Below are positions 1-64,000 of a stretch of DNA of 64,000 nt, piece after piece. The stretch lies in the NCBI GenBank assembly GCA_022482815.1, contig JAKVOM010000001.1, positions 620,001 through 684,000 of the forward strand, read 5' to 3'. Position 1 is the stretch's first letter, and every line of letters begins with the position of its first letter. The stretch comes from Acidaminococcus sp. (GTDB lineage Bacteria; Bacillota; Negativicutes; Acidaminococcales; Acidaminococcaceae). Both the position numbers and the translations under genes were made by a program. The notes below the pieces were generated by a model. The model searched no databases. It was not told where the DNA came from and worked only from the letters and a program-made list of their open reading frames with translations.

Positions 1-283
1 CCGGCCGCTTATTCCAACGGGCGGCCAGATGCGGTGATACGGCTTCCCGATAGACATAAGACACGAGTTGACTAACCGGTTCGGTAATGCCTGCCGTTTT
101 TTTGACATAGAGAGCATCCCCCGGCTGCAAAGCGCCTTCCGCATCCGGCTCAGCCCCGCTTAAAGCAGCTTTGTAATAGCCGGCATTTCGCCCGCTGTCA
201 CGCAGTTTTTTCACAATCAGACCGGTGACAAACGTCTTTCCCACATCTGTTCCGGTTCCTGTAACAAAAATTGCTTTTCCCAT
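1..283 (-). CDS. bioD: Dethiobiotin synthetase, N-terminal part (runs off left edge)
   Basis: Translating the minus strand from the ATG at 283 gives MGKAIFVTGTGTDVGKTFVT, which contains the P-loop GTGTDVGKT typical of BioD. BioD closes the ureido ring of dethiobiotin from DAPA, CO2 and ATP in the cytoplasm, the penultimate step of biotin synthesis. About 94 residues are visible; the rest lies beyond base 1. The ribosome site (AGGAGGA) sits over the stop of bioY 13 bases upstream, so the two genes are probably cotranscribed and translationally linked under the same biotin-responsive promoter. Other bio genes may follow to the left but cannot be seen. Confidence 0.93.
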   Translation of the reverse strand, partial: MGKAIFVTGTGTDVGKTFVTGLIVKKLRDSGRNAGYYKAALSGAEPDAEGALQPGDALYVKKTAGITEPVSQLVSYVYREAVSPHLAARWNKRP

Positions 284-296
284 GTGATCATCCTCC

Positions 297-851
297 TTAT
301 GAAATCCAGATTCCGGCCTTATAACAGCGCTGTCCAATGACTGCAGCCACCGCGCAAATCACAAGATCAGGTACAATCTGAAGAACCGCGCAGTACCAGA
401 GCATCACCCAGAAGCTCATAGCGGCGTGAAGTACGAATCGGCTTATGACATAAAAGTAAGCAATGCCAATGATGTACACGATGACAAGTCCCACCAAATT
501 TGCCGCCAATTGCCTGCGTGCCGTAATCGGCTGATTCCGCATGCGAATCAGCGTGCCTCCTGCATAAGCCTGCAGCGCGAATGCCGGCAAATAACCGAAA
601 GTCGGCTGAAGCAGATAACCCGGACCTCCGCCGGAAGCAAATACCGGTATCCCGATAAGTCCCATTACCGTATAAGTGATGACAGCCAATGCTCCAAGCC
701 GTCCGCCGAGCAGCTGCCCCGCCAGCAGCGTCGCTAAAAACTGCAGCGTGTAAATAGTAGACCCTACGGGGATCCGAATAAAAGCACCAACAGCGATCAA
801 TGCAACAAACAGGGCACATAATACCATTTCCCGCATTTTTATTTTTCTCAC
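297..851 (-). CDS. bioY: Biotin transporter S component BioY
   Basis: A 184-residue, very hydrophobic protein with about six membrane segments. The stretch GGRLGALAVITYTVMGLIGIP and the following GGGPGYLLQPTFGYLPAF are characteristic of BioY. BioY is the substrate-binding membrane subunit of ECF-type biotin uptake and works with shared EcfA/EcfT units (none here) or alone. The start is GTG at 851, chosen because AGGAGGT (861-867) lies 9 bases upstream. It is first in a unit with bioD, behind a promoter overlapped by a BirA-type operator (908-941), so biotin repression is likely. Confidence 0.95.
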   Translation of the reverse strand: MRKIKMREMVLCALFVALIAVGAFIRIPVGSTIYTLQFLATLLAGQLLGGRLGALAVITYTVMGLIGIPVFASGGGPGYLLQPTFGYLPAFALQAYAGGTLIRMRNQPITARRQLAANLVGLVIVYIIGIAYFYVISRFVLHAAMSFWVMLWYCAVLQIVPDLVICAVAAVIGQRCYKAGIWIS

Positions 852-886
852 GAAAAACTCACCTCCTTTGCCGGACGTACTGTATC

Positions 887-941
887 AATGTACAGAGTTA
901 ATTTGCATTAGTCAACCTAGTATTTTAATATAGTTAACGTA
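887..941 (-). promoter_or_regulatory. bioY-bioD promoter with BirA-type operator
   Basis: On the minus strand TTGACT (910-915) and TACATT (887-892) are separated by 17 bases, a good sigma-70-type promoter. An inverted repeat covers the -35: 5' half TTAGTCAACC (908-917), 14-base gap, 3' half AGTTAACGTA (932-941), read on the plus strand. This fits the Firmicute BirA operator pattern of two GTTAAC-like half-sites about 14 bases apart. Binding of holo-BirA should block polymerase. One half-site carries a C in place of the usual T. Confidence 0.75.
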
Positions 942-998
942 TTTTGTATGAATCTCTAAAATTTCACAATCCCCCACAGGGAGATTTCCTATTTCAAT

Positions 999-1006
999 GC
1001 TATAAT
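999..1006 (+). promoter_or_regulatory. Extended -10 promoter of larE
   Basis: TGCTATAAT (998-1006) is an extended -10 element with a perfect TATAAT at 1001-1006. It lies 28 bases before the chosen larE start. No convincing -35 is seen, which is common for extended -10 promoters. Confidence 0.5.
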
Positions 1007-1033
1007 AAAGTCACTGTAAAGGAGGAGTGTACT

Positions 1034-1780
1034 GTGACACTTGAAGAATTCTTTAAGAAATATCCGACCGTCGCCATTGCTCTTTCCGGCGGAGTCGATT
1101 CAACTTACTTGACGGCACAAGCTGCACGCTATGCCCAAAAAGTTCATGCTTATACCGTACGTTCTGCTTTCCAGCCCGAATTCGAAATCGAGGAAGCCGC
1201 CGCTATGGCTAAGCGCTGCGGTGTTTCCCACACCATTTTAAAAGCCGACATCCTGGCGGTTCCCGAAGTGGCGGCCAATCCGAAAAATCGCTGTTACTAC
1301 TGCAAAAAGATGGTTTTTTCTACACTTTCTGCCGAAGCTGCCAGAGATGGTTTTTCCATTATCCTCGATGGTACGAACGCTTCGGATGACGTGGCAGACC
1401 GCCCGGGAATGAAAGCCTTAAAAGAAATGGGAGTCCTTTCTCCGCTCCGGCTCTGCGGTCTCACCAAGGCAGAAATACGCAAGCAAAGCAAGGCACTCGG
1501 TCTTCCCACCTGGAACAAACCCTCCTATGCCTGCCTCGCCACCCGGATTCCAACGGGCGAACAGATCACCCAGGAAAAATTAAGCCGGACCGAGTGGGCC
1601 GAAACCTATTTGCGGAACCTGGGTTTCCGCGATTTCCGGGTCCGCCTGTTTAATAATTGTGCTAAACTACAAATTACGGCTGCCCAGTGGCCTCTTGCGG
1701 AAGCCCATCGTGAAGCCATCCTGAACACGCTGCGTACCCGTTACGACGGTGTGCTCCTTGACCTGGAGGTGCGCCCATGA
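1034..1780 (+). CDS. larE: Pyridinium-3,5-biscarboxylic acid mononucleotide sulfurtransferase LarE
   Basis: LarE is an ATP pyrophosphatase that adenylates P2CMN and replaces its carboxylate oxygens with sulfur while making the nickel-pincer nucleotide cofactor. The PP-loop SGGVDST is at residues 18-24. The family sulfur cysteine lies in KPSYACLATRIP (Cys167). A CYYC pair at 87-90 gives three cysteines in all, the arrangement reported for LarE proteins thought to hold a [4Fe-4S] cluster rather than sacrifice a cysteine; that subtype is inference. The GTG start at 1034 follows GGAGGAG by 7 bases; an ATG at 944 opens the frame further but lies upstream of the promoter. The gene overlaps larB by 4 bases. 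Confidence 0.9.
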   Translation: MTLEEFFKKYPTVAIALSGGVDSTYLTAQAARYAQKVHAYTVRSAFQPEFEIEEAAAMAKRCGVSHTILKADILAVPEVAANPKNRCYYCKKMVFSTLSAEAARDGFSIILDGTNASDDVADRPGMKALKEMGVLSPLRLCGLTKAEIRKQSKALGLPTWNKPSYACLATRIPTGEQITQEKLSRTEWAETYLRNLGFRDFRVRLFNNCAKLQITAAQWPLAEAHREAILNTLRTRYDGVLLDLEVRP

Positions 1781-2538
1781 AGAGTGAACATACATTAGAA
1801 GCACTGCTTACAAAGGTAAAAAACGGCAGCCTTTCTGTAGAAGAGGCAGCGCTGAGGCTGCGTAAAGCGCCTTTTGTCGATTTAGGATACGCCCAGGTCG
1901 ATACGCATCGGGAACTGCGGCAGGGTATTCCGGAAGTCATTTACGGAGCCGGCAAAACAGCCGAGCAGATTCTCGGAATCGCCCAAACCCTGCGGAAGGA
2001 TTCTTCCCGACCTGTGCTGATCACACGTCTTGACGCGGAAAAAGCAAAAAAAATTCAAATGCAGCTGCCGCTGGATTATCATACTGATGGCCGTATCGGC
2101 CTTGTTGGTTCCCTGCCTGAACCGGACGGTATCGGTACCATACTTATTCTCGCCGCGGGTACCAGTGACCGCCCCGTAGCGGAAGAAGCAATTTGGACAG
2201 CCCGGGCTCTGGGCAATGAAGTCAAGGCCTTTCACGATGTCGGCGTAGCCGGTCTGCATCGCCTTCTGGCCCACTTGGATGACATGATGCAGGCTACGGT
2301 CATCATTGCCATCGCCGGCATGGAAGGCGCTCTGGCAAGCGTTGTCGGCGGCCTGGTCAGCTGCCCGGTCATTGCCGTACCCACAAGCGTCGGCTATGGT
2401 GCCGCTTTCGGCGGTATGACGGCCCTCTGCTCCATGCTGAATTCTTGTGCCAGCGGCGTTTCCGTTGTCAATATTGATAACGGTTTCGGCGCTGCCTACC
2501 AGGCAAGTTTAATCAATCATATCAAAGGAGATCAATGA
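1777..2538 (+). CDS. larB: Pyridinium-3,5-biscarboxylic acid mononucleotide synthase LarB
   Basis: LarB carboxylates and hydrolyses nicotinic acid adenine dinucleotide to P2CMN, the first step toward the nickel-pincer cofactor. The 253-residue length is normal. The C-terminal half has the PurE/AIR-carboxylase-like core, including AGTSDRPVAEEA, HDVGVAGLHR and the glycine-rich IAGMEGALASVVGGL followed by PVIAVPTSVGYGA. The ATG overlaps the stop of larE and its own stop overlaps the start of larC, so the three genes are translationally coupled. Confidence 0.93.
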   Translation: MKSEHTLEALLTKVKNGSLSVEEAALRLRKAPFVDLGYAQVDTHRELRQGIPEVIYGAGKTAEQILGIAQTLRKDSSRPVLITRLDAEKAKKIQMQLPLDYHTDGRIGLVGSLPEPDGIGTILILAAGTSDRPVAEEAIWTARALGNEVKAFHDVGVAGLHRLLAHLDDMMQATVIIAIAGMEGALASVVGGLVSCPVIAVPTSVGYGAAFGGMTALCSMLNSCASGVSVVNIDNGFGAAYQASLINHIKGDQ

Positions 2539-3830
2539 TGCGTACCTTATTTCTCGATTGTTCCATGGGTGCTGCCGGTGATATGCTGACTGCATCCCTG
2601 CTTTCCCTGTTCCCGGATCCGGAGGCTATGATTCAAAAGCTCAACACCTTTGGAATTCCCGGCGTAACCTACGCACTGGAACAAACAGACCGCTGCGGTA
2701 TTGCCGGCCTCATGGTGCATGTAACGGTTCATGGAGAAGAAGAAGCTCCATCCGAAGCCGTTTTGTCCCATCATAAAGATCATATGGAAAGTCATGAGCA
2801 TCACCATGAACATGAGCATACACACATACATGAACATGAACATGAACACGATCACGAGCATGAACATCATCACCATCACAGCCATCACGCACTGCACGAT
2901 GTCCAGACAGTCATCAATCAGCTTCATGCCGATCCTTCTGTAAAAACAAAAGCCCTCGCCGTCTATGACCTGCTCGCTGCAGCAGAGAGCAAAGCGCATC
3001 ATAAACCGGTTACGGAAATACATTTCCACGAAGTGGGGCAGCTTGACGCCATCGCTGATATCATGGCGGTTTGTGAACTGATGACGCAGCTGGCTCCCGA
3101 CGAAGTCATTGCGTCTCCTGTCTGTGTCGGCAGCGGACGCGTCCAGTGCGCCCACGGCATTTTGCCGGTTCCGACCCCGGCTACAGCTTACCTGCTGGAA
3201 GGCATTCCCATGTATGAAAGTACTTTTCCGGGCGAATTATGCACACCGACAGGGGCTGCCCTGCTGAAATATTTTGTCACCAAATTTGACTCCATGCCTG
3301 TTATGAAAGCAGAACACATCGGCTATGGTCTCGGCCAAAAGGAATTTCCCGCGGCCAATTGCCTGCGTGCCATTTTGGGAACGCGGGAAGCAGAACCAGC
3401 GTCCCTTTATGAACTCACCTGCCAGGTCGACGATATGACAGGAGAAGCCATTGCCTTTGCCGCGGAACAACTCCGTGAAAACGGTGCACTCGATGTTTAT
3501 ACGACGGCCATCACAATGAAAAAGTCACGTCCCGGCACAGCCATTACTGTCCTTTGTAAGGACGGAGACCGGAAAAAATTAATCCACGCCCTCTTTGTTC
3601 ACACTTCGACTTTAGGCGTACGGGAATATCCTTTCCGCCGTTACGAAATGGACCGCTTTGAGGATACGGTGACGGTTGACGGCTACACACTCCGGGTCAA
3701 AAAGGCATCCGGATTCGGTACCCGAAAAGCAAAACCCGAATATGAGGATGCGGCCTCTCTCGCCCGGGAAGAAGGCATCAGTTTCAGGGAAGCTTCCGAA
3801 AAGATTGAGGAGGCACTGCATAAATCCTGA
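2535..3830 (+). CDS. larC: Nickel-pincer cofactor nickel insertase LarC
   Basis: LarC inserts nickel into the P2TMN ligand in a CTP-dependent reaction, giving active cofactor for lactate racemase and other LarA-like enzymes. The start MRTLFLDCSMGAAGDML is characteristic. Residues about 80-117 are a striking His/Glu/Asp-rich stretch that is probably a nickel-binding region. The protein is one uninterrupted 431-residue frame, whereas in Lactobacillus plantarum larC is split and joined by frameshifting. Two consecutive ATGs (2535, 2538) are possible starts; AAAGGAG at 2524-2530 fits the second slightly better. No larA or nickel importer lies in the window. Confidence 0.93.
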   Translation: MMRTLFLDCSMGAAGDMLTASLLSLFPDPEAMIQKLNTFGIPGVTYALEQTDRCGIAGLMVHVTVHGEEEAPSEAVLSHHKDHMESHEHHHEHEHTHIHEHEHEHDHEHEHHHHHSHHALHDVQTVINQLHADPSVKTKALAVYDLLAAAESKAHHKPVTEIHFHEVGQLDAIADIMAVCELMTQLAPDEVIASPVCVGSGRVQCAHGILPVPTPATAYLLEGIPMYESTFPGELCTPTGAALLKYFVTKFDSMPVMKAEHIGYGLGQKEFPAANCLRAILGTREAEPASLYELTCQVDDMTGEAIAFAAEQLRENGALDVYTTAITMKKSRPGTAITVLCKDGDRKKLIHALFVHTSTLGVREYPFRRYEMDRFEDTVTVDGYTLRVKKASGFGTRKAKPEYEDAASLAREEGISFREASEKIEEALHKS

Positions 3831-3920
3831 GCAAGCTTCATGCGGCTGGATACAGGCACCTGTAAACATCTGTAAAATGAACGGTTTGATAAAAAATCGG
3901 GCAGTAATTTTATATTTACG

Positions 3921-4240
3921 GCAAACCTCCTGCGTCAGTTTGCTAAATTAATAGCTATCTTCCACCACTCCGTGGTCCGCCCTTCTTCCGACTTTGTGGA
4001 AGAAGGTGACAGAAGATGGCAAACCTCCTGCGTCAGTTTGCTAAATTAATAGCTATCTTCCACCACTCCGTGGTCCGTCCTTCTTTCGACTTCGTGAAAG
4101 AAGGTGACAGAAGATAGCAAACCTCCTGCGTCGGCTTGCTAAATTAATAGCTATCTTCCACCACTCCGTGGTCCGTCCTTCTTTCGACTTCGTGAAAGAA
4201 GGTGACAGAAGATAGCAAACCTCCTGCGTCGGCTTGCTAT
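3921..4240. repeat. 98-bp palindromic tandem repeat, 3.3 copies
   Basis: The sequence beginning GCAAACCTCCTGCGTC recurs at 3921, 4019, 4117 and 4215, an exact 98-base period; the last copy stops after about 26 bases. Each unit is built from nested inverted repeats: GCAAAC/GTTTGC, CTATCTTC/GAAGATAG, CCAC/GTGG and CCTTCTTCC/GGAAGAAGG. Copies differ at only a few bases, partly compensatory (Agaagatggc versus gaagatagc). There is no coding potential. It lies downstream of larC, before a terminator hairpin. A related single unit sits at about 22130-22215. Confidence 0.9.
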
Positions 4241-4244
4241 AACG

Positions 4245-4291
4245 AAAGAGCTGTGAAGAAATGATTTTTTCATTTCCTCACAGCTCTTTTT
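4245..4291. terminator. Bidirectional terminator hairpin downstream of larC repeats
   Basis: AAAGAGCTGTGAAGAAATGA pairs with TCATTTCCTCACAGCTCTTT around a short T-rich loop, with A and T runs on the two sides. It resembles the terminal hairpin of the composite repeat family found elsewhere in the window. Confidence 0.8.
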
Positions 4292-4724
4292 GCGCGGAGT
4301 TTGAAACATACCGTTTCCCGTACTCCGATACCAATCATCTGGTCCCATATCCCATCGTTTTCAATTGCGCCGAGAAAATTGCAGGATTGCACTGCCATTT
4401 CCACTCGGCTCAAAGAAAGATCTCACGGCTGCATAACTTGGAAGGGGGAACTACTGCTTTTGTAAGATGGAATGCTTGTCCGGGCAGACAGAGGAACTAT
4501 ATGGACTGTATAACAAGACTGCTTCAAGAGTACAAACGCACTGCCGAAAGGGACAAGATTCAAAGTGGATATAAGTAGGGAAAAAGGATTCGTACAGAGG
4601 TACATAGGGAGTTCATCACAGACAGCGAATATGCTTCCTTTCCGACCTCAAACGAGGCCGGATACGGTCCACCAGATGATTGTCTATGGAAAGTCCGGCA
4701 TATCAGATATCCGGAGATTCATTC
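4292..4724. other. Intergenic stretch without recognisable gene
   Basis: Short open frames exist but none has a ribosome site, family signature or a length above chance. Possibly decayed sequence between larC and pepV. Confidence 0.5.
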
Positions 4725-4753
4725 GGGACGCCGTTTCTATTGTCCGGCGTCCC
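4725..4753 (-). terminator. Hairpin downstream of pepV
   Basis: GGGACGCCG and CGGCGTCCC form a 9-bp stem ending 16 bases beyond the pepV stop. No clear U run follows, so termination efficiency is uncertain. Confidence 0.4.
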
Positions 4754-4769
4754 TCTTATGAACCCGGTT

Positions 4770-6146
4770 TTACTTAGCCAGACGATACATAGCTTCCGTA
4801 TAGATTCTGGCATTCTTCATCAGGATATCAATTTCCCAGAATTCGTTAGGAAGATGTTCACGTACAGTGTCACCCGGGAAGATTGGTCCGAAAGCTACAA
4901 TATTCGGAATGGATTTTGCATAGGTACCGCCGCCAATGCACAGCGGAGTCGGATCCAGGTTGGTCAGCTCATGATACACGTTGAGAAGCGTTTGGACATA
5001 AGGGGTCTTCGGATCAACGAAGAGCGCTTTTTTATGTTCTTCTTTGATAAGTTCAAAGCCGTACTTTTTGAAGTTTGCCGTCAGAATCGGGGCACAGTCT
5101 TCATAGTGCTTGGTAACAGGATAGCGGTAATTCAGCTTGACTGTCATGGAAGAAGCATCGCCTTCAATCATGCCCATATTGAAAGACAGTTCTCCGGAAG
5201 GTTCGTCCTTAAGGGCAATACCCATACCGGCACCATTCGTTTCCATGCCGATATGATCGGCGATGACTGTAACTGCATTCTTGACTCCGGCAGAAAGCGG
5301 CCAGTTCTTGATGCCCAGGGTCAGTTTGCCAATAGCGTTGATACCCTTTTCAGGATGAGCGCCATGTGCTTCTTTTCCGTGGGCAGCTGCCTTGACGCCG
5401 CCGTTTGTACGAGTGACTTCAAGACCGTCTTTCCCATTATAGTCTGCCACAAGTTTTTCAGCCAGGGCATCAGAGCAGGTAAAGTCTGCTTCTGCAAGGG
5501 AAGGAACAATATTATAAGCCGTACCGCCGGTGATCTTCGTCAGCTTTAAATCACCATCCTGCTGATAAGAAGCGCGGTAATCAGAGTCCAGGATGCCTTT
5601 CTCACCATTGATGACAGGATATTCACCGTCCGGAGTAAAACCGCAGACCGGAATTTCCCCGCCTTTTTCAAGGTAGTGTGCCATGTCCAGGGAACCAGTT
5701 TCTTCATTTGTCCCAAAAAGGATACGGATACGGCGTTTCAGGGGTACACCTGCATCCACCAGTGCTTTCATGCCATAGAGAGCGGCAATCGTCGGGCCCT
5801 TATCATCCAGGGCTCCGCGGCCGTAAATGTTCTTATCGTCATATTCGCCGCCGTAGGGATCTTTCTCCCAGCCTTTACCTTCCGGAACTACGTCCAGGTG
5901 ACCCAGGATAGCAACCATTTCGTCGCCTTCACCGATTTCGGCCCAGCCCATGTAGTTGTCGACATTCTGCGTCTTAAAGCCCAGCTTCTTGCTTACATCA
6001 AGCATGTACTCCAGCGCTTTTGCCGGACCCTCGCCAAAAGGCTTGCCCGGTTCGGCAGGTCCCTGTACACTTCTGATTTTAAGTGCACCTGAGAGTGTCT
6101 TAATCATCGGTTCTTTCTGCATTTCAATGGCTTTAGCCAGATCCAT
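4770..6146 (-). CDS. pepV: Dipeptidase PepV-like, M20 family
   Basis: A 458-residue cytoplasmic zinc dipeptidase that cleaves unspecific Xaa-Xaa dipeptides. Visible metal-site motifs are GHLDVVPEGKGW, GRGALDDKGP (bridging Asp) and GTNEETGSLD (catalytic Glu), followed by the dimerisation/lid insert and a C-terminal GGGTYAKSIPN. Length and order match the PepV/Xaa-His dipeptidase branch of M20. The ATG follows AGGAGG by 8 bases. The gene stands alone with its own promoter at 6294-6322 and a leader of about 140 bases. Dipeptide use fits an amino-acid-fermenting organism. Confidence 0.92.
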   Translation of the reverse strand: MDLAKAIEMQKEPMIKTLSGALKIRSVQGPAEPGKPFGEGPAKALEYMLDVSKKLGFKTQNVDNYMGWAEIGEGDEMVAILGHLDVVPEGKGWEKDPYGGEYDDKNIYGRGALDDKGPTIAALYGMKALVDAGVPLKRRIRILFGTNEETGSLDMAHYLEKGGEIPVCGFTPDGEYPVINGEKGILDSDYRASYQQDGDLKLTKITGGTAYNIVPSLAEADFTCSDALAEKLVADYNGKDGLEVTRTNGGVKAAAHGKEAHGAHPEKGINAIGKLTLGIKNWPLSAGVKNAVTVIADHIGMETNGAGMGIALKDEPSGELSFNMGMIEGDASSMTVKLNYRYPVTKHYEDCAPILTANFKKYGFELIKEEHKKALFVDPKTPYVQTLLNVYHELTNLDPTPLCIGGGTYAKSIPNIVAFGPIFPGDTVREHLPNEFWEIDILMKNARIYTEAMYRLAK

Positions 6147-6293
6147 AATTCATCCTCCTCTAAATGTCCATTCCAAAATTACATTTTTGACCGAACATTC
6201 GGTTTTTTAATTTTCTTCAGCTGCCTGATTTTCATTAAATAAACCAAATACCAAGTCTGGATGCTTTGGTTGTTACCTTAACTGACTGATTCC

Positions 6294-6322
6294 ATTGTAC
6301 GAAGTTCTAACTATTCTGTCAA
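6294..6322 (-). promoter_or_regulatory. pepV promoter
   Basis: TTGACA (complement at 6317-6322), 17-base spacer, TACAAT (complement at 6294-6299): near-consensus. The implied leader of about 140 bases contains a small hairpin (AACCAAA/TTTGGTT) and a perfect CCGAACATTCGG palindrome at 6191-6202 of unknown meaning. Confidence 0.75.
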
Positions 6323-6513
6323 TTATTTTGTAAAAATTGTAATATAATTGAATGACTAGTGCGTCAGCGCCTTTAGATATGTAAAGTTGTCTCTTTCCAT
6401 GTGTCTTTATCAAATGACCGTAAGTTTAATTTACTATCTATTGCCAAAGACACGAACTTTTTTGGTACAGTGTCCTCTGAAGAAGGACTAGAAAAAATTT
6501 AATGGTACCTATG

Positions 6514-6786
6514 AAAAGGGCTGTGAAGAAATAGAAAGGCGCCTTTGGCTTTTGGCGTATGGCATTGGGCCTCATTTACAGCAGTGTGACAGTGCTTTTG
6601 ATTCAAATAAAAAATAAAAACCTGAAATTCAGTAGTTAACCTAAATTTCAGGTTTTATTTCTATAAGTTCGTAGAAAAATACCTTGGTCATTTTTCTTCC
6701 ATGGGCGGGATGCGGCCAGCGGCCGGCGACCTGCATAAAGGGGGACCGTGAAAAAATGAAATCATTTTTTCACGGTCCCCCTTGTT
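6514..6786 (+). repeat. Composite intergenic repeat, copy A
   Basis: Modules in order: GGGCTGTGAAGAAATAG; GGCGCCTTTGGCTTTTGGC; a hairpin of AAACCTGAAATT and AATTTCAGGTTT; TTCGTAGAAAAATACCTTGG; CTTCCATGGGCGG; and a terminal hairpin GGGGGACCGTGAAAAAATGA / TCATTTTTTCACGGTCCCCC with flanking A/T. It lies 12 bases beyond the stop of the YfcC-type carrier, whose terminator it probably supplies. Bases 6323-6513 before it hold nothing recognisable. Confidence 0.88.
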
Positions 6787-6797
6787 TCTATTTTCAC

Positions 6798-8204
6798 TTA
6801 ATAACCGATGAAATAGCCAATTGCTATCATAATGCCTTGTACAACCACAAGCATGATAAACAGCGGAGTGAAGAATTTCCACCATTTGCTCATGGAGACG
6901 CCGGCAATACCGCAGGCAATCGGCAGCGTGGTCGTCGGCCACATAATGTTGGAAAGACCATCACCAAACTGGAAGCACAGTACAGCCAGCTGACGGGACA
7001 GGCCCAGAAGGTCGGCAAGCGGTGCCATAATCGGCATGGAGACCACGGCCTGACCGGATCCGGAAGGAATCAGGAAGTTCAGCAGCGTCTGCACAATCAG
7101 CATAGCTTCGGCCGCAAAAAGACGCGGCATACCGGACAGCGGCATGAACATGCCATAGACGAACGTATCCATGACACGGCCCGTCTGCATGACGATCAAA
7201 ATACCTCTGGCAAACCCAATCATCATGCATGCGCCGGCAATATCCTTAAAGCTCTTTTCAAGGGCCCGGGCAATCTGGTTAGGATTCCAGCCTACAAGAA
7301 GGGCCGAAATCAGTCCCATGATCATGAAAAGGGCCGACAGTTCTGTGAAATACCATCCGAAATTCTTGCAGCCATATACCAGGATAATGACGCCGGCAAA
7401 GAAAACTGCCAGCACAAGGATGTGGCGGAACGTAAATGGATGCTTATCCAGTTCCTCTTCCGAAACAGCAAACTCATTTTCAATTCCATACATGTAGCTC
7501 TTTTCAGGATTGGCCTGAATTTTCAGCGCATAGCGCACTACGTAAACGGAAGCCACAGCCACCATGGCAAGGTGGGACAAGATTCTAAAGCCGCTGCCCG
7601 ACATGATAGGCAGTTCAGCAATAGCCTGGGCCGTTCCGACCGTAAAGGGGTTCATGAAGGCACCGGCATAACCGATTGCCGTCGCACAGGAAACAATGGA
7701 CATACCGACGATAGCATCATAACCCATGGCAATACAGATTCCGACAAAAATCGGAATAAACGGCAGGGCCTCTTCAGAGATACCAACAGTCGAAGAAGCA
7801 AAGCTGATGATCAGCATGAAAATCGGCACAATAGCAACACGCGCTTTCCCTTTGATCACGCGCAGCATCTTTGCAACGAGACCATCAAAGGCGCCGGAGC
7901 CGATAATGAGGCCGATAAAGGCATAAGCGATAAATACAAACAAAATAACCGGAGCTGCATCCTTCATCCCGAGATAAATACACTTAAACATCTCGAAGAA
8001 TCCGATCGGATGGGCGTCCACCAGGTGATATGTCCCGGCCTGTACAATCTTCTGTCCGGCTTTATTGGCCACACGGTTAAATTCACCGGCCGGCAGCACC
8101 CACGTCATAATCGTGGCAAAAACAATAATACCAAACAACAGGACGAATACATGGGGCAGCGCCCACTTGGATTTCTTGGTTTCTTCAGGTTTTTCTTCTG
8201 CCAT
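6798..8204 (-). CDS. YfcC-family membrane carrier
   Basis: An integral membrane protein of 468 residues with about 12 hydrophobic segments. It belongs to the YfcC / C4-dicarboxylate anaerobic carrier-like superfamily (motifs ASSTVGISEEALPFIPIFVG, MNPFTVGTAQAIAELP, NFLIPSGSGQAVVSMPIMAPL). Family members are proposed secondary carriers for amino acids, peptides or dicarboxylates; the substrate cannot be read here. The ATG at 8204 is preferred because GGGGAG lies 9 bases upstream; a GTG at 8213 would sit on that site. It follows the M20 amidohydrolase by 5 bases, suggesting import and cleavage of the same compound. Confidence 0.85.
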   Translation of the reverse strand: MAEEKPEETKKSKWALPHVFVLLFGIIVFATIMTWVLPAGEFNRVANKAGQKIVQAGTYHLVDAHPIGFFEMFKCIYLGMKDAAPVILFVFIAYAFIGLIIGSGAFDGLVAKMLRVIKGKARVAIVPIFMLIISFASSTVGISEEALPFIPIFVGICIAMGYDAIVGMSIVSCATAIGYAGAFMNPFTVGTAQAIAELPIMSGSGFRILSHLAMVAVASVYVVRYALKIQANPEKSYMYGIENEFAVSEEELDKHPFTFRHILVLAVFFAGVIILVYGCKNFGWYFTELSALFMIMGLISALLVGWNPNQIARALEKSFKDIAGACMMIGFARGILIVMQTGRVMDTFVYGMFMPLSGMPRLFAAEAMLIVQTLLNFLIPSGSGQAVVSMPIMAPLADLLGLSRQLAVLCFQFGDGLSNIMWPTTTLPIACGIAGVSMSKWWKFFTPLFIMLVVVQGIMIAIGYFIGY

Positions 8205-8209
8205 CAAGA

Positions 8210-9403
8210 TCACTCCCCTTCTTTTTTCGCCAGAGCTCGTTTAAAATCTTCCCTCACTGCTTTTCTGAATGCCTCATCGTTATAGATATCGAGCAGCAGC
8301 TCGCACATGACGACAGCGCCTTTTTTCATCTGCTCCATGGCGTGCTCTGTAATCGTTGCATCCCGAAGCTCTGCAGAATGTCCAGGGCAAACCTTGTCGG
8401 TAATACAGATGTAAGGATGGATTGTCGGGCAGCGGTAGCTGACATTACCGGCGTCCGTTGAACCGGACGGAGGCAGCGGCGGTTCCACCGGTTCACCGCT
8501 GTCTCGGAAAAGTTCCTCCACTCTCTTTTCAAGAAGCGGTACCCGCACCATATCATCAAAATCCGGAAAACCTGACTTAAACGATACTTCGCAGTCGAGG
8601 GCAATGGCCGCACCCCGTGCGCAGTTCCGGATAATCCGATCCAGCCGCTGCAGTTCGTGACGTGTCGGATAACGAAATTCTATCCGCAGCTTTGAAGTAT
8701 CCGGAACAATATTCGGAGCTTTGCCGCCGTCGGTGATTACAGCTGAAGCAATCGTATAAGGACGGAAGGAATCCCGGCGGGCATCAAGCAGATCCAGAAA
8801 CTTACGGGCCGCTGTCAGCGCATTGGCACCATTCCAGGGATCTCCGGCCGCATGCGCCGTTCGGCCTGTAAATTGGATGTCATAGCAGCGCAGAGCCGTT
8901 GCGTCCGTATTGGTCCGGCTGGCACCGCCGCTCGTGCTGTGCATCATGATTGCAAGATCATTGTCATCAAAGACACCTGCCGGAGCAAAGTGCAGTTTAG
9001 CCCCATCCACTTCTTCCCCGGGCGTACCAATGACCTCCAAAGTGCCATGATATGCCTCTTCCGGAAGACGGCTCATAATCATTCCGGCCAGTACGGACAA
9101 TGAGCCGTGCAGGTTATGCCCGCAGCCATGACCGATCCCAGGGAGTGCATCATATTCCACCATAATGGAAGTCTTCGGGCCTTCACCCCTTTTCAGCGTA
9201 GCCCTGAACGCGGTTCCATAGCCCAGTTCCTTTTCCATGAACGGATACTCAATCGTAAATCCAAACGGCTTTAACGCCTCAACGATGGCCTGACTGGAAT
9301 GTATTTCTTCCCCGGAAACCTCCGGATGATCATACATATAACGTGCCAGTTCCTCTGCCAGAGGCAGATATTTATCGGCGAGAGATTTAACTTGTTGGTT
9401 CAT
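8210..9403 (-). CDS. M20 family amidohydrolase (AbgB/hippurate-hydrolase type)
   Basis: A 397-residue metal-dependent amidohydrolase. Motifs include EYDALPGIGHGCGHNLHG (metal His/Asp region), GTPGEEVDGAKLHF (catalytic Glu), FTGRTAHAAGDPWNGANAL in the dimerisation domain and PGHSAEL near the C terminus. This is the subgroup of aminobenzoyl-glutamate and N-acyl-amino-acid hydrolases. It is the first gene of a two-gene unit with a YfcC-type carrier, so it probably cleaves an imported N-acyl amino acid or dipeptide. A GAGGGGAAG ribosome site precedes the ATG. Which amide is cleaved is unknown. Confidence 0.88.
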   Translation of the reverse strand: MNQQVKSLADKYLPLAEELARYMYDHPEVSGEEIHSSQAIVEALKPFGFTIEYPFMEKELGYGTAFRATLKRGEGPKTSIMVEYDALPGIGHGCGHNLHGSLSVLAGMIMSRLPEEAYHGTLEVIGTPGEEVDGAKLHFAPAGVFDDNDLAIMMHSTSGGASRTNTDATALRCYDIQFTGRTAHAAGDPWNGANALTAARKFLDLLDARRDSFRPYTIASAVITDGGKAPNIVPDTSKLRIEFRYPTRHELQRLDRIIRNCARGAAIALDCEVSFKSGFPDFDDMVRVPLLEKRVEELFRDSGEPVEPPLPPSGSTDAGNVSYRCPTIHPYICITDKVCPGHSAELRDATITEHAMEQMKKGAVVMCELLLDIYNDEAFRKAVREDFKRALAKKEGE

Positions 9404-9630
9404 CTGGCTTCCCCTCTTTACTTTAGTTCTTTAATTAACTAATACTCCATATTATCATGATAACACAGAGCGGCCTTTTTGACTTTGAATTAATTCGCTT
9501 TTTTAGATAGGAGGCAAAATCTTTTTTAAAATATACCATTTGATACATTTTCATTTTTCCATTTTCGGTATTTTCCTTTTTCCGCGTTATAATAAGAGCA
9601 TCAAGCATCGTGAATTCAGGAGGTTTAACC

Positions 9631-10872
9631 ATGAGAGAAGCACTGCTCCGCCGCTTCCTGCGGTACGTACAAATTCCGTCCCAGAGTAAATCCGGTGTCC
9701 CTTCGGTACCCAGCACAAAAAGTCAATGGGACATGGCACACACACTGCAAAAAGAGCTGACAGAGCTGGGTCTTACCAATATTTATCTGAGCCCGCAGTG
9801 CGTGCTTACAGCCAAACTGCCCTCCAACCTGCCCCTGGGACAAAAAGCACCTGCCATCGGTTTCTGCACCCATATGGATACGGCCGATGCCGGGCTGTCC
9901 CCCATTGTACATCCGCGCGTCATTTCAAGCTACGACGGCAAAGATATCGTACTGAACCGAGAAAAAAATATCGTTATGACCGTAAAAGATCACCCGGAAC
10001 TCCTGGATTATATAGGGCAAGAACTGGTCGTGACAGACGGCACCAGTGTACTTGGTTCCGATAATAAAGCAGCCGTTGCCAACGTGATGACGGCCCTTGA
10101 TATCCTGGTCCACGATACTTCCCGTCGCCATGGAGATATCTATGTGGCTTTCGTCCCCGATGAAGAAGTCGGTCTCCGCGGCTCCAAAGCTCTGGAACTG
10201 GAACGGTTTCCCGTTGAATTTGCCTATACTATTGACTGCTGTGCCCTGGGAGAAGTGGTCTATGAGACATTTAACGCCGGCAGTACGTTCGTGACGATTC
10301 ACGGCGTCAATGCCCATCCCATGAGTGCCAAGGGAAAACTCGTCAATCCGACCTTGCTTGCCGTTGATTTTGTGAATCTCTTCGACCGTCGGGAGACTCC
10401 GGAATGCACAGAAGGAAAAGAAGGATACCTGTGGGTCAAAAGCATCCGTTCCAACGCGTCAACAGCCGAAGTTCGCATAGACATCCGTGACCATGATAAA
10501 GCCGGCTATGAAGAAAAAAAGAACCTCATACTGAAAAATGCGGACGTCATTCGGAAACGGGAGCCGCGTGCCCGTATCGAAGTCGAGGAAACAGATGTCT
10601 ATGCCAATATTGCCGACGCTATGACAGCCGGCAACAAAAAAGCCCTTGATGTTCTGTACAGTGCCCTGGACGAACTCAGCATCAAACCAAACACCATCGC
10701 TATGCGCGGCGGAACGGACGGTTCCTACCTCTCCTCCAAAGGAATCTTTACGCCAAATTATTTTACAGGCGGATTAAATTTCCATTCTCCTTATGAATTT
10801 CTGCCAACCGCATCGATGGAAAAATCTTGTCAGGTTACCCTGGCCCTGATTGACCGTGTGACAAAGTGCTAA
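9631..10872 (+). CDS. pepT: Peptidase T (tripeptide aminopeptidase)
   Basis: PepT is a cytoplasmic M20 zinc peptidase that removes the N-terminal residue from tripeptides. Motifs: FCTHMDTAD (metal His/Asp), GSDNKAAVANVMTAL (bridging Asp), VPDEEVGLRG (catalytic Glu), TIDCCALGEVVYETFNA, and RGGTDGSYLSSKG. The 413-residue length is normal. The ATG at 9631 lies 7 bases after AGGAGGT; a GTG 21 bases earlier is less likely. TATAAT at 9588-9593 is a plausible -10. It is divergent from the M20/YfcC unit and convergent with tatC. Confidence 0.95.
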   Translation: MREALLRRFLRYVQIPSQSKSGVPSVPSTKSQWDMAHTLQKELTELGLTNIYLSPQCVLTAKLPSNLPLGQKAPAIGFCTHMDTADAGLSPIVHPRVISSYDGKDIVLNREKNIVMTVKDHPELLDYIGQELVVTDGTSVLGSDNKAAVANVMTALDILVHDTSRRHGDIYVAFVPDEEVGLRGSKALELERFPVEFAYTIDCCALGEVVYETFNAGSTFVTIHGVNAHPMSAKGKLVNPTLLAVDFVNLFDRRETPECTEGKEGYLWVKSIRSNASTAEVRIDIRDHDKAGYEEKKNLILKNADVIRKREPRARIEVEETDVYANIADAMTAGNKKALDVLYSALDELSIKPNTIAMRGGTDGSYLSSKGIFTPNYFTGGLNFHSPYEFLPTASMEKSCQVTLALIDRVTKC

Positions 10873-10895
10873 ACATATCCCAGATTACATTCATA

Positions 10896-11158
10896 GAGGC
10901 TGTAACACAATAAAAGGTGCTTTTGGCCTATGGCATTCAGCCTGGTCTGCAACATCGTTTTAAAGCTTTTGATCAAATAAAATTTGATATAAAACCTAAA
11001 ATTTAGCAGTTAACCTAAATTTTAGGTTTTATTTTTATAAGTTCGTAGAAAAATGCCCTGGCAATTTTTCTTCCACGGGCAACCCGCGGCCAGCGGCCAG
11101 CGACCGGCGTAAAAGGGGCTGTGAAATAATGCGGATGCATTATTTCACAGCCCCTTTG
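10896..11158 (+). repeat. Composite intergenic repeat, copy B
   Basis: Same module order as copy A: GAGGCTGTAACACAATAAAA, GGTGCTTTTGGCCTATGGCA, central hairpin AAACCTAAAATTTAGC with AAATTTTAGGTTT, TTCGTAGAAAAATGCC, TTCCACGGGCAACCCGCGG, and the terminal hairpin GGGGCTGTGAAATAATGC / GCATTATTTCACAGCCCC. It fills the gap between the convergent genes pepT and tatC. Confidence 0.9.
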
Positions 11159-11214
11159 TTTGGCCTTCCGCCGCCCGAATTTCCCAGAGCAATCTGCGGC
11201 TAGCATTTTTGATA

Positions 11215-11940
11215 TTATTTTCTCAATACAAACCGAATAAACAAATTGCTTCCTTCATACAGCGCAATCATCGGTACTGCCAGCAGGCACTGGGACACCA
11301 TATCCGTCGTCGGCGTAATCACCGCTGCCAGAATGAAGGATGCCATGATAACAAATTTTCGTTTCTTTCTGAGCATCTGCGAAGAAATCAACCCCATTTT
11401 AGCAAACACGCACAGAACCATGGGAATGTTAAAGATAACTCCGAAGGGCAATACCAGCATCAGGACAAAGTCCAGATAACTTTCCATGGAAATCATGGGC
11501 TGTACCGTTTCACTGGTAAAAGCCAGAAAAAAGCGCAGTCCCTGCGGTAAAACCAGAAAGAAAGCGAAGGCGATGCCGCTCAGGAACAAGAGCAGCGATA
11601 GAGGTACTACTGCCATGAGTGTTCTTTTTTCTTCAGTCGTAAAGGCCGGCACCACAAAAGCCCAGAACTGATAGAAAAGAACAGGGGAAGACAGGATGGC
11701 ACCTGCCGTCAGCCCGGTTTTGAAGTAAATCAGGAAAGCTTCAGCCGGCTTGATGAAATAGAGCGTTCCTGCAGGTGCTGTGAGAAAGTGCATAATATCA
11801 TCAATACGCAGCTCACTGATGATGGTGCACAGCACGAGGGCAATAATCGCCTTGATGAGACGGCTTCGTAATTCTGTCAGATGGCCCGTCAGTGACATGA
11901 CCGTCCCACTGCTGCCTTCTCGATGTTGTACGGCTTCCAT
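11215..11940 (-). CDS. tatC: Sec-independent protein translocase TatC
   Basis: TatC is the membrane receptor for twin-arginine signal peptides. The 241-residue protein has six membrane segments; the N-terminal LTGHLTELRSRLI and the loop PVLFYQFWAFVVPAFTTEEKR are the conserved signature regions. It begins 3 bases after the tatA stop and shares its transcript. Only tatA and tatC are present, the minimal Tat system usual in Firmicutes. The divergent neighbour encodes a protein with a Tat signal. Confidence 0.96.
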   Translation of the reverse strand: MEAVQHREGSSGTVMSLTGHLTELRSRLIKAIIALVLCTIISELRIDDIMHFLTAPAGTLYFIKPAEAFLIYFKTGLTAGAILSSPVLFYQFWAFVVPAFTTEEKRTLMAVVPLSLLLFLSGIAFAFFLVLPQGLRFFLAFTSETVQPMISMESYLDFVLMLVLPFGVIFNIPMVLCVFAKMGLISSQMLRKKRKFVIMASFILAAVITPTTDMVSQCLLAVPMIALYEGSNLFIRFVLRK

Positions 11941-11943
11941 AAA

Positions 11944-12147
11944 TTACTTTCCGGATTCAGCCGGTTTGGAAACGGCAGCCTTTTCCGCTTCCGGCTTATC
12001 TTCTGCTGCCGGACTATTGAGGGCCGTCTTAAATTCATTCATGCTTTTTCCCATCGCTTTGCCAATCTCGGGAAGCTTACCAGGACCAAAAACAACCAGA
12101 CCGATGATCAGGATCAATACCAGTTCAGGAACACCCAGACCAAACAT
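11944..12147 (-). CDS. tatA: Sec-independent protein translocase TatA
   Basis: A 67-residue TatA: MFGLGVPELVLILIIGLVVF membrane segment, the FGPGKLPEIGKAMG hinge and amphipathic helix, then a charged Ala/Glu/Lys-rich tail. TatA oligomers form the translocation path. The ATG at 12147 was chosen because AGGAGTG lies 6 bases upstream and because MFGLG is the family start; an ATG three codons earlier would overlap the ribosome site. Confidence 0.95.
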   Translation of the reverse strand: MFGLGVPELVLILIIGLVVFGPGKLPEIGKAMGKSMNEFKTALNSPAAEDKPEAEKAAVSKPAESGK

Positions 12148-12331
12148 ACACGTCACTCCTTTTTATATTATGAGCTTACTTTAGCGATGATTTGTAAGAA
12201 TTTAGTAATTATTCGGGAATATTTAGGTAAAAATCTCCTGATTTACGATATTTTTACTATTTTCATACTTTTTCTTTATATTTTGTCCCTAGACTGAAAG
12301 AAAAATTAAATCGAAACAGGAGGATCTAAGT

Positions 12332-13501
12332 ATGAAAAATCCATTGGAGTCCACCGTAAATCAAAAAATGTCACGCCGCGGCTTTTTGAAACTAGCTGCA
12401 GGTACCGTTCTGGGCGCTTCTCTATTGTCTATGCCTGATTTGAAAAGAGCTAGTGCAGCGAAAAGCGCCGCTCGTTCCCTGAGACCTGTTGCTTATTCCG
12501 CCATTCCGCAGGATGCCATTGCTTCCGCCAAATCATCAAACCTGATTGACTCCTGCTGGCAGCAAATTCTTGAATTTGCCGGTTCCATTCAGGACGCATC
12601 CCTGCGTTCTTCCGTCATCAGCCTCCTGAATAATCCGCTTCCCACTTTCATGAAGAATTATTCCTCTGCAAGTGCCCGTGAAGCTTTATACAACAAGTTA
12701 GCCGCTAACGGTCTGGTTGATCCTGCCAAGATTGATGCAGCCCACATTCTGCCGCCGTTTGATGGTACGGTACAGGCTTTCAGGACAGCTCCAGGGTCCG
12801 GCTACGGCAGCCATCACCCCTATCCCGGAGGACTGGCTACCCACGTTAACGCCAACCTGCATATTACGAATTATATCTGCAAAACTTATCAGGAAGTCTT
12901 CCTGTATGATGTCAATCGTGATATTGCCATTGCCGCTCAGGCACTGCACGATATTGCCAAGCCTTTTGTCTTCCAGTGGCAAAAAAATGGTGCTTCCCTG
13001 AAGGAATACACTATTGCCGGGCAGGGCGCTCATCACGTCATCTCCCTGGCAGAAGTCATCTTCCGCGGTTTTCCGGCAGAAGAAGTTGTTGCCCAGGCTT
13101 GCGCACATGCCGCTCCAACTTCAAAGAAAGATGAAGCCAACGTAGTCAGCTGGCTGACGGCAGCTGCCATCATGGCCGGAAAGGATCCTGTCGCTTACGG
13201 CCTTCTGAATGCCTCCGGTGACGGACTGCCTGCCCCGCATCATCAGGAGGGGTACATCGTTCACCTTGGAGATCATGACTGGGTACTGTCCTCTCCGGCA
13301 GCACAGAAGACGGTCAGCATGCTGAAGGAAATTGCCCGCCGCAATTACGGTATGAGCGATGCGGATTTGAATGGTGCCAAATTCAACCACTTCCGCAACT
13401 ATGTGGGTTCACAGCTCTCTTATATGTATCTGAACTGTCTGCAGGCCGAGCCAGATGGTTTCAATCTGGCTGTCCGTGAAGTCGCTAAAGTCATTCGATA
13501 A
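12332..13501 (+). CDS. Tat-exported HD-domain protein, function unknown
   Basis: A 389-residue protein with a clear twin-arginine signal: MSRRGFLKLAAG at residues 13-24, a hydrophobic stretch, and an ASA-type cleavage site near 40-43. The mature part has an HD-like metal pattern: HH at 161-162, H171, LHD at 205-207 (H206-D207), HH at 234-235 and H259. HD proteins are usually cytoplasmic metal-dependent phosphohydrolases; an exported, Tat-dependent one suggests it folds around its metal before export. It is transcribed divergently from tatA-tatC. AGGAGG precedes the ATG by 9 bases. Substrate unknown; the HD assignment rests on motif spacing only. Confidence 0.8.
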   Translation: MKNPLESTVNQKMSRRGFLKLAAGTVLGASLLSMPDLKRASAAKSAARSLRPVAYSAIPQDAIASAKSSNLIDSCWQQILEFAGSIQDASLRSSVISLLNNPLPTFMKNYSSASAREALYNKLAANGLVDPAKIDAAHILPPFDGTVQAFRTAPGSGYGSHHPYPGGLATHVNANLHITNYICKTYQEVFLYDVNRDIAIAAQALHDIAKPFVFQWQKNGASLKEYTIAGQGAHHVISLAEVIFRGFPAEEVVAQACAHAAPTSKKDEANVVSWLTAAAIMAGKDPVAYGLLNASGDGLPAPHHQEGYIVHLGDHDWVLSSPAAQKTVSMLKEIARRNYGMSDADLNGAKFNHFRNYVGSQLSYMYLNCLQAEPDGFNLAVREVAKVIR

Positions 13502-13506
13502 ATCAT

Positions 13507-13690
13507 AAAAAGGGACTGTGGAATAATGCGTATAGCAATATTTCACAGTCCCTTTTTCACGCTTTCCGCAGCCCGCCCGTGGAAGAAAAATGACTAAGGC
13601 ATTTTTCTATGAATTTATAAAAATAAAAACCTAAGATTTAGGTTAACTGCTAAATCTTAGGTTTTTTATTTGAATCAAAAGCCAATGTTA
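13507..13690 (-). repeat. Composite intergenic repeat, copy C (reverse, left arm lost)
   Basis: Read on the plus strand it begins with the terminal hairpin AGGGACTGTGGAATAATGC... TTTCACAGTCCCT (13511-13552), then CCGCCCGTGGAAG, ATGACTAAGGCATTTTTC and the central hairpin CCTAAGATTTAGG... CTAAATCTTAGG. The GGCGCC-type arm is missing or degenerate. It separates the convergent HD-protein and copper-amine-oxidase-N genes. Confidence 0.87.
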
Positions 13691-13740
13691 TTCGTTCAGG
13701 ACAAAATTATAATTTTGTCTCCACGAGCAGCCTGCGTTTT

Positions 13741-14742
13741 TTAATGCCCCGTGACCAGCTTTGTAGCTTCTTTCTTCGTCAAAGCCTGGGCTGAAGCGTA
13801 GGAGTGTGCAAAGCCGTTATCATCCCATGTCAGCAGCTTATAAGCATCTTTTTCTCCACGTCCGCGGATTTTCTGTTCCCCGGCAAGCCAGCTCTTATCC
13901 ACGGCATACTTCGTATAGTCGCCGCTGATATCAGTTGCTTGTTTACTGGTCTTGGCCACCCTGTACATCGAACCATCCTTATAGTTAATCTGCGCGGTCT
14001 CATCGGAAATGAGATAGTATGCGTCGGCAGTCTTATTCTTCAGTGCCGCAGGAACCGGAATGGAATAGCCCAGTTTCTTTTCCATGTCGCTGACGGACTT
14101 ATACGCAACCATCGGGTTAGCCGTGCTTGTTTCCGTTCCCGCAGCCGCCGTACTTGTTGTTGAGTCTATTGGCTTTGCTTCCGCGGCACTTTGGAAAGCG
14201 TCCGATGCCTTTTGCAGCTCTGCTTTTTGAACCGTAATTTTTACGGTCTTGTCAGCAACGGATACATCATTAAAGAAAGCACCGAAAACATCGGCCGGAA
14301 CATACGTCACTCCGTTGATGATTTCCGGAGCAGCATCGTATTTGAAAGTCTGATCAAGGTTAATAGCCTTCAGTTTGCCCTGCCGCTTATATTCGTTGAC
14401 GCCATTTTTAAAGTCCATGGAAGCAATACTCATGTCCATCCTTGCGGTCGTTTTTTCAGGGATCCAGGTCAGAGTATAGCCCAACGCATCGGAAACCTTG
14501 CGCAGCGGAATCAAAACGGTCTTGTTCTGCTTTAATGCAGCAGCAGGAAGGCCGGTTGTATCGAGCTTTTTCCCCTCGACATAAAGACTACAATCTTTCA
14601 GAACCTGACTTTTCGTGGCTGCTTCCACCGTTACGGCGGGAGGAACGCTGGCAGTCGTTTTGGCAGCAGGTTCTGCCGCAAAAGAAACTGCAGAAACAGA
14701 TAAAAGTGCAGTGAGCACAGCGGCTGTAATGTGACGATTCAT
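13741..14742 (-). CDS. Exported protein with copper-amine-oxidase N-terminal-like domain
   Basis: A 333-residue secreted protein. MNRHITAAVLTALLSVSAVS is a Sec signal with likely cleavage after SFA. Residues about 55-160 (LYVEGKKL... NKTVLIPLRKVSDALGYTLTW... INGVTYVPADVF) match the copper amine oxidase N-like repeat, a substrate- or wall-binding fold common in Firmicute exported proteins and without catalysis. The C-terminal half has no recognised family. The ATG at 14742 follows GAGGAGGG by 8 bases; upstream in-frame ATGs lack a site. It probably acts at the cell envelope; the role is unknown. Confidence 0.8.
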   Translation of the reverse strand: MNRHITAAVLTALLSVSAVSFAAEPAAKTTASVPPAVTVEAATKSQVLKDCSLYVEGKKLDTTGLPAAALKQNKTVLIPLRKVSDALGYTLTWIPEKTTARMDMSIASMDFKNGVNEYKRQGKLKAINLDQTFKYDAAPEIINGVTYVPADVFGAFFNDVSVADKTVKITVQKAELQKASDAFQSAAEAKPIDSTTSTAAAGTETSTANPMVAYKSVSDMEKKLGYSIPVPAALKNKTADAYYLISDETAQINYKDGSMYRVAKTSKQATDISGDYTKYAVDKSWLAGEQKIRGRGEKDAYKLLTWDDNGFAHSYASAQALTKKEATKLVTGH

Positions 14743-15017
14743 AGTAAATTCCCTCCTCATGTCTATTCTTCCCTTCATTGTAGCATAGACCGGGGAAAGA
14801 GAAAAATTTTTTATCTAAAATTTTCGCCGCTGTCACCGATTTATCAAAACTGATTCATTTAGCCGCAATAAAGCCCTTATGCTCGTGCTGCTGCACAAAA
14901 ATTTTGTCGTAAAAAACGCCCTTAAATCAGGACTGCCGGCAAAACAGATGATTGAAGAATGCCATCGGCACCAGATTAGGCTTGTTTTTGCCGGGCAGGC
15001 CGAAAACAGTCATGATA
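14743..15017. other. Intergenic, no gene recognised
   Basis: Upstream region of the copper-amine-oxidase-N gene followed by sequence with no convincing frame or structure. The open frame crossing 14879-15145 runs through the terminator and has no family signature. Confidence 0.5.
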
Positions 15018-15052
15018 CAAAAAACCCATCCGATTCCTCGGATGGGTTTTTT
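15018..15052. terminator. Strong bidirectional terminator without adjacent gene
   Basis: AACCCATCCGA / TCGGATGGGTT with a TTCC loop, flanked by A6 and T6. No gene ends within 200 bases on either side, so it may mark the end of a lost gene or of a small RNA. Confidence 0.8.
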
Positions 15053-15233
15053 GTAGGAAAAGTATGTGTTGAAAGGGTTGAATTCATGGATTGCCTCTAC
15101 ACGGCCGAATTTGGAGGCAGGCCATGCGCTTGGCAAACTACATGATAGTTAAAGGATGTCGCGATCTCCTTTATGAGGCTACAATATCACACCCCCTTAA
15201 TAATCACAACAGTATTAAATAAAATACACAGGT

Positions 15234-15261
15234 TATCACAATATTTTATTTGTGATATACT
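15234..15261 (+). promoter_or_regulatory. LysR operator overlapping extended -10 of the lysR gene
   Basis: TATCACA (15234-15240) and TGTGATA (15251-15257) form a spaced inverted repeat with a T-N11-A-like centre, typical of LysR boxes. The right half overlaps TGATATACT (15253-15261), an extended -10. This suggests autoregulation by the gene that starts at 15291. Confidence 0.55.
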
Positions 15262-15290
15262 TAGACTGACTATATAAGGAGGTTTTCGGA

Positions 15291-16253
15291 ATGAATACGG
15301 ACGAATCGCTGTTCCTGCTGGCAGCGGAAGAATTAAGCTTTACTAAAGCAGCAAAAAAAGCTTACGTCACACAACAGTGCCTGAGTGCCCACATCAAAAA
15401 GTTAGAAAGAAAATACCAGGCACATCTGTTTAACCGTACCACGCCCCTTTCCCTGACGCCATCCGGAAAAATTCTTTATCAATCCCTGCGAAAAATCCAG
15501 ATCATCGAAAATTCCACCCAGGAAACTCTCTCGGGAATCCGGGAAGGAACACGGGGAACCGTCACCATCGGAATGAGTTCCAGCCGGGTCCAGCTGCTGC
15601 TGCCTATCCTCTATAACAGCTATCATAAAGAATTCCCTAATGTGACCATTGCCGTAGTCATCGACGATGTCCGCTATCAGGCACAGAACCTTCTGAACGG
15701 GAAAATTGATTTTCTAATCGGCGTAAACTGCCCTACCGACCGTAATCTTACCTATATGCCCATTGAAGAAGAGCAAGTTTATTTCTTGGCAACCGATCAG
15801 CTTCTTGAAAAATATGCCGCTACCCAGGGAGCTTATCCTCATACGCTGCGAACAAGAGTCATTGACTTATCAGAATTCCATCCACTGCCGCTTGTAGCCA
15901 ACAGTAAGGGAAGCATGATTGCCGAATTGGTCATACGTTATTTTAACCGCTATGCCATTATCTATAATCCTGAAGTCCGCGTCAGTGATGCCGATGCGCA
16001 GATTCGCCTTGTTGCCACGGGACTTGTAGGCGTATTTATCGGAGCGTACCACCTGCCTATCGTACAGGAATACAACGCACTTCATCCCGACTGGCCTCCG
16101 ATTCGGGTGTATAAGCCAAAGAACATGACTGAAACGCTCCATTACGAGATTGTTACGCACCGCCACGCCGAACATCCGCTGTACATCAAACGGCTGATTG
16201 AACTTTGCCGGGAAATTTCCATGCAGCAGGCGACGCAGCGCATGGCGCCATAA
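15291..16253 (+). CDS. LysR-family transcriptional regulator
   Basis: A 320-residue LTTR. The N-terminal winged helix-turn-helix covers residues about 8-60 (ELSFTKAAKKAYVTQQCLSAHIKKLERKYQAHLFNR is the recognition region). The type-2 periplasmic-binding-like effector domain begins near 90 (GTVTIGMSSSRVQLLLPIL). The ATG lies 8 bases after AGGAGG. No divergent target gene is adjacent: upstream are a terminator and a possible operator, and downstream a convergent two-component system. Target and ligand are unknown. Confidence 0.93.
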   Translation: MNTDESLFLLAAEELSFTKAAKKAYVTQQCLSAHIKKLERKYQAHLFNRTTPLSLTPSGKILYQSLRKIQIIENSTQETLSGIREGTRGTVTIGMSSSRVQLLLPILYNSYHKEFPNVTIAVVIDDVRYQAQNLLNGKIDFLIGVNCPTDRNLTYMPIEEEQVYFLATDQLLEKYAATQGAYPHTLRTRVIDLSEFHPLPLVANSKGSMIAELVIRYFNRYAIIYNPEVRVSDADAQIRLVATGLVGVFIGAYHLPIVQEYNALHPDWPPIRVYKPKNMTETLHYEIVTHRHAEHPLYIKRLIELCREISMQQATQRMAP

Positions 16254-16385
16254 AAATCAGCAGATAGCCGGCAGCAGGCTGCAGACAGCTCGCTTGAAGC
16301 AGAAAATAACAGTGATTAGTACACCCGTGCGAGCAGCCACTATGGCGGATAAAACAGGCAGTTGGCAGATAGCAGTTAGCTGCAG

Positions 16386-16445
16386 ATAGCAAAAAGCGCT
16401 TTTGGCTTTTGGCATTTAGCCGCTGCTGCAAAAGCTTGGCACGAC
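16386..16445 (+). repeat. Composite intergenic repeat, copy D (fragment)
   Basis: Only the AAAGCGCTTTTGGCTTTTGGCATTTAGC arm and the following GCTGCTGCAAAAGCTTGGCA are recognisable; the hairpins are lost. The rest of 16254-16553 holds nothing else recognisable. It lies between convergent lysR and response-regulator genes. Confidence 0.6.
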
Positions 16446-16553
16446 GTGAGAGGGAGATGAAAAAACTGCAAATAAAAGCTAGTTTTTTATTCCCTGAAAT
16501 CCGCCTATGTCTTGTTTTCTGTAGTGCGGCCTTTGTCAGCAGCTAATGATCCA

Positions 16554-16590
16554 TAAAAAAATCGGACCCCGTAAGGGATCCGATTTTTTT
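16554..16590. terminator. Bidirectional terminator between lysR and the two-component system
   Basis: ATCGGACCCC / GGGATCCGAT stem with GTAA loop, A7 before and T7 after. Confidence 0.85.
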
Positions 16591-16663
16591 CTATTATTGA
16601 TTCGCAGCAAACTTCACTGCGGTTTGTATCCACGAGCGACACGCGACATGCACCCCGCGGATT

Positions 16664-17353
16664 TTACCCCCGGAAACGGTAGCCGGCGCCCCAGACGGTT
16701 TCAATATAACGCGGTTTAGACGTATCGGCTTCGATTTTTTCACGAATGCGGTTGACATGGACAGATACCGTCGCTGTTTCCCCGATAGCATCGCTGCCCC
16801 AAACCCTTTCAAACAGCGTATCCTTACTGAAAACAATGCCGGGGTTCTTAGCCAAAAAGAGCAGCAGCTCAAATTCCTTATTGGCCAGGGTAACTTCTTT
16901 TTTACCCAGAAATACCTGGTGGGAAGCCTCATCAATTACAAGGTCCCCGAAGCGCAGTACGTCGTGTCTGGCACTTTCCCGCTGCGTTAACTGATCATAA
17001 CGGGTCAGATGTCCCTTGACACGTGCCACAAGTTCATTGGGGCTGAAAGGCTTCACGATATAGTCATCTGCCCCGAGACCAAGACCGCGAATTTTATCTA
17101 CTTCCTCCTGACGGGCCGAAACAAGAAGGATTGGAATATTCTTAGCGGCCCGAATTTCTCGGCAGAGCTGGAATCCATCCACGCCGGGCAGCATGATGTC
17201 GAGAAGAACCAGATCCACGTTTTCGTGGAGTGCCTTTTTGCGTCCTTCCGTTCCGTTAAAAGCCATCTCTACGGCAAAGCCGTTAGCTTCCAGATAATCT
17301 CTTTCTAATTCGGCAATTCCCTTGTCATCTTCAATAATCAAAATAGTTTTCAT
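16664..17353 (-). CDS. OmpR/PhoB-family response regulator
   Basis: A 229-residue regulator. The receiver domain (1-120) has acidic residues D9/D10, phospho-acceptor D52 in LLDIMLPG, and the conserved Lys in IVKPFSP. A winged-helix DNA-binding domain follows (VTLANKEFELLLFLAKNPG... VSVHVNRIREKI... VWGAGYRF). The start MKTILIIEDD at 17353 has GAGGAAAG upstream; the frame extends further but overlaps the kinase gene. It sits 1 base downstream of its cognate kinase. Confidence 0.94.
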   Translation of the reverse strand: MKTILIIEDDKGIAELERDYLEANGFAVEMAFNGTEGRKKALHENVDLVLLDIMLPGVDGFQLCREIRAAKNIPILLVSARQEEVDKIRGLGLGADDYIVKPFSPNELVARVKGHLTRYDQLTQRESARHDVLRFGDLVIDEASHQVFLGKKEVTLANKEFELLLFLAKNPGIVFSKDTLFERVWGSDAIGETATVSVHVNRIREKIEADTSKPRYIETVWGAGYRFRG

Positions 17354-17354
17354 G

Positions 17355-18848
17355 TTATCTTTCCTCTTCACAGGGTACTTCAATCGTAATCTTGAGTCCA
17401 TGGGGCTGAACATTGTCTGCCCAAATGGAACCATCCATCCCATCCACCAGCTGCTTGACTACAGCAAGACCGAGGCCGCTGCCCTTGGCAGGATTGGTCC
17501 GTGCCTTATCTGTCCGATAAAAACTCTCAAAAATTTTGGTTCTATCCCCTTCGGGGACACCGGGACCATCATCCGTAAAGCTCATCTGTATAAAACCGGG
17601 TCTCTCCTGCTGCACAATAATGGATGCATGACCCATGGCTTCCGTTTTGTATTTCAGACTGTTGCCCAGGATGTTGCCCACAATTCTCGACATCTGGAGG
17701 CGGTCCATCTTAATCACAGCACGTTCTATCGCCGAAGAAAAATCAATCTGAAGACCCTGCTGCTCAAAATGATCTTTCTGGTCTTCCGTAAAATCACGCA
17801 GATAGGCAATCAAATCGACTTTCTCCCAGTTGTATTCCACCTGGCCCAGATCCAGTTTGGAAAACAGGAACAGCTCCTGTACGAGGCGGCCCATATTTTC
17901 CGCCGTATCAATGATCATCTTCACATAGTGCTGCTTTTTATCCGGCGTATTGGCAATGCCGTCCTTCAGCCCATACGCATATCCTTCAATCTTCGTAAGC
18001 GGGGTCCTGAGATCATGGGAAATACCGGCAATGAGTTCTTTCCGGCTCTGGTCATACCGCTCTCGTGTTTCCCGCGCTATCTTGAGCTGCTGGCGTGTCG
18101 TTTCAAAAGCTTGCATCGTCTTGCCAATTTCGTCCTCACTATATATTGGAACCGGCTTATCCAAATTTCCCTGTGCGATATTATTTGCTGTATCCTGCAG
18201 GTCTTCGAGCGGCCCGATTATCTGCCGGGAAATCCAACGGGCCAGGTAGATGCCCACGACAATCGTGAGGATCACTACAATAATGCAAATCACAGTAAAG
18301 GCTTTCTTCAAAAATTCCTTGGAACTGACATCAATATATTCCCCGTCGTGCACCATGGGAACTTTTCCGATGACGCCGACACGCAGTCCGGATTCATCGG
18401 AATAATAATGGAAGGCCAGTCCGTGATCACTCCAGGCAATAGAGCCCCTTCCTTCCGGAGCACCTTCCATGGCAGCCTTCATTGTTTTTCGCCCATCAGT
18501 CAGGTGCGTCTGATAATAAACAGATCCATCCGGTTTCAATATAACTACTTGATAACCAAGGTCGCCCAGGTGATCCGCCGCTTCCAGCACCGACCGTTCC
18601 CTCTTTTTATTCTTCGGCTCCCAGGAATCGGACCGTACGCGCAGCCGCGTCAATTCAAACTGAGTCGCCAGTGTCGGCCCGCTTTCCGGCCAGACAAAGG
18701 AGACCATAGAAGCGCGGTTTACGTTGCCAAAGCGCAGTGACAGAAAAAGAGCTACGCTCAGGACAAACATAAATGCAACAGGAATAAATATCATAATATA
18801 GTTGGACAGCAGCAGTCTCTTCCTGATAGAAAGATCTCGAAAATGCAT
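17355..18848 (-). CDS. Membrane sensor histidine kinase
   Basis: A 497-residue sensor. TM1 lies at about 15-38, an extracytoplasmic domain at 39-180, TM2 at about 184-204 and HAMP at 205-258. The HisKA phospho-acceptor is H278 in GISHDLRTPLTKIEGY, and the ATPase boxes are NILGNSLKY (N), DDGPGVP (G1) and GSGLGLAVVK (G2). It precedes and pairs with the OmpR-type regulator. The extracytoplasmic domain has no recognised ligand fold. Envelope genes immediately upstream (glycosyltransferase, epimerase) hint at an envelope signal. Confidence 0.94.
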   Translation of the reverse strand: MHFRDLSIRKRLLLSNYIMIFIPVAFMFVLSVALFLSLRFGNVNRASMVSFVWPESGPTLATQFELTRLRVRSDSWEPKNKKRERSVLEAADHLGDLGYQVVILKPDGSVYYQTHLTDGRKTMKAAMEGAPEGRGSIAWSDHGLAFHYYSDESGLRVGVIGKVPMVHDGEYIDVSSKEFLKKAFTVICIIVVILTIVVGIYLARWISRQIIGPLEDLQDTANNIAQGNLDKPVPIYSEDEIGKTMQAFETTRQQLKIARETRERYDQSRKELIAGISHDLRTPLTKIEGYAYGLKDGIANTPDKKQHYVKMIIDTAENMGRLVQELFLFSKLDLGQVEYNWEKVDLIAYLRDFTEDQKDHFEQQGLQIDFSSAIERAVIKMDRLQMSRIVGNILGNSLKYKTEAMGHASIIVQQERPGFIQMSFTDDGPGVPEGDRTKIFESFYRTDKARTNPAKGSGLGLAVVKQLVDGMDGSIWADNVQPHGLKITIEVPCEEER

Positions 18849-18927
18849 TTCAATGCCTCCGTCACAGTAGTCTATTATTGTGTCTCATTATACTACATAC
18901 CTTAAAAAAAAGCAGAAAAGTAACGGT

Positions 18928-18989
18928 CGTTCCAATGAGATATACCCGTCTTCCTGTATCTCGCGTGGGACACAGGAAGATGGAACGTT
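18928..18989 (-). terminator. Large inverted repeat downstream of the glycosyltransferase
   Basis: CGTTCCA / TGGAACG enclose TCTTCCTGT / ACAGGAAGA. It ends 3 bases from the glycosyltransferase stop. No U run follows, so it may stabilise the 3' end rather than terminate. Confidence 0.4.
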
Positions 18990-18992
18990 TAT

Positions 18993-20555
18993 TTAGTCAT
19001 CTGCTAATCTGATTTTATTTTTCTGACGGGCATTGGCAAGTTCGCGAAGGTCTTCTTCATAATCAGGATCTTCCGGTGTCAGCTTTTCAAAAATGATCCA
19101 CTTTCCATTATCGCTCACAAATTCCCAGGGACCCTCCACGTCTTTCAGGAAGCTTTGCTGATCACTATGATTAACCACAGCCAGTACCCGGCCGGAAAGT
19201 TCAGGAACATCCTCTATTGCGCGAAAAGGCATCATATTCTTGGCATTCCAGCTCAGCGTACCGGGAAGGATACCGGGAATATCCGCTGCACGTTTCAGCC
19301 GGTCTGCCGGTACCCCGGAATAGTAGGTCAGCGATACAGGATACCGTCCGCCATACGTGACGACTTTGAGCCCGTCGGAATGATACTTACGAATGGTCTG
19401 TGCCGCGTCATAGGCAGATGCCTTCCGGCATGCAGGAATCGCCACAAACCAGGTAAGGGCCAAAATCATCACTGTAGTCACACCGGCCGTCCACCGAACC
19501 ACACGAGTGTGGTTCTGAAGATAGGAAGAAAATCCTACAGCGAGCGGAACCATGTATGGGAACGTATATGTCATATATTTTGTCTGGACGATTTGGAAGA
19601 AGAGAACTACGATAAACGCCCAGGAGACAAAAAATTGTGTGCGGACATCACAGTCAGGGAGCCAGCGATTCCGTTTTACCGTTTCCCACAGCGTCTTCAA
19701 ATTATTTTTAAGACTGCGGGTATGCCCGGCAAGAGGCAGCGTAAAGGACCATGGTGCACAGCCGGCAAGGAACATCAAAATGTAGTAATACCAAACATTC
19801 TGTTTAGGATGTTCAGAAACCGTAGCTCTTAATACATTATGAACACCGAAGAAATTGAGCAGAAAATCTCCGTCATGAAGCATTACCATCGGGCCATACC
19901 AGACTGCACATATGACGATATACAGCAAAAGTCCCGAAAAAAACTTCATCCGTTTCATGGCCTTGAGATCATGTCTCCAGGCGAGGAAAAAGAGAAAAAT
20001 CAAGCCGGGAAGCACAAGCCCGATTGGTCCTTTTGTCAGTGTTCCCAGTGCAGCTCCTACATAGGCTGCGTAACACCAGCTTTTCTTGTTTTCCGTATAG
20101 GCAATCCAGAGCGCCATCAACGTGAAATTAAAGAACAAAAACAGGGTCATGTCGGTAATAATAGCTCTGGAAATGTAGAAAAATTCTATACTAGTAGCTA
20201 AAATCACACCGGCAACAAAGCCGCGCCGTTCATCGTATAAACGCCGGACAAACCAATAGGTCAGCATCACACTGAGAACTCCGCAGATTCCCTGGGGAAA
20301 ACGGGCGGCAAACGAATTGATGCCAAAAATTTTATAGGAAGCAATAAGCTGCCAATAGTAGAAAATCGGTTTATCGTACCAATAGTGCCCAAAGATCCGA
20401 GGTGAAAATAAATCGCCGGAGCGAATCATCTCTACAGCGGTTTCCGCGTAATTTGATTCGACAGGATCCGTTACAAGCAGCGCATGGTTGCCCACAAAGC
20501 AAAGTGCCACTGCCAGAAGAAAAAGCAGCAGGCCATAGCGACGACTTTTATCCAT
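18993..20555 (-). CDS. GT39/ArnT-like membrane glycosyltransferase
   Basis: A polytopic membrane protein of 520 residues with about 10-12 helices. The N-terminal loop DPVESNYAETAVEMIRSGDL... YWYDKPIFYYW is the signature of the ArnT/GT39 (PMT-like) family, which moves a sugar from a polyprenyl phosphate to lipid A or protein outside the membrane; the acidic residue in the DP-ES-YA loop is the usual catalytic site. The ATG at 20555 has GGGAGGG 9 bases upstream and overlaps the epimerase end by 8 bases. Sugar and acceptor are unknown; lipid A in the outer membrane is plausible. Confidence 0.85.
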   Translation of the reverse strand: MDKSRRYGLLLFLLAVALCFVGNHALLVTDPVESNYAETAVEMIRSGDLFSPRIFGHYWYDKPIFYYWQLIASYKIFGINSFAARFPQGICGVLSVMLTYWFVRRLYDERRGFVAGVILATSIEFFYISRAIITDMTLFLFFNFTLMALWIAYTENKKSWCYAAYVGAALGTLTKGPIGLVLPGLIFLFFLAWRHDLKAMKRMKFFSGLLLYIVICAVWYGPMVMLHDGDFLLNFFGVHNVLRATVSEHPKQNVWYYYILMFLAGCAPWSFTLPLAGHTRSLKNNLKTLWETVKRNRWLPDCDVRTQFFVSWAFIVVLFFQIVQTKYMTYTFPYMVPLAVGFSSYLQNHTRVVRWTAGVTTVMILALTWFVAIPACRKASAYDAAQTIRKYHSDGLKVVTYGGRYPVSLTYYSGVPADRLKRAADIPGILPGTLSWNAKNMMPFRAIEDVPELSGRVLAVVNHSDQQSFLKDVEGPWEFVSDNGKWIIFEKLTPEDPDYEEDLRELANARQKNKIRLADD

Positions 20556-21507
20556 GGACTTGTTCCCTCCCCTCGGCAAGTTCTGCCTGTACCACAGCGT
20601 GAGCGATTGTTCTTGCGAGCCCTTCCTGAAGCGGTATCATCGGTTTCCATCCCAGTCCGTCCCGTGCTGCCGAAGCATCCAGTACGGAACGGAAAATATC
20701 TCCTCTGCGGGCCTCCGCAAAATGATGACGAACGCGGCACCCGGCCTGACGTTCCATCTCATGCAGCACGTCCAGGAGCGAGACCTCTTCACCGGAGCTG
20801 AGGTTATAGATGCGGTTTGCGTGAGGCGTAAACAGTGCAGCTTCGATGCCTTCGGCAATGTCTCCGGCATAAATCCAGTCCCGCGTCTGACTGCCGTCTC
20901 CAAAAAGGGTAATTGGCTGTTTCATAGCGAGGCGCTTGGCAAAAATTTGGATGACGCCGCCCTCATCGTCTACTTCCCTGCGTTCTCCGTATACATTGGC
21001 GAAGCGCAGGATGACGTAGGACATTCCCCAGAGCGGTGCATACAGGGAAATATAATTTTCTGCCGTCTTTTTGCTCAGGCCATAAAATGAAGTAGGGTGC
21101 AGCGATTCATCTTCTTTCAGCGGCATATCTGATTCCGGTGGATTTCCATAAACCGCCGCCGAGGAAGCAAAAATAAAACGCTTTATACCATTTTTTGCCG
21201 CTGCCTCCAGGACACGGATCGTACCCATAATATTTTCTTCCGCGTCGTAACCGGGTTTTTCTGTCGAAACGTCAACTCTTATCTGTGCGGCCAAATGGAC
21301 GACCGCATCAAAATGCGATTCTTTCATAACCTCGTCCAGCTGCGGCCCCAAAATATCAACCTGCCGAAACAGAGCGGCTTCAGGCACATTCGTCCTCAGG
21401 CCGTGCCGCAGGTCATCTGCCACTGTGACGTCATGGTGATTTGCCAACAGACGCCATACCAAATGAGACCCGATAAAGCCTGCCCCTCCTGTAACCAGCA
21501 CGTTCAT
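20548..21507 (-). CDS. NAD-dependent nucleotide-sugar epimerase/dehydratase
   Basis: An extended short-chain dehydrogenase of 319 residues. It has the NAD-binding GGAGFIGSHL motif at 7-16, VVHLAAQ, the catalytic SSAAVYG with YGLSKK (Tyr-x3-Lys), and C-terminal FGDGSQTRDWIYAGDIAEG. This is the UDP-glucose 4-epimerase/UDP-glucuronate-like branch. The ATG at 21507 fits GGGAGGA 7 bases upstream. It overlaps the glycosyltransferase gene, so it probably makes or modifies the sugar that enzyme uses. The exact nucleotide sugar cannot be read. Confidence 0.88.
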   Translation of the reverse strand: MNVLVTGGAGFIGSHLVWRLLANHHDVTVADDLRHGLRTNVPEAALFRQVDILGPQLDEVMKESHFDAVVHLAAQIRVDVSTEKPGYDAEENIMGTIRVLEAAAKNGIKRFIFASSAAVYGNPPESDMPLKEDESLHPTSFYGLSKKTAENYISLYAPLWGMSYVILRFANVYGERREVDDEGGVIQIFAKRLAMKQPITLFGDGSQTRDWIYAGDIAEGIEAALFTPHANRIYNLSSGEEVSLLDVLHEMERQAGCRVRHHFAEARRGDIFRSVLDASAARDGLGWKPMIPLQEGLARTIAHAVVQAELAEGREQVHG

Positions 21508-21690
21508 ACTCATTCCTCCCGCGACCCTGCAGCCCGCAGTTTCCGTAAATTCCTACCCGGATACTTTCGGACCACGTCATACTAGAGTCAAGTATAAAGA
21601 GGAATTTTAAACAAATTATTAAGAAAATAAAAATGAATCTCCAACAATGTGTAAAAGCTTCCTTTACAGAGATTGAGAGACGTTAAATTA

Positions 21691-21718
21691 TTGATATATC
21701 TAGAATTATGAATATAAT
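21691..21718 (+). promoter_or_regulatory. Promoter of arsR-type gene, predicts a leaderless mRNA
   Basis: TTGATA (21691-21696), 16-base spacer, TATAAT (21713-21718). The first base of the ATG is 7 bases beyond the -10, where transcription normally begins, and no ribosome site lies between. Confidence 0.65.
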
Positions 21719-21724
21719 AAAAGT

Positions 21725-22039
21725 ATGGACATATTGGAAATTTATAAAACACTGGCTAATGAAACACGATTAAACATTCTTGCCTGGCTCAAGGAGCCGG
21801 CCAAACATTTTCCTCGTCAGGAATATGAGAATGATGGGAATGAGCCCTGGTCGTTGGGAGTGAGTGTAGGAAATATCCAGGAAAAAGCGGGCATCTCGCA
21901 ATCTACGATTTCCCATTATCTGGACATGATGCAGCGATGCGGACTGCTGAAAATATGTCGGCGAGGCAAAAGAACGTATTACCGCCGTAACGAAGAATTG
22001 ATTCAGGAACTGGCAGAATACATAAAAAAGGAGCTGTGA
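21725..22039 (+). CDS. Small ArsR-type winged-helix regulator
   Basis: A 104-residue protein. MDILEIYKTLANETRLNILAWL is the start of the ArsR fold and AGISQSTISHYLDMMQRCGLLKICRRGKRTYYRR the recognition helix and wing. No CxC metal motif is seen, so it is probably not a classical metal sensor. It has no evident ribosome site (see promoter). The last codons (KKEL-stop) lie inside the terminal hairpin of composite repeat copy E, so the repeat apparently set the stop codon. No partner gene is adjacent. Confidence 0.85.
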   Translation: MDILEIYKTLANETRLNILAWLKEPAKHFPRQEYENDGNEPWSLGVSVGNIQEKAGISQSTISHYLDMMQRCGLLKICRRGKRTYYRRNEELIQELAEYIKKEL

Positions 22040-22396
22040 AATAATGCGCGTGCATTATCTCACAGCCCCTTTTTCACGCTTTCCGCAGCCCGCCGTCCGC
22101 CCGTGGAAAAAAAGTTGCCTTTCATTAAACCAGACCGTCAGGTTGGGTATTCCTTTGGAACCTCCTTCCACGCAGTCGGAAGGAAGAGGCCACGAAGTGG
22201 CGAAAGATAGTACCAATCCAATGGGCATAAGCAAAAGGCTATAAGCGCCTTTTTAAAATAAAACCTGAAATTTAGGTTTTCTGCTAAATTTCAGGTTTTA
22301 TATCATATTTTATTTAAATCAAAACCTTCAATACACTGCGGCAGGCGAGGCTAAATGCCATAGGCCAAAAATGCCTTTTATTTTTTCACAGCTCCT
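22025..22396 (-). repeat. Composite intergenic repeat, copy E, carrying a second repeat
   Basis: Reverse orientation. The terminal hairpin GGAGCTGTGAAATAATGC / GCATTATCTCACAGCCCC starts at 22030, then CCGCCCGTGG; the central hairpin CCTGAAATTTAGG... CTAAATTTCAGG is at 22264-22295, the TGGCATTTAGCC-type arm at about 22350-22365 (reverse) and TTTTTTCACAGCTCC at the end. Between about 22110 and 22255 it is interrupted by a palindromic segment related to the 98-bp repeat at 3921-4240. It lies between the convergent arsR and His-rich-protein genes. Confidence 0.85.
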
Positions 22397-22417
22397 GCTG
22401 CATTCTGCATTCAATTT

Positions 22418-23299
22418 TCACTTATGGTGATGCGGTTTGGGCGGGCGATGATGATGATGTCCGTAGTAATAGGGATGATAGAAAGGAGATCCCCACCAGC
22501 TTCTCCAATATAGCTCATCCGCCAGCAACATCTGATTCATATATAATCGGCGCATATAAGCCCGATTAGCCATCTGCTGCAATTCTTCCTTTGTTACTAC
22601 ATAGATGCCCGCCGTGCCCGTATCCTTGGCGTCGCCGACCTGGGCTTCTACCAGGATATCCGTTTTCCCGAGTTTTTGCGGAATCAGCTGATTGTCTTTA
22701 TCCACCGTCAGTATATTTTCGTTCAAACTTTTGACCTGCACCGTATAAGGTACGTCCCCAGGGGTACGCAGCCGCACTACGCCCTTCTCCCCTACCTGCA
22801 GGTAACGGGGATAGACAAGAAGTTTCGTCTTTTTCATGACTTTTTCGGCAGAGCCGGCAATCATGCCGGGATTATCCCCATCAAGACGCCAGACAGAAGA
22901 TTGGTCCTTAGCCACATAGTATTCTCCGATTTGTGCCTTTGTCTTTTCATCATAGGCGCGAACACGACGGAAAAATTTATCCGTCAGTTCCTTATCCACG
23001 CGCAGATAATAGGGCCGGCTTTTGGCATCAAGGCCCGTTACTTTACTGTCCAGGCCGTTTAAACAAGCAGTCATTTTATTATAGGTCCGGCCCTTGACGA
23101 GGCAGAACTTCTTAAGAAGTTTTTCGTCGGCTCCTGCCAGCGGATCATAGATGACTTTCTCTTCTGCCGAAACAGCCGGTGCGGCTGCCGTCTGATTACT
23201 GGCACTTTGCGGCGGCAATGCTTCCGCAGCACTGCCGACACCGCACTGCAGCATTGCTGTCAGCACAGCAACACATAGCAGATAATACATTTTCTTCAT
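22418..23299 (-). CDS. Secreted protein with Ig-like region and His-rich tail, unknown function
   Basis: A 293-residue exported protein. The signal MKKMYYLLCVAVLTAMLQCG is followed by an Ala/Pro/Gln-rich linker. Residues about 160-225 (LLVYPRYLQVGEKGVVRLRT... NENILTVDKDNQLIPQKLGKTDILVEAQVGD) resemble a bacterial Ig-like (BIg2) domain. The C terminus is rich in Tyr, Trp and His (HPYYYGHHHHRPPKPHHHK), possibly metal-binding. AGAGGA precedes the ATG. No close family is recognised; it is probably located in the periplasm or envelope. Confidence 0.75.
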   Translation of the reverse strand: MKKMYYLLCVAVLTAMLQCGVGSAAEALPPQSASNQTAAAPAVSAEEKVIYDPLAGADEKLLKKFCLVKGRTYNKMTACLNGLDSKVTGLDAKSRPYYLRVDKELTDKFFRRVRAYDEKTKAQIGEYYVAKDQSSVWRLDGDNPGMIAGSAEKVMKKTKLLVYPRYLQVGEKGVVRLRTPGDVPYTVQVKSLNENILTVDKDNQLIPQKLGKTDILVEAQVGDAKDTGTAGIYVVTKEELQQMANRAYMRRLYMNQMLLADELYWRSWWGSPFYHPYYYGHHHHRPPKPHHHK

Positions 23300-23332
23300 T
23301 CTATTTTCCTCTTTTCTTCCAGCACACGCTCC

Positions 23333-23797
23333 TTACTCATGGATTTTAGCAGTCATCGCATCAATATGAATACGAAAAACAGTTGTTTTGTCCCAGGCCT
23401 GATCAACATAATTCGTACCTTTTTCAAGGAATTCGGGAGAAAACCGCTCAATCAGCCCGATCAGGGCCTCCTTCTTCTCATTTCCCTGCAGTTCTTCTGC
23501 CGTTCCAAAACAAATCACACTTTGGAATCGAGTTGTAAATTTTTCCGGCTTGACCTGAACCCCGATGCAGACCGTGAAAGATACGCGGGGATTCCTGCGA
23601 AGTGCTTCAACTTTCTTACCTGCATCACGGGCGCCGTGAATATAGAGGCAACCATTTCTGTAGTAATAGTTCACCGGAACGCCATAAGGATAACCTTCCA
23701 TTTCCGTAGTAGAAAGTACACCATACTCCCCGGCTTCAAGAATACGGACTGCGTCTTCCTGCGTTCCTTCTCTGTCCTTTCTGCGCATTTCCCGCAA
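23333..23797 (-). CDS. Pyridoxamine 5'-phosphate oxidase-fold flavoprotein (NimA-like)
   Basis: About 154 residues with the split-barrel FMN-binding fold. The start MRRKDREGTQEDAVRILEAG and the motif YGVLSTTEMEGYPYGVPVNYYY are typical of the NimA/5-nitroimidazole-reductase-like subgroup found in many anaerobes; KKVEALRRNPRVSFTV follows. The substrate is unknown. The TTG at 23797 is preferred since GGAGGT lies 7 bases upstream; the ATG at 23788 is the alternative. The next gene (His-rich secreted protein) starts 33 bases downstream. Confidence 0.8.
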   Translation of the reverse strand: MREMRRKDREGTQEDAVRILEAGEYGVLSTTEMEGYPYGVPVNYYYRNGCLYIHGARDAGKKVEALRRNPRVSFTVCIGVQVKPEKFTTRFQSVICFGTAEELQGNEKKEALIGLIERFSPEFLEKGTNYVDQAWDKTTVFRIHIDAMTAKIHE

Positions 23798-23895
23798 AAC
23801 TATCACCTCCAGCAGCTATTTCTACACAGGTTCTTTTTCCCTTATTATACACATTTTTAACAGTCCGGCAGCGCCTTTAGATAATATTTTTCAAA

Positions 23896-23911
23896 TGTTT
23901 CACGTGAAACA
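23896..23911. other. parS site 1 (outlying)
   Basis: TGTTTCACGTGAAACA, a perfect match to the Firmicute 16-bp parS bound by ParB/Spo0J. Flanks extend the palindrome by two bases on each side only. It lies about 3.4 kb from parB. Confidence 0.93.
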
Positions 23912-23927
23912 TTGATATAACTGTTTG

Positions 23928-24020
23928 GCTTCCACGGGCGACCCGCGGCCAGCGACCAACCTGCGACCTGCGCAAAAGGGGCTGTGAAATAATGCACGTG
24001 CATATTTCACAGCCCCTTTT
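23928..24020 (+). repeat. Composite intergenic repeat, copy F (right half)
   Basis: Starts within CTTCCACGGGCGACCCGCGG, contains CCAGCGACCAACCTGCGACC, and ends in the hairpin GGGGCTGTGAAATAATGC / GCATATTTCACAGCCCC with T4. The left half is absent. It lies 40 bases beyond the ompM stop. Confidence 0.85.
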
Positions 24021-24062
24021 GTCGGTTATCTTTCAGAAAGAGAGCATTTACGTACCAAACAA

Positions 24063-25324
24063 TCAGAAAGTTACGACGAGCTGGCTCCAGAGGGTGCGTG
24101 CATGCTGATCCTCGTGTTCCCCGCCCTTGCCTTTTAAATCATAGTAATCCAATTCGGCAATCATATTTTTTGCCAGTGTTACATTAGCGCCGACCTTGTA
24201 GCCTTTGAATCCATAACCTTCAAAAGCATCCCAGGCGCCGTCCATCGTGTGGGATATAGCCGTCGGGGCAGCCTGATCATAATAGTTGGCATAAATGCCC
24301 CAGCTGCCCGGTTTATCACTTTCCGCGCCTCCGTAACTGAGGCCGATAACGTATCCATCATCATCACCGTCTCTGTACTCATCTGCCAGGGCATCATCGT
24401 CACCCTTCAGATACATGGCAGCGACGTTGAATTTACCTGCCGTATAATCGGCACCGACAGTCCAGATATGATCATCATCATCCATACCGTTCGTCTGCAC
24501 ATTATCGGCGCTCAAGTAAGAAGCTGCCATATTCAAATTACCCCAGTTACCGCCGAGTTCTGCCTGCCAAAAGGTATCTGCAGCGCCCGTATTTGTTTCT
24601 GTCATCCAGCCGTAATGGGTTTCATTAGCCATTTTTCCATAGGCAGCAGTCAGGTAGGCATCGCCGAACGGAACCGTAGCCCGTATGGCATCCACCTGAT
24701 CATCATAGATGTAACCGTTTGCCAGAAATTCATCGTAACGGCCGGCTTTCACGCCGACAACGCCGATATTTCCCTGAAGGAATGCCCGCTGAAAGTCAGT
24801 ATCATTGTCACCTGATTCATTCTCACCCTGAAAATACTGATGGTTCTCCAACATGGCAGTATAATGCCAATTATCATTCACCTCGCCAGTAAACCAGATA
24901 CGTGTACGCAGGTCGGATTCAGATTTATCTTCTTCTCCATCAAAGACACCGCCGCTGTTATTGGCATAGCTTAGCTGTACTTCCCCAGTAATAGCAACCT
25001 TGTCGGCATTTTTTCGAGTTTTGCCATCCTAACTCCTAAGTTATCTAACTCATCGGCAAATTCACTCACAAGTTTGTCATCGGCGCCAATAGCTCCCTTT
25101 GCCAGGGCTTTAGCCACAATTTGTGCCATTTCGTACCGCGTCATCGTGCGGCCGCCCCTAAATGCCCCGTCAGGGTAGCCATCAACAATACCCGCGGCAG
25201 CCAGTTTAGCAACGGCAGCGTAAGCCCAATGACCGGCAGGTACATCAGAAAAAGGATTGGCAGCCGCGGCAGTACCGCTGATGCTGGCGGCCAAAGATAA
25301 GACAACAAGGATTTTTTTGTTCAT
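24063..25324 (-). pseudogene. ompM: SLH-domain outer-membrane porin OmpM, frameshifted
   Basis: Negativicutes tether the outer membrane to peptidoglycan through OmpM: an N-terminal signal, one SLH domain, a coiled region and a C-terminal beta-barrel. Here MNKKILVVLSLAASISGTAA is the signal and NPFSDVPAGHWAYAAVAKLA... RYEMAQIVAKAL the SLH domain. After LAKLEK the frame is lost at a run of six A (25009-25014); adding one A restores KNADKVAITGEVQLSYANNS and a barrel to the stop at 24063 with aromatic C terminus VTF. The restored protein would be about 420 residues, normal for OmpM. It is a true null, a phase-variable allele or a read error. AGGAGG lies 7 bases before the ATG. Confidence 0.85.
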
Positions 25325-25387
25325 AAAACAACCTCCTGAAAAAAAATAGGGAAATTAGTTTACTTTTCATATCTTTTTTATATTTTA

Positions 25388-25438
25388 GTTAGTTTAAACT
25401 AACAACGATAGTATACTTCTTTTCTGTTACATTTACAA
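25388..25438 (-). promoter_or_regulatory. ompM promoter and 16-bp palindrome at the transcription start
   Basis: TTGTAA (complement at 25433-25438), 17-base spacer, TATACT (complement at 25410-25415). Immediately downstream GTTAGTTTAAACTAAC (25388-25403) is a perfect palindrome covering the expected start point, a likely operator or 5'-end hairpin. Confidence 0.65.
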
Positions 25439-25548
25439 TAGTATTTGAAGAATTTTTTGTTAGATTCTCGAACAAATATAATTTATTTGCAATTTTTGTT
25501 CGTATAGCCTATGATTATCTACACATATTTTCGCAAGGAGGAGTAATA

Positions 25549-26130
25549 ATGTCGTCCATGATTACTATCCGCAGTGCGGCTGTCTCGGACGCAGCTGCGC
25601 TGCTTGAAATTTATGCGCCTTACGTCAAGGAAACTGCCATCACTTTTGAATATACGGTACCAACATTGGAAGATTTTGAAGGCAGGATTCGCAGTACACT
25701 GCAGCGTTTCCCCTATTTAGTCGCAGAAAAGGACGGTCATATCGTCGGTTATGCCTATCTCGGCTACTTTAATATCAGAGCAGCCTATGACCATTCGGCT
25801 GAAACCAGTATTTACGTGAAGAAGGACGAAAGACACGGCGGTATTGGCGGCAAACTTTATCACGCCATTGAAGAAGCCGCCAAGGCAATGCACATTTATA
25901 ATCTTAATGCGTGCATCGGCTACCCTGCAGATGATAAGACCGAAGATCCTTATCTTTCTCTCAATAGCCCGGAGTTCCATGCACATCTGGGATATACGCT
26001 GGTTGGACGTTTCCACAAATGTGGATATAAGTTCGGCCGCTGGTATGACATGATTTGGATGGAGAAAATGCTGGAAGAACATACTGATAAACCAGCAGCA
26101 TTCATCCCCTACCCGAAATTAAAGCGCTAA
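25549..26130 (+). CDS. GNAT N-acetyltransferase (phosphinothricin/methionine-derivative type)
   Basis: A 193-residue GNAT protein. The acetyl-CoA loop is RHGGIGGKL near residue 103; ITIRSAAVSDAAALLEIYAPYV at the N terminus, TAITFEY and the C-terminal LGYTLVGRFHKCGYKFGRWYDMIWMEK are typical of the Pat/MnaT subgroup, which acetylates phosphinothricin-like compounds or methionine sulfoximine. The natural substrate is uncertain. AAGGAGGAG lies 5 bases before the ATG. It is divergent from ompM and monocistronic, followed by terminators. Confidence 0.88.
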   Translation: MSSMITIRSAAVSDAAALLEIYAPYVKETAITFEYTVPTLEDFEGRIRSTLQRFPYLVAEKDGHIVGYAYLGYFNIRAAYDHSAETSIYVKKDERHGGIGGKLYHAIEEAAKAMHIYNLNACIGYPADDKTEDPYLSLNSPEFHAHLGYTLVGRFHKCGYKFGRWYDMIWMEKMLEEHTDKPAAFIPYPKLKR

Positions 26131-26317
26131 ATCCTGTAACAGCAAGATAAATTGACCAGCATTTTTATCATTATGACACCTGTTAGCAGGAAAGTTCAAA
26201 ATGAAGAATCCGGGAACTAAAAAAGGGAGAAATCAGGAATGTCTGATATGCCGTTTTTATAAAAAACGCGAAATTTTCGTTTTGAGCGATTTTAGATGTT
26301 TTTATAACCACTTATAT

Positions 26318-26367
26318 AAAAGAGCCTCAAAAATCTCATTAGAAAGGATTTTTGAGGCTCTTTTTTT
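26318..26367. terminator. Terminator downstream of the GNAT gene
   Basis: AAAGAGCCTCAAAAATC / GATTTTTGAGGCTCTTT with T7. A-rich on the other side, so it can work in both directions. Confidence 0.85.
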
Positions 26368-26380
26368 CAGAAGCAAAAAG

Positions 26381-26409
26381 AAAACACCGGAATGCCTTCC
26401 GGTGTTTTT
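26381..26409. terminator. Terminator beyond tRNA-Val
   Basis: AAACACCGGAA / TTCCGGTGTTT with T5 and A4 flanks. On the minus strand it follows the tRNA 3' end by about 8 bases. Confidence 0.8.
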
Positions 26410-26417
26410 GATAAAAT

Positions 26418-26494
26418 TGGTGGGGTTATGCGGATTCGAACCGTAGACCTCATCGATGTGAGCGATGCGCTCTAACCAACTGAGCTATAACCCC
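26418..26494 (-). tRNA. tRNA-Val (anticodon CAC)
   Basis: The minus strand folds as a cloverleaf: acceptor GGGGTTA/TAACCCC, D arm GCTC...GAGC, anticodon stem CATCG/CGATG with loop CTCACAT (anticodon CAC, reading GUG), T arm with TTCGAAT, and encoded CCA. The T stem TACGG/CCGCA has one A.C mismatch. 77 bases including CCA. Confidence 0.92.
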
Positions 26495-26583
26495 GATAAA
26501 ATCTATTATACTCTTTTCATCAGAAAAAACAACCCTGAATCTGCTATCCTGCCATCCAGCCGGGTTTTCTCCATTAAACAGAC

Positions 26584-27279
26584 TCAATACATAAAATAGG
26601 CCATCAGCCCGGCTACAAATAACCCAGGAACCATGTTGCCCACCCTAATGGAAGTAAGTTCCAGCATGTTGATGCCAATAGCAAATATCATGAGCCCGCC
26701 CGATACAGAGATTTCCTGTACCACAGCTTCGGTAACAAAGGGAGCCAGGAGACCAGCAAGAATTGTCAGTATTCCCTGGTACACGGCCACCGATATTGCG
26801 GAAAACAGCACCCCTATCCCCATGTTGGCCGCATAAATGATGCCGCTCAGTCCGTCGATCATAGCCTTTGTATAAAGGATTCTGGTATCCCCGCTGATAC
26901 CATCCTGGATAGATCCTACAATAGCCATGGCTCCTACACAATACAGCAGGCTGGTGTTCAAAAAGCCTTGGGCAAACCGACTGGTTCCCTCTTCTGTTCC
27001 CTTGGAAAAGTGACTTCCCAGCCACAAGCCAAAATCATTCAAGCGCTTTTCTATATTGAGCGCTTCTCCAATTAAAGACCCAATGACAATACTGGCAATT
27101 GTGAGCAGGATGTGTTCTCCCTTTAATGACATTTGAAGTCCGAGCATCATAACACAAACGGCCAGGCCTTTTATGACCGTTTCCCGATACTTCTCTTTGA
27201 TGCCTCTGCCCAGAACGAGTCCTATGGTACTGCCTGCAGCAATCGCACAGGCGTTGACAATCGTACCTAATCCAATCAT
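26584..27279 (-). CDS. DUF554 membrane protein
   Basis: A 231-residue protein with about seven membrane helices. The glycine-rich start GLGTIVNACAIAAGSTIGLVLG, GSLIGEALNIEKRL and the FAQGFLNTSLLYCVGAMAIVGSI-type region match the DUF554 (YdfK/YqgA-like) family, a putative transport or membrane protein of unknown function. It lies 18 bases downstream of parB and could share its transcript, though the ribosome site is weak. Confidence 0.85.
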   Translation of the reverse strand: MIGLGTIVNACAIAAGSTIGLVLGRGIKEKYRETVIKGLAVCVMMLGLQMSLKGEHILLTIASIVIGSLIGEALNIEKRLNDFGLWLGSHFSKGTEEGTSRFAQGFLNTSLLYCVGAMAIVGSIQDGISGDTRILYTKAMIDGLSGIIYAANMGIGVLFSAISVAVYQGILTILAGLLAPFVTEAVVQEISVSGGLMIFAIGINMLELTSIRVGNMVPGLFVAGLMAYFMY

Positions 27280-27297
27280 ACTGCCATCCTGTACTGC

Positions 27298-28281
27298 TTA
27301 CACGGAAAACGTTTTCTCCGCGTCAGCGCCTTTCTTTTCCTCTTTTTTGTTTTTGATCAGCATGTATACTCTCTCAAAGTCTTCGTCACTATAATATTCA
27401 ATGACGATTTTCCCGCCATGCTGTTTTCTTCCCGGCTGAATATTGACTTTTGTGCCCAGATACTCAGTCAGTGCTTCTTCATATGTACGAGTGTAGATGT
27501 TCTGGCTCTTACGCACCGCTTTACGAGCTTTTTCCCTGGCTTTCTTTCCGCCGTTTTTAGCATTCTCGACGGCTTCCATAATTGCTTTTTCCTTCAGGCC
27601 ATTTTTCTCACCCGTTACGTATTCTTCTACCATGCGGGCGGACCATCCCTCCTCCTGCGCACGGTGTGCCAAAGTAACCATCTGGTCTTTATCCTTGAGG
27701 CCCAGGAGCGGGCGAACCTGTCCCATCGTCAAGGCTTTAGCAGCTACCATCTCTGAAATCTCATCCGGCAGATTAAGGAGCCTGAGTGAATTGGCAACTG
27801 CTGTACGGCTCTTTCCAAGCCGTTTTGCCACTTCTTCCTGAGTCAGGGACAAGGTTTCCATCATGGTCTTGATACCACGAGCCTCTTCCATCGGATTCAG
27901 GTTGCTCCGCTGCATATTTTCAATCAGAGCTACTTCCATCATGGTTTTATCATCGTAAGAACGAATGACGACCGGCACTTTAGTAAGACCTGCATTCTTA
28001 GCAGCACGCCAGCGGCGTTCGCCTGCAACGATTTCGTACTGCCGCCCCTTTTTACGGACAATCAGAGGCTGAATGATTCCGCTTTCCTTTACTGATGCAG
28101 TTAGTTCCTTCAGAGCCTCTTCGTCAAATACATGACGAGGCTGATAAGGGTTCGGGACCAGATTCTTTACAGAAATCTCCCCTACTGTTTCTCCGGACTG
28201 TTTATCCGGCACGGCCTGTTTCATTGGCCCGAACATACTATCCAGACCGTTTCTGCCCAATCCGCCTTTTTTACTTGGCAC
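27298..28281 (-). CDS. parB: Chromosome-partitioning protein ParB/Spo0J
   Basis: ParB is a CTP-dependent DNA clamp that loads at parS, spreads and recruits SMC at the origin. The 327-residue protein has the N-terminal CTPase domain (VPNPYQPRHVFDEEALKEL, IVAGERRWRAAKNAG, LIENMQRSNLNPMEEA), a helix-turn-helix (LTQEEVAKRLGKSRTAVANSLRLLNLP) and a lysine-rich linker plus C-terminal dimerisation domain. The start overlaps the parA stop by 11 bases. Five perfect parS sites lie in this window. Confidence 0.97.
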   Translation of the reverse strand: MPSKKGGLGRNGLDSMFGPMKQAVPDKQSGETVGEISVKNLVPNPYQPRHVFDEEALKELTASVKESGIIQPLIVRKKGRQYEIVAGERRWRAAKNAGLTKVPVVIRSYDDKTMMEVALIENMQRSNLNPMEEARGIKTMMETLSLTQEEVAKRLGKSRTAVANSLRLLNLPDEISEMVAAKALTMGQVRPLLGLKDKDQMVTLAHRAQEEGWSARMVEEYVTGEKNGLKEKAIMEAVENAKNGGKKAREKARKAVRKSQNIYTRTYEEALTEYLGTKVNIQPGRKQHGGKIVIEYYSDEDFERVYMLIKNKKEEKKGADAEKTFSV

Positions 28282-29035
28282 GACGCAGCACCTCCCGGGT
28301 TAAAGCTTTATAGGCTTCCGCAGCTTTCGAGTGCGGATCATATGCCGTAATCGGCATTCCATAGCTGGGGGCTTCTCCCAGCCGTACACTTCTGGGTATC
28401 AATGTCCGGTAAAGGAGATTCGGGAAATGTTCCTGTACTGCCTTTACCACATCGTTGGACAAATGTGTCCGGCTGTCTGCCATTGTCATAACAATACCTT
28501 CCACATACAGATCCGGATTGCTGGATGCTTTGATACGTTCCACGGACTGCAGCAGCTGTGCTACGCCTTCCAAAGCGTAGAATTCGCATTGAATCGGTAT
28601 GATGACAGAATCCGCTGCAGTCAGTGCATTGATGGTCAGAAGGCTGAGTGACGGCGGGCAGTCAATTAAAATATAATCATACATGTCACGAACCTTATCG
28701 AGTGGCTTTTTCAAGCATTTGGCCCGGTTCTTTTTGTCGATCATATCAATTTCGGCGCCGGCTAAATTCACCGTGGCAGGCGCGACAGACAGGTTTTTCC
28801 ACTGTGTCGGCGTGATGATTTCTTCCATCCGGACACCATTAATCAGCACATCATACATATCATGTTTTAATTCATTTTTGTTGATTCCAAGGCCGCTCGT
28901 CGCATTTCCCTGGGAATCAAGGTCGACCAGAAGGACTTTTCTGCGCGGGCTTGCCAGGCAGGCAGATAAATTAATGCTTGTCGTGGTCTTACCTACGCCG
29001 CCTTTCTGGTTGGCAATGGCGATTACGTGAGACAT
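28271..29035 (-). CDS. parA: Chromosome-partitioning ATPase ParA/Soj
   Basis: A 254-residue deviant Walker ATPase that acts with ParB in origin segregation and, in Bacillus, regulates DnaA. Walker A ANQKGGVGKTTTSINL is at residues 7-22, LVDLDSQGNATSGLG follows, and Walker B is YILIDCPPSLSLLTINAL. The ATG at 29035 (MSHVIAIANQKGG) is supported by AGAAGGAAG upstream; an in-frame GTG/ATG further out is unlikely. The first parS of the cluster lies 112 bases upstream, so ParB spreading may affect this promoter. Confidence 0.97.
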   Translation of the reverse strand: MSHVIAIANQKGGVGKTTTSINLSACLASPRRKVLLVDLDSQGNATSGLGINKNELKHDMYDVLINGVRMEEIITPTQWKNLSVAPATVNLAGAEIDMIDKKNRAKCLKKPLDKVRDMYDYILIDCPPSLSLLTINALTAADSVIIPIQCEFYALEGVAQLLQSVERIKASSNPDLYVEGIVMTMADSRTHLSNDVVKAVQEHFPNLLYRTLIPRSVRLGEAPSYGMPITAYDPHSKAAEAYKALTREVLRRAK

Positions 29036-29136
29036 GGACTTCCTTCTTTCTCTCAAGTAAGTAATAAATATCAGTAACTGCTTTCTATTCTAACACAAAA
29101 GAAGAAAGCGCGGGGTAAAAAGTAGAGATATTTTTC

Positions 29137-29172
29137 TGTTTTTCAATGTTTCACGTGAAACATTGAAAAACA
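29137..29172. other. parS site 2 in a 36-bp perfect palindrome
   Basis: Core TGTTTCACGTGAAACA at 29147-29162. Ten bases each side (TGTTTTTCAA / TTGAAAAACA) extend the perfect inverted repeat to 36 bp. Confidence 0.95.
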
Positions 29173-29279
29173 ATTATCGACCGCAAGAAGCAAAATCTCA
29201 TTAAACTATTATCACGTAACTAGCTATGGTCCTTTTTCCATGCAGCCAATAAGAAAAAGCTATTTTTCATCTGATGCAC

Positions 29280-29321
29280 TCACAAAATATAATGTTTCAC
29301 GTGAAACATTATATTTTGTGA
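29280..29321. other. parS site 3 in a 42-bp perfect palindrome
   Basis: Core at 29293-29308. Flanks TCACAAAATATAA / TTATATTTTGTGA make a perfect 42-bp palindrome, able to form a cruciform. Confidence 0.95.
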
Positions 29322-29376
29322 ATTGATTATCAAGAAAATATTTCATCAATACAAAAACGTGCTTAATCTTTTTATA

Positions 29377-29422
29377 AAATAAGGGTCCGATGTTTCACGT
29401 GAAACATTGAGTCCTTATTTTC
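29377..29422. other. parS site 4 in a 46-bp near-perfect palindrome
   Basis: Core at 29391-29406. AAAATAAGG at the left and CCTTATTTT at the right pair fully; a few mismatches lie between these arms and the core. Confidence 0.95.
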
Positions 29423-29429
29423 CATAATA

Positions 29430-29565
29430 CCAAAGACTGTGCGGAGCCTTCTTATTTCCCCAGACTACATGGCACTGTATTCACAGCCACTCCTCCCATG
29501 AACTCCATAGTAATAATACAGCCCTGCACAGTCCTCTGATTCCGGAGATCTTCTTTCCGAAATCA
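29430..29565 (-). ncRNA. Candidate structured RNA beside parS site 4
   Basis: A -10 TATAAT (complement at 29571-29576) would start a transcript at about 29565. Its first bases form TGATTTCGG / CCGGAATCA, then GAGGACTGTGC pairs with GCACAGTCTTT (closing stem, about 29435-29542), enclosing CTGTATT / AATACAG and CTATG / CATGG hairpins. No protein frame fits. A -35 and a terminator are not clear. No known RNA family was recognised. Confidence 0.35.
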
Positions 29566-29576
29566 TACTTATTATA

Positions 29577-29822
29577 CTCTCTTATTTTTTTGTCTTTGAG
29601 GGTAATAAACAGGACATAAAATAAAATACAGTTCTATATAATAATAAAAATTAAAGCAGCAGTGCCCTTAAAAGAGAGTCTGTAAAATCAGAGATCTGTG
29701 TAGCCTCTATTTCGATCTGTTCATAGCCAGATTTCTTTTTCATTTAAGTGTTTTCATCTTATGATTATAACATCTGTGTGGAATATATCTTAATGAGATA
29801 ATCCGATTCTAGCCATTTATCA
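29577..29822. other. AT-rich intergenic stretch, no gene
   Basis: Part of the 860-base gap between parA and the Abi gene. Apart from the parS sites and candidate RNA described separately, nothing recognisable is seen. Confidence 0.5.
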
Positions 29823-29870
29823 CAAGTATGAAAAAAGCATTGCATTCTCACACAAAAACCTCCATACTTG
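29823..29870 (+). promoter_or_regulatory. Inverted repeat in the leader of the Abi gene
   Basis: CAAGTATG (29823-29830) and CATACTTG (29863-29870) flank a 32-base gap that ends just before the ribosome site AGGGGAGGGGG. Possible operator or leader hairpin. Confidence 0.4.
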
Positions 29871-29898
29871 AATCAAAGAAAGAGGGGAGGGGGATATT

Positions 29899-30837
29899 GT
29901 GTCGGAACCTGTCACAAGAACGAGTTTTCTTCCTGTAAAAGTACTCATTCACCAAATGAAACAAGAAGGAATTACTTTCCATCACATTTCCGAAAAGAAA
30001 GCAAAAAAAGTTTTGACAGAGGAGAGTTACTGCTTCAAGGTCATGGCCCAGGCCGCTAATTACGATACAGTCATTAATCATAAGGGACAGCGTCAATACA
30101 TTCATCTAGATTTTGCCTATCTTGCCGAACTGACTGCACTTGACCTGCGTCTAAGAAGTCTTGTTATTCAGATGTGCCTTGATATCGAAAATTCTCTCCG
30201 CAGTCTGCTCTTTCAGGAAATTACGGCAAATCCAGATGCAGAGGAATCTGAAATTATCGCAGCCTGGGATCCACACAATGAGCACCGTCATCAGCTGAAT
30301 GATAATCTCAGCTCCTCGTACTGCAAAAGCCTCGTCGCAAAGTACAGCCCCGGTTTTCCCCTCGCTGTAATGCTGGAACTCACTCATTTTGGAGCCTTAT
30401 CCCGCTTTACTGTATTCTATGACAAACGGTATCCTCATCGTATCCCTTTCGATGTCAGTCTCCTTGGTCCGGTTCGTGATCTGCGGAATGCATCAGCGCA
30501 TCATAACTGTCTTCTCTTTGATGTCCGACACGACTCCGGTGGTCCCATCAATCCAATCATTGCTGCCTTTGCAGAGCGTCATTGTATAAAAGGGTGGAAG
30601 ATATGGCTCCGAAATAAACCCCTTCATGACCTTGCCTGCCTGATTTATCTCTATCCCCGTATTGTTAGAGACAAGAACCGCTGTCATAAGACCTGCAAAA
30701 TCTTAGAGAAGTTTTTCAATAAGCGCATGCTTCGTCATAAATCCTGGTTTCGGCGAAACGCGGCACTCCGAAATGCCTATAGAATGATGAAGCTACTTTT
30801 TGAAGCGGTAGCGAAAGAACAGGCCTGGAACCGCTAA
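29899..30837 (+). CDS. Abi_2 family (AbiD/AbiF-like) HEPN protein
   Basis: A 312-residue protein of the Abi_2 family, named for abortive phage infection. N-terminal signatures are VKVLIHQMKQEGITF... EESYCFKVMAQAANYD and DFAYLAELTALDLRLRSLVIQMCLDIENSLRSLL. The HEPN RNase motif R-x4-H is RNASAH at residues 196-201. Such proteins are thought to be RNases that stop translation during infection; activity here is inferred. The GTG start is supported by AGGGGAGGGGG upstream. It stands alone among parS sites, with no obvious antitoxin gene next to it. It could serve phage defence or be a house-keeping relic. Confidence 0.82.
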   Translation: MSEPVTRTSFLPVKVLIHQMKQEGITFHHISEKKAKKVLTEESYCFKVMAQAANYDTVINHKGQRQYIHLDFAYLAELTALDLRLRSLVIQMCLDIENSLRSLLFQEITANPDAEESEIIAAWDPHNEHRHQLNDNLSSSYCKSLVAKYSPGFPLAVMLELTHFGALSRFTVFYDKRYPHRIPFDVSLLGPVRDLRNASAHHNCLLFDVRHDSGGPINPIIAAFAERHCIKGWKIWLRNKPLHDLACLIYLYPRIVRDKNRCHKTCKILEKFFNKRMLRHKSWFRRNAALRNAYRMMKLLFEAVAKEQAWNR

Positions 30838-30965
30838 TAAATAAGGTCAGGCATCAATTGGCCGAGAAGGTAACATTTCTAATCGGTCTCTGTCGGAACC
30901 CTGTATCATTTTCTCTCTGATTTAAAAAGAGCGGGGGAGAGCAAAAGAATTTTTGCATGACAGTA

Positions 30966-30989
30966 TGAATGTTTCACGTGAAACATTCA
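30966..30989. other. parS site 5 in a 24-bp palindrome
   Basis: Core TGTTTCACGTGAAACA at 30970-30985, extended by TGAA/TTCA. It lies 130 bases after the Abi gene. Confidence 0.95.
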
Positions 30990-31075
30990 CATCCCTGAAA
31001 AAATTTTGCTTCATATCGTGTGCAGCTTATAAGCATAATCGAAAACGGCATTGAGAATATTTATTCCAAAGACAT

Positions 31076-31125
31076 AAAAGAGCCCTGGTGTTCGGCATTT
31101 TTGCCGGATTCCAGAGCTCTTTTTT
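31076..31125. terminator. Terminator between the Abi and XRE genes
   Basis: AAAAGAGCCCTGG / CCAGAGCTCTTTT enclosing a second small hairpin (CGGCA/TGCCG), with T6. It serves the convergent XRE gene and possibly the Abi gene. Confidence 0.85.
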
Positions 31126-31133
31126 ATTTGACA

Positions 31134-31493
31134 TCATTCCCAGTGGATAAGTCTCTTTTCCAGATCTGTCATAGAAACAAGATCTAAAACATCGACTCCA
31201 AGCGCCTCTGCAACATCTACCAGAGTGGAGAGAGGTACACTGTCATTATAGGTTCCCCGTTCAATCCGGGAAATGGTATCCGGATGAAGGTGAGCCCGCT
31301 CTCCAAGTTCGGCCTGACTCAAACCTTCTGAATCAATGCCGCACAACATACGGTAGTACCGCACTTTTGCACCGATAAATTGACACAGTATTTTCTTTTT
31401 GTCCCCCATAGCCTTTTCTGCCGTTTCCGCCGTGCCGCTTTCTCTGCCCGTACTGGCCGCATCCTTTCCCGGCTCCACATCATCCATGGGCAT
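31134..31493 (-). CDS. XRE-family helix-turn-helix regulator
   Basis: A 119-residue protein. Residues about 40-105 form an XRE domain: VRYYRMLCGIDSEGLSQAELGERAHLHPDTISRIERGTYNDSVPLSTLVDVAEALGVDVLDLV. The first 30 residues are acidic and low in complexity with no good ribosome site, so translation may start at the ATG near 31409. Upstream lies an inverted repeat that may be its own operator. Its target is unknown. Confidence 0.8.
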   Translation of the reverse strand: MPMDDVEPGKDAASTGRESGTAETAEKAMGDKKKILCQFIGAKVRYYRMLCGIDSEGLSQAELGERAHLHPDTISRIERGTYNDSVPLSTLVDVAEALGVDVLDLVSMTDLEKRLIHWE

Positions 31494-31501
31494 GGTTCGA
31501 G

Positions 31502-31541
31502 GAAGTTAAACTTCACATACCAAAAACCAATTCGTATGTGA
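31502..31541 (-). promoter_or_regulatory. Inverted repeats upstream of the XRE gene
   Basis: GAAGTTAAACTTC (31502-31514) is an odd-length palindrome, and TTCACATAC (31512-31520) with GTATGTGAA (31533-31541) is a 9-bp inverted repeat. Overlapping dyads 10-50 bases before an XRE gene suggest autoregulation. Confidence 0.5.
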
Positions 31542-31690
31542 AATGATAGCTAAGATGCGCATTGCCGCACGGCAGTTCCATATCCTAAAACCGCCATGCA
31601 GACAGGCAAGGCTTCACCTATGTGATTTAATTTTTTACAGCGGTGCTGCCCAAAACCTTTCACGGAAAGAATAGTGCGACAGCAGCCAGA

Positions 31691-31721
31691 TTTTTACAAA
31701 AGCCATTACGCTTTGTAAAAA
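31691..31721. other. Inverted repeat of unknown role
   Basis: TTTTTACAAA and TTTGTAAAAA separated by 11 bases. Hairpin-forming, but with no adjacent gene end. Confidence 0.4.
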
Positions 31722-31764
31722 GAATAAATGGAACTACGACTCAAAAGCGGTACCAAGGTTCAAA

Positions 31765-31976
31765 AAGAAAAAACTAAACCTCCCTCATCATGACTGCAAG
31801 CCGATAGAACAAGCTATCGGACCTCGACTCAGCATGCGTCTCAGGGCTTAAAATGCACTCACAACGCCCTCTTTCTATCCCAGGTGCTGTGTAACAACTG
31901 CCGGGGACCGCATGTGTTCGGATTATTCGGTTCTGAAGCCCCCTTATATGGCAAAAGATCAGAACCATGGAACCAC
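31765..31976 (-). ncRNA. Candidate structured RNA with extended -10 promoter and U-rich end
   Basis: TGCTACAAT on the minus strand (TACAAT complement at 31983-31988) predicts a start near 31976. The transcript contains GGTTCTGA / TCAGAACC (31929-31966) and a perfect CCGATAG / CTATCGG hairpin near 31812-31831, many short GC helices, no protein frame, and ends in a U-rich tract (TTTTTTCTTTTT) near 31765. A length of about 210 bases and this shape fit a 6S-like or similar house-keeping RNA, but I could not match a family. Confidence 0.4.
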
Positions 31977-32097
31977 ATCCTCATTGTAGCACAAAATAGA
32001 GGAGACTACAGGGTAAAATTGTGGACAGTGTTCATAAGTACATCTGTACAGTCAGTTTTCTTGCGGTTTTGCTTACATAGATGCCTACGAAAAAAGG

Positions 32098-33556
32098 GGT
32101 TCTTCACGGAAATTTGTGGACTAAAAGACATTTGACTATTGAAAAAGGACATTAACTCCTCCAAAATATAATCGTCGAAACCATACCTTGGGAGGAGAAA
32201 ATGTCCTTTACTAATTACACTATTCAAAATAATGCAGAATGTCAAGATGTCTTTTACAATGTCTTCATGCCGGAAGACCCTTTTGATGATAGCCAGGAGA
32301 TTGTTATTTGCAGTGAAAAGAAATATACCGACTTCCGTTGTCCTAAATGTGGTCAGAAAATGTATTCTTACGAGCCATTTTCCACCTACTTGAAAAGTTT
32401 TCCTGCGTATCCTGAGCATACCAGGATGATCCGCTTTGAAGGGCATCGCTTCCGTTGCTCCTGCTGCCATGCAACCATCACTGAGCCTATTCCCTTTAAA
32501 TATCCCGGAACTCGCATTACCATGAGGGCTTCCCTTTGGATTGAGACGCTGCTTCGTAATGGAATCCCTGCCAATGCAATTGCTAAGATGTCAGGAATTC
32601 ACTGGAGCACGATTCGCTATGTCCACAAACAGCTCATGGATGAATCTCTCGATAAATATGAAATGGAATTGGAGCTGACCTCTTACAAGCCCCGTTTCCT
32701 GGCCATCGATGAGTTTGCTATCCATAAGGGACACACTTATGCCACTTGCGTCATGGATTTAGCGACAGGTTATATTCTCTGGGTTGGCAGAGGTCGGGCG
32801 ATAGCTGACTTCGAGCATTTCTTCAAGGAATATGATCAGACGAAGCTGACAGAGGTCAAGGCAGTCGCCATGGATATGAACGCTTCCTACAACAAGCTGG
32901 TACAAGAACATCTGCCGCAAGCTAAGGTCGTGTATGATCGTTACCACATGCAGGCTCAATTCGGGAAGGAAGTATTAGGTGTAGTAAGACTTGATGAGGC
33001 CAGAATGCATAGGGATAAAGCCAACGACATGCAAGAAGCATTAAAAGACGCAAGTGCTGAAGACAAGCCGGCTTTGAAAGAGCGGATATCCGAGGAAAAG
33101 AAGAACTACCGCACATTGAAGAAAGTCCGCTGGCCGTTACTCACCAATGAAGATAGGCTGAATCCTAAGAGCAAAGAAGCGTTGCAGGCCATCTTTGCAG
33201 AGCACGAGGATCTGGCAATATGTTATTCCATGAAGGAAGAGATGGTAGCCCTCTATGAATTAAGGGACTATGACAAGGCTCTTGCAGGATGGAAGCGCTG
33301 GTTTAAAGCTGCACTAGGCAGCGGGATTCCGGCCCTGGTTAGGTTTGCTAAGATTAAGCTGCCAAGGATAGACGGACTGGTGAACCATGCCCTGTACCCG
33401 ATAAACACAGGGAAGCTTGAGGGTTTCAACAACAAGATTAAAGTGGCCAAAAGAAGAGCGTACGGATACAGAGATGATGAGTACTTTTTCACGTTAATTC
33501 GCTACCTCTCAATTCCGACCGTAAGAGGTATACTCCCGAAAAAAACGTGAAGAACC
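32098..33556 (+). mobile_element. Intact ISL3-family insertion sequence
   Basis: The ends are GGTTCTTCACG (32098-32108) and its inverse CGTGAAGAACC (33546-33556). An 8-base duplication AAAAAAGG lies on both sides (32090-32097 and 33557-33564), as expected for ISL3. One transposase gene fills the element of 1459 bases. The duplication is unchanged, which points to a fairly recent insertion. Confidence 0.95.
32201..33550 (+). CDS. ISL3-family DDE transposase
   Basis: A 449-residue transposase. It has an N-terminal zinc-binding region (CPKCGQK... CSCCHA), a helix-turn-helix near 110-135 and a DDE catalytic core: D in FLAIDEFAIHKGH, D in VKAVAMDMNASYN, and E in GKLEGFNNKIKVAKRRAYG. Full length with no frameshift, so probably active. 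GGGAGGAG precedes the ATG. Confidence 0.95.
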   Translation: MSFTNYTIQNNAECQDVFYNVFMPEDPFDDSQEIVICSEKKYTDFRCPKCGQKMYSYEPFSTYLKSFPAYPEHTRMIRFEGHRFRCSCCHATITEPIPFKYPGTRITMRASLWIETLLRNGIPANAIAKMSGIHWSTIRYVHKQLMDESLDKYEMELELTSYKPRFLAIDEFAIHKGHTYATCVMDLATGYILWVGRGRAIADFEHFFKEYDQTKLTEVKAVAMDMNASYNKLVQEHLPQAKVVYDRYHMQAQFGKEVLGVVRLDEARMHRDKANDMQEALKDASAEDKPALKERISEEKKNYRTLKKVRWPLLTNEDRLNPKSKEALQAIFAEHEDLAICYSMKEEMVALYELRDYDKALAGWKRWFKAALGSGIPALVRFAKIKLPRIDGLVNHALYPINTGKLEGFNNKIKVAKRRAYGYRDDEYFFTLIRYLSIPTVRGILPKKT

Positions 33557-33602
33557 AAAAAAGGGCCGTGAAAATGGAATTTCATTTCCACAGTCCTTTT
33601 TT
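33557..33602. terminator. Terminator hairpin of rsmG, disrupted at its foot by the IS
   Basis: AAAAAAGGGCCGTGAAAATG / CATTTCCACAGTCCTTTTTT. It matches the terminal hairpin of the composite repeats. The IS target duplication is the A-run and first GG of this stem, so the hairpin was rebuilt by the duplication. Confidence 0.85.
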
Positions 33603-33611
33603 ATTTATAAA

Positions 33612-34349
33612 TTATTTTTTAGCGCCAACCTTCACAGCCAGCGGTTTTTTCGAGGCGACACCGGGCCGGCGGGGATATTGACTGCTTGTCGGTTTAATTT
33701 TTTCAACAGTAATAATATAGCGTTTATCCGTGAGTCCGGGCAGTGTGAGGTGCCGGATATCAACAATTTTACCGCCGAGGATAGAAATGGCCTGGCGGCC
33801 TTCTTCGGTTTCTTCCATTCCTTTGCTGCCTTTCATCGCGTAGAATACACCCCCAACGCGTACGAGCGGCAGACAGTATTCTGCGAGCACCGGCATTGGA
33901 GCCACAGCACGGGCAACAACGACATCAAACTTTTCACGAAGCTTTGGATCGCGGCCGGCTTCTTCGGCCCGGGCGTGGCAGCACCGAACCTGTCCAAGTC
34001 CCAGCTCCTGCACCACGTTCTCCAAAAAATGCAGGCGTTTAGCCAGGGAATCAATCAAGGTAAGGCGCATGGTCGTGTCATAAATTTTAAGCGGCAGGCC
34101 CGGAAATCCTGCACCCGTTCCCACATCAGCAATGGTCCGGTTATGAAATCGTTTGGCATCGTACACGGTCAGCGAATCTACCATGTGTTTCAAGGCCACT
34201 TCATCAGGATCCGTAATTGCTGTTAAATTGAGGCTTTTATTGGTTTCAAGGAGCATCTCTTCATACCGGATAAAGCGTGCTTCCTGTTCTTCTGAAAGCG
34301 GACATCCGATAGCATCCATGCCCTGACGCAGCGTCTCCAGATAACTCAT
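33612..34349 (-). CDS. rsmG: 16S rRNA (guanine-527-N7)-methyltransferase RsmG
   Basis: A 245-residue SAM-dependent methyltransferase acting on the 30S subunit. The SAM motif I is IADVGTGAGFPGLPLKI, preceded by LNLTAITDPDEVALKHMVDSL, a family signature; later VVARAVAPMPVLAEYCLPL. The last 25 residues are a basic tail (QYPRRPGVASKKP). The start overlaps the mnmG stop by 4 bases; it is the last gene of the rpmH-to-rsmG run. Confidence 0.96.
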   Translation of the reverse strand: MSYLETLRQGMDAIGCPLSEEQEARFIRYEEMLLETNKSLNLTAITDPDEVALKHMVDSLTVYDAKRFHNRTIADVGTGAGFPGLPLKIYDTTMRLTLIDSLAKRLHFLENVVQELGLGQVRCCHARAEEAGRDPKLREKFDVVVARAVAPMPVLAEYCLPLVRVGGVFYAMKGSKGMEETEEGRQAISILGGKIVDIRHLTLPGLTDKRYIITVEKIKPTSSQYPRRPGVASKKPLAVKVGAKK

Positions 34350-36226
34350 GCTTCTTCTCCTTTACGGCGTCTTGCTTCCAAATAAACCATGAGCACACTG
34401 ATATCGGCAGGGGAGACACCGGAAATTCGGCTGGCCTGACCGATTGAGACGGGACGGCGTTTCGTCAGCTTTTCCATGGCTTCGGAAGACAGTTCATGCA
34501 TCTTGGAATAATCAATATCATCCGGAAGCAGGCGATTTTCAAGTTTCAAAGCCCGTTCGACTTCCTGTTTTTGTTTATCGATATAACCCTTATATTTTAC
34601 CTGAACGTTGATTTCATCAGCAGTTACTGCCGGCAGTTCAGGGAGATCAAAAGCCTTTTGCAATTTTTCATAGGTAATTTCAGGGCGGCGGAGCAGTTCC
34701 AGCATATTGATGGAAGACTTCAGAGGAACGGAGCCCATAGCTACAATCTTCGCCTGATTTTCTTCAGAAGGCGCCAGGTTACGTTTGGAAAGATCAAACA
34801 AGGTCCGCTCGATAGCATCCCGTTTTTCCGTAAAAGCAGCATACCGTTCGTCCGAAACAAGCCCAATATCGCGTCCTTTCTGCGTGAGACGCAAATCCGC
34901 ATTATCCTGGCGGAGAAGCAGCCGGTACTCGGCCCGGCTTGTCATCATGCGGTAAGGTTCCTGTGTCCCTTTCGTGACAAGATCATCAATCAGCACGCCG
35001 ATATAAGCGTCGCTGCGTCCCAGAATGAGAGGCGGTTTGCCCTGCAGTTTGCGGGCTGCATTGATACCGGCAATCAGACCCTGGGCAGCTGCTTCTTCAT
35101 AGCCGCTCGTGCCGTTGGACTGACCGGCACTAAAGAGTCCGCTGATCTGCTTATGTTCCAAACTGGCTTTTAGCTGCAGCGGATCCAGGCAGTCATATTC
35201 GATAGCATAACCGGCACGCATCATTTTGCAGTGCTCCAGGCCGGGAATCGTCTGCATAAATTCCACCTGGATTTCAGCCGGCAGAGAAGAACTCATACCC
35301 TGCACATAGACTTCGTTGGTGTGCAGGCCTTCCGGTTCCAGAAAGAGCTGATGGCGGTCCTTATCAGCAAAACGAACAATCTTGGATTCGATGCTCGGGC
35401 AATAGCGGGGGCCGACACCTTCGATCGTTCCGTTGAACATGCAGCTTCGATTTAAGTTATCCCGGATAATTTTATGCGTCCGGGGATTCGTGTAAGTCAG
35501 GTAACAAGGCACCTGGTCACGATGGGTAATCGGACTGATGAAAGAGAAGTTACGCAGCTGTTCATCTCCATACTGTGGTATCGTCTTGGAAAAATCGATA
35601 CTGCGGCGGTCTACACGGGCCGGGGTACCGGTTTTAAAGCGCATCAAGTCAAGTCCTGCTTTCCACAGGGAATCGGTCAGTTTCATGGCGGAACGCTGTC
35701 CGTTAGGACCCGCCATATAGGCCACTTCACCGTAAAGAATACGGCCCCGCAGGTAGGTACCTGTCGCCAGGATTACGCAGTCTGCTTCAAAAACTTCGCC
35801 GGTTTCGGCTTCCACACCCTGGACTGCACCATTTTTGATGAGCAGCTTATCAATCATGAGCTGCTTCACATCCAGCCGTTCCTGGTTTTCCACAACTTGT
35901 TTCATGATGGTATGGTAGAGCGGTTTATCAGCCTGGGCACGAAGAGCCTGTACAGCGTAGCCTTTACCGGTATTGAGCATCCGCATCTGGATGCACGCTT
36001 CATCGGCGCTGATACCCATCTGCCCGCCCAGAGCATCGATTTCACGCACCAAATGACCTTTAGCCGGCCCTCCTACAGAAGGATTGCACGGCATCAGGGC
36101 AATATTATCCATGGACAGTGTGGCCAGCAAGGTCTTTTGTCCCATACGGGCAGCCGCCAGAGCAGCCTCACAACCGGCATGCCCTGCACCAACTACCACG
36201 ACATCATAATGATCTACAACGATCAT
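34346..36226 (-). CDS. mnmG: tRNA uridine-34 carboxymethylaminomethyl synthesis protein MnmG (GidA)
   Basis: With MnmE it installs the cmnm5 group at wobble U34 of certain tRNAs. The 626-residue flavoprotein has the FAD-binding VVVGAGHAGCEAALAAARMG, the conserved CNPSVGGPAKGHLVREIDALGG, TGTPARVDRRSIDF and a C-terminal helical domain ending in the family's SRISGVSPADI. It lies 27 bases downstream of mnmE and overlaps rsmG. Confidence 0.97.
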   Translation of the reverse strand: MIVVDHYDVVVVGAGHAGCEAALAAARMGQKTLLATLSMDNIALMPCNPSVGGPAKGHLVREIDALGGQMGISADEACIQMRMLNTGKGYAVQALRAQADKPLYHTIMKQVVENQERLDVKQLMIDKLLIKNGAVQGVEAETGEVFEADCVILATGTYLRGRILYGEVAYMAGPNGQRSAMKLTDSLWKAGLDLMRFKTGTPARVDRRSIDFSKTIPQYGDEQLRNFSFISPITHRDQVPCYLTYTNPRTHKIIRDNLNRSCMFNGTIEGVGPRYCPSIESKIVRFADKDRHQLFLEPEGLHTNEVYVQGMSSSLPAEIQVEFMQTIPGLEHCKMMRAGYAIEYDCLDPLQLKASLEHKQISGLFSAGQSNGTSGYEEAAAQGLIAGINAARKLQGKPPLILGRSDAYIGVLIDDLVTKGTQEPYRMMTSRAEYRLLLRQDNADLRLTQKGRDIGLVSDERYAAFTEKRDAIERTLFDLSKRNLAPSEENQAKIVAMGSVPLKSSINMLELLRRPEITYEKLQKAFDLPELPAVTADEINVQVKYKGYIDKQKQEVERALKLENRLLPDDIDYSKMHELSSEAMEKLTKRRPVSIGQASRISGVSPADISVLMVYLEARRRKGEEA

Positions 36227-36253
36227 ACTTTTTTCTTCCTCCCGGCTTTCGCC

Positions 36254-37624
36254 TTATTTCCCAACGCAGAACTGCGCAAAAATTTCATTGATAATTTCGT
36301 CCGGCACATCTTCCCCTGTGATTTCGCCAAGTTCATGCAGAATCTCGGTCAAATCAATCGTCAGGCAGTCATAGGGGAGATGGTTCTCCGCATCACTGAG
36401 GCTAGCCTTCAGATGGTCAAAAGCCGAATGCAGCAGTGTCTGCTGGCGGGCATTCTGGGTCATCGTTCCCAAGTTTTCGTCGGAGCCTTCACCGCAGACA
36501 AAACGTTTCAAGAAAGCATTTGCCTGTTCCATACCATCTCCGTTTTTTACGGAGACCGGGAAACAGCAGTCTTCACCATAGGTCTGCTGCAGTAATTTGG
36601 TATCAACTTTCGTCGGCAAATCTGTCTTGTTGATCAGGATCAGATGCGGCCGATCTTTGACACTATCCATCAGTGCCCGGTCTTCATCTGTCAATTCCCT
36701 CGATCCGTCTACGAGAACGAGGGCCAACTGTGCATCTTCCAAGATTGATTTTGACCGCTTGACCCCAATCTGCTCGACGTAATCATCAGTATCCCGCAGG
36801 CCTGCCGTGTCTGTCAGTACAAGAGGAATCCCGTCAAGTGTCATCTGCTCCTCGATGACGTCGCGCGTCGTTCCGGGAATCGAGGAAACAATAGCCCGGT
36901 CTGCCTGAAGCAAACGATTGAGAAGACTTGATTTACCGACATTCGGACGGCCCACAATGGCAATCCGCAGTCCTTCGCGCAGGATACGGCCCGTCGCTCC
37001 TTCTTTCACAAGAGCTTCCAGGTCATCGCATCCCTGCCGCAGCACTTTAACAGCATGATCGTAAGTTACTTCTTCGATATCGTCTTCCGGATAATCGATA
37101 ACTGCTTCCAGATGCACCACGAGCTGACGCAGATCCGCACGAATGCGGCTGATTTTACGGGAAAGTGCTCCCCTGTGACCGCGGTTAGCCGCCATCAGAG
37201 CCCGTTTGCTTTTAGCCGTAATAATATCCATGACAGCTTCTGCTTCCGTTAAATCAACACGGCCGTTCAGGAAAGCCCGTTTGGTAAATTCGCCCGGCTC
37301 AGCCGAACGTGCCCCGTGCGCGAAAGTCATCCGCAGAATCTCCTGCAGGGCTTCACGTCCGCCATGGCACTGGATTTCCACGACATCTTCCCCTGTATAA
37401 GAATGGGGCCCCGGCATATAGACCGCCAGTACTTCATCAATGATTTCTCCGTTATCATCCACAATATGACCGTACGTCATGTATCGTGCCCGGTCAGGCG
37501 AGAGGGGATGGGTACCGCGAAAAATCTCATTGGCAATTTTCAGGGCGTCCGAGCCGCTTATCCGGATTACACCGATAGCACCTACGCCAAGGGCCGTAGC
37601 AATCGCACTGATAGTATCGTCCAT
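36254..37624 (-). CDS. mnmE: tRNA modification GTPase MnmE (TrmE)
   Basis: A 456-residue protein with an N-terminal tetrahydrofolate-binding domain (TISAIATALGVGAIGVIRISGSDA), a helical domain with an inserted G domain (GRPNVGKSSLLN, GTTRD, DTAGLRDT, NKTD) and the C-terminal FCVGK cysteine motif. It works as a complex with MnmG. GGAGG stands 6 bases before the ATG, directly after a terminator-like hairpin (37634-37692), so expression may be attenuated relative to jag. Confidence 0.97.
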   Translation of the reverse strand: MDDTISAIATALGVGAIGVIRISGSDALKIANEIFRGTHPLSPDRARYMTYGHIVDDNGEIIDEVLAVYMPGPHSYTGEDVVEIQCHGGREALQEILRMTFAHGARSAEPGEFTKRAFLNGRVDLTEAEAVMDIITAKSKRALMAANRGHRGALSRKISRIRADLRQLVVHLEAVIDYPEDDIEEVTYDHAVKVLRQGCDDLEALVKEGATGRILREGLRIAIVGRPNVGKSSLLNRLLQADRAIVSSIPGTTRDVIEEQMTLDGIPLVLTDTAGLRDTDDYVEQIGVKRSKSILEDAQLALVLVDGSRELTDEDRALMDSVKDRPHLILINKTDLPTKVDTKLLQQTYGEDCCFPVSVKNGDGMEQANAFLKRFVCGEGSDENLGTMTQNARQQTLLHSAFDHLKASLSDAENHLPYDCLTIDLTEILHELGEITGEDVPDEIINEIFAQFCVGK

Positions 37625-37633
37625 AATTCCTCC

Positions 37634-37692
37634 AAAAAAAGCTCCGAACTAGGGAAACGATGAATAATCCCCGTTTCCCACGGGTCCGGAGC
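37634..37692 (-). terminator. Intrinsic terminator/attenuator between jag and mnmE
   Basis: On the minus strand GCTCCGGACC... GGGAAACG / CGTTTCCC... CGGAGC is followed by seven T and then at once by the mnmE ribosome site GGAGG. It may partially end the rpmH-jag transcript. Confidence 0.75.
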
Positions 37693-37711
37693 AGTTCTGC
37701 TTTCAAGAATC

Positions 37712-38488
37712 TTATTTCAAATCGATGACAACCTTGCGGTACGGTTCTTCGCCCTCACTGTACGTGGTGACTTCGGGATCGTCCTGCAGACTCATATGAA
37801 CAATTTTCCGTTCATACGGATTCATCGGTTCCAGCATAGCTTTTCTACCGGACCGTTTCACCCGTTGAGCCAGATGCCGTGCCAGTTTTTCCAAGGTTTC
37901 CCGGCGGCGCTGACGATAATTTTCAGCGTCGAGAATAACGCGGTTCCATTCCTTGTGGCCCTTGTTGGCCGCCAGATTGGTCAGGTACTGCAGCGCGTCA
38001 AGGGTCTGACCATGTTTGCCAATCAGGACACCCAGTCCGTCGCCGTGCAGTTTCAGTAAAATATCGCCATCCTTGTGATTGACGAATTTTTCAATAATCA
38101 GGTTCATTCCCATTGCCTTGGAAATTTCTTCAAGAAAAGCCTTAGCCTTGGCAGCCGTCTCCTGGCGGTCAGCTTCTTCTGCAGCCTTATCGGCTTCTTT
38201 ATCAGCCTCTGCACCAGACGGTACTTCGGCAGCTTCAGCCTTAGTTTCGCTCGTCTCTGCCTGAGGAGCTTCCGGTTCGGAAACTGCTGCAGGCGCTTCT
38301 TCAGCAGGCGCTGCTTCTTCTTTTACCGTAACGCGTACTTTGGCATTGCGGCTGAAGAAACCGAGGATAGAGCTCTTTCCTTCTTCAAGGACTTCTACAT
38401 TTACTTGTTCTTTGGTAACGCCTAATTCATCCAAAGCGGCCTGAACGGCTTCATCTACTGTTTTGGCTGTTTTTTCTACGCTGTTCAT
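37712..38488 (-). CDS. jag: Jag/KhpB RNA-binding protein (SpoIIIJ-associated)
   Basis: A 258-residue protein. It has a Jag-N domain (residues 1-52, AKTVDEAVQAALDELGV... SILGFFSRNAKVRV), an acidic Ala/Glu linker, a KH domain with GVLIGKHGQTLDALQYL and an R3H domain with YRQRRRETLEKLARHLA... MNPYERKIVH. KhpB binds RNA and affects cell elongation and division in related bacteria. It sits directly after yidC, the normal order. Confidence 0.95.
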   Translation of the reverse strand: MNSVEKTAKTVDEAVQAALDELGVTKEQVNVEVLEEGKSSILGFFSRNAKVRVTVKEEAAPAEEAPAAVSEPEAPQAETSETKAEAAEVPSGAEADKEADKAAEEADRQETAAKAKAFLEEISKAMGMNLIIEKFVNHKDGDILLKLHGDGLGVLIGKHGQTLDALQYLTNLAANKGHKEWNRVILDAENYRQRRRETLEKLARHLAQRVKRSGRKAMLEPMNPYERKIVHMSLQDDPEVTTYSEGEEPYRKVVIDLK

Positions 38489-38524
38489 GATTACAGCCTC
38501 CTTGCTTATGGCATTTGTGCCGTA

Positions 38525-39157
38525 TTATTTCTTTTTGTCAGCACGGTCCATCAAGAACTGCTGGCCAATCTGCATAATGTTCATAACTACCCAGTACAAC
38601 ACCAGCCCGGCAGGGAACTTCAAACTGATGTAACCAATAAAAATCGGCATGAAATACATCATGATCTTACCGGACGGATTGTCGGAAGGGGGCATGGACT
38701 GTTTGGATTGAATAAGAGTCGTCAAGGCAGACAGAATCGGCAGAATATAGTATGGATCCGGTTCACCGATACTGTTCATCCACAGGAAATTTGCCGGGCC
38801 TTCATAATTGAAGTCACGAATTCCGTAGAAAATTCCGATCATAATCGGCATCTGGATGAGCAGCGGCAGGCAGCCTGCCAGCGGATTGACGCCTTCTTTT
38901 TTATAGAGCTTGCCGAGTTCCTCATTAAGCTTCATCTTATCGTCACGATACCGCATCTGCAGCTCTTTCATACGCGGTTGGATGCGGGTCATGGCCTTTG
39001 TGGAAGCAATCTGACGTCTCGTCAGCGGGTAGAGGACAATCTTGATAATAATAGTCAGGATGATAATAGCCAGGCCGTAGTTCGGCTCACCAATAGCACG
39101 AGTCAATTCGTAAATGGCAGAAATAGCCTGAGCGACAAGCGAACTTAGAAATTCCAA
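38525..39157 (-). CDS. yidC: Membrane protein insertase YidC
   Basis: A short Gram-positive-type YidC (about 210 residues) without the large periplasmic domain. Five helices; YGLAIIILTIIIKIVLYPLTRRQI carries the conserved Arg-containing groove helix, followed by MKELQMRYRDDKMKLNEELGKLYKKEGVNPLAGCLP. The TTG at 39157 (EFLSSLVAQ) has AAGGAGAG 5 bases upstream; an ATG at 39184 overlapping the yidD stop (TGATG) is a real alternative. It inserts proteins into the inner membrane with or without Sec. Confidence 0.93.
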   Translation of the reverse strand: MEFLSSLVAQAISAIYELTRAIGEPNYGLAIIILTIIIKIVLYPLTRRQIASTKAMTRIQPRMKELQMRYRDDKMKLNEELGKLYKKEGVNPLAGCLPLLIQMPIMIGIFYGIRDFNYEGPANFLWMNSIGEPDPYYILPILSALTTLIQSKQSMPPSDNPSGKIMMYFMPIFIGYISLKFPAGLVLYWVVMNIMQIGQQFLMDRADKKK

Positions 39158-39183
39158 CGTTACTCTCCTTTTCTCCGCCCCCA

Positions 39184-39393
39184 TCAGGGCACAGGATCAT
39201 ACCCACCTTTATGGAAGGGATGACATTTTAGTATTCGCTTCAAAGCCAAATAAGAGCCCTTTAGAAAACCATACTTTGTCACCGCTTCCAACGCATACTG
39301 AGAGCAAGTCGGAATGAACCTGCAGCAAGCGGGATGCAGAGGTGAAATGCATACCTGATAAAAACGAATCAAGGCAATGGCGATTGTTTTCAT
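39184..39393 (-). CDS. yidD: Membrane protein insertion efficiency factor YidD
   Basis: A 69-residue protein with the family motifs [29 protein letters not shown] and [18 protein letters not shown], including the conserved cysteines. YidD is thought to assist YidC. It lies between rnpA and yidC, the usual order. Confidence 0.95.
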
Positions 39394-39408
39394 AGGCCTC
39401 TCCAGATT

Positions 39409-39777
39409 TTATCTTAATAATCCGGCCTTTGCGGCCAGACGCATAAATACTTTCTCGTACATCGCAAAAGGGGCTCGCGCCAAGCGGCCGCGCGCCACCC
39501 ACACAATCGAAACGGGACGGCTGAGCCGCCCCTGATGCAGGCGAAAAGTCTCCCGCATACGGCGTTTGATTTTATTGCGCAGCACGGCATGTCCCAGTTT
39601 TTTTCCTACAGCCGTCCCCAGCTGACAAACCCCATTGGGTGAGGGCATAATGTAGAAAACACCGTAAGCATCAACGACACAGTCTCCCTCATCGTGGATT
39701 TTCTGGAATTGTTCATGCTTCTTTACCCGCATAGCCTGCGTATAGGTGTATCTCCCGGGACTGTTTTGTTGTTTCAA
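39409..39777 (-). CDS. rnpA: Ribonuclease P protein component RnpA
   Basis: Binds the RNase P RNA and helps it cleave tRNA leaders. The motif RNKIKRRMRETFR and RVKKHEQFQKIHDEG are diagnostic. The start is uncertain: the TTG at 39777 gives a normal 122 residues with AGGCAGGTG upstream, while the frame stays open to an ATG at 39924, 4 bases after rpmH, which would add about 49 untypical residues. It is cotranscribed with rpmH. Confidence 0.92.
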   Translation of the reverse strand: MKQQNSPGRYTYTQAMRVKKHEQFQKIHDEGDCVVDAYGVFYIMPSPNGVCQLGTAVGKKLGHAVLRNKIKRRMRETFRLHQGRLSRPVSIVWVARGRLARAPFAMYEKVFMRLAAKAGLLR

Positions 39778-39927
39778 ACCGTTTGGCACCTGCCTCATCA
39801 GGGATCCGGCAGTGAAATGCTGTGCCGCCTTCATGCATCCATTCAATGAATGCCGCATAAAGGCAGCCACATACCCTGCCGTTTCCTTAGAGTAAAATAG
39901 GCCGCGAGTGGCGGCCCATCTCATGCA

Positions 39928-40062
39928 TTAAGCAGATAATCTCTTTCTGCCCTTTGCGCGTCTTCTTTTTAAGACTTGCTTACCACCCAGGGTCTTCATT
40001 CTTTCTCTGAAGCCATGAGTTCTTTTTCTCCTAGTATTATTAGGTTGAAAGGTCATCTTCAT
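39928..40062 (-). CDS. rpmH: Ribosomal protein L34
   Basis: [18 protein letters not shown]... then [20 protein letters not shown] and RLSA: 44 residues, basic, and the classic L34 sequence, too short for most length cut-offs. AGGAGGGG lies 7 bases before the ATG. It is the first gene of the leftward origin-arm operon, behind a consensus promoter. Confidence 0.97.
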
Positions 40063-40133
40063 GTCATTACCCCTCCTGTCTATCGTAAGGTTATGCCAAG
40101 ATCTATGTGGAAAATCATTTGACAGCTCATAAC

Positions 40134-40162
40134 ATTATATGCTAACCGCCCATACGTGTCAA
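40134..40162 (-). promoter_or_regulatory. Consensus rpmH promoter
   Basis: TTGACA (complement at 40157-40162), 17-base spacer, TATAAT (complement at 40134-40139): a perfect sigma-70 consensus, fitting high expression of rpmH-rnpA. Confidence 0.9.
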
Positions 40163-40272
40163 CCAATTTTCACACGTTTCCCCGCGGTTCCAGCCCGTTT
40201 TTATCGGTTTTCGCCGCTAAGCGGACAAACGTTTCCGGTTTTTAGTCTTTCATCTGCTTTCAATAATCTGTT

Positions 40273-41010
40273 TTATTCCCCTGCATGCCGGCGGACGCGG
40301 TCTACAAAGTCTTCGAAAAGACGCCGCATTTCCGGGTGTTCCTGCCACATATTTTCAGGATGCCACTGCACAGCCGCCACCTGGTCACTATCAATGGACT
40401 CCACACCTTCAATTACGCCGTCAGGTGCTTTGGCAGTCACGGTAAGCCCCGGAGCCACCTTTTTAATGGACTGATGATGGCGGGAATTGACATAGGCAGA
40501 AGCTCCAAGGGCATGATAGAGCAGACTGCCTTCCTTCACACTGACATGATGGGTCGGATACGATCCGAAAGCACCCTGGGAATGACGGATATAAGCGGCA
40601 GGATTATCCGTCTGCAAATCCTGGTAGACCGTACCGCCAAGGGCAATGTTGAGCACCTGAATGCCACGGCAGATGCCAAAAATCGGTTTGCCGGCTTTAT
40701 AAAAAGCCCGGATTACTCCGATTTCAAATCGGTCCATCTTGTAATCGGCACCGCCGACCTTCCATTCCGGCTCTTCTCCGAAAAAGGTCGGATCGACGTC
40801 GGCACCGCCGGGCAGCAGCAGTCCGTCAAAAAGCTCCACGTAATCTTCACCGCAGGCTTCCGCAAAATCAGGCAGCACCATCGGAATTACACCAAGCTGA
40901 CCCAGGATGGTCACAATATCGCGAGGTACATAAGGGGCATGAGCATACGTCGGAACATCATTTTTTAATCCCAGCGTCCGGCTGGGCATAGCAATCCGTA
41001 ATTTTCTCAT
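40273..41010 (-). CDS. Class I glutamine amidotransferase-like hydrolase (peptidase C26, PuuD-like)
   Basis: A 245-residue protein of the gamma-glutamyl-GABA hydrolase family. Nucleophile Cys in GKPIFGICRGIQVLNIALGG, oxyanion LLLPGGADVDP, catalytic His in QWHPENMW. It hydrolyses gamma-glutamyl amides; PuuD does so in putrescine breakdown, but no other puu gene is near, so the substrate is open. It is the first gene of the block that separates rpmH from dnaA and is transcribed alone. Confidence 0.88.
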   Translation of the reverse strand: MRKLRIAMPSRTLGLKNDVPTYAHAPYVPRDIVTILGQLGVIPMVLPDFAEACGEDYVELFDGLLLPGGADVDPTFFGEEPEWKVGGADYKMDRFEIGVIRAFYKAGKPIFGICRGIQVLNIALGGTVYQDLQTDNPAAYIRHSQGAFGSYPTHHVSVKEGSLLYHALGASAYVNSRHHQSIKKVAPGLTVTAKAPDGVIEGVESIDSDQVAAVQWHPENMWQEHPEMRRLFEDFVDRVRRHAGE

Positions 41011-41412
41011 AGGAATACTCCTTTCCTCTCATGGTCTCATTATATCAGAAAACAGGGTATGCTGGAAAAACAAGAAGGCCCATGCTATAGTATATTCGTT
41101 TTTCTGATTGAAAATTTAATATTTCTATCAGATTTTTTTATTTCTATCCCTGGCTCCATCGCTGCCCGGCAACTAAACTGTATTGATGAAGCCCTTTTTT
41201 TCAGGAGAATTATTTTTAGATAATTTATAAATAAATTTATGTATATTTAATTCATATCAGTATATTTCCAATTACATTTTTATTTAAAGAGAATATTTTT
41301 ACCCAATATTATTTTTGCACAGATGTATAATAAGTAACGGAATATAATTCTGATTTTTAATTTCTTTTATACTCTATCGCCATTCATATATTTCAACTAT
41401 TCGGAGGCTTCA
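41011..41412. other. AT-rich intergenic region before the phosphoethanolamine transferase
   Basis: Strongly AT-rich sequence between divergent genes, visibly richer than its surroundings. TATAAT-like words occur (for example near 41325) but no complete promoter stands out. No gene or stable structure seen. Confidence 0.5.
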
Positions 41413-43233
41413 ATGAATCAGCATATTTCCTCTATTACCGAATCTTATCATTCTCGTATTGCGCCACTTCTTACGGTTCTTGTCACGTTCTGCTGTGAAT
41501 TAGCTTTTCTCTACATCCTCTGTTTTTACCTAATGGGAGCCGTCGCTTTCACTCATAAAAGAATCCTTGAAATTGCCGTGTTATGGTGTGGTTTTAGTTT
41601 TCTCCTGGGTAATCCAAAGAAATTTTCCCTAATCGGCGGAATCCTGCTCCTCATTTACACACTGCCGCTCCTTGTACTGAAACAAAATCCGGCTTCCTAC
41701 ATTCCCTCAAACAGAATCCTGGGCACAGCTGCTTCAGCCTTCTACTTGTGGGGATGTACGCTGCTTCTGCAGACTGCTGCCCTTACCTTCAATCGTCTTT
41801 CAAAAGTACTCAGCAAAGCTCTTTCCCTGCTCGCCGGTGCTGTCTTTGCATTTGCGTTAGTGCTGCCGCTTCCGGAACTTTTTTATCTCATCGTCAGCCG
41901 CGGTAAAAGACTTTCGGCGGATATCATACTGACCTTGTTTCAAACTAATGCAGAAGAGGCTGCAGCCTATCTTGCCAGTCAGCCGCTTTGGCTGTGGGGA
42001 ACTGCTTTACTCATTACTATTGTACTGACAGTCTTTGCCTTCAAGTTATTTATCTGGCAGGAGCGTCACCTGCATCCGCTGGAAACGACGCGGCAAAAAG
42101 CAGCCTTCCTGCTTCTGTGTGGTCTCACACTTCCCCTGAATTCTCAATTGAGACATGATTCATTTATTGTTCAATGTAAGGAAACCCGCCAAGTTCTGGC
42201 AGATTACAAACACTATGGTAAGGCAAAAGCAAAAAGGATGAAACGCCTTGAAGAGATGAGCGAGCTGTCTATACGTTCCAATGCCCGCGGCCTCTATGTA
42301 CTCGTCATCGGCGAATCGGCCACCCGCGACCATATGCATGCTTATGGATATGAAAGAGAAACTACACCTTTTCTGGACACGCTGAAAAAACAACAGAAAG
42401 CTATCTTGTATGACAATGTTTATTCTAACCATACCCACACGGTTCCTTCATTAACGTATGCCTTGAGCGAAAAAAACCAGTATAACGATGTGCCGCTTGC
42501 CAAAGCCTGTTCCATCTTAGAAACAGCAAAGGCAGCCGGTTACGAGACATACTGGATCAGTAATCAGAGAAAATACAGTGCCTGGGATACACCTACTGCC
42601 GAAATAGCATCCACGGCAGACCACCAGATTTGGATCAATGGTCATGCGGGAGAAGGCATGGAGTCTTCCTTTTATGACAAAGAACTGTTGAAATATTTGC
42701 CAAAAACAAGCGAAACCAAGCCCGTCCTCGTTATTTTTCACATTATGGGAAGCCATGCTACCTATCAAAATCGTTATCCTGAAGCGTTTGCTCACTTCAA
42801 AGGCAAGGACAAGCTTGTCGATGAGTACGATAATTCCATCCGCTATACCGACAGTTTTTTATGCGACCTTTACAAAGCCATCAGCTCCCGTAAAGAGTTT
42901 CAGGCTTTCATCTATATGCCGGATCATGGAGAAGATCCGGATGAAAAAAAGAGTCACGAAGCTTCCAAATTCACCCCGGAAATGAGCCATATTCCCCTCG
43001 TAGTCAGTTTATCTCCGAATTTTCTTTCCCACCGAAGTACAGAAGCAGAGATACTCAAGGAACATCGTCATGCCTGCTGGACAAATGATTTACTCTATAA
43101 CCTCATGCTCTCTCTGCTGGGTATAGAAAACGCGCCTTGTGTAGAAGACCACCTTGATTTGGCACAGCCAGCCTATAGTTTGGACAAGGACCAGGTTCTG
43201 CTGCTGCATGGAAAAAGACAGCTTAGCAGATAA
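41413..43233 (+). CDS. Phosphoethanolamine transferase (EptA/CptA-like sulfatase fold)
   Basis: A 606-residue inner-membrane enzyme. Five N-terminal helices (about 15-215) are followed by a periplasmic alkaline-phosphatase-fold domain with VLVIGESATRDHMHAYGYERETTPFLD, the probable nucleophile Thr in NHTHTVPSL, and the metal site YMPDHGEDPDEKKSHE. The family transfers phosphoethanolamine from phosphatidylethanolamine to lipid A or core sugars and can lower cationic-peptide sensitivity. The acceptor here is unknown. GGAGG precedes the ATG by 7 bases. It stands alone in an AT-rich setting that may reflect transfer. Confidence 0.9.
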   Translation: MNQHISSITESYHSRIAPLLTVLVTFCCELAFLYILCFYLMGAVAFTHKRILEIAVLWCGFSFLLGNPKKFSLIGGILLLIYTLPLLVLKQNPASYIPSNRILGTAASAFYLWGCTLLLQTAALTFNRLSKVLSKALSLLAGAVFAFALVLPLPELFYLIVSRGKRLSADIILTLFQTNAEEAAAYLASQPLWLWGTALLITIVLTVFAFKLFIWQERHLHPLETTRQKAAFLLLCGLTLPLNSQLRHDSFIVQCKETRQVLADYKHYGKAKAKRMKRLEEMSELSIRSNARGLYVLVIGESATRDHMHAYGYERETTPFLDTLKKQQKAILYDNVYSNHTHTVPSLTYALSEKNQYNDVPLAKACSILETAKAAGYETYWISNQRKYSAWDTPTAEIASTADHQIWINGHAGEGMESSFYDKELLKYLPKTSETKPVLVIFHIMGSHATYQNRYPEAFAHFKGKDKLVDEYDNSIRYTDSFLCDLYKAISSRKEFQAFIYMPDHGEDPDEKKSHEASKFTPEMSHIPLVVSLSPNFLSHRSTEAEILKEHRHACWTNDLLYNLMLSLLGIENAPCVEDHLDLAQPAYSLDKDQVLLLHGKRQLSR

Positions 43234-43289
43234 AAAGAAAATGAAACATCAATACTGATAGCCGCAGTCACATACGATTGCGCAGGCTG

Positions 43290-43526
43290 AAAAAACAGGA
43301 CTGTAAAAAATCAAAAGGCGCTTTTGGCTTTTGGCATATGGCATTTAGCCTCGTCTGCAGCAGTGTGGCAGGACTTTTGATTCAAATAAAATGTGATATA
43401 AAACCTAAAATTTAGCAGATACCCTAAATTTTAGGTTTTATTTTTCTTCTACGGGCGAACTGCGGAAAGGCGTGAAAAAAAGGGCTGTGAAGTAATGCAC
43501 ACGCATTATTCCACAGCCTTTTTTTA
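43290..43526 (+). repeat. Composite intergenic repeat, copy G
   Basis: GGACTGTAAAAAATC, AAGGCGCTTTTGGCTTTTGG, central hairpin AAACCTAAAATTTAGC with AAATTTTAGGTTT, TTCTACGGGCG, and the terminal hairpin AGGGCTGTGAAGTAATGC / GCATTATTCCACAGCCT with T7. It lies between the convergent transferase gene and thiM. Confidence 0.9.
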
Positions 43527-43532
43527 CCTTGC

Positions 43533-44402
43533 TTACTTTTCCAGGAAAGTCACTTTCATGCCTTCTTGAATGTCCGTATCAGTCAGGGTACTAAGCGCAT
43601 CCATAAGAGCAGTATGGAACGTACCCATAGCCCAGGACTGCTGCGGCGGCAGGCCGGGCCGATAAGCAATTTTAGCGGCTTTTTCCCCGGCAAGTCCCAT
43701 GATAACAGCAGCAAGAGCAGCCGCTTCCCAAGGTTTTGCCGCCGCCAGATACACACCCGTGAGCGCACCCAGCATGCAGCCGGTTCCCGTGAGGCGGGAA
43801 AGCACCGGCGTGCCGTTATGGACAAATACAATTTTTTCGGAACCGACGATGCAGTCGACTTTTCCGGTCATCAGAATCGTGGTCTGCCACTTTTCTGCAA
43901 AAGGAAGCAGTGTTTTTGCGGCACGTGCCAGATCTTCTTCCCCGATGCGGTCCTCCGCGCCCACGTCCACGCCGACACCGTGGGATGTTTTGCCGCAGAG
44001 CGCGCGAATCTCCGAAGCGTTGCCCTTGACGATACAGGGACAAAAATCCTGAATGAAATGCTGGGAAAAATGCAGCCGCAGCGTGCTGAAAGCAGCCCCC
44101 GTTGCATCAAGGAGCAGGGGAATACCTGCTTCAGAAGCCGCCCGTCCGCCGCGCTCCATTGCGGTAAGCCGTTCGGCAGTCAGATTGCCCAGATTGACGG
44201 TGAGCACGCGGGCCTTTTTAACGGCTTCCTCCACTTCATCCGGATGGGGAGCCATATTGGGGCTGGCTCCTACGGCAAGTACCAGATTCGCACTGTCGTT
44301 GATTGTAATAGGGTGCGTCAGACAGTGGATGAGCGGGTGCGTCTTGTAGATGACAGCACGGATTTCGGCAAACCTTGCTGCCAGGTTTGTATCTGTAGTC
44401 AT
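43533..44402 (-). CDS. thiM: Hydroxyethylthiazole kinase ThiM
   Basis: Phosphorylates 4-methyl-5-(2-hydroxyethyl)thiazole in thiamine salvage. The 289-residue ribokinase-fold protein has GASPNMAPHPDEVEE near the start, KGNASEIRAL, and the catalytic region RLTGTGCMLGALTGVYLAA with the conserved Gly-Thr-Gly-Cys anion hole. It is 15 bases downstream of thiW, so import and phosphorylation of thiazole are coupled; a riboswitch-like leader precedes both. Confidence 0.95.
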   Translation of the reverse strand: MTTDTNLAARFAEIRAVIYKTHPLIHCLTHPITINDSANLVLAVGASPNMAPHPDEVEEAVKKARVLTVNLGNLTAERLTAMERGGRAASEAGIPLLLDATGAAFSTLRLHFSQHFIQDFCPCIVKGNASEIRALCGKTSHGVGVDVGAEDRIGEEDLARAAKTLLPFAEKWQTTILMTGKVDCIVGSEKIVFVHNGTPVLSRLTGTGCMLGALTGVYLAAAKPWEAAALAAVIMGLAGEKAAKIAYRPGLPPQQSWAMGTFHTALMDALSTLTDTDIQEGMKVTFLEK

Positions 44403-44417
44403 GAATAATTCCCTTCT

Positions 44418-44999
44418 TCAGGCAACAGGTACAGCCGGATGAGAAGTGTGATTTTTCTTATCCGGATCAGCAAAGAGCTGAATCCCCAGTTTTTTCTGGA
44501 ACTGCCAGAGCACGCCGTTCTTACGAAGTGCCGTCAGCAGAACGAAGGCAATGGAGCCGCCGATCAACGTGCCGGCGATAAAGGACGGTACATAGAACAT
44601 CCAGGTCAGTCCGGTACGGCCATAGAGGAACGTCATGACAGGGTAGGAGACAATAGCGCCGATGATGCCGGTGCCAATGATTTCTCCGAGCACGGCAGCC
44701 CAGATTTTACCGCCGGAAGCCCGGTAGAAAATTCCCGAAAGAGCCGCCCCGAAAACGGCTCCTGTCAGAGCCAGCGGAGGGATTCCCATAATGGTCATCC
44801 GGATAATTCCGATCAGAGTTGCACACACGAAGGAATACCAGGGTCCCATCAACACAGAACACGTGATGTTAATCAAGTGTGCCATGGGACACATACCCTC
44901 GACACGCAGAATCGGCGAAATGACGACACCAAGGCCGATCATCATGGCCATGACGACGAGGCGGTACAGTTTTGCATTTTCGTTTGTTGTTTGACTCAT
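44418..44999 (-). CDS. thiW: Thiazole transporter component ThiW
   Basis: A 193-residue membrane protein with about five to six helices, an ECF-type S component thought to import hydroxyethylthiazole. MAMMIGLGVVISPILRVEGMCPMAHLINI... GPWYSFVCATLIGIIRMTIMGIPPLALTG is characteristic. The ATG at 44999 follows AGGAGTGG by 7 bases; that site is the 3' arm of a hairpin (45007-45043). First gene of thiW-thiM. Confidence 0.93.
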   Translation of the reverse strand: MSQTTNENAKLYRLVVMAMMIGLGVVISPILRVEGMCPMAHLINITCSVLMGPWYSFVCATLIGIIRMTIMGIPPLALTGAVFGAALSGIFYRASGGKIWAAVLGEIIGTGIIGAIVSYPVMTFLYGRTGLTWMFYVPSFIAGTLIGGSIAFVLLTALRKNGVLWQFQKKLGIQLFADPDKKNHTSHPAVPVA

Positions 45000-45006
45000 C
45001 AAAAAA

Positions 45007-45198
45007 CCACTCCTTGTCAAATGTCAGATTCGGCAAGAAGTGGAATGCGGCGGAAAATAAATGCATGGCGACCCCTTCCGAACCCGGAAATTGGCGGTCG
45101 GTACTTACTGGTACCCTCTCAACCCGGAACACGGGCTCCCTCGCTATGCATTACGATTCAGGGCGCTCCCCCTCAATCTATTCAATTGATTTGCACTA
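45007..45198 (-). promoter_or_regulatory. Riboswitch-like leader of thiW-thiM
   Basis: The leader starts near 45198. From 45147 to 45061 GCATAGCGA pairs with TCGCCATGC, enclosing hairpins CCCG/CGGG, GGTAC/GTACC and TTTCCG/CGGAAG. The words GGGAGC and TTGAGAGGG resemble the THI (TPP) box GGGAGC... CTGAGAGG, but the CTGATCTGG... CCAGCG part of TPP riboswitches is absent. Downstream, CCACTTCTTG (45034-45043) pairs with CAAGGAGTGG (45007-45016), sealing the ribosome site of thiW. This is the layout of a translational riboswitch; the ligand class is uncertain. Confidence 0.6.
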
Positions 45199-45204
45199 TT
45201 ATTA

Positions 45205-45232
45205 AGTATACGCCATTCAAAAAGGATGTCAA
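45205..45232 (-). promoter_or_regulatory. thiW promoter
   Basis: TTGACA (complement at 45227-45232), 16-base spacer, TATACT (complement at 45205-45210). Confidence 0.8.
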
Positions 45233-45414
45233 ATAGTGAAAAGCATTTTGGATGTTTCGTCTGAATTCAAGACACTGCTTTTATGCATTCAATGACTTTC
45301 TCTCTTTCCCATGCAAAATTTATAAATTTTTTTCAATAAATATTTTCTCTTGTACCGTAAACAGCTATAATTTTATAAAAGAATTCCTGTCTACAGGGGA
45401 AGGAGTATTGAATC

Positions 45415-47466
45415 ATGATTTCATCAAAACGAGGCGTTTTGCCGGTACTTCTGGCAGTGCTCGCTTTGTCACCGCTGGGACCCCGGTTTGCCGAAGCGGA
45501 AAAAGCATCGGGCGATGAGACGCTGACCCATGCCCAAAAAGCCGTCGTCCATCAGGAAACCGCACCGGCGCTTATCGGAAAAACGGCCGGCAAAGAAAAT
45601 CCAAAGATTGATGCCCATAGTGCCGTTGCCAATACAGATCTCATGCCGGTAGCTGCCGGAGTAACCATCATTACAAAAGAAGAAATTGCGGATAATCATT
45701 ACGAGAGCGTTGGGGAAGCCCTGAAATACGCACCCGGTGTCACGGTGACAGGCGGTACGGTCAATACGTCACAGCGCATCGTACGTATCGATGGTGACGA
45801 ACGAGTAGCTGTCTTCATCGACGGACGCCGCATGAACCTGGAAAGCGGCCTCACAAATGGCCGCAGCACTTTTGATCTCGATATGACAATTCCTGTCATG
45901 GCCATCGAAAGGATTGAAATTGTTCACGGTGCGGCAGATGGTTCTTTCCTTAACTACGACACCCCGGGCGGGGCTATCAATATCGTAACGAAAAAAGGCA
46001 GCGGCCACAACTTTGAATTTGAAGGAGCCCGCGGTCCGTACAAAGCCTGGCGCTGGGAGGCTCTGCTGGAAGGCAGCGCCGAAGGCTGGAGCTGGCTGGG
46101 CGCCGGCGGCCGCTATAACCTGGACGCCCTGCATTATAAAGATGCTTCCGGAGACAAGGACACAATGCCGGATTCCGCTCACAATCGCCGCGAAATGTTC
46201 TATCGCTTCGACCGCCAGTTCACAGACAGTACTTCCATGACCTTCACTTACGCCCATTTCAGTAATACCCGCGGTCTTTGGCTGGGCCGCTCCTATTGGG
46301 ATAACAACGATGAAGATTATGAATCCGAGAAGATGTCAAATAATCTTGCCCTGACCTATAACTATAAAGAAAACAAGTCACAGCCCGGTTATGTGTCCCT
46401 TTATCATTACTATAACCAGGGAGATACCTATTATCCTGCCGGTACGGATGAACAGGATGAACTTCCAAGCTACAGCCGCTGGAAAGCCCGCACAGATGGT
46501 ATCGACTGGCGCGACGGCTGGCAGATCAACAAACACTTTACCCTCACGGCAGGGGCCACGTGGCGCCACACTTCACTTGATACGGAACAAAATGTACTTA
46601 ATGAGTATAATTTTGCCAAGAATTATAATGAAGGCGTCAGCAACGTATCGGCCTTTGTGACGATGAAGGACCAATATGGGAAATTGACCCTGCAGAGCAC
46701 ATCCATGCTGAACCACAATACAAAATTTGACAACGAGTATGTATTTGCCGATTCTGCCGAGTACCGCCCTGATGATAAACTGACGTTATACGGATCTGTT
46801 CAGCGCATCTATTCCGTACCAACGCTGGATGAACTTTATTACAATAATTACAATCGGGATTCCGACAGAGCCTGGAAAATCAAGGGCAATCCGGATCTTG
46901 ATCCGGAAGAAGGGTACAAATGGAACGGCGGCATCCGTTACAAGGCCAGTGAGAAGACCACCCTTGGGGCCAATGCTTTCGTTTCCCATATCAACAATCC
47001 TATTGTCTGGTACCGCGACAATGGTGTATGGACACCGAAAAACCTGGAAAGTCAGAATAAAGATGGTCTGCAGCTGACCATAGACCATCAATTCAGTCCG
47101 AAATATGGTCTTTCTGCTTCCTATGCCTGGACGAGAACAGATACAACGTATGGCAGCGGAATCGATCCGGCATACACCGATGAGGTAGCTCCTCATACCT
47201 TCAAGACAGCACTGACTTACAAGGACAGCCGCTGGGCCAACAGCATCCTCTTTACGGCAGAGTGGGGCCGCGACAAAGGCTGGTACACCGGCAATGTCTA
47301 TACGCTGGATGCCAACGCCAATTACAAGTTCAATGACCACTGGAGTGCTTATCTGAAACTGCGCAACCTGCTCAATGAATCGTATGAAGATGTAGGATCA
47401 ACAACATTGGGAGACTGCCCGGCTTACGGACGTACTGCACTGATGGGATTCATTTACAAGTTCTAA
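45415..47466 (+). CDS. TonB-dependent outer-membrane receptor
   Basis: A 683-residue outer-membrane receptor. The signal peptide ends near AEAEKAS (about 30). The plug domain at about 65-180 has VTIITKEEIADNHYESVGEALKYAPGV and RIDGDERVAVFIDGRRMN, followed by the barrel and a C terminus ending in a terminal Phe (MGFIYKF). Receptors of this shape import iron-siderophores, cobalamin or other scarce ligands; the substrate is not evident and no exbBD, tonB or binding protein is adjacent. It proves an outer membrane. GGGAAGGAG precedes the ATG. Confidence 0.92.
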   Translation: MISSKRGVLPVLLAVLALSPLGPRFAEAEKASGDETLTHAQKAVVHQETAPALIGKTAGKENPKIDAHSAVANTDLMPVAAGVTIITKEEIADNHYESVGEALKYAPGVTVTGGTVNTSQRIVRIDGDERVAVFIDGRRMNLESGLTNGRSTFDLDMTIPVMAIERIEIVHGAADGSFLNYDTPGGAINIVTKKGSGHNFEFEGARGPYKAWRWEALLEGSAEGWSWLGAGGRYNLDALHYKDASGDKDTMPDSAHNRREMFYRFDRQFTDSTSMTFTYAHFSNTRGLWLGRSYWDNNDEDYESEKMSNNLALTYNYKENKSQPGYVSLYHYYNQGDTYYPAGTDEQDELPSYSRWKARTDGIDWRDGWQINKHFTLTAGATWRHTSLDTEQNVLNEYNFAKNYNEGVSNVSAFVTMKDQYGKLTLQSTSMLNHNTKFDNEYVFADSAEYRPDDKLTLYGSVQRIYSVPTLDELYYNNYNRDSDRAWKIKGNPDLDPEEGYKWNGGIRYKASEKTTLGANAFVSHINNPIVWYRDNGVWTPKNLESQNKDGLQLTIDHQFSPKYGLSASYAWTRTDTTYGSGIDPAYTDEVAPHTFKTALTYKDSRWANSILFTAEWGRDKGWYTGNVYTLDANANYKFNDHWSAYLKLRNLLNESYEDVGSTTLGDCPAYGRTALMGFIYKF

Positions 47467-47709
47467 AAAATAAAAAGGCGCCTTTGGCTTTTGGCCTATG
47501 GCATATAGCCTCGTCTGCAGCAGTATGGTAAGGCTTTTAATTCAAATAAAATAATAAAACCTGAAATTTAGCAGTTAACATAAATCTCAGGTTTTATTTT
47601 TACGAGTTCAAAGAAAAATACCTTGGTCATTTTTCTTCCACGGGCAGGCTGCGGACGGCGAAAAAAGGACTATGAAACAATAGATAATCCTTGTTTCATA
47701 GTCCTTTTA
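47467..47709 (+). repeat. Composite intergenic repeat, copy H
   Basis: AAAGGCGCCTTTGGCTTTTGG, central hairpin AAACCTGAAATTTAGC with TAAATCTCAGGTTT, AAAGAAAAATACCTTGGTC, TTCCACGGGCAGG, and the terminal hairpin AGGACTATGAAACAA / TTGTTTCATAGTCCT. It begins at the TonB-receptor stop and ends 11 bases before the stop of the convergent AEC gene. Confidence 0.9.
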
Positions 47710-47719
47710 ATTGGTACTT

Positions 47720-48634
47720 TTATAAAATGGCGATCCAAAGCGGAATTGCCAGCATAGATAAAAGTGTACTCAGTACCACGCATTGGGTTCCAAGTACAAC
47801 GTCACCTCCATAAATAGCGGGAAAAATCGAAGTGGTAGCCCCGACCGGCATACCGATCATCAGTACACTGACGCCAAGAGCAGTACCATTCAGTCCCAGA
47901 AAACGTCCTAAAAGGAGAGTCAATCCGGGCAGCAGAACTAAACGAACAAAGCAAAGGTAGAGAGAATGCCGATTCACAATGGTGAGAATATTGACGTCAG
48001 CCAGAATCGTTCCCACGACAAACATGGCCAGCGCCGAATTACAGGAAGCCATTACCATTACACCGCGGCGCAGCATCATGGGAATCGGAATATGAAAAAT
48101 CATGGCGACCAGACTGAGAAACACAGCAATAAGGGCAGGATGCGTGATGACTTTGATGATCAGTTTTTTCCGGCTGGTTCCGGCAGCCGCAAGGAAATAA
48201 CTATTGCCGAAAGACCACATAAAAATACGAACCGGAATCAAAAAAATAGCAGAATATAATACACCCTGACTGTGGTAAATACCCTCTGCAATGGGAGTTC
48301 CCAAAAAACCGCTGTTAGGAACTAAAGTTCCATATTTCATAACCTTAGCTTGTTCTTCTCCGTAAGAACGATAAAGGAACTGGTTTAGTACCAGAGACAA
48401 AACTTCTATCAGGGAACCGGATAAAAGGAGTAAAGATCCGATACGCAGAAAATTTTCCGGCATGGATACAAAGCAGGATTTAAAAATGGTGCAGGGAAGA
48501 ATCACATAGATAATCAGATTGGACAAGCATCTTTTTCCTTCCTCTGAAATAAGTCCGATCCGTTTCAGCAGAGCTCCGATGAGCATCAGTAGAAAAAGGG
48601 TTCCCTGCAGACTGAAAATATCGGCCAGATCCAT
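47720..48634 (-). CDS. AEC-family transporter
   Basis: A 304-residue protein with about ten helices of the auxin-efflux-carrier family, bacterial members of which move malate, malonate or related acids. Signatures: LLMLIGALLKRIGLISEEGKRCLSNLIIYVILPCTI near the N terminus, GFLGTPIAEGIY, and MPVGATTSIFPAIYGGD. Substrate unknown. Monocistronic, with a weak ribosome site (AAAGGATG). Confidence 0.9.
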   Translation of the reverse strand: MDLADIFSLQGTLFLLMLIGALLKRIGLISEEGKRCLSNLIIYVILPCTIFKSCFVSMPENFLRIGSLLLLSGSLIEVLSLVLNQFLYRSYGEEQAKVMKYGTLVPNSGFLGTPIAEGIYHSQGVLYSAIFLIPVRIFMWSFGNSYFLAAAGTSRKKLIIKVITHPALIAVFLSLVAMIFHIPIPMMLRRGVMVMASCNSALAMFVVGTILADVNILTIVNRHSLYLCFVRLVLLPGLTLLLGRFLGLNGTALGVSVLMIGMPVGATTSIFPAIYGGDVVLGTQCVVLSTLLSMLAIPLWIAIL

Positions 48635-48732
48635 ATACTCACATCCTTTCTTTGTATCAGATAATTAATAAAAATGAAAATGGTAACTTTAGAGCTGCTT
48701 TTACCCGAAAATGACGAATAAAGATAAAGAAC

Positions 48733-48762
48733 AAGGGCTGCCGCACGATTGCGATAGCCCTT
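48733..48762 (-). terminator. Terminator of xpt-pbuX
   Basis: AAGGGCT / AGCCCTT stem 9 bases beyond the pbuX stop, followed on the minus strand by GTTCTTTAT. Confidence 0.55.
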
Positions 48763-48770
48763 ACTTATAA

Positions 48771-50084
48771 TCAGAGACGTTTCATTTCCAGTTCGTTCGG
48801 GAAAATCAAATTCAGCAAAAAAGCAGCCACAAATACGACAGCCACACAGTTTTCTGCAAAAACGGAACGAATGATTTCCGGAAACATCTTAAAAATAGCC
48901 GGTGTCTGGGTAAACCCGATGCCGATGGAAAGGGACAATGCCGCAATACTCATATTTCTCTGCGTAAATCCGCAGTTGCTCAGCATCCGGACCCCACTAA
49001 TCACAATGGAACCAAACATCATCAATGTACAGCCGCCAAGGACCGCATCCGGCAAGGAAGCCAGGATAACACCAAAGGCAGGGAACAGTCCGGCCAGGAT
49101 CATCAGGCAGGCCCCGCTGGCAATCGCTTTGCGGTTGACAACATGGGTCATCGCCACAAGACCTACATTCTGGCTGAAAGACGTAATCGGCAGACAGCCA
49201 AATAAGCTCGAAAGGGAACTGATAAAACCATCTACACCGATGGAACCCCGGATTTCCTGATCCTTGGCGCCACGGTTAAGGCCCATCACAGCCAGAGCCG
49301 ACGTGTCTCCCAGAGTTTCCGTAGCTGAAACAAGGAAAATCAGGAATACAGAAAAAATAGCATCTGGTCGGAACTCCATAGCATAAGGCATGGGATGCGG
49401 CAGGGAAAAAAGACCTGCTGTAAGGAGTTTACTAAGATCGACCATTCCAAAAAAGAAAGCCGCGATATAACCGACAACGAGACCGAAAAGCACCGAAAGC
49501 TGCTTATAAAAGCTTTTAGCTTTGATATTAAAAATCAGGCAGGCCACCAGGGTAATACTGCCGACTGTCAGATACTTCCAGTCACCGAAATTCGGATTGC
49601 CGTAGCCGCCGCCAAAGGAATTAGCTCCAATCCCCAGAAGTGAAAACCCGATAGCTGTCACGACGCTGGCTGAAACAATGGGAGGCACAAACCGGCGCCA
49701 ATACTTGGCACCCAGACCAATCAATCCTTCCAGAATACCGCCGACAAGAGCAGCTCCCAAAATCGCTCCGTATCCATACTTAGCTCCTATGACACAGAAT
49801 GTAGATACGAAGGTAAAACTGATGCCCATGATGATAGGCAGTCCGGAACCTAAAGGTCCGATGGGAAATAACTGAAACAGAGAGCCTATTCCGGCAATGA
49901 TCATAGCTGTCTGGACGAGTGCCCCTGTTTCTTCCGTCGAAAGATGAACGGCTCCCGTCACAATCAGAATGGGAGCAATATTGGCGACGAACATAGCAAG
50001 TACGTGCTGCAGTCCGAAAGGAATCGCTTTTTTAAGGGAAATTTTCCCATCAAGCTCATAAATCGGATCTTTTTCTGTTTCCAT
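48771..50084 (-). CDS. pbuX: Xanthine/uracil permease (NCS2 family)
   Basis: A 437-residue nucleobase:cation symporter with about 14 helices. GLQHVLAMFVANIAPILIVTGA, the conserved SATETLGDTSALAVMGL (helix 8) and FGCLPITSFSQNVGLVAMTHVVNR (helix 10, with the family's NxG) identify the NCS2 xanthine/uric acid branch. It follows xpt by 9 bases: PbuX imports xanthine and Xpt traps it as XMP. Confidence 0.92.
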   Translation of the reverse strand: METEKDPIYELDGKISLKKAIPFGLQHVLAMFVANIAPILIVTGAVHLSTEETGALVQTAMIIAGIGSLFQLFPIGPLGSGLPIIMGISFTFVSTFCVIGAKYGYGAILGAALVGGILEGLIGLGAKYWRRFVPPIVSASVVTAIGFSLLGIGANSFGGGYGNPNFGDWKYLTVGSITLVACLIFNIKAKSFYKQLSVLFGLVVGYIAAFFFGMVDLSKLLTAGLFSLPHPMPYAMEFRPDAIFSVFLIFLVSATETLGDTSALAVMGLNRGAKDQEIRGSIGVDGFISSLSSLFGCLPITSFSQNVGLVAMTHVVNRKAIASGACLMILAGLFPAFGVILASLPDAVLGGCTLMMFGSIVISGVRMLSNCGFTQRNMSIAALSLSIGIGFTQTPAIFKMFPEIIRSVFAENCVAVVFVAAFLLNLIFPNELEMKRL

Positions 50085-50093
50085 TGCAGCACC

Positions 50094-50678
50094 TCAGCGG
50101 AATACAATCGTACCGGTTGCGGCATCCATCTTATCAATGATAGCAAGGCTCTTTAAATTAACGCCCTGGGCACGCAGTTCATCACCGCCGCCCTGGAATC
50201 CTTTTTCGATACAGATTCCGACGCCTTCCACTGTGCCGCCGGCCTGATTGACAAGATCAATCAATCCTTTGACTGCACAGCCATTGGCCAGAAAATCATC
50301 AATAATGAGGATATGATCTCCGCCATTCAGGTACTTTTTGGAAACAATGACATGATTGACTTTATTATGCGTAAAAGACTTAATTTCCGTTGAGTATACT
50401 TCTGCATCCATGTTGCTGCCGGCAGATTTTTTGGCAAATACTACAGGCACTCTCATATGCACAGCTGTCAGACAGGCCACGCCAATACCGGATGCTTCGA
50501 TGGTCAGGATTTTATTGATAGGACGATCGGCAAAAAGCTGCTTAAAAATCTTACCGAGTTCACTGATAAACGGAACATCAATCTGATGGTTCAAGAAACT
50601 GTCCACTTTGAGGACATCCCCGCTTTTGATGATACCATCCGCTAAAATTTTCTTTTGCAGCAAATTCAATTCAGCCAT
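50094..50678 (-). CDS. xpt: Xanthine phosphoribosyltransferase
   Basis: A 194-residue type I PRTase converting xanthine and PRPP to XMP. The PRPP loop is HILIIDDFLANGCAVKGLIDLV; FLNHQIDVPFISELGKIF and VVFAKKSAGSNM are family features. First gene of xpt-pbuX. An extended -10 (TGATATAAT; TATAAT complement at 50735-50740) lies about 57 bases upstream. Unlike Bacillus, the leader is too short for a purine riboswitch. Confidence 0.94.
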   Translation of the reverse strand: MAELNLLQKKILADGIIKSGDVLKVDSFLNHQIDVPFISELGKIFKQLFADRPINKILTIEASGIGVACLTAVHMRVPVVFAKKSAGSNMDAEVYSTEIKSFTHNKVNHVIVSKKYLNGGDHILIIDDFLANGCAVKGLIDLVNQAGGTVEGVGICIEKGFQGGGDELRAQGVNLKSLAIIDKMDAATGTIVFR

Positions 50679-50911
50679 TGTATACCCCTTTCTTTGGCAG
50701 AAATCACGATGTTCAATTCTAATGAATAGATGGTATTATATCATAAAAAGAGCCTGATGACTGTGTTTTAAAGAAGAAAAGAGAAAAAGGCCATTCTTCG
50801 TTCAATAAATCAATGTATAAGTACAGATTACTCATGATTTTTCTCTGTTTCTTTCCTATTTCAAATCCTTGTAATATGATATAAAAAACAATAAGAAAAG
50901 GAGAAATTCAT

Positions 50912-51895
50912 ATGAAAAAGAAATGGATAACAGCTGTTCTGCTTCTTTCAATGATGACAGGAGGAATCGTTATGGCAGCACCCCAGAAAAATACGGCTCA
51001 TGTACCGAGCAAAGTGTTAAATGTAATTGTAACCAAATCTAAAATCAATCAACTTCCCAATGTAGTCTACGAACAGGTCCCGGCTCGCGGATATCCGAGT
51101 AAAGCGATGACGATGGATCTTTTGATTCCCCAGAAAAAAGAAAAAATGCCGCTCATCGTCTATGTCCCGGGCGGTGGTTTTATTTCAGCCAATAAAAATA
51201 ATATGTTCCAAATGTGCAGTCATCTTGCAGAAGCCGGCTATGTAGTTGCGGCCGTAGAATACAGGGTAGCACCGTCTGTGCGTTTTCCCGCTCCTCTTGA
51301 AGATGTCAAAGCGGCAGTGCGGTATCTGAAGGCACATGCCGATACCTATTCCATTGATGCCAACCGCGTTGGTGTTATCGGCGGCAGTGCGGGCGGATAT
51401 CTGACGGCCCTCATGGCCACCACAAGCGGTACAAAAACTTTCGATAAAGGTGAAAACCTTGATCAAAACAGCAATATTACCTGCGCGGTTGATCTCTACG
51501 GAATTTCCGATCTGACTAAAATCGGAGCTGATTATTCCGACAGCGTTCAGGCACTGCATAGGTCTCCAGGCGCTACGGAAGCATTGTGGATTAACGGCAG
51601 CGGTGTTTTCGGAGGCAAGGACGGCGGCATCAATGCTGACCCCGAAGCCGCAGAAAAAGCAAATCCTATTCACTACATTTCCAAGGGTTCCGCTCCTATG
51701 CTTTTGATGCATGGAACCGCAGACACAGTTGTTTCGCCCAGTCAGACGGACCTTCTTTTCCAGGCACTGCAGCAAAAAGGCATTGCCTCCGAGCGTTACG
51801 AAGTACCCGGTGCTCCGCACGGCGGCGAATACTGGATTCAGGAACCGGTATTGAATCTGATTACGTCCTACTTTGACAAATACCTGAAAGACTGA
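50912..51895 (+). CDS. Exported alpha/beta-hydrolase (esterase/lipase-like)
   Basis: A 327-residue protein with signal MKKKWITAVLLLSMMTGGIV cleaved near VMA. The oxyanion motif VPGGGF (HGG-like) is at about 89, the nucleophile elbow GGSAGG near residue 155, Asp in HGTADTVVSPSQ and His in GAPHGGEYW. This is the hormone-sensitive-lipase/carboxylesterase type acting outside the cytoplasm. Substrate unknown. AAAAGGAG lies 7 bases before the ATG. Monocistronic, upstream of tRNA-Gly. Confidence 0.87.
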   Translation: MKKKWITAVLLLSMMTGGIVMAAPQKNTAHVPSKVLNVIVTKSKINQLPNVVYEQVPARGYPSKAMTMDLLIPQKKEKMPLIVYVPGGGFISANKNNMFQMCSHLAEAGYVVAAVEYRVAPSVRFPAPLEDVKAAVRYLKAHADTYSIDANRVGVIGGSAGGYLTALMATTSGTKTFDKGENLDQNSNITCAVDLYGISDLTKIGADYSDSVQALHRSPGATEALWINGSGVFGGKDGGINADPEAAEKANPIHYISKGSAPMLLMHGTADTVVSPSQTDLLFQALQQKGIASERYEVPGAPHGGEYWIQEPVLNLITSYFDKYLKD

Positions 51896-51907
51896 TTACT
51901 GCTTCTC

Positions 51908-51936
51908 TTTACAAAATCTTTTTTTCTTGTTAGAAT
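51908..51936 (+). promoter_or_regulatory. tRNA-Gly promoter
   Basis: TTTACA (51908-51913), 17-base spacer, TAGAAT (51931-51936), 12 bases before the tRNA 5' end. Confidence 0.6.
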
Positions 51937-51948
51937 AGATTCACTGCT

Positions 51949-52022
51949 GCGGGCATAGTTCATTGGTAGAACGAAAGCTTCCCAAGCTTTAAAGGAGGGT
52001 TCGATTCCCTTTGCCCGCTCCA
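51949..52022 (+). tRNA. tRNA-Gly (anticodon CCC)
   Basis: Acceptor GCGGGC/GCCCGC, D arm GTTC...GAAC, anticodon stem AAAGC/GCTTT with loop TTCCCAA (anticodon CCC), T arm AGGGTTCGATTCCCT, discriminator U and encoded CCA; 74 bases. Confidence 0.95.
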
Positions 52023-52030
52023 CTGAAAAA

Positions 52031-52062
52031 TACGACTGTCGCTAAAGCGGCAGTCTTTTTTT
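52031..52062 (+). terminator. Terminator of tRNA-Gly
   Basis: GACTGTCGCT / AGCGGCAGTC stem with T7, 10 bases after the tRNA. Confidence 0.85.
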
Positions 52063-52179
52063 ATCGACAAAAAAGTTTACTAGAATGTTTCATCAACATA
52101 CAGCCATTCACAATGTCTGACGAAAAAAGAGAATTTGCAGTTCTGTCTTTCTGCCAATTGATACATTATATAAAAGAAA

Positions 52180-52600
52180 ATAAATTTTTTACCATTTCTG
52201 ATTTTCTATAAAAAATCTTCATAATTCATCCGTCTTTTTACAAAAACCAACGCTAACATTCATTTTTAATATAGTCAGTTTCTTTTTTCCTTTCTGTTAC
52301 AGCTGTCTATTTATAAAAAACAAGCTGCTAACATATCTTTTTACCCTCTATCCTTGTTATGCACAAAACGATTGTTCGAACAAAAGTCTCTGATGGTTGA
52401 TAAACTGCAAGTTTTCCCCAAAGTTATGCACAGTTGTGGATAACTTTGTGTGTATAATCTTTTTTCCTGTGTAAAATCCGCAGAAATACACAAATACAGA
52501 TGCATTTGTGCACAATAAGAAAAAGTTATCCACATGTCCACAAGTTTATCCACAAGTTTTCCCTCAAGAGACACACAATATGATATAATGATATCCGCAG
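52180..52600. other. oriC: oriC, dnaA-upstream part
   Basis: An AT-rich stretch (about 52180-52375) that could serve as the unwinding element is followed by DnaA-box words: TTATGCACA 52424-52432, reverse TTATCCACA 52435-52443, reverse TTATACACA 52449-52457, TTATCCACA 52526-52534 and 52546-52554. An extended -10 TGATATAAT (52581-52589) is the likely dnaA promoter. Position and box density match the upstream half of a bipartite Firmicute origin. Confidence 0.85.
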
Positions 52601-52624
52601 ACTTTTTTCAAAGGTGGTTTAACC

Positions 52625-54001
52625 ATGGATAAAGAAACACTCCAAAAAGTGTGGAAAGACCTTTTGGATGTGGTGAAACAACACAAGGACCGTCCCAGTT
52701 ACGGACGCTGGGTAGCACCGTCCGTCCCTCTATCTCTCTCGGACGACACCCTGATACTCGGCGTTGACACCAAATACTCCAAAGAACACATCGAAAGTCA
52801 TTTTCTCATCCCTTTAGAAGAAGATCTTTCCCGACTCTGTGACAGACCGATGAAAGTAAAAATAGAATTGCTTCCCCAGAAACATAAGGAGGAAAGTCTT
52901 TTTGAGGAAGAAACTTCCCCAGCTATTCCCAATCTGACTCCACCCTCCGTTTCTCGAAAGGAAGATGAAACACAGGATTTTCCATCCAATCTGTCTCCAA
53001 AATATGTCTTTGAGAATTTTGTCATTGGAAATTCCAATCGTTTTGCCTATGCAGCCGCTTCTAATGTAGCAGAAGCTCCGGCAAAAAGTTACAACCCGCT
53101 TTTCCTTTACAGTAATTCCGGACTGGGAAAGACCCATTTGATGAATGCCATTGGTAACCGCATTCACAAAAATCATCCGGAAATGAAAATTCTCTATATT
53201 TCCAGTGAAACTTTTACCAACGAATTGATTAATTCCATTCAGAACAACACAATGGAAAAGTTTCGTACTAAATATAGAAACATCGATGTCCTGCTCATTG
53301 ACGATATCCAGTTTCTGAGAAAAAAGGAAAGTACGCAGGAAGAATTCTTCCATACATTTGAGACTTTGTTTAAGGCAGACAAACAGATTATTATTTCCAG
53401 TGACCGCAAACCATCTGAATTGGATACATTGGAAGAACGTCTGACCAGTCGTTTCGGTTCCGGTCTGATTGTGGATATCCAGCCGCCTGACTTGGAAACA
53501 AGGATGGCTATCTTAAACAATATGGCTCAAAAAGATCATGCCGATATGCCGGAAAGCGTCATCAGCCTGATAGCAAGCAATATTTCTACCAATATTCGAG
53601 AACTCGAAGGCGCCTATACAAAGGTCCGCGCTTTTGCCAGCTTCTCTCATCAGCCTATTACGGAAGACCTGGCTATTCAGGCGCTCAAAGACCTCAATCT
53701 GAATCCCGTTAACCATAACGTTACGGCAGAAGACGTGCAGCGCCTTATTGTCACTGAATATCACATCACAACGGAAGAACTCCTTGGAAAAAAACGGACC
53801 CGTAATATCGCTTATCCGAGACAAATCGCCATGTATCTCTGCCGTGAACTCACTAGTTTGTCCCTGCCAAGAATCGGCGAGATTTTTGCCCGTGATCATT
53901 CTACGGTTCTTCACGCCTGTGAAAAAATCACAAAAGACCAGGAAAATGATCCGGTCTTTGCGAAAAAGATTCAGGAACTCACGGCCAAACTCAAGAAATA
54001 A
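52625..54001 (+). CDS. dnaA: Chromosomal replication initiator DnaA
   Basis: A 458-residue AAA+ initiator that binds DnaA boxes and melts oriC. Domain I covers residues 1-85, then a variable linker. The ATPase domain has Walker A NSGLGKTHLMNAI and Walker B VLLIDDIQFL; the C-terminal domain has the signature YLCRELTSLSLPRIGEIF and DHSTVLHA. The ATG follows AAAGGTGG by 7 bases. Boxes on both sides point to autoregulation. Confidence 0.98.
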   Translation: MDKETLQKVWKDLLDVVKQHKDRPSYGRWVAPSVPLSLSDDTLILGVDTKYSKEHIESHFLIPLEEDLSRLCDRPMKVKIELLPQKHKEESLFEEETSPAIPNLTPPSVSRKEDETQDFPSNLSPKYVFENFVIGNSNRFAYAAASNVAEAPAKSYNPLFLYSNSGLGKTHLMNAIGNRIHKNHPEMKILYISSETFTNELINSIQNNTMEKFRTKYRNIDVLLIDDIQFLRKKESTQEEFFHTFETLFKADKQIIISSDRKPSELDTLEERLTSRFGSGLIVDIQPPDLETRMAILNNMAQKDHADMPESVISLIASNISTNIRELEGAYTKVRAFASFSHQPITEDLAIQALKDLNLNPVNHNVTAEDVQRLIVTEYHITTEELLGKKRTRNIAYPRQIAMYLCRELTSLSLPRIGEIFARDHSTVLHACEKITKDQENDPVFAKKIQELTAKLKK

Positions 54002-54036
54002 AGCGATTTTTTCCATGGTTTCTTTACCTTAAAAAG

Positions 54037-54167
54037 TTATCCACAATCTGGGGATAACCTTGTGAATAAGTTGTGAGTAATTTTGTGAATAACTCAGAAA
54101 TACCGTAAAGCTGTGCATATGTGGATAACGTATCACAGGTTATGCACAACTTTTTCAACTATCCACA
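54037..54167. other. oriC, dnaA-dnaN part (DnaA-box cluster)
   Basis: TTATCCACA 54037-54045, reverse TTATTCACA 54061-54069 and 54084-54092, reverse TTATCCACA 54120-54128, TTATGCACA 54140-54148 and CTATCCACA 54159-54167. This is the second half of a bipartite origin, as in Bacillus. Confidence 0.85.
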
Positions 54168-54276
54168 AACTCGTCATAGCGGCCTTAAAGACAGTTTTCC
54201 ACAAATCCACAGCCCCTATTACTATGACGACGATTTTTAATAAATTATGACGTAATGACTAAAGGAGGTTCCTCTC

Positions 54277-55395
54277 ATGCAGTTTTCTTGTGAAAGCGCA
54301 CAATTAGCCAAAGCTGTCAATACCGTAAGAAAAGCCATTTCTTCAAGCCCAAACGCACCCATTTTTTCAGGTATTCATCTGCTGCTTTCCGGCAACGAAC
54401 TGAAATTGGTTGCCATGGACATCAATTTCAGTATGGAAAAAACGTTGGAAGTCAATGGTAATGAAGATGGTACGGTTTTAGTACCTGCACAATATATCGG
54501 AGATTTGCTCTCTCGTTTCAATGATCAGGTACTTACGGTCAGCAAGTCAAATAACGATTCGGAACTTAATATTTCTACTGAGACTGGTAATTTTAATATT
54601 CCTATCATGGATGATAAGGAATTTCCTGCTATGCCTGCCATCCAGGAAGAAAGAGTCCTGACCCTGCCGGACGAAACGATTCATCAATTGATTCGTCAGA
54701 CTGTATACGCCTGCTCCAATGATGATCAGCGTCCGCTTTTCAATGGTGTTTACCTGGAAAAGAAAGGGCAGAACATTACTTGTGTCGGAACTAACACACA
54801 TCGCCTTGCCATTAAATCCGTAACGGTAGATACGCTGGATGATTCCGAATATTCCATGCTGATTCCATCCCGCATGCTGAAAGAGATCGCTGCCAATCTG
54901 AATGGTGATCTGCCTGAGGATGTCAGCTTGTTCCAGCAGAAAAACCAGCTTCTTGTTCGTTTAGGAACTTTAAAGATTCTCTGCACACTGATTGAAGGTA
55001 AATTCCCGGATTTCCGTAAACCGATTCCGGAATCTTTCAATAATCGTTCAATGGTGAACCGCGTGGAAATGGAACGCATCATTCAGCGTGTTTCTCTTTT
55101 CTCTCAGGACAGTTACAATATTGTGCGTCTTGCTATTGAAGGAGATAAGATTACGTTTTCCAGTGCTGCCGGTGACCGCGGACAGGGCCGCGAAGTGCTT
55201 TCCTGCGTTACGGAAGGTTCGGAACTGCCGCTGAATATTGCCTTTAACTCCAAATATCTTATGGAATTTTTCAAAAATATTGATACGGATGAAGTCATTT
55301 TGGAAACGAATTCATCCTTAAGTCCGGCACGTATGGTTCCTAAGGATGATTCTTCTTACATGTATATTGTGACGCCGGTTCGCGTTATCTTCTGA
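54277..55395 (+). CDS. dnaN: DNA polymerase III beta subunit (sliding clamp)
   Basis: A 372-residue clamp of three repeated domains that encircles DNA and tethers polymerase. MQFSCESAQLAKAVNTVRKAISSS start, NTHRLAIKS and the C-terminal YIVTPVRV (MPMR-like end) are diagnostic. AAAGGAGG lies 9 bases before the ATG. It follows dnaA and precedes recF by 5 bases. Confidence 0.98.
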   Translation: MQFSCESAQLAKAVNTVRKAISSSPNAPIFSGIHLLLSGNELKLVAMDINFSMEKTLEVNGNEDGTVLVPAQYIGDLLSRFNDQVLTVSKSNNDSELNISTETGNFNIPIMDDKEFPAMPAIQEERVLTLPDETIHQLIRQTVYACSNDDQRPLFNGVYLEKKGQNITCVGTNTHRLAIKSVTVDTLDDSEYSMLIPSRMLKEIAANLNGDLPEDVSLFQQKNQLLVRLGTLKILCTLIEGKFPDFRKPIPESFNNRSMVNRVEMERIIQRVSLFSQDSYNIVRLAIEGDKITFSSAAGDRGQGREVLSCVTEGSELPLNIAFNSKYLMEFFKNIDTDEVILETNSSLSPARMVPKDDSSYMYIVTPVRVIF

Positions 55396-55400
55396 ATGCC

Positions 55401-56549
55401 ATGAGGATAAAACGCTTACGGCTGCATCATTTTCGCAACTATGAGTCTCTGGATCTGCCTCTGACTCATGACCTTACCGTCATTTACGGCAAAAATGCCC
55501 AGGGCAAGACGAATTTGCTGGAAGGGCTGTATTTTGCCGCTATGGGATTTTCCTTCCGAACCCGTCATGACGATGAAGTAGCTTTATTCGGATCGGAAGC
55601 CTGGGCTGCAGAAGTGACGTTTGAGGATCGCTACGGGGAAAATAAGCTGCTCGTAAAAAAGGTTCCCAAAAACGGAAGAAGAAAAAAGGAAATCCTGCTG
55701 AATGGCGTCCAGGTTTCTCCAAAGGAACAATATGGAAGACTGAACCTTGTGCTTTTTACGCCGGATGATCTGCAGCTTGTCAAGGGGGACCCGGCACTGC
55801 GCCGGCGCTTCCTGGATATGGAAATTGCCCAGACTAACCGTCTTTACTACGAATTCCTGCAAAATTATAACCGGGTGCTGCAGCAGCGCAATAAATTCCT
55901 GAAGCAGTGCCGGGAAATGGAAAATCTTGACGAGTCTCAGCTGGGTGTATGGGACCGGGAGCTGGCGGCTGTTTCTGCCAATATTCTGCAGGAACGGCTG
56001 AAAGCGATGGACGATATCAGTACAGCTGCCAGTTCCGTCCATGGAGCCATTACGGAAGGTAAGGAGCAGCTGACACTGCAGTACTTGGAAAAACAGGTTG
56101 AAGGCGAACAGGTCTTGAAAGAAAATCGCAGCCAGGAAGAATGGGCTGCCTTTTACAGGGAGGAGCTGAAAGCCCGGCATCAGCTTGATTACCTGCGGGG
56201 TTACACCAGTATCGGTCCGCATCGGGACGACCTGGTTATTCTTGAGAACGGACGACCCCTCAAGGCGTTCGGATCCCAGGGACAGCAGCGCACAGCGGCA
56301 CTGGCACTGAAGCTTTCGGAACTTGAATTTATCTATAAAAGCAAAGAAGAATATCCGGTACTGCTTTTGGATGATGTGTTAAGTGAACTGGATGCTTCCC
56401 GGCGCCGTATGCTTCTGGAAGGGATGGGCGGCAAAGTGCAGACGCTTCTTACGGTCAATGACCGTTCCCTTGCTGCTTCCGGCGGGGACTGTATTTTTTA
56501 TGAAGTTCGGGAAGGAAAGCTCCGGGAGGGCGGTTATGAAGGAGTTTGA
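55401..56549 (+). CDS. recF: DNA replication and repair protein RecF
   Basis: A 382-residue SMC-like ATPase that loads RecA at gaps. Walker A YGKNAQGKTNLLEGLYF is at about 30, the ABC signature region at TSIGPHRDDL and GSQGQQRTAALALKLSE, and Walker B YPVLLLDDVLSELDASRR. Its end overlaps the next gene by 14 bases. Confidence 0.97.
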   Translation: MRIKRLRLHHFRNYESLDLPLTHDLTVIYGKNAQGKTNLLEGLYFAAMGFSFRTRHDDEVALFGSEAWAAEVTFEDRYGENKLLVKKVPKNGRRKKEILLNGVQVSPKEQYGRLNLVLFTPDDLQLVKGDPALRRRFLDMEIAQTNRLYYEFLQNYNRVLQQRNKFLKQCREMENLDESQLGVWDRELAAVSANILQERLKAMDDISTAASSVHGAITEGKEQLTLQYLEKQVEGEQVLKENRSQEEWAAFYREELKARHQLDYLRGYTSIGPHRDDLVILENGRPLKAFGSQGQQRTAALALKLSELEFIYKSKEEYPVLLLDDVLSELDASRRRMLLEGMGGKVQTLLTVNDRSLAASGGDCIFYEVREGKLREGGYEGV

Positions 56550-57250
56550 AGGCCTTGTCCTGAGTGTGCTGAAAACGCCGCAGGCTCGTGAAAAATATCT
56601 GCTGTACTTTTTGCGCTCGCGGTGGCAGGACATTGTCGGGGCAGCTGCGGCTGCACATTCGCAGCCATACCGTCTGGAAAGGGGAACGCTCTTCATTCAT
56701 ACCGATAATCCAATGTGGAGTCATACCCTTTTGGTAATGAAAGGGAAATTCCTGCTGGCGCTTCGGGAAATCATGCCTAAAAAGGGAAAACGCAGCGTCT
56801 ATTTGATCCGGGATCTTAAAATTTTCCATGGTCCTGTTGTGCAGGACGAGGTGGATCCTGAGGGGGCTGATAAAGCGCCTTTTATGCGCAAAATCAATCC
56901 TGAACATCGCTGCCCTGTTTGTGGTGTACCCTTGATTGAAGGAGAAAAAATCTGTTCTTCCTGCGCCAGGAAACAAAAGGAAGAGATTCGGCAAAAAATT
57001 CATCAGATTTTGCTTGAAATGCCGTGGATTTCCTTTACAGATTGTCGGAAATACGTGGATTGTGATAAAATGACTTTTGCTGACGTCAAAGCTGTTTTAG
57101 GGGAATGGTCTATTACAAGGGCACTTGATCCTGAAGCAGACATTAAGGATAAAGCATTTGCCGTTATGCTTCTGCGGGGGATTCCTCCGGAAAAGCTTAC
57201 TGACGATAAAATAGAGGAAGTCCTTGCTAGCGAAAAAAGGAGTCGGTATT

Positions 57251-59507
<2,257 letters not shown>

Positions 59508-59524
59508 GGAGGCGGCATCCTTTC

Positions 59525-60214
59525 ATGGAAGTTGTACTGCCTCAGGGCAGACTTGTTCTTTCCCGCACGGCAGATACTACTCTGGTTCTCATGGCGGGAG
59601 GAAGAGGTCCCGACCCACAGTGGCTGAAAAAAGCGGCCGGTACCTTTCCTCTTTATGCGGCTGACAGGGGCAGTGATTACTGCATCCGTGCCGGTTTGTG
59701 GCCCATTTTCGCCTGCGGAGACAGGGACAGTGGTCATGCCGGCAGCTGGGAACAGATGAAAGCACATGGCTGTAAGGTCAAGACATTTCTTGTTAACAAA
59801 AATGATACGGATCTTTCTTTGCTGCTTCAGGAGCTGCCAGAACGGGCCTGTATCCTGGCAAGCGGTATATGGGGCGGCCGGGCCGACCATCTGTACGCCA
59901 ATATGCTGACTCTTTTAACTTATCAGCGTGAAAGAGGCGGTACGGTGATTATGGCCGATGACCGTGAAATTATGGTTTTTCTGGAAAAAGGTGACCAGGT
60001 TTCCTGGGAAGCTTATAAAATGCCCAAAGCTGTCAGCCTTTTGCCATTTTCAGATGTAACAACTGTTTCTATCAGCGGCGTCCGCTGGCCTTTGGATCAT
60101 GCCGAGCTAACACGGCGGAATCCTTATGCCGTCAGCAACCAGCTTGCCGGCAAATTGATGGAAGCAGGCTGTGACAGCGGTGTGGCCGGATTATATCTGA
60201 CCTATAAGGAGTAA
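59525..60214 (+). CDS. thiN: Thiamine pyrophosphokinase
   Basis: Converts thiamine and ATP to thiamine diphosphate. The 229-residue protein has FACGDRDSGH (GDxDS), KNDTDLSLLLQEL, GIWGGRADHLYANMLTLL and the C-terminal TRRNPYAVSNQLAG (SN motif), all family marks. AGGAGG stands before the ATG, 17 bases after the gyrB stop, so it is cotranscribed with gyrase. Together with thiM-thiW it gives a thiazole/thiamine salvage capacity. Confidence 0.9.
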   Translation: MEVVLPQGRLVLSRTADTTLVLMAGGRGPDPQWLKKAAGTFPLYAADRGSDYCIRAGLWPIFACGDRDSGHAGSWEQMKAHGCKVKTFLVNKNDTDLSLLLQELPERACILASGIWGGRADHLYANMLTLLTYQRERGGTVIMADDREIMVFLEKGDQVSWEAYKMPKAVSLLPFSDVTTVSISGVRWPLDHAELTRRNPYAVSNQLAGKLMEAGCDSGVAGLYLTYKE

Positions 60215-60215
60215 T

Positions 60216-60983
60216 ATGGAGATTGTATTTTCCTGGACAAATCTTGCTTTCCTGCTGGCGGCGGGTTTTCTGGGATCCTTTGTAGATGCTGTTGTGGGCG
60301 GCGGTGGGATGATTACACTGCCTGCCTGGATGGCAACAGGTGTTCCCATGGCCTATGCGCTGGGATCTAATAAATTGGCCGCAATGGTAGGTACTATTGC
60401 AAGTTTTTTTACTTTTTTACGAAGCGGCAAAGTGGATCTCCATCTCCTGAGATATATGCCGCTTTCGATTCTGGGTTCGGCAGTTGGTGCCTTTTTGGCT
60501 GCTTATTTACCGGACACACTCATGCGTTATATTGTCGTTGCGGCTCTCGTTGGCATAGCCGTCTATACCTATATGAAAAAAAACTGGAGCGGTTCTGACG
60601 AAATTGTGCATTTTTCCCGCGGCAGTTTTGCCGGCATGTTATTGATGCTGTTTGGATTAGGAGCCTATGACGGTTTTTTCGGACCTGGTACCGGCACATT
60701 TTTGATTTTTGGCTTTTTGTATTTTGGATATAATTTCATTAGTGCTGCCGGCAATGCCAAGGCCAGTAATTTGGCAAGCAACATCGGCGGTGTTGTGACT
60801 TTTTTGCTTTTAGGAAAATTGTATTTTGCCTATGCCATTCCGATGGCTTTGATGGAAATCGTCGGAGCCAGATTAGGAGCAAAAATTGCTATTCACAAGG
60901 GAATTGGTTTTATAAGGCCGCTTTACCTGACAGTTACAGTGCTGCTGATTGGCAAACAGGTTTATGATATTTTTATTCACTAA
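60216..60983 (+). CDS. TauE/SafE-family (TSUP) membrane protein
   Basis: A 255-residue membrane protein with about eight helices in two repeats. GFLGSFVDAVVGGGGMITLPA and GAYDGFFGPGTGTFLIF are the paired family motifs. Members export or import sulfite, sulfoacetate and other sulfur anions. It starts 1 base after thiN, so the two are translationally coupled; the functional link is unknown. Confidence 0.9.
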   Translation: MEIVFSWTNLAFLLAAGFLGSFVDAVVGGGGMITLPAWMATGVPMAYALGSNKLAAMVGTIASFFTFLRSGKVDLHLLRYMPLSILGSAVGAFLAAYLPDTLMRYIVVAALVGIAVYTYMKKNWSGSDEIVHFSRGSFAGMLLMLFGLGAYDGFFGPGTGTFLIFGFLYFGYNFISAAGNAKASNLASNIGGVVTFLLLGKLYFAYAIPMALMEIVGARLGAKIAIHKGIGFIRPLYLTVTVLLIGKQVYDIFIH

Positions 60984-61046
60984 TTACGAAGGCAGGATTT
61001 CTGCCTGTTATTGATAGATTTCCTTATTAAGGATAAGAAAAAAAGT

Positions 61047-61065
61047 CCCGTTCCTGAGGGACGGG
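61047..61065 (+). other. Hairpin in the gyrA leader
   Basis: CCCGTTCC / GGGACGGG with a TGA loop ends 19 bases before the gyrA start; seven or more A precede it. No U run follows, so it is more likely a leader structure than a terminator. Confidence 0.4.
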
Positions 61066-61084
61066 AGAAAGGAAGCGTGACAAC

Positions 61085-63583
61085 GTGGATGATCAGCAAA
61101 ATGAATCGAAGACAATAGTCGCCAGCAAAGTCATTCCGGTCTATGTAGAAAATGAAATGCAGAAGTCCTACATTGACTATGCTATGAGCGTTATTGTCCA
61201 GCGCGCCCTGCCGGATGTGCGGGACGGGCTTAAACCGGTGCATCGGCGTATTTTATATGCCATGAATGAGGCAGGTATGCTTCCCAACAAGGCTTATAAA
61301 AAATCCGCCCGTATCGTCGGCGATGTTTTAGGTAAATATCATCCTCACGGGGATTCCTCCGTATATGATGCAATTGTGCGTCTGGCACAGGACTTTTCTA
61401 CGCGGTATCTGATGGTAGACGGGCACGGCAACTTTGGTTCCGTCGACGGCGACCCACCTGCCGCTATGCGTTATACCGAAGTTCGTATGGGCAAGATTGC
61501 CGTAGAAATGCTGCGCGACATTGAAAAAGATACAGTAGATTTCATTCCGAACTACGATGAATCCTTGAAGGAACCGACCGTGCTGCCGGCAAAGGTACCG
61601 GCCCTTCTGATCAATGGTTCTTCCGGTATTGCTGTTGGTATGGCTACTAACATTCCTCCTCATAATCTGGGAGAAGTGGTGGATGGCCTTGTGATGCTTA
61701 TCGATAATCCTGATGCAACTATTGATGAATTGATGACTTGCATCAAGGGACCTGACTTCCCGACCGGTGCTAAAATTCTTGGACTCAGCGGTATCCGTCA
61801 GGCCTATACTACGGGCCGCGGTGTCATTAAGGTTCGTGCTAAGGCCCATGTGGAGCCGATGCCGAAAAATAAGAACCGGATAGTCATCACGGAAATTCCG
61901 TACCAGGTCAACAAGGCTCGTTTGATTGAAAGTATTGCCCATCTGGTACAGGATAAGACTCTGGAAGGCATTACGGATCTGCGCGATGAATCCGACCGTA
62001 AGGGCATGCGCATCGTCATTGAACTGCGCAGCGATATTGTGCCGGAAATCATGCTGAACCAGCTGTATAAGCACACGCAGATGCAGGAATCCTTCGGCGT
62101 TATCATGCTGGCCCTTGTCAAGGGACATCCGCGTATCCTGAATCTGAAGGATATTCTGGTGTACTATCTGGAACACCAGAAGGAAGTCATTACCCGTAAA
62201 ACGCGGTATGAGCTGAATAAAGCCAAGGAACGTGCCCATATCCTGGCAGGACTCAAAATTGCCCTGGATCATCTGGATGAAGTCATTTCGACCATTCGCA
62301 GCAGTGCTACGGCAGATATTGCCCGTAATGCTTTAATGACCAAGTTTGGTCTCAGCGAAAAACAAGCCCAGGCTATTCTGGATATGCGTCTGCAGCGCCT
62401 GACCGGACTGGAACGTAAGAAGATTGAGGACGAATATACCGAAGTAATGGCTAATATTGCCTATTTGGAAAGCGTCCTTGCCGATGAACATAAAATCATG
62501 GGTATCTGTAAGGAAGACCTGCTTGATGTAAAGAAACGTTTTGGCGATCCTCGCCGTACCGCAATTGTACCGGATGCCGGTGACATTGATACGGAAGACC
62601 TGATTGCTGAAGAAGATGTCGTGATTACGATCAGCCATCAGAGCTATATCAAGCGTCAGGCTTTGACGAACTTCCGTAACCAGAACCGCGGCGGCCGTGG
62701 TATCAAGGCCGGCAGCGGCAAGATTGGCAAGGGAGATAAGGCTGTGAAGGGAGATTTCTCCGAACATCTGCTGATGGCCAGCACACATGATAACATCCTG
62801 TTCTTTACGAATCAGGGCCGTGTATACCGTCAGAAAGGCTACGAAATTCCGGAAGCTTCCCGTCAGGCGAAGGGTACCTTTATCCGTAATCTCCTGCCGC
62901 TTGTGGAAAACGAGAAGATTACTGCCGTCATCGGTGTCCACAATGGAATCAGTGCCGATGAGGCCAAATTCCTCTTCATGGCTACCAATAAAGGTTACGT
63001 CAAGCGTACGAGCGTAAGTGAATTCAAGAGCGCCCGCCGGGCCGGACTGATTGCTATCAACCTGGAAGAAGGGGAAGAACTGATCGATGTCAAACTGACT
63101 TCCGGTCATAACGATATTCTTATCGCTACGAAGAATGGATATGCTATCCGCTTTAACGAAGAGGACGTCCGTCCGATGGGACGTACGGCTCATGGTGTTC
63201 GTGGTATCAGCCTGCGTCCGCATGACGTGGTTGTTTCCATGGATTCCTGCGAAAGCGGACAGGGAGAAGTACTGACCGTTACCGAAGGCGGCCTGGGCAA
63301 ACGTACGGATATTTCTGAATATCGTACCCAGACCCGCGGCGGTAAGGGTGTCATCAACCTGAAAGTATCTGATAAGACCGGTGATATTGTAGGATCCAAG
63401 TTTATCAACGAGAACCACGATATCATGCTGATTTCGGCTGCCGGGATCATTATCCGTATGAAAGCGGCTGATATTTCCAGTTACGGCCGGAATGCCCAGG
63501 GTGTCAAGATGATGGATTTGGACACCGGAGATAAAGTGGCGGCCCTGGCTGTGGTAGATACAGTGGAAGAAGAAAAAAAGTAA
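61085..63583 (+). CDS. gyrA: DNA gyrase subunit A
   Basis: The 832-residue breakage-reunion subunit. The active Tyr is in [10 protein letters not shown], the quinolone region reads [17 protein letters not shown] (Ser83- and Asp87-equivalents unaltered), and the GyrA box NQNRGGRG precedes the C-terminal beta-pinwheel repeats. The start is GTG at 61085 after GAAAGGAAG. It is followed by a third cluster of DnaA boxes. Confidence 0.98.
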
Positions 63584-63603
63584 AAAAAGTTACCCACAAA
63601 AAC

Positions 63604-63751
63604 TGTGGATAACCTGTGTGTAACTTTATAATTCTAGGGTTAAAAAAGAAAATGTACCACTAAATATGGTATATAATCGTGGAGTTATCCACAGAAATTG
63701 TGAATAACTCCATGATTTTTGTGGATAACCTTGTAGAAAACTTGTGGATAA
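63604..63751. other. DnaA-box cluster downstream of gyrA
   Basis: Reverse TTATCCACA 63604-63612, TTATCCACA 63685-63693, reverse TTATTCACA 63699-63707, reverse TTATCCACA 63720-63728 and 63743-63751. Four of the five are perfect 9-mers in about 150 bases; TATAAT at 63672-63677 is a possible promoter for the next gene. Confidence 0.8.
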
Positions 63752-63782
63752 TTTGGTGATAAAAACAAAGGAGGCAATCTCA

Positions 63783-64000
63783 ATGAATCAAAAGGCAGAA
63801 GCATTTAAAGCTTACACGGATAAGAATGATCCCCAGGCTTTTAATGCACAGGAACTGGAAAATGACGAATTTCATACAGTGCTGTTCCGGTCCCACATGA
63901 AAATAGATGATCAGAGTCTTCCTTTCGTAGTAACCGTCGATGACAGTCCTTATGTGACGATTCGCATTCTTCTTGTGCAGAACGGCATCAATGATGAAAA
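63783..64000 (+). CDS. Unknown protein, N-terminal part (runs off right edge)
   Basis: The ATG follows AAAGGAGG by 8 bases. The visible 72 residues start MNQKAEAFKAYTDKNDPQAF and continue HTVLFRSHMKIDDQSLPFVV... PYVTIRILLVQNG. This resembles short YbjN-like sensory/chaperone proteins but is too partial to assign. Its promoter region is full of DnaA boxes, so DnaA may control it. Confidence 0.7.
   Translation, partial: MNQKAEAFKAYTDKNDPQAFNAQELENDEFHTVLFRSHMKIDDQSLPFVVTVDDSPYVTIRILLVQNGINDE

What the first reader, a model, noticed from the sequence alone, without database searches (positions are those of the whole stretch)
29137..29422. Three parS sites embedded in 36-46 bp palindromes
The 16-bp parS core is normally flanked by little symmetry. 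Here the inverted repeat continues perfectly to 36 and 42 bp at two sites and nearly so to 46 bp at a third, with different flanking sequence each time. That is not explained by ParB recognition of the core alone. It suggests cruciform formation, a second protein binding the flanks, or a role in ParB clamp loading or origin pairing.
Basis: seen in the sequence. Interest (0 to 1): 0.7.

Follow-up and report, generated by a model that had tools for sequence, protein, structure and literature searches.

The report
Centromere sites inside hairpin-forming DNA palindromes
In this gut bacterium's genus the short DNA sites that mark the chromosome for segregation often sit in the middle of much longer mirror-image sequences; at one operon end these look like transcription stop signals as well, while those next to the segregation genes have no proven job and may be by-products of DNA copying errors.

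Summary
Three exact parS cores lie upstream of parA, in perfect 36-bp and 42-bp palindromes and a broken 46-bp one (19 of 23 pairs). It is genus-wide: in nine Acidaminococcus-like genomes 15 of 25 parS sites have arms of at least 14 bp, and each genome has at least one. Upstream of parA, positions 13-18 pair in 81% of cells (30% after shuffling; 0 of 20,000 shuffles) at about 0.05-0.3 bits of sequence information. Symmetry is conserved, not sequence.

Two kinds exist. Behind the mnmG-rsmG(-noc) operon, parS forms the hairpin of a terminator-like structure in 9 of 12 genomes with parS there by an automatic rule, a tenth by eye; the other two have short arms and a separate hairpin. The window's sites are mostly the second kind: upstream of the parA promoter, s1 and s2 without U-tract, s3 terminator-like.

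For the second kind I favour replication template switching (quasi-palindrome extension) at the maintained parS palindrome; its direct footprint was not found. Selection for DNA structure or transcription insulation is not excluded. Cruciform use by ParB seems unlikely, since extrusion breaks the parS duplex. New variant of known kinds.

The parts
29137..29172 (.). s1: perfect 36-bp palindrome around parS core 29147-29162; about 110 bp upstream of the parA start codon; T-rich left and A-rich right arm in the parA sense, so not terminator-like
29280..29321. s2: perfect 42-bp palindrome around parS core 29293-29308; no clear U-tract, although the scan lists it as terminator-like on the + strand
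29376..29421 (.). s3: broken 46-bp palindrome (19 of 23 pairs; all four mismatches are transitions) around parS core 29391-29406; terminator-like outer arms (AAAATAAGG...CCTTATTTT)
23896..23911 (.). parS core 3' of the SLH porin gene; arm only 10
30970..30985 (.). parS core between the convergent Abi_2 and XRE genes; arm 12
28271..29035 (-). parA (Soj), AAA_31; start codon taken as ATG at 29035; promoter-like TGTTAGAAT between s1 and the start codon (read by eye)
27298..28281 (-). parB (Spo0J) with ParB_N, HTH_ParB and ParB_C; carries the R and G of parS-specific ParB
33566..33593 (-). ordinary (non-parS) terminator-like hairpin directly after rsmG in this genome, where four sister species have a parS hairpin
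33612..34349 (-). rsmG, last gene of the mnmG-rsmG pair

Best explanation
The palindromes are ParB centromere sites (parS) whose flanks have become inverted copies of each other. Two processes seem to be at work in this genus. (a) At the end of the mnmG-rsmG(-noc) operon, parS is the upper part of an intrinsic terminator hairpin: GC pairs and an A/T tract are added symmetrically around the core, and selection for termination keeps the pairing. (b) In the cluster upstream of parA, which holds the window's s1 and s2, the flanks carry no clear U-tract and lie upstream of the parA promoter. There the most likely origin is template switching at the replication fork. The nascent strand folds back on the 16-18 bp palindrome that selection on ParB binding keeps intact, copies its own flank for some 6-13 nt, and returns. 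This makes a perfect palindrome in one event, with arbitrary sequence. s3 is terminator-like and is perhaps a decayed or displaced operon-end site. Shown: the anatomy, the symmetry without sequence, the operon-end placement, and the lack of a clear U-tract at s1 and s2. Inferred: termination, template switching, the promoter, and the origin of s3.
For: (a) parS lies 13, 25, 53 and 18 bp after the rsmG stop in G001, G002, G004 and G005. In six other genomes it lies 13-99 bp after the noc stop with arms 15-19. By an automatic rule (stem, at least 3 GC pairs, loop 3-8, at least 5 T in 8) the parS hairpin is terminator-like in 9 of these 10; G004 fails the rule because its T-tract lies inside the arms. 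In G028 and, by eye, G012 a separate hairpin precedes parS, and there the arms are only 11 and 8. One stem pair differs on both sides between G057 and G058 (A-T against G-C). Over all 44 sites with arms of at least 14, 35 have terminator polarity, against 51 of 124 control sites. (b) 13 parA-upstream sites: pairing 0.82 at positions 9-18 (null 0.41) and 0.81 at positions 13-18 (null 0.30), 0 of 20,000 shuffles in both. Eight of 13 arms are at least 14 without internal mismatch: four of 18, two of 20, one of 21, one of 14. By the polarity index only three of these eight are terminator-like, against 27 of 29 other hairpins of the genus. Template switching is reported to create perfect stems in one event (PMC8794818, abstract and opening text), to turn imperfect into perfect inverted repeats (PMC3820800, passages), and to be stimulated by proteins crosslinked to DNA in E. 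coli (PMC6357072, abstract).
Against: The one-arm-conserved footprint of a template switch could not be shown; no close enough sister genomes were held. The only hint is an A-tract on the parA side shared by G000, G003 and G006, with a matching T-tract on the other side only in G000 and G003 (by eye). If the process were general, other groups should show it as often; they show 29 of 228. Noc-site-like palindromes show none of 27, though most of those lie in open frames. SbcD is present in 7 of 7 genomes of the genus tested, so its loss is not the reason. Arms persist around mismatched cores: in L190 with two core mismatches and in G002 with one core mismatch in a 22-bp arm; both would fit selection on the arms as well. 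For (a): termination was not measured, G010 has a second weak terminator candidate before parS, and G003, G007 and G008 have neither a parS nor a rule-passing hairpin there, so a terminator hairpin at this place is not always detectable.
Confidence: 0.5

Rival explanations
1. All extended palindromes, those upstream of parA included, are transcription barriers (full or degenerate terminators). The centromere carries its own insulator, so that RNA polymerase does not run through the ParB nucleation site or into the parA promoter.
For: Operon-end sites look like terminators, and arms are short at the two operon ends with a separate hairpin before parS. s3 and G002 c have outer A/T tracts, and the scan lists s2 and s3 as terminator-like on the + strand. 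Hairpins are predicted for s1 to s3, -15.7 to -25.3 kcal/mol as RNA.
Against: s1, s2 and six other parA-upstream sites with arms of at least 14 have at most 5 T in 8 on either strand, and five of these eight lack terminator polarity. In G000, G002 and G003 the sites lie between divergent reading frames, where no transcript is expected to need stopping.
Confidence: 0.22
2. Selection for a DNA structure or for a second, structure-reading protein: hairpin or cruciform extrusion at parS regulates ParB loading or parA expression.
For: Symmetry is kept with almost no sequence information. Arms stay perfect around cores with one or two mismatches in G002 and L190.
Against: Extrusion would convert the parS duplex into two half-site stems and should compete with ParB binding (reasoning from the sequence). 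A search for parS, ParB and cruciform listed no paper on such a link (listing only). Three of nine genomes of the genus (G001, G004, G005) have no parS near the parA start.
Confidence: 0.15
3. ParB of this genus reads a longer site, and the flanks are part of its recognition sequence.
For: Position 9 is A and position 10 mostly A at the parA-upstream sites, so the effective core is about 18-20 bp.
Against: Beyond position 11 the sequence information is at most about 0.3 bits at these sites, and several sites of the same genomes have no extended arms. ParB carries the usual parS-specific residues.
Confidence: 0.05
4. The palindromes are copies of a mobile repeat (REP- or MITE-like) that happens to carry parS.
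For: Repeated hairpin families do exist in this genome.
Against: The only sequence common to the three sites is the core plus a few bases, and flanks differ between sites and species.
Confidence: 0.03

Closest known systems
Chromosomal parS of ParABS (Spo0J/Soj type)
   Same: Exact 16-bp consensus, several copies next to parAB, ParB with the usual domains and specificity residues
   Different: Cores often sit in 28-50 bp palindromes with non-conserved flanks in this genus; parS appears to double as an operon terminator in it and in related genera
Intrinsic (Rho-independent) terminators
   Same: Operon-end parS hairpins have stem, small loop, T-tract and the right place after a stop codon
   Different: The apical stem is a protein-binding centromere site; s1 and s2 of the window lack a clear U-tract and are upstream of a promoter-like element
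Quasi-palindrome / template-switch mutations (PMC8794818, PMC3820800, PMC6357072)
   Same: Perfect inverted repeats of arbitrary sequence grown outward from an existing palindrome
   Different: Here inferred for a centromere site; the one-arm footprint is not shown
Noc-binding sites (NBS) of the paralogue Noc
   Same: Related palindromic sites of a related protein
   Different: 27 exact NBS-like cores read in the family show arms of 7-8 only; noc was not found in nine genomes of the window's genus

Membership tests
Chromosomal parS centromere site | 16-bp TGTTTCACGTGAAACA core | tested here: met
   five exact cores in the genome, all in the window
Chromosomal parS centromere site | located with parA/parB | tested here: met
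   ParA and ParB by Pfam at 27298-29035; parS at 23.9-31.0 kb
Chromosomal parS centromere site | cognate ParB has parS-type specificity residues | tested here: met
Chromosomal parS centromere site | ParB binds there in vivo | not testable with these tools
   needs ChIP-seq
Intrinsic terminator (window s1) | U-tract after the stem, 3' of a gene | tested here: not met
   at most 3 T in 8 on either strand; upstream of the promoter-like element of parA
Intrinsic terminator (window s2) | U-tract after the stem, 3' of a gene | tested here: inconclusive
   4-5 T in 8, listed as terminator-like by the loose scan, but no polarity and a divergent intergenic region
Intrinsic terminator (window s3) | U-tract after the stem, 3' of a gene | tested here: inconclusive
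   5 T in 8 on both strands, but four mismatches and no gene ending next to it
Intrinsic terminator (operon-end parS of related species) | stem, U-tract and position 3' of a gene | tested here: met
   rule passed in G001, G002, G005, G010, G021, G032, G042, G057, G058; G004 by eye only; termination itself not measured
Template-switch quasi-palindrome | perfect inverted repeat with abrupt ends | tested here: met
   s1 and s2 here, six more parA-upstream sites in sisters
Template-switch quasi-palindrome | one arm ancestral, the other replaced by its inverse copy | tested here: inconclusive
   only a hint from G000/G003/G006 A-tracts (by eye); no close sister pair
REP/MITE-type mobile repeat | copies share flank sequence | tested here: not met
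   flanks unrelated

The most novel reading that the evidence does not exclude
In Acidaminococcus the centromere is built as a self-insulating or structure-forming element: natural selection keeps perfect strand symmetry, and not sequence, for 14-25 bp on each side of the parS centre. ParB nucleation is thereby coupled to RNA- or DNA-hairpin formation, which shields the site from transcription or gates ParB loading.
Probability: 0.2. Interest if true: 0.75.

Novelty: new variant of a known kind. Interest (0 to 1): 0.5.

Why it matters
If operon-end parS sites are true terminators, a bacterial centromere and a transcription stop share one sequence. That offers a simple way to keep RNA polymerase off the ParB loading site, and it explains part of the variation in parS context between species. 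If the parA-upstream palindromes come from template switching, parS becomes a natural reporter of quasi-palindrome mutation at a protein-bound palindrome. If the symmetry is selected, ParB loading or parA expression depends on a hairpin, which ParB clamp models as I know them do not include.

Tried and rejected
Chance: rejected. Mobile repeat: rejected. Extended sequence recognition by ParB: unlikely, with little sequence information beyond position 11. Loss of the hairpin nuclease SbcCD: rejected for SbcD, present above cut-off in 7 of 7 genomes of the genus tested; SbcC was not tested. General behaviour of ParB/Noc-type palindromes: 27 exact NBS-like cores had arms of 7-8 only, but most lie in open frames, so this is a weak control. 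RNA hairpin in parA mRNA: unlikely, because the promoter-like element is downstream of s1 (by eye). Rfam found only two tRNAs in the window at the gathering threshold.

Sister-pair search for a template-switch footprint: 297 sites and 439 pairs compared, 60 rows printed. The only clear close pair with a long palindrome that I looked into (L190/L197) has identical arms in both, so it is uninformative on origin.

Limits of the counts: the ORF test used to call sites 'coding' misfires in the GC-rich genus, so for that genus I used gene maps. Sites with one core mismatch were counted only where fetched DNA showed them. Of 117 parS sites in genus g8, 23 were read. Order- and class-level searches listed mostly already known loci; phylum level was not searched. 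In other groups only sites in fetched loci were counted (at most 30 loci per genome search; 80 loci). Gene contexts are from tblastn and open frames, not from annotation.

Literature: searches (parS with palindrome/flanking/CTP; terminator/inverted repeat; cruciform; intrinsic terminator; stem-loop) gave no listing that describes extended parS palindromes or parS terminators; only titles and abstract starts were read for these.

Full report
WHAT IS THERE. The window (G000:C1:620001-684000, one 3,057,042-bp contig) holds the parA-parB locus: ParB 27298-28281(-), ParA 28271-29035(-). All five exact parS cores of the genome are in the window, at 23896, 29147, 29293, 29391 and 30970. s1 is a perfect 36-bp palindrome, s2 a perfect 42-bp palindrome, and s3 a 46-bp quasi-palindrome with 19 of 23 pairs. 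The other two parS sites have arms of only 10 and 12. Predicted RNA hairpins of s1 to s3 range from -15.7 to -25.3 kcal/mol.

WHICH ORGANISM. The sister genome G001 is a single contig of 2,329,769 bp, the published length of Acidaminococcus fermentans VR4 (PMC3035267, passages).

IS IT MORE THAN CHANCE. In 300 kb of other DNA from G000, G001 and G002, ten loop-less palindromes have arms of 8 or more and none has 14 or more; in 200 kb from two other families, ten have 8 or more and one has 15. Perfect hairpins with stems of at least 12 (loop up to 8; one of them loop-less) number 12, 14 and 3 per 100 kb in G000, G001 and G002, against 7 and 5 in the samples from other families. Of the 29 in the genus, 27 have terminator polarity. 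So long hairpins are not rare in this genus, but they are almost all terminator-like, and loop-less ones of this length were seen in it only at parS.

GENUS-WIDE PATTERN. I mapped 25 parS sites (23 exact, two with one core mismatch) in nine genomes of the genus. 15 have arms of at least 14 bp, and every genome has at least one. Over all sites, pairing at positions 9-18 is 0.76 against 0.40 when right flanks are dealt out anew (0 of 20,000 shuffles), while sequence information falls to about 0.05-0.4 bits beyond position 10. Outside the genus the frequency is lower: 8 of 42 in other genera of the family, 4 of 23 read in genus g8, 3 of 71 in family f24, 5 of 38 in f13, 9 of 50 in parA loci of other groups, 0 of 4 others of the class, together 29 of 228. 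In other genera of the family, one of 20 sites inside long open frames has such arms.

KIND ONE: OPERON-END, TERMINATOR-LIKE. In G001, G002, G004 and G005 a parS lies 13, 25, 53 and 18 bp after the rsmG stop codon, with the layout A-tract, GC stem, parS, GC stem, T-tract. In most related genera mapped, a ParB-like paralogue (noc; Noc-type residues checked in five of its sequences) follows rsmG, and parS lies 99, 30, 17, 37, 13 and 15 bp after its stop in G010, G021, G032, G042, G057 and G058, with arms 15-19. Of 19 operon ends read (eight in the genus, 11 elsewhere), 12 have parS within 100 bp. Ten of these have arms of at least 15, and nine of the ten pass an automatic terminator rule; G004 does not, because its T-tract lies inside the 25-bp arms. 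In the remaining two, G012 and G028, a separate hairpin precedes parS and the arms are 8 and 11; the G028 hairpin passes the rule, the G012 one has a large loop and was seen by eye. G010 has a second weak candidate before its parS. Among the seven ends without nearby parS, G000, G018 and G031 have an ordinary rule-passing hairpin, G003 one by eye, and G007, G008 and G027 none found. Between G057 and G058 one stem pair has changed on both sides. Across all 44 sites with arms of at least 14, 35 show terminator polarity, against 51 of 124 controls.

KIND TWO: PALINDROMES UPSTREAM OF parA. Thirteen sites lie upstream of parA in six genomes; G001, G004 and G005 have none there. Eight have arms of at least 14, and two more (s3; G002 c, a 22-bp arm with one core mismatch) are near-palindromes; G008's single site has no extension. 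Pairing at positions 13-18 is 0.81 against 0.30 (0 of 20,000 shuffles), where the sequence carries about 0.05-0.3 bits. The site nearest parA lies upstream of a TGTTAGAAT-type promoter-like motif in most of these genomes (by eye), so these palindromes are probably not in the parA transcript. s1 and its counterpart in G003 have T-rich left arms and A-rich right arms, the opposite of a terminator. Three of the eight long-armed sites have terminator polarity, against 27 of 29 other hairpins of the genus. s2 has at most 5 T in 8, within its own AT pairs, although the loose scan lists it. s3 and G002 c look terminator-like.

HOW IT MOST LIKELY WORKS. Kind one is best read as an intrinsic terminator with a centromere site as its upper stem. 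Kind two is best read as quasi-palindrome extension by template switching at a palindrome that selection for ParB binding keeps intact. This can produce perfect arms of arbitrary sequence in one event (PMC8794818, abstract and opening text; PMC3820800, passages), and covalent protein-DNA crosslinks stimulate such switching in E. coli (PMC6357072, abstract); the parallel with bound ParB is mine. The direct footprint is missing. The nearest hint is that G000, G003 and G006 share an A-tract on the parA side of the core, while the complementary T-tract on the far side exists only in G000 and G003 (by eye).

EVIDENCE AGAINST MY READING. Other groups show far fewer such sites, although by the usual ParABS biology their parS sites are bound by ParB too. 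SbcD is present in 7 of 7 genomes of the genus tested, so its loss does not explain the excess. Exact NBS-like palindromes show no extension in 27 of 27 cases, though mostly in open frames. In L190 and in G002 the arms are perfect around a core with mismatches, which suits selection on the arms. These points keep selection for structure or insulation alive.

CLOSEST KNOWN AND NOVELTY. ParB of the window carries residues of parS-specific ParB (PMC7383237, passages), so the protein side looks like ordinary ParABS. The review PMC7022226 (passages) describes parS as a conserved palindrome, and its main text holds no occurrence of 'terminator'. Five literature searches (listings only) showed no description of parS terminators or extended parS palindromes in the open-licence library. 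I rate this as a new variant of a known kind.

Noticed in passing
G022-G025 (genus g8): L028-L031, L059-L068: Four genomes of one related genus carry 40, 23, 35 and 19 exact parS sites scattered over many contigs, against 0-5 in the other genera of the family; several of those read are followed by an AGGGGGACAT-like motif. Noc of three of them has the usual Noc residues, and none of the four has an exact 14-bp NBS core.
   Followed up: partly
G196 and G184 (family f13): 40 and 52 exact parS cores per genome; in G196 many stand in arrays about 35-77 bp apart on several contigs, perhaps plasmid- or phage-borne centromere arrays.
   Followed up: no
window 29036-33611: The genus seems to have lost noc: no noc-like hit in 9 of 9 genomes (two of them only 85-90% complete), just weak 31-32% partial hits in five, whereas seven other genomes of the family in the same search have a second ParB-like protein. 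In the window the interval from rsmG to parA holds Abi_2, XRE and ISL3 transposase genes.
   Followed up: partly
window 6738-6783, 11112-11157; L069 13916-13962; L070 13359-13400: A family of long perfect hairpins with TGTGAA(A)...ATG-type arms, also present in G001; could be terminators carrying a repeated motif, like uptake-signal pairs.
   Followed up: no
window 10989-11032, 13625-13666, 22258-22301, 43398-43441: Repeated double palindromes of the form AAACCTAAAATTTAG-N8-CTAAATTTTAGGTTT and variants (also L069 14126, L070 2367); may be paired operator sites or a small repeat.
   Followed up: no
window 24063-25324 (-): The SLH-domain porin gene is split over two frames here and is also interrupted in G007, but reads through in one frame in G003 and G006 over the compared stretch.
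   Followed up: partly
L164:11841, L169:9217, L170:10174, L166:9358: Other genera of the family keep a parS core inside the parB coding sequence; the window's parB lacks it, and these four coding sites have arms of only 8-10.
   Followed up: partly
L197:1567 and L190:2093: Orthologous parS palindrome in two related species: 11-bp outer arms identical and perfect in both, but the core of L190 has two mismatches.
   Followed up: partly
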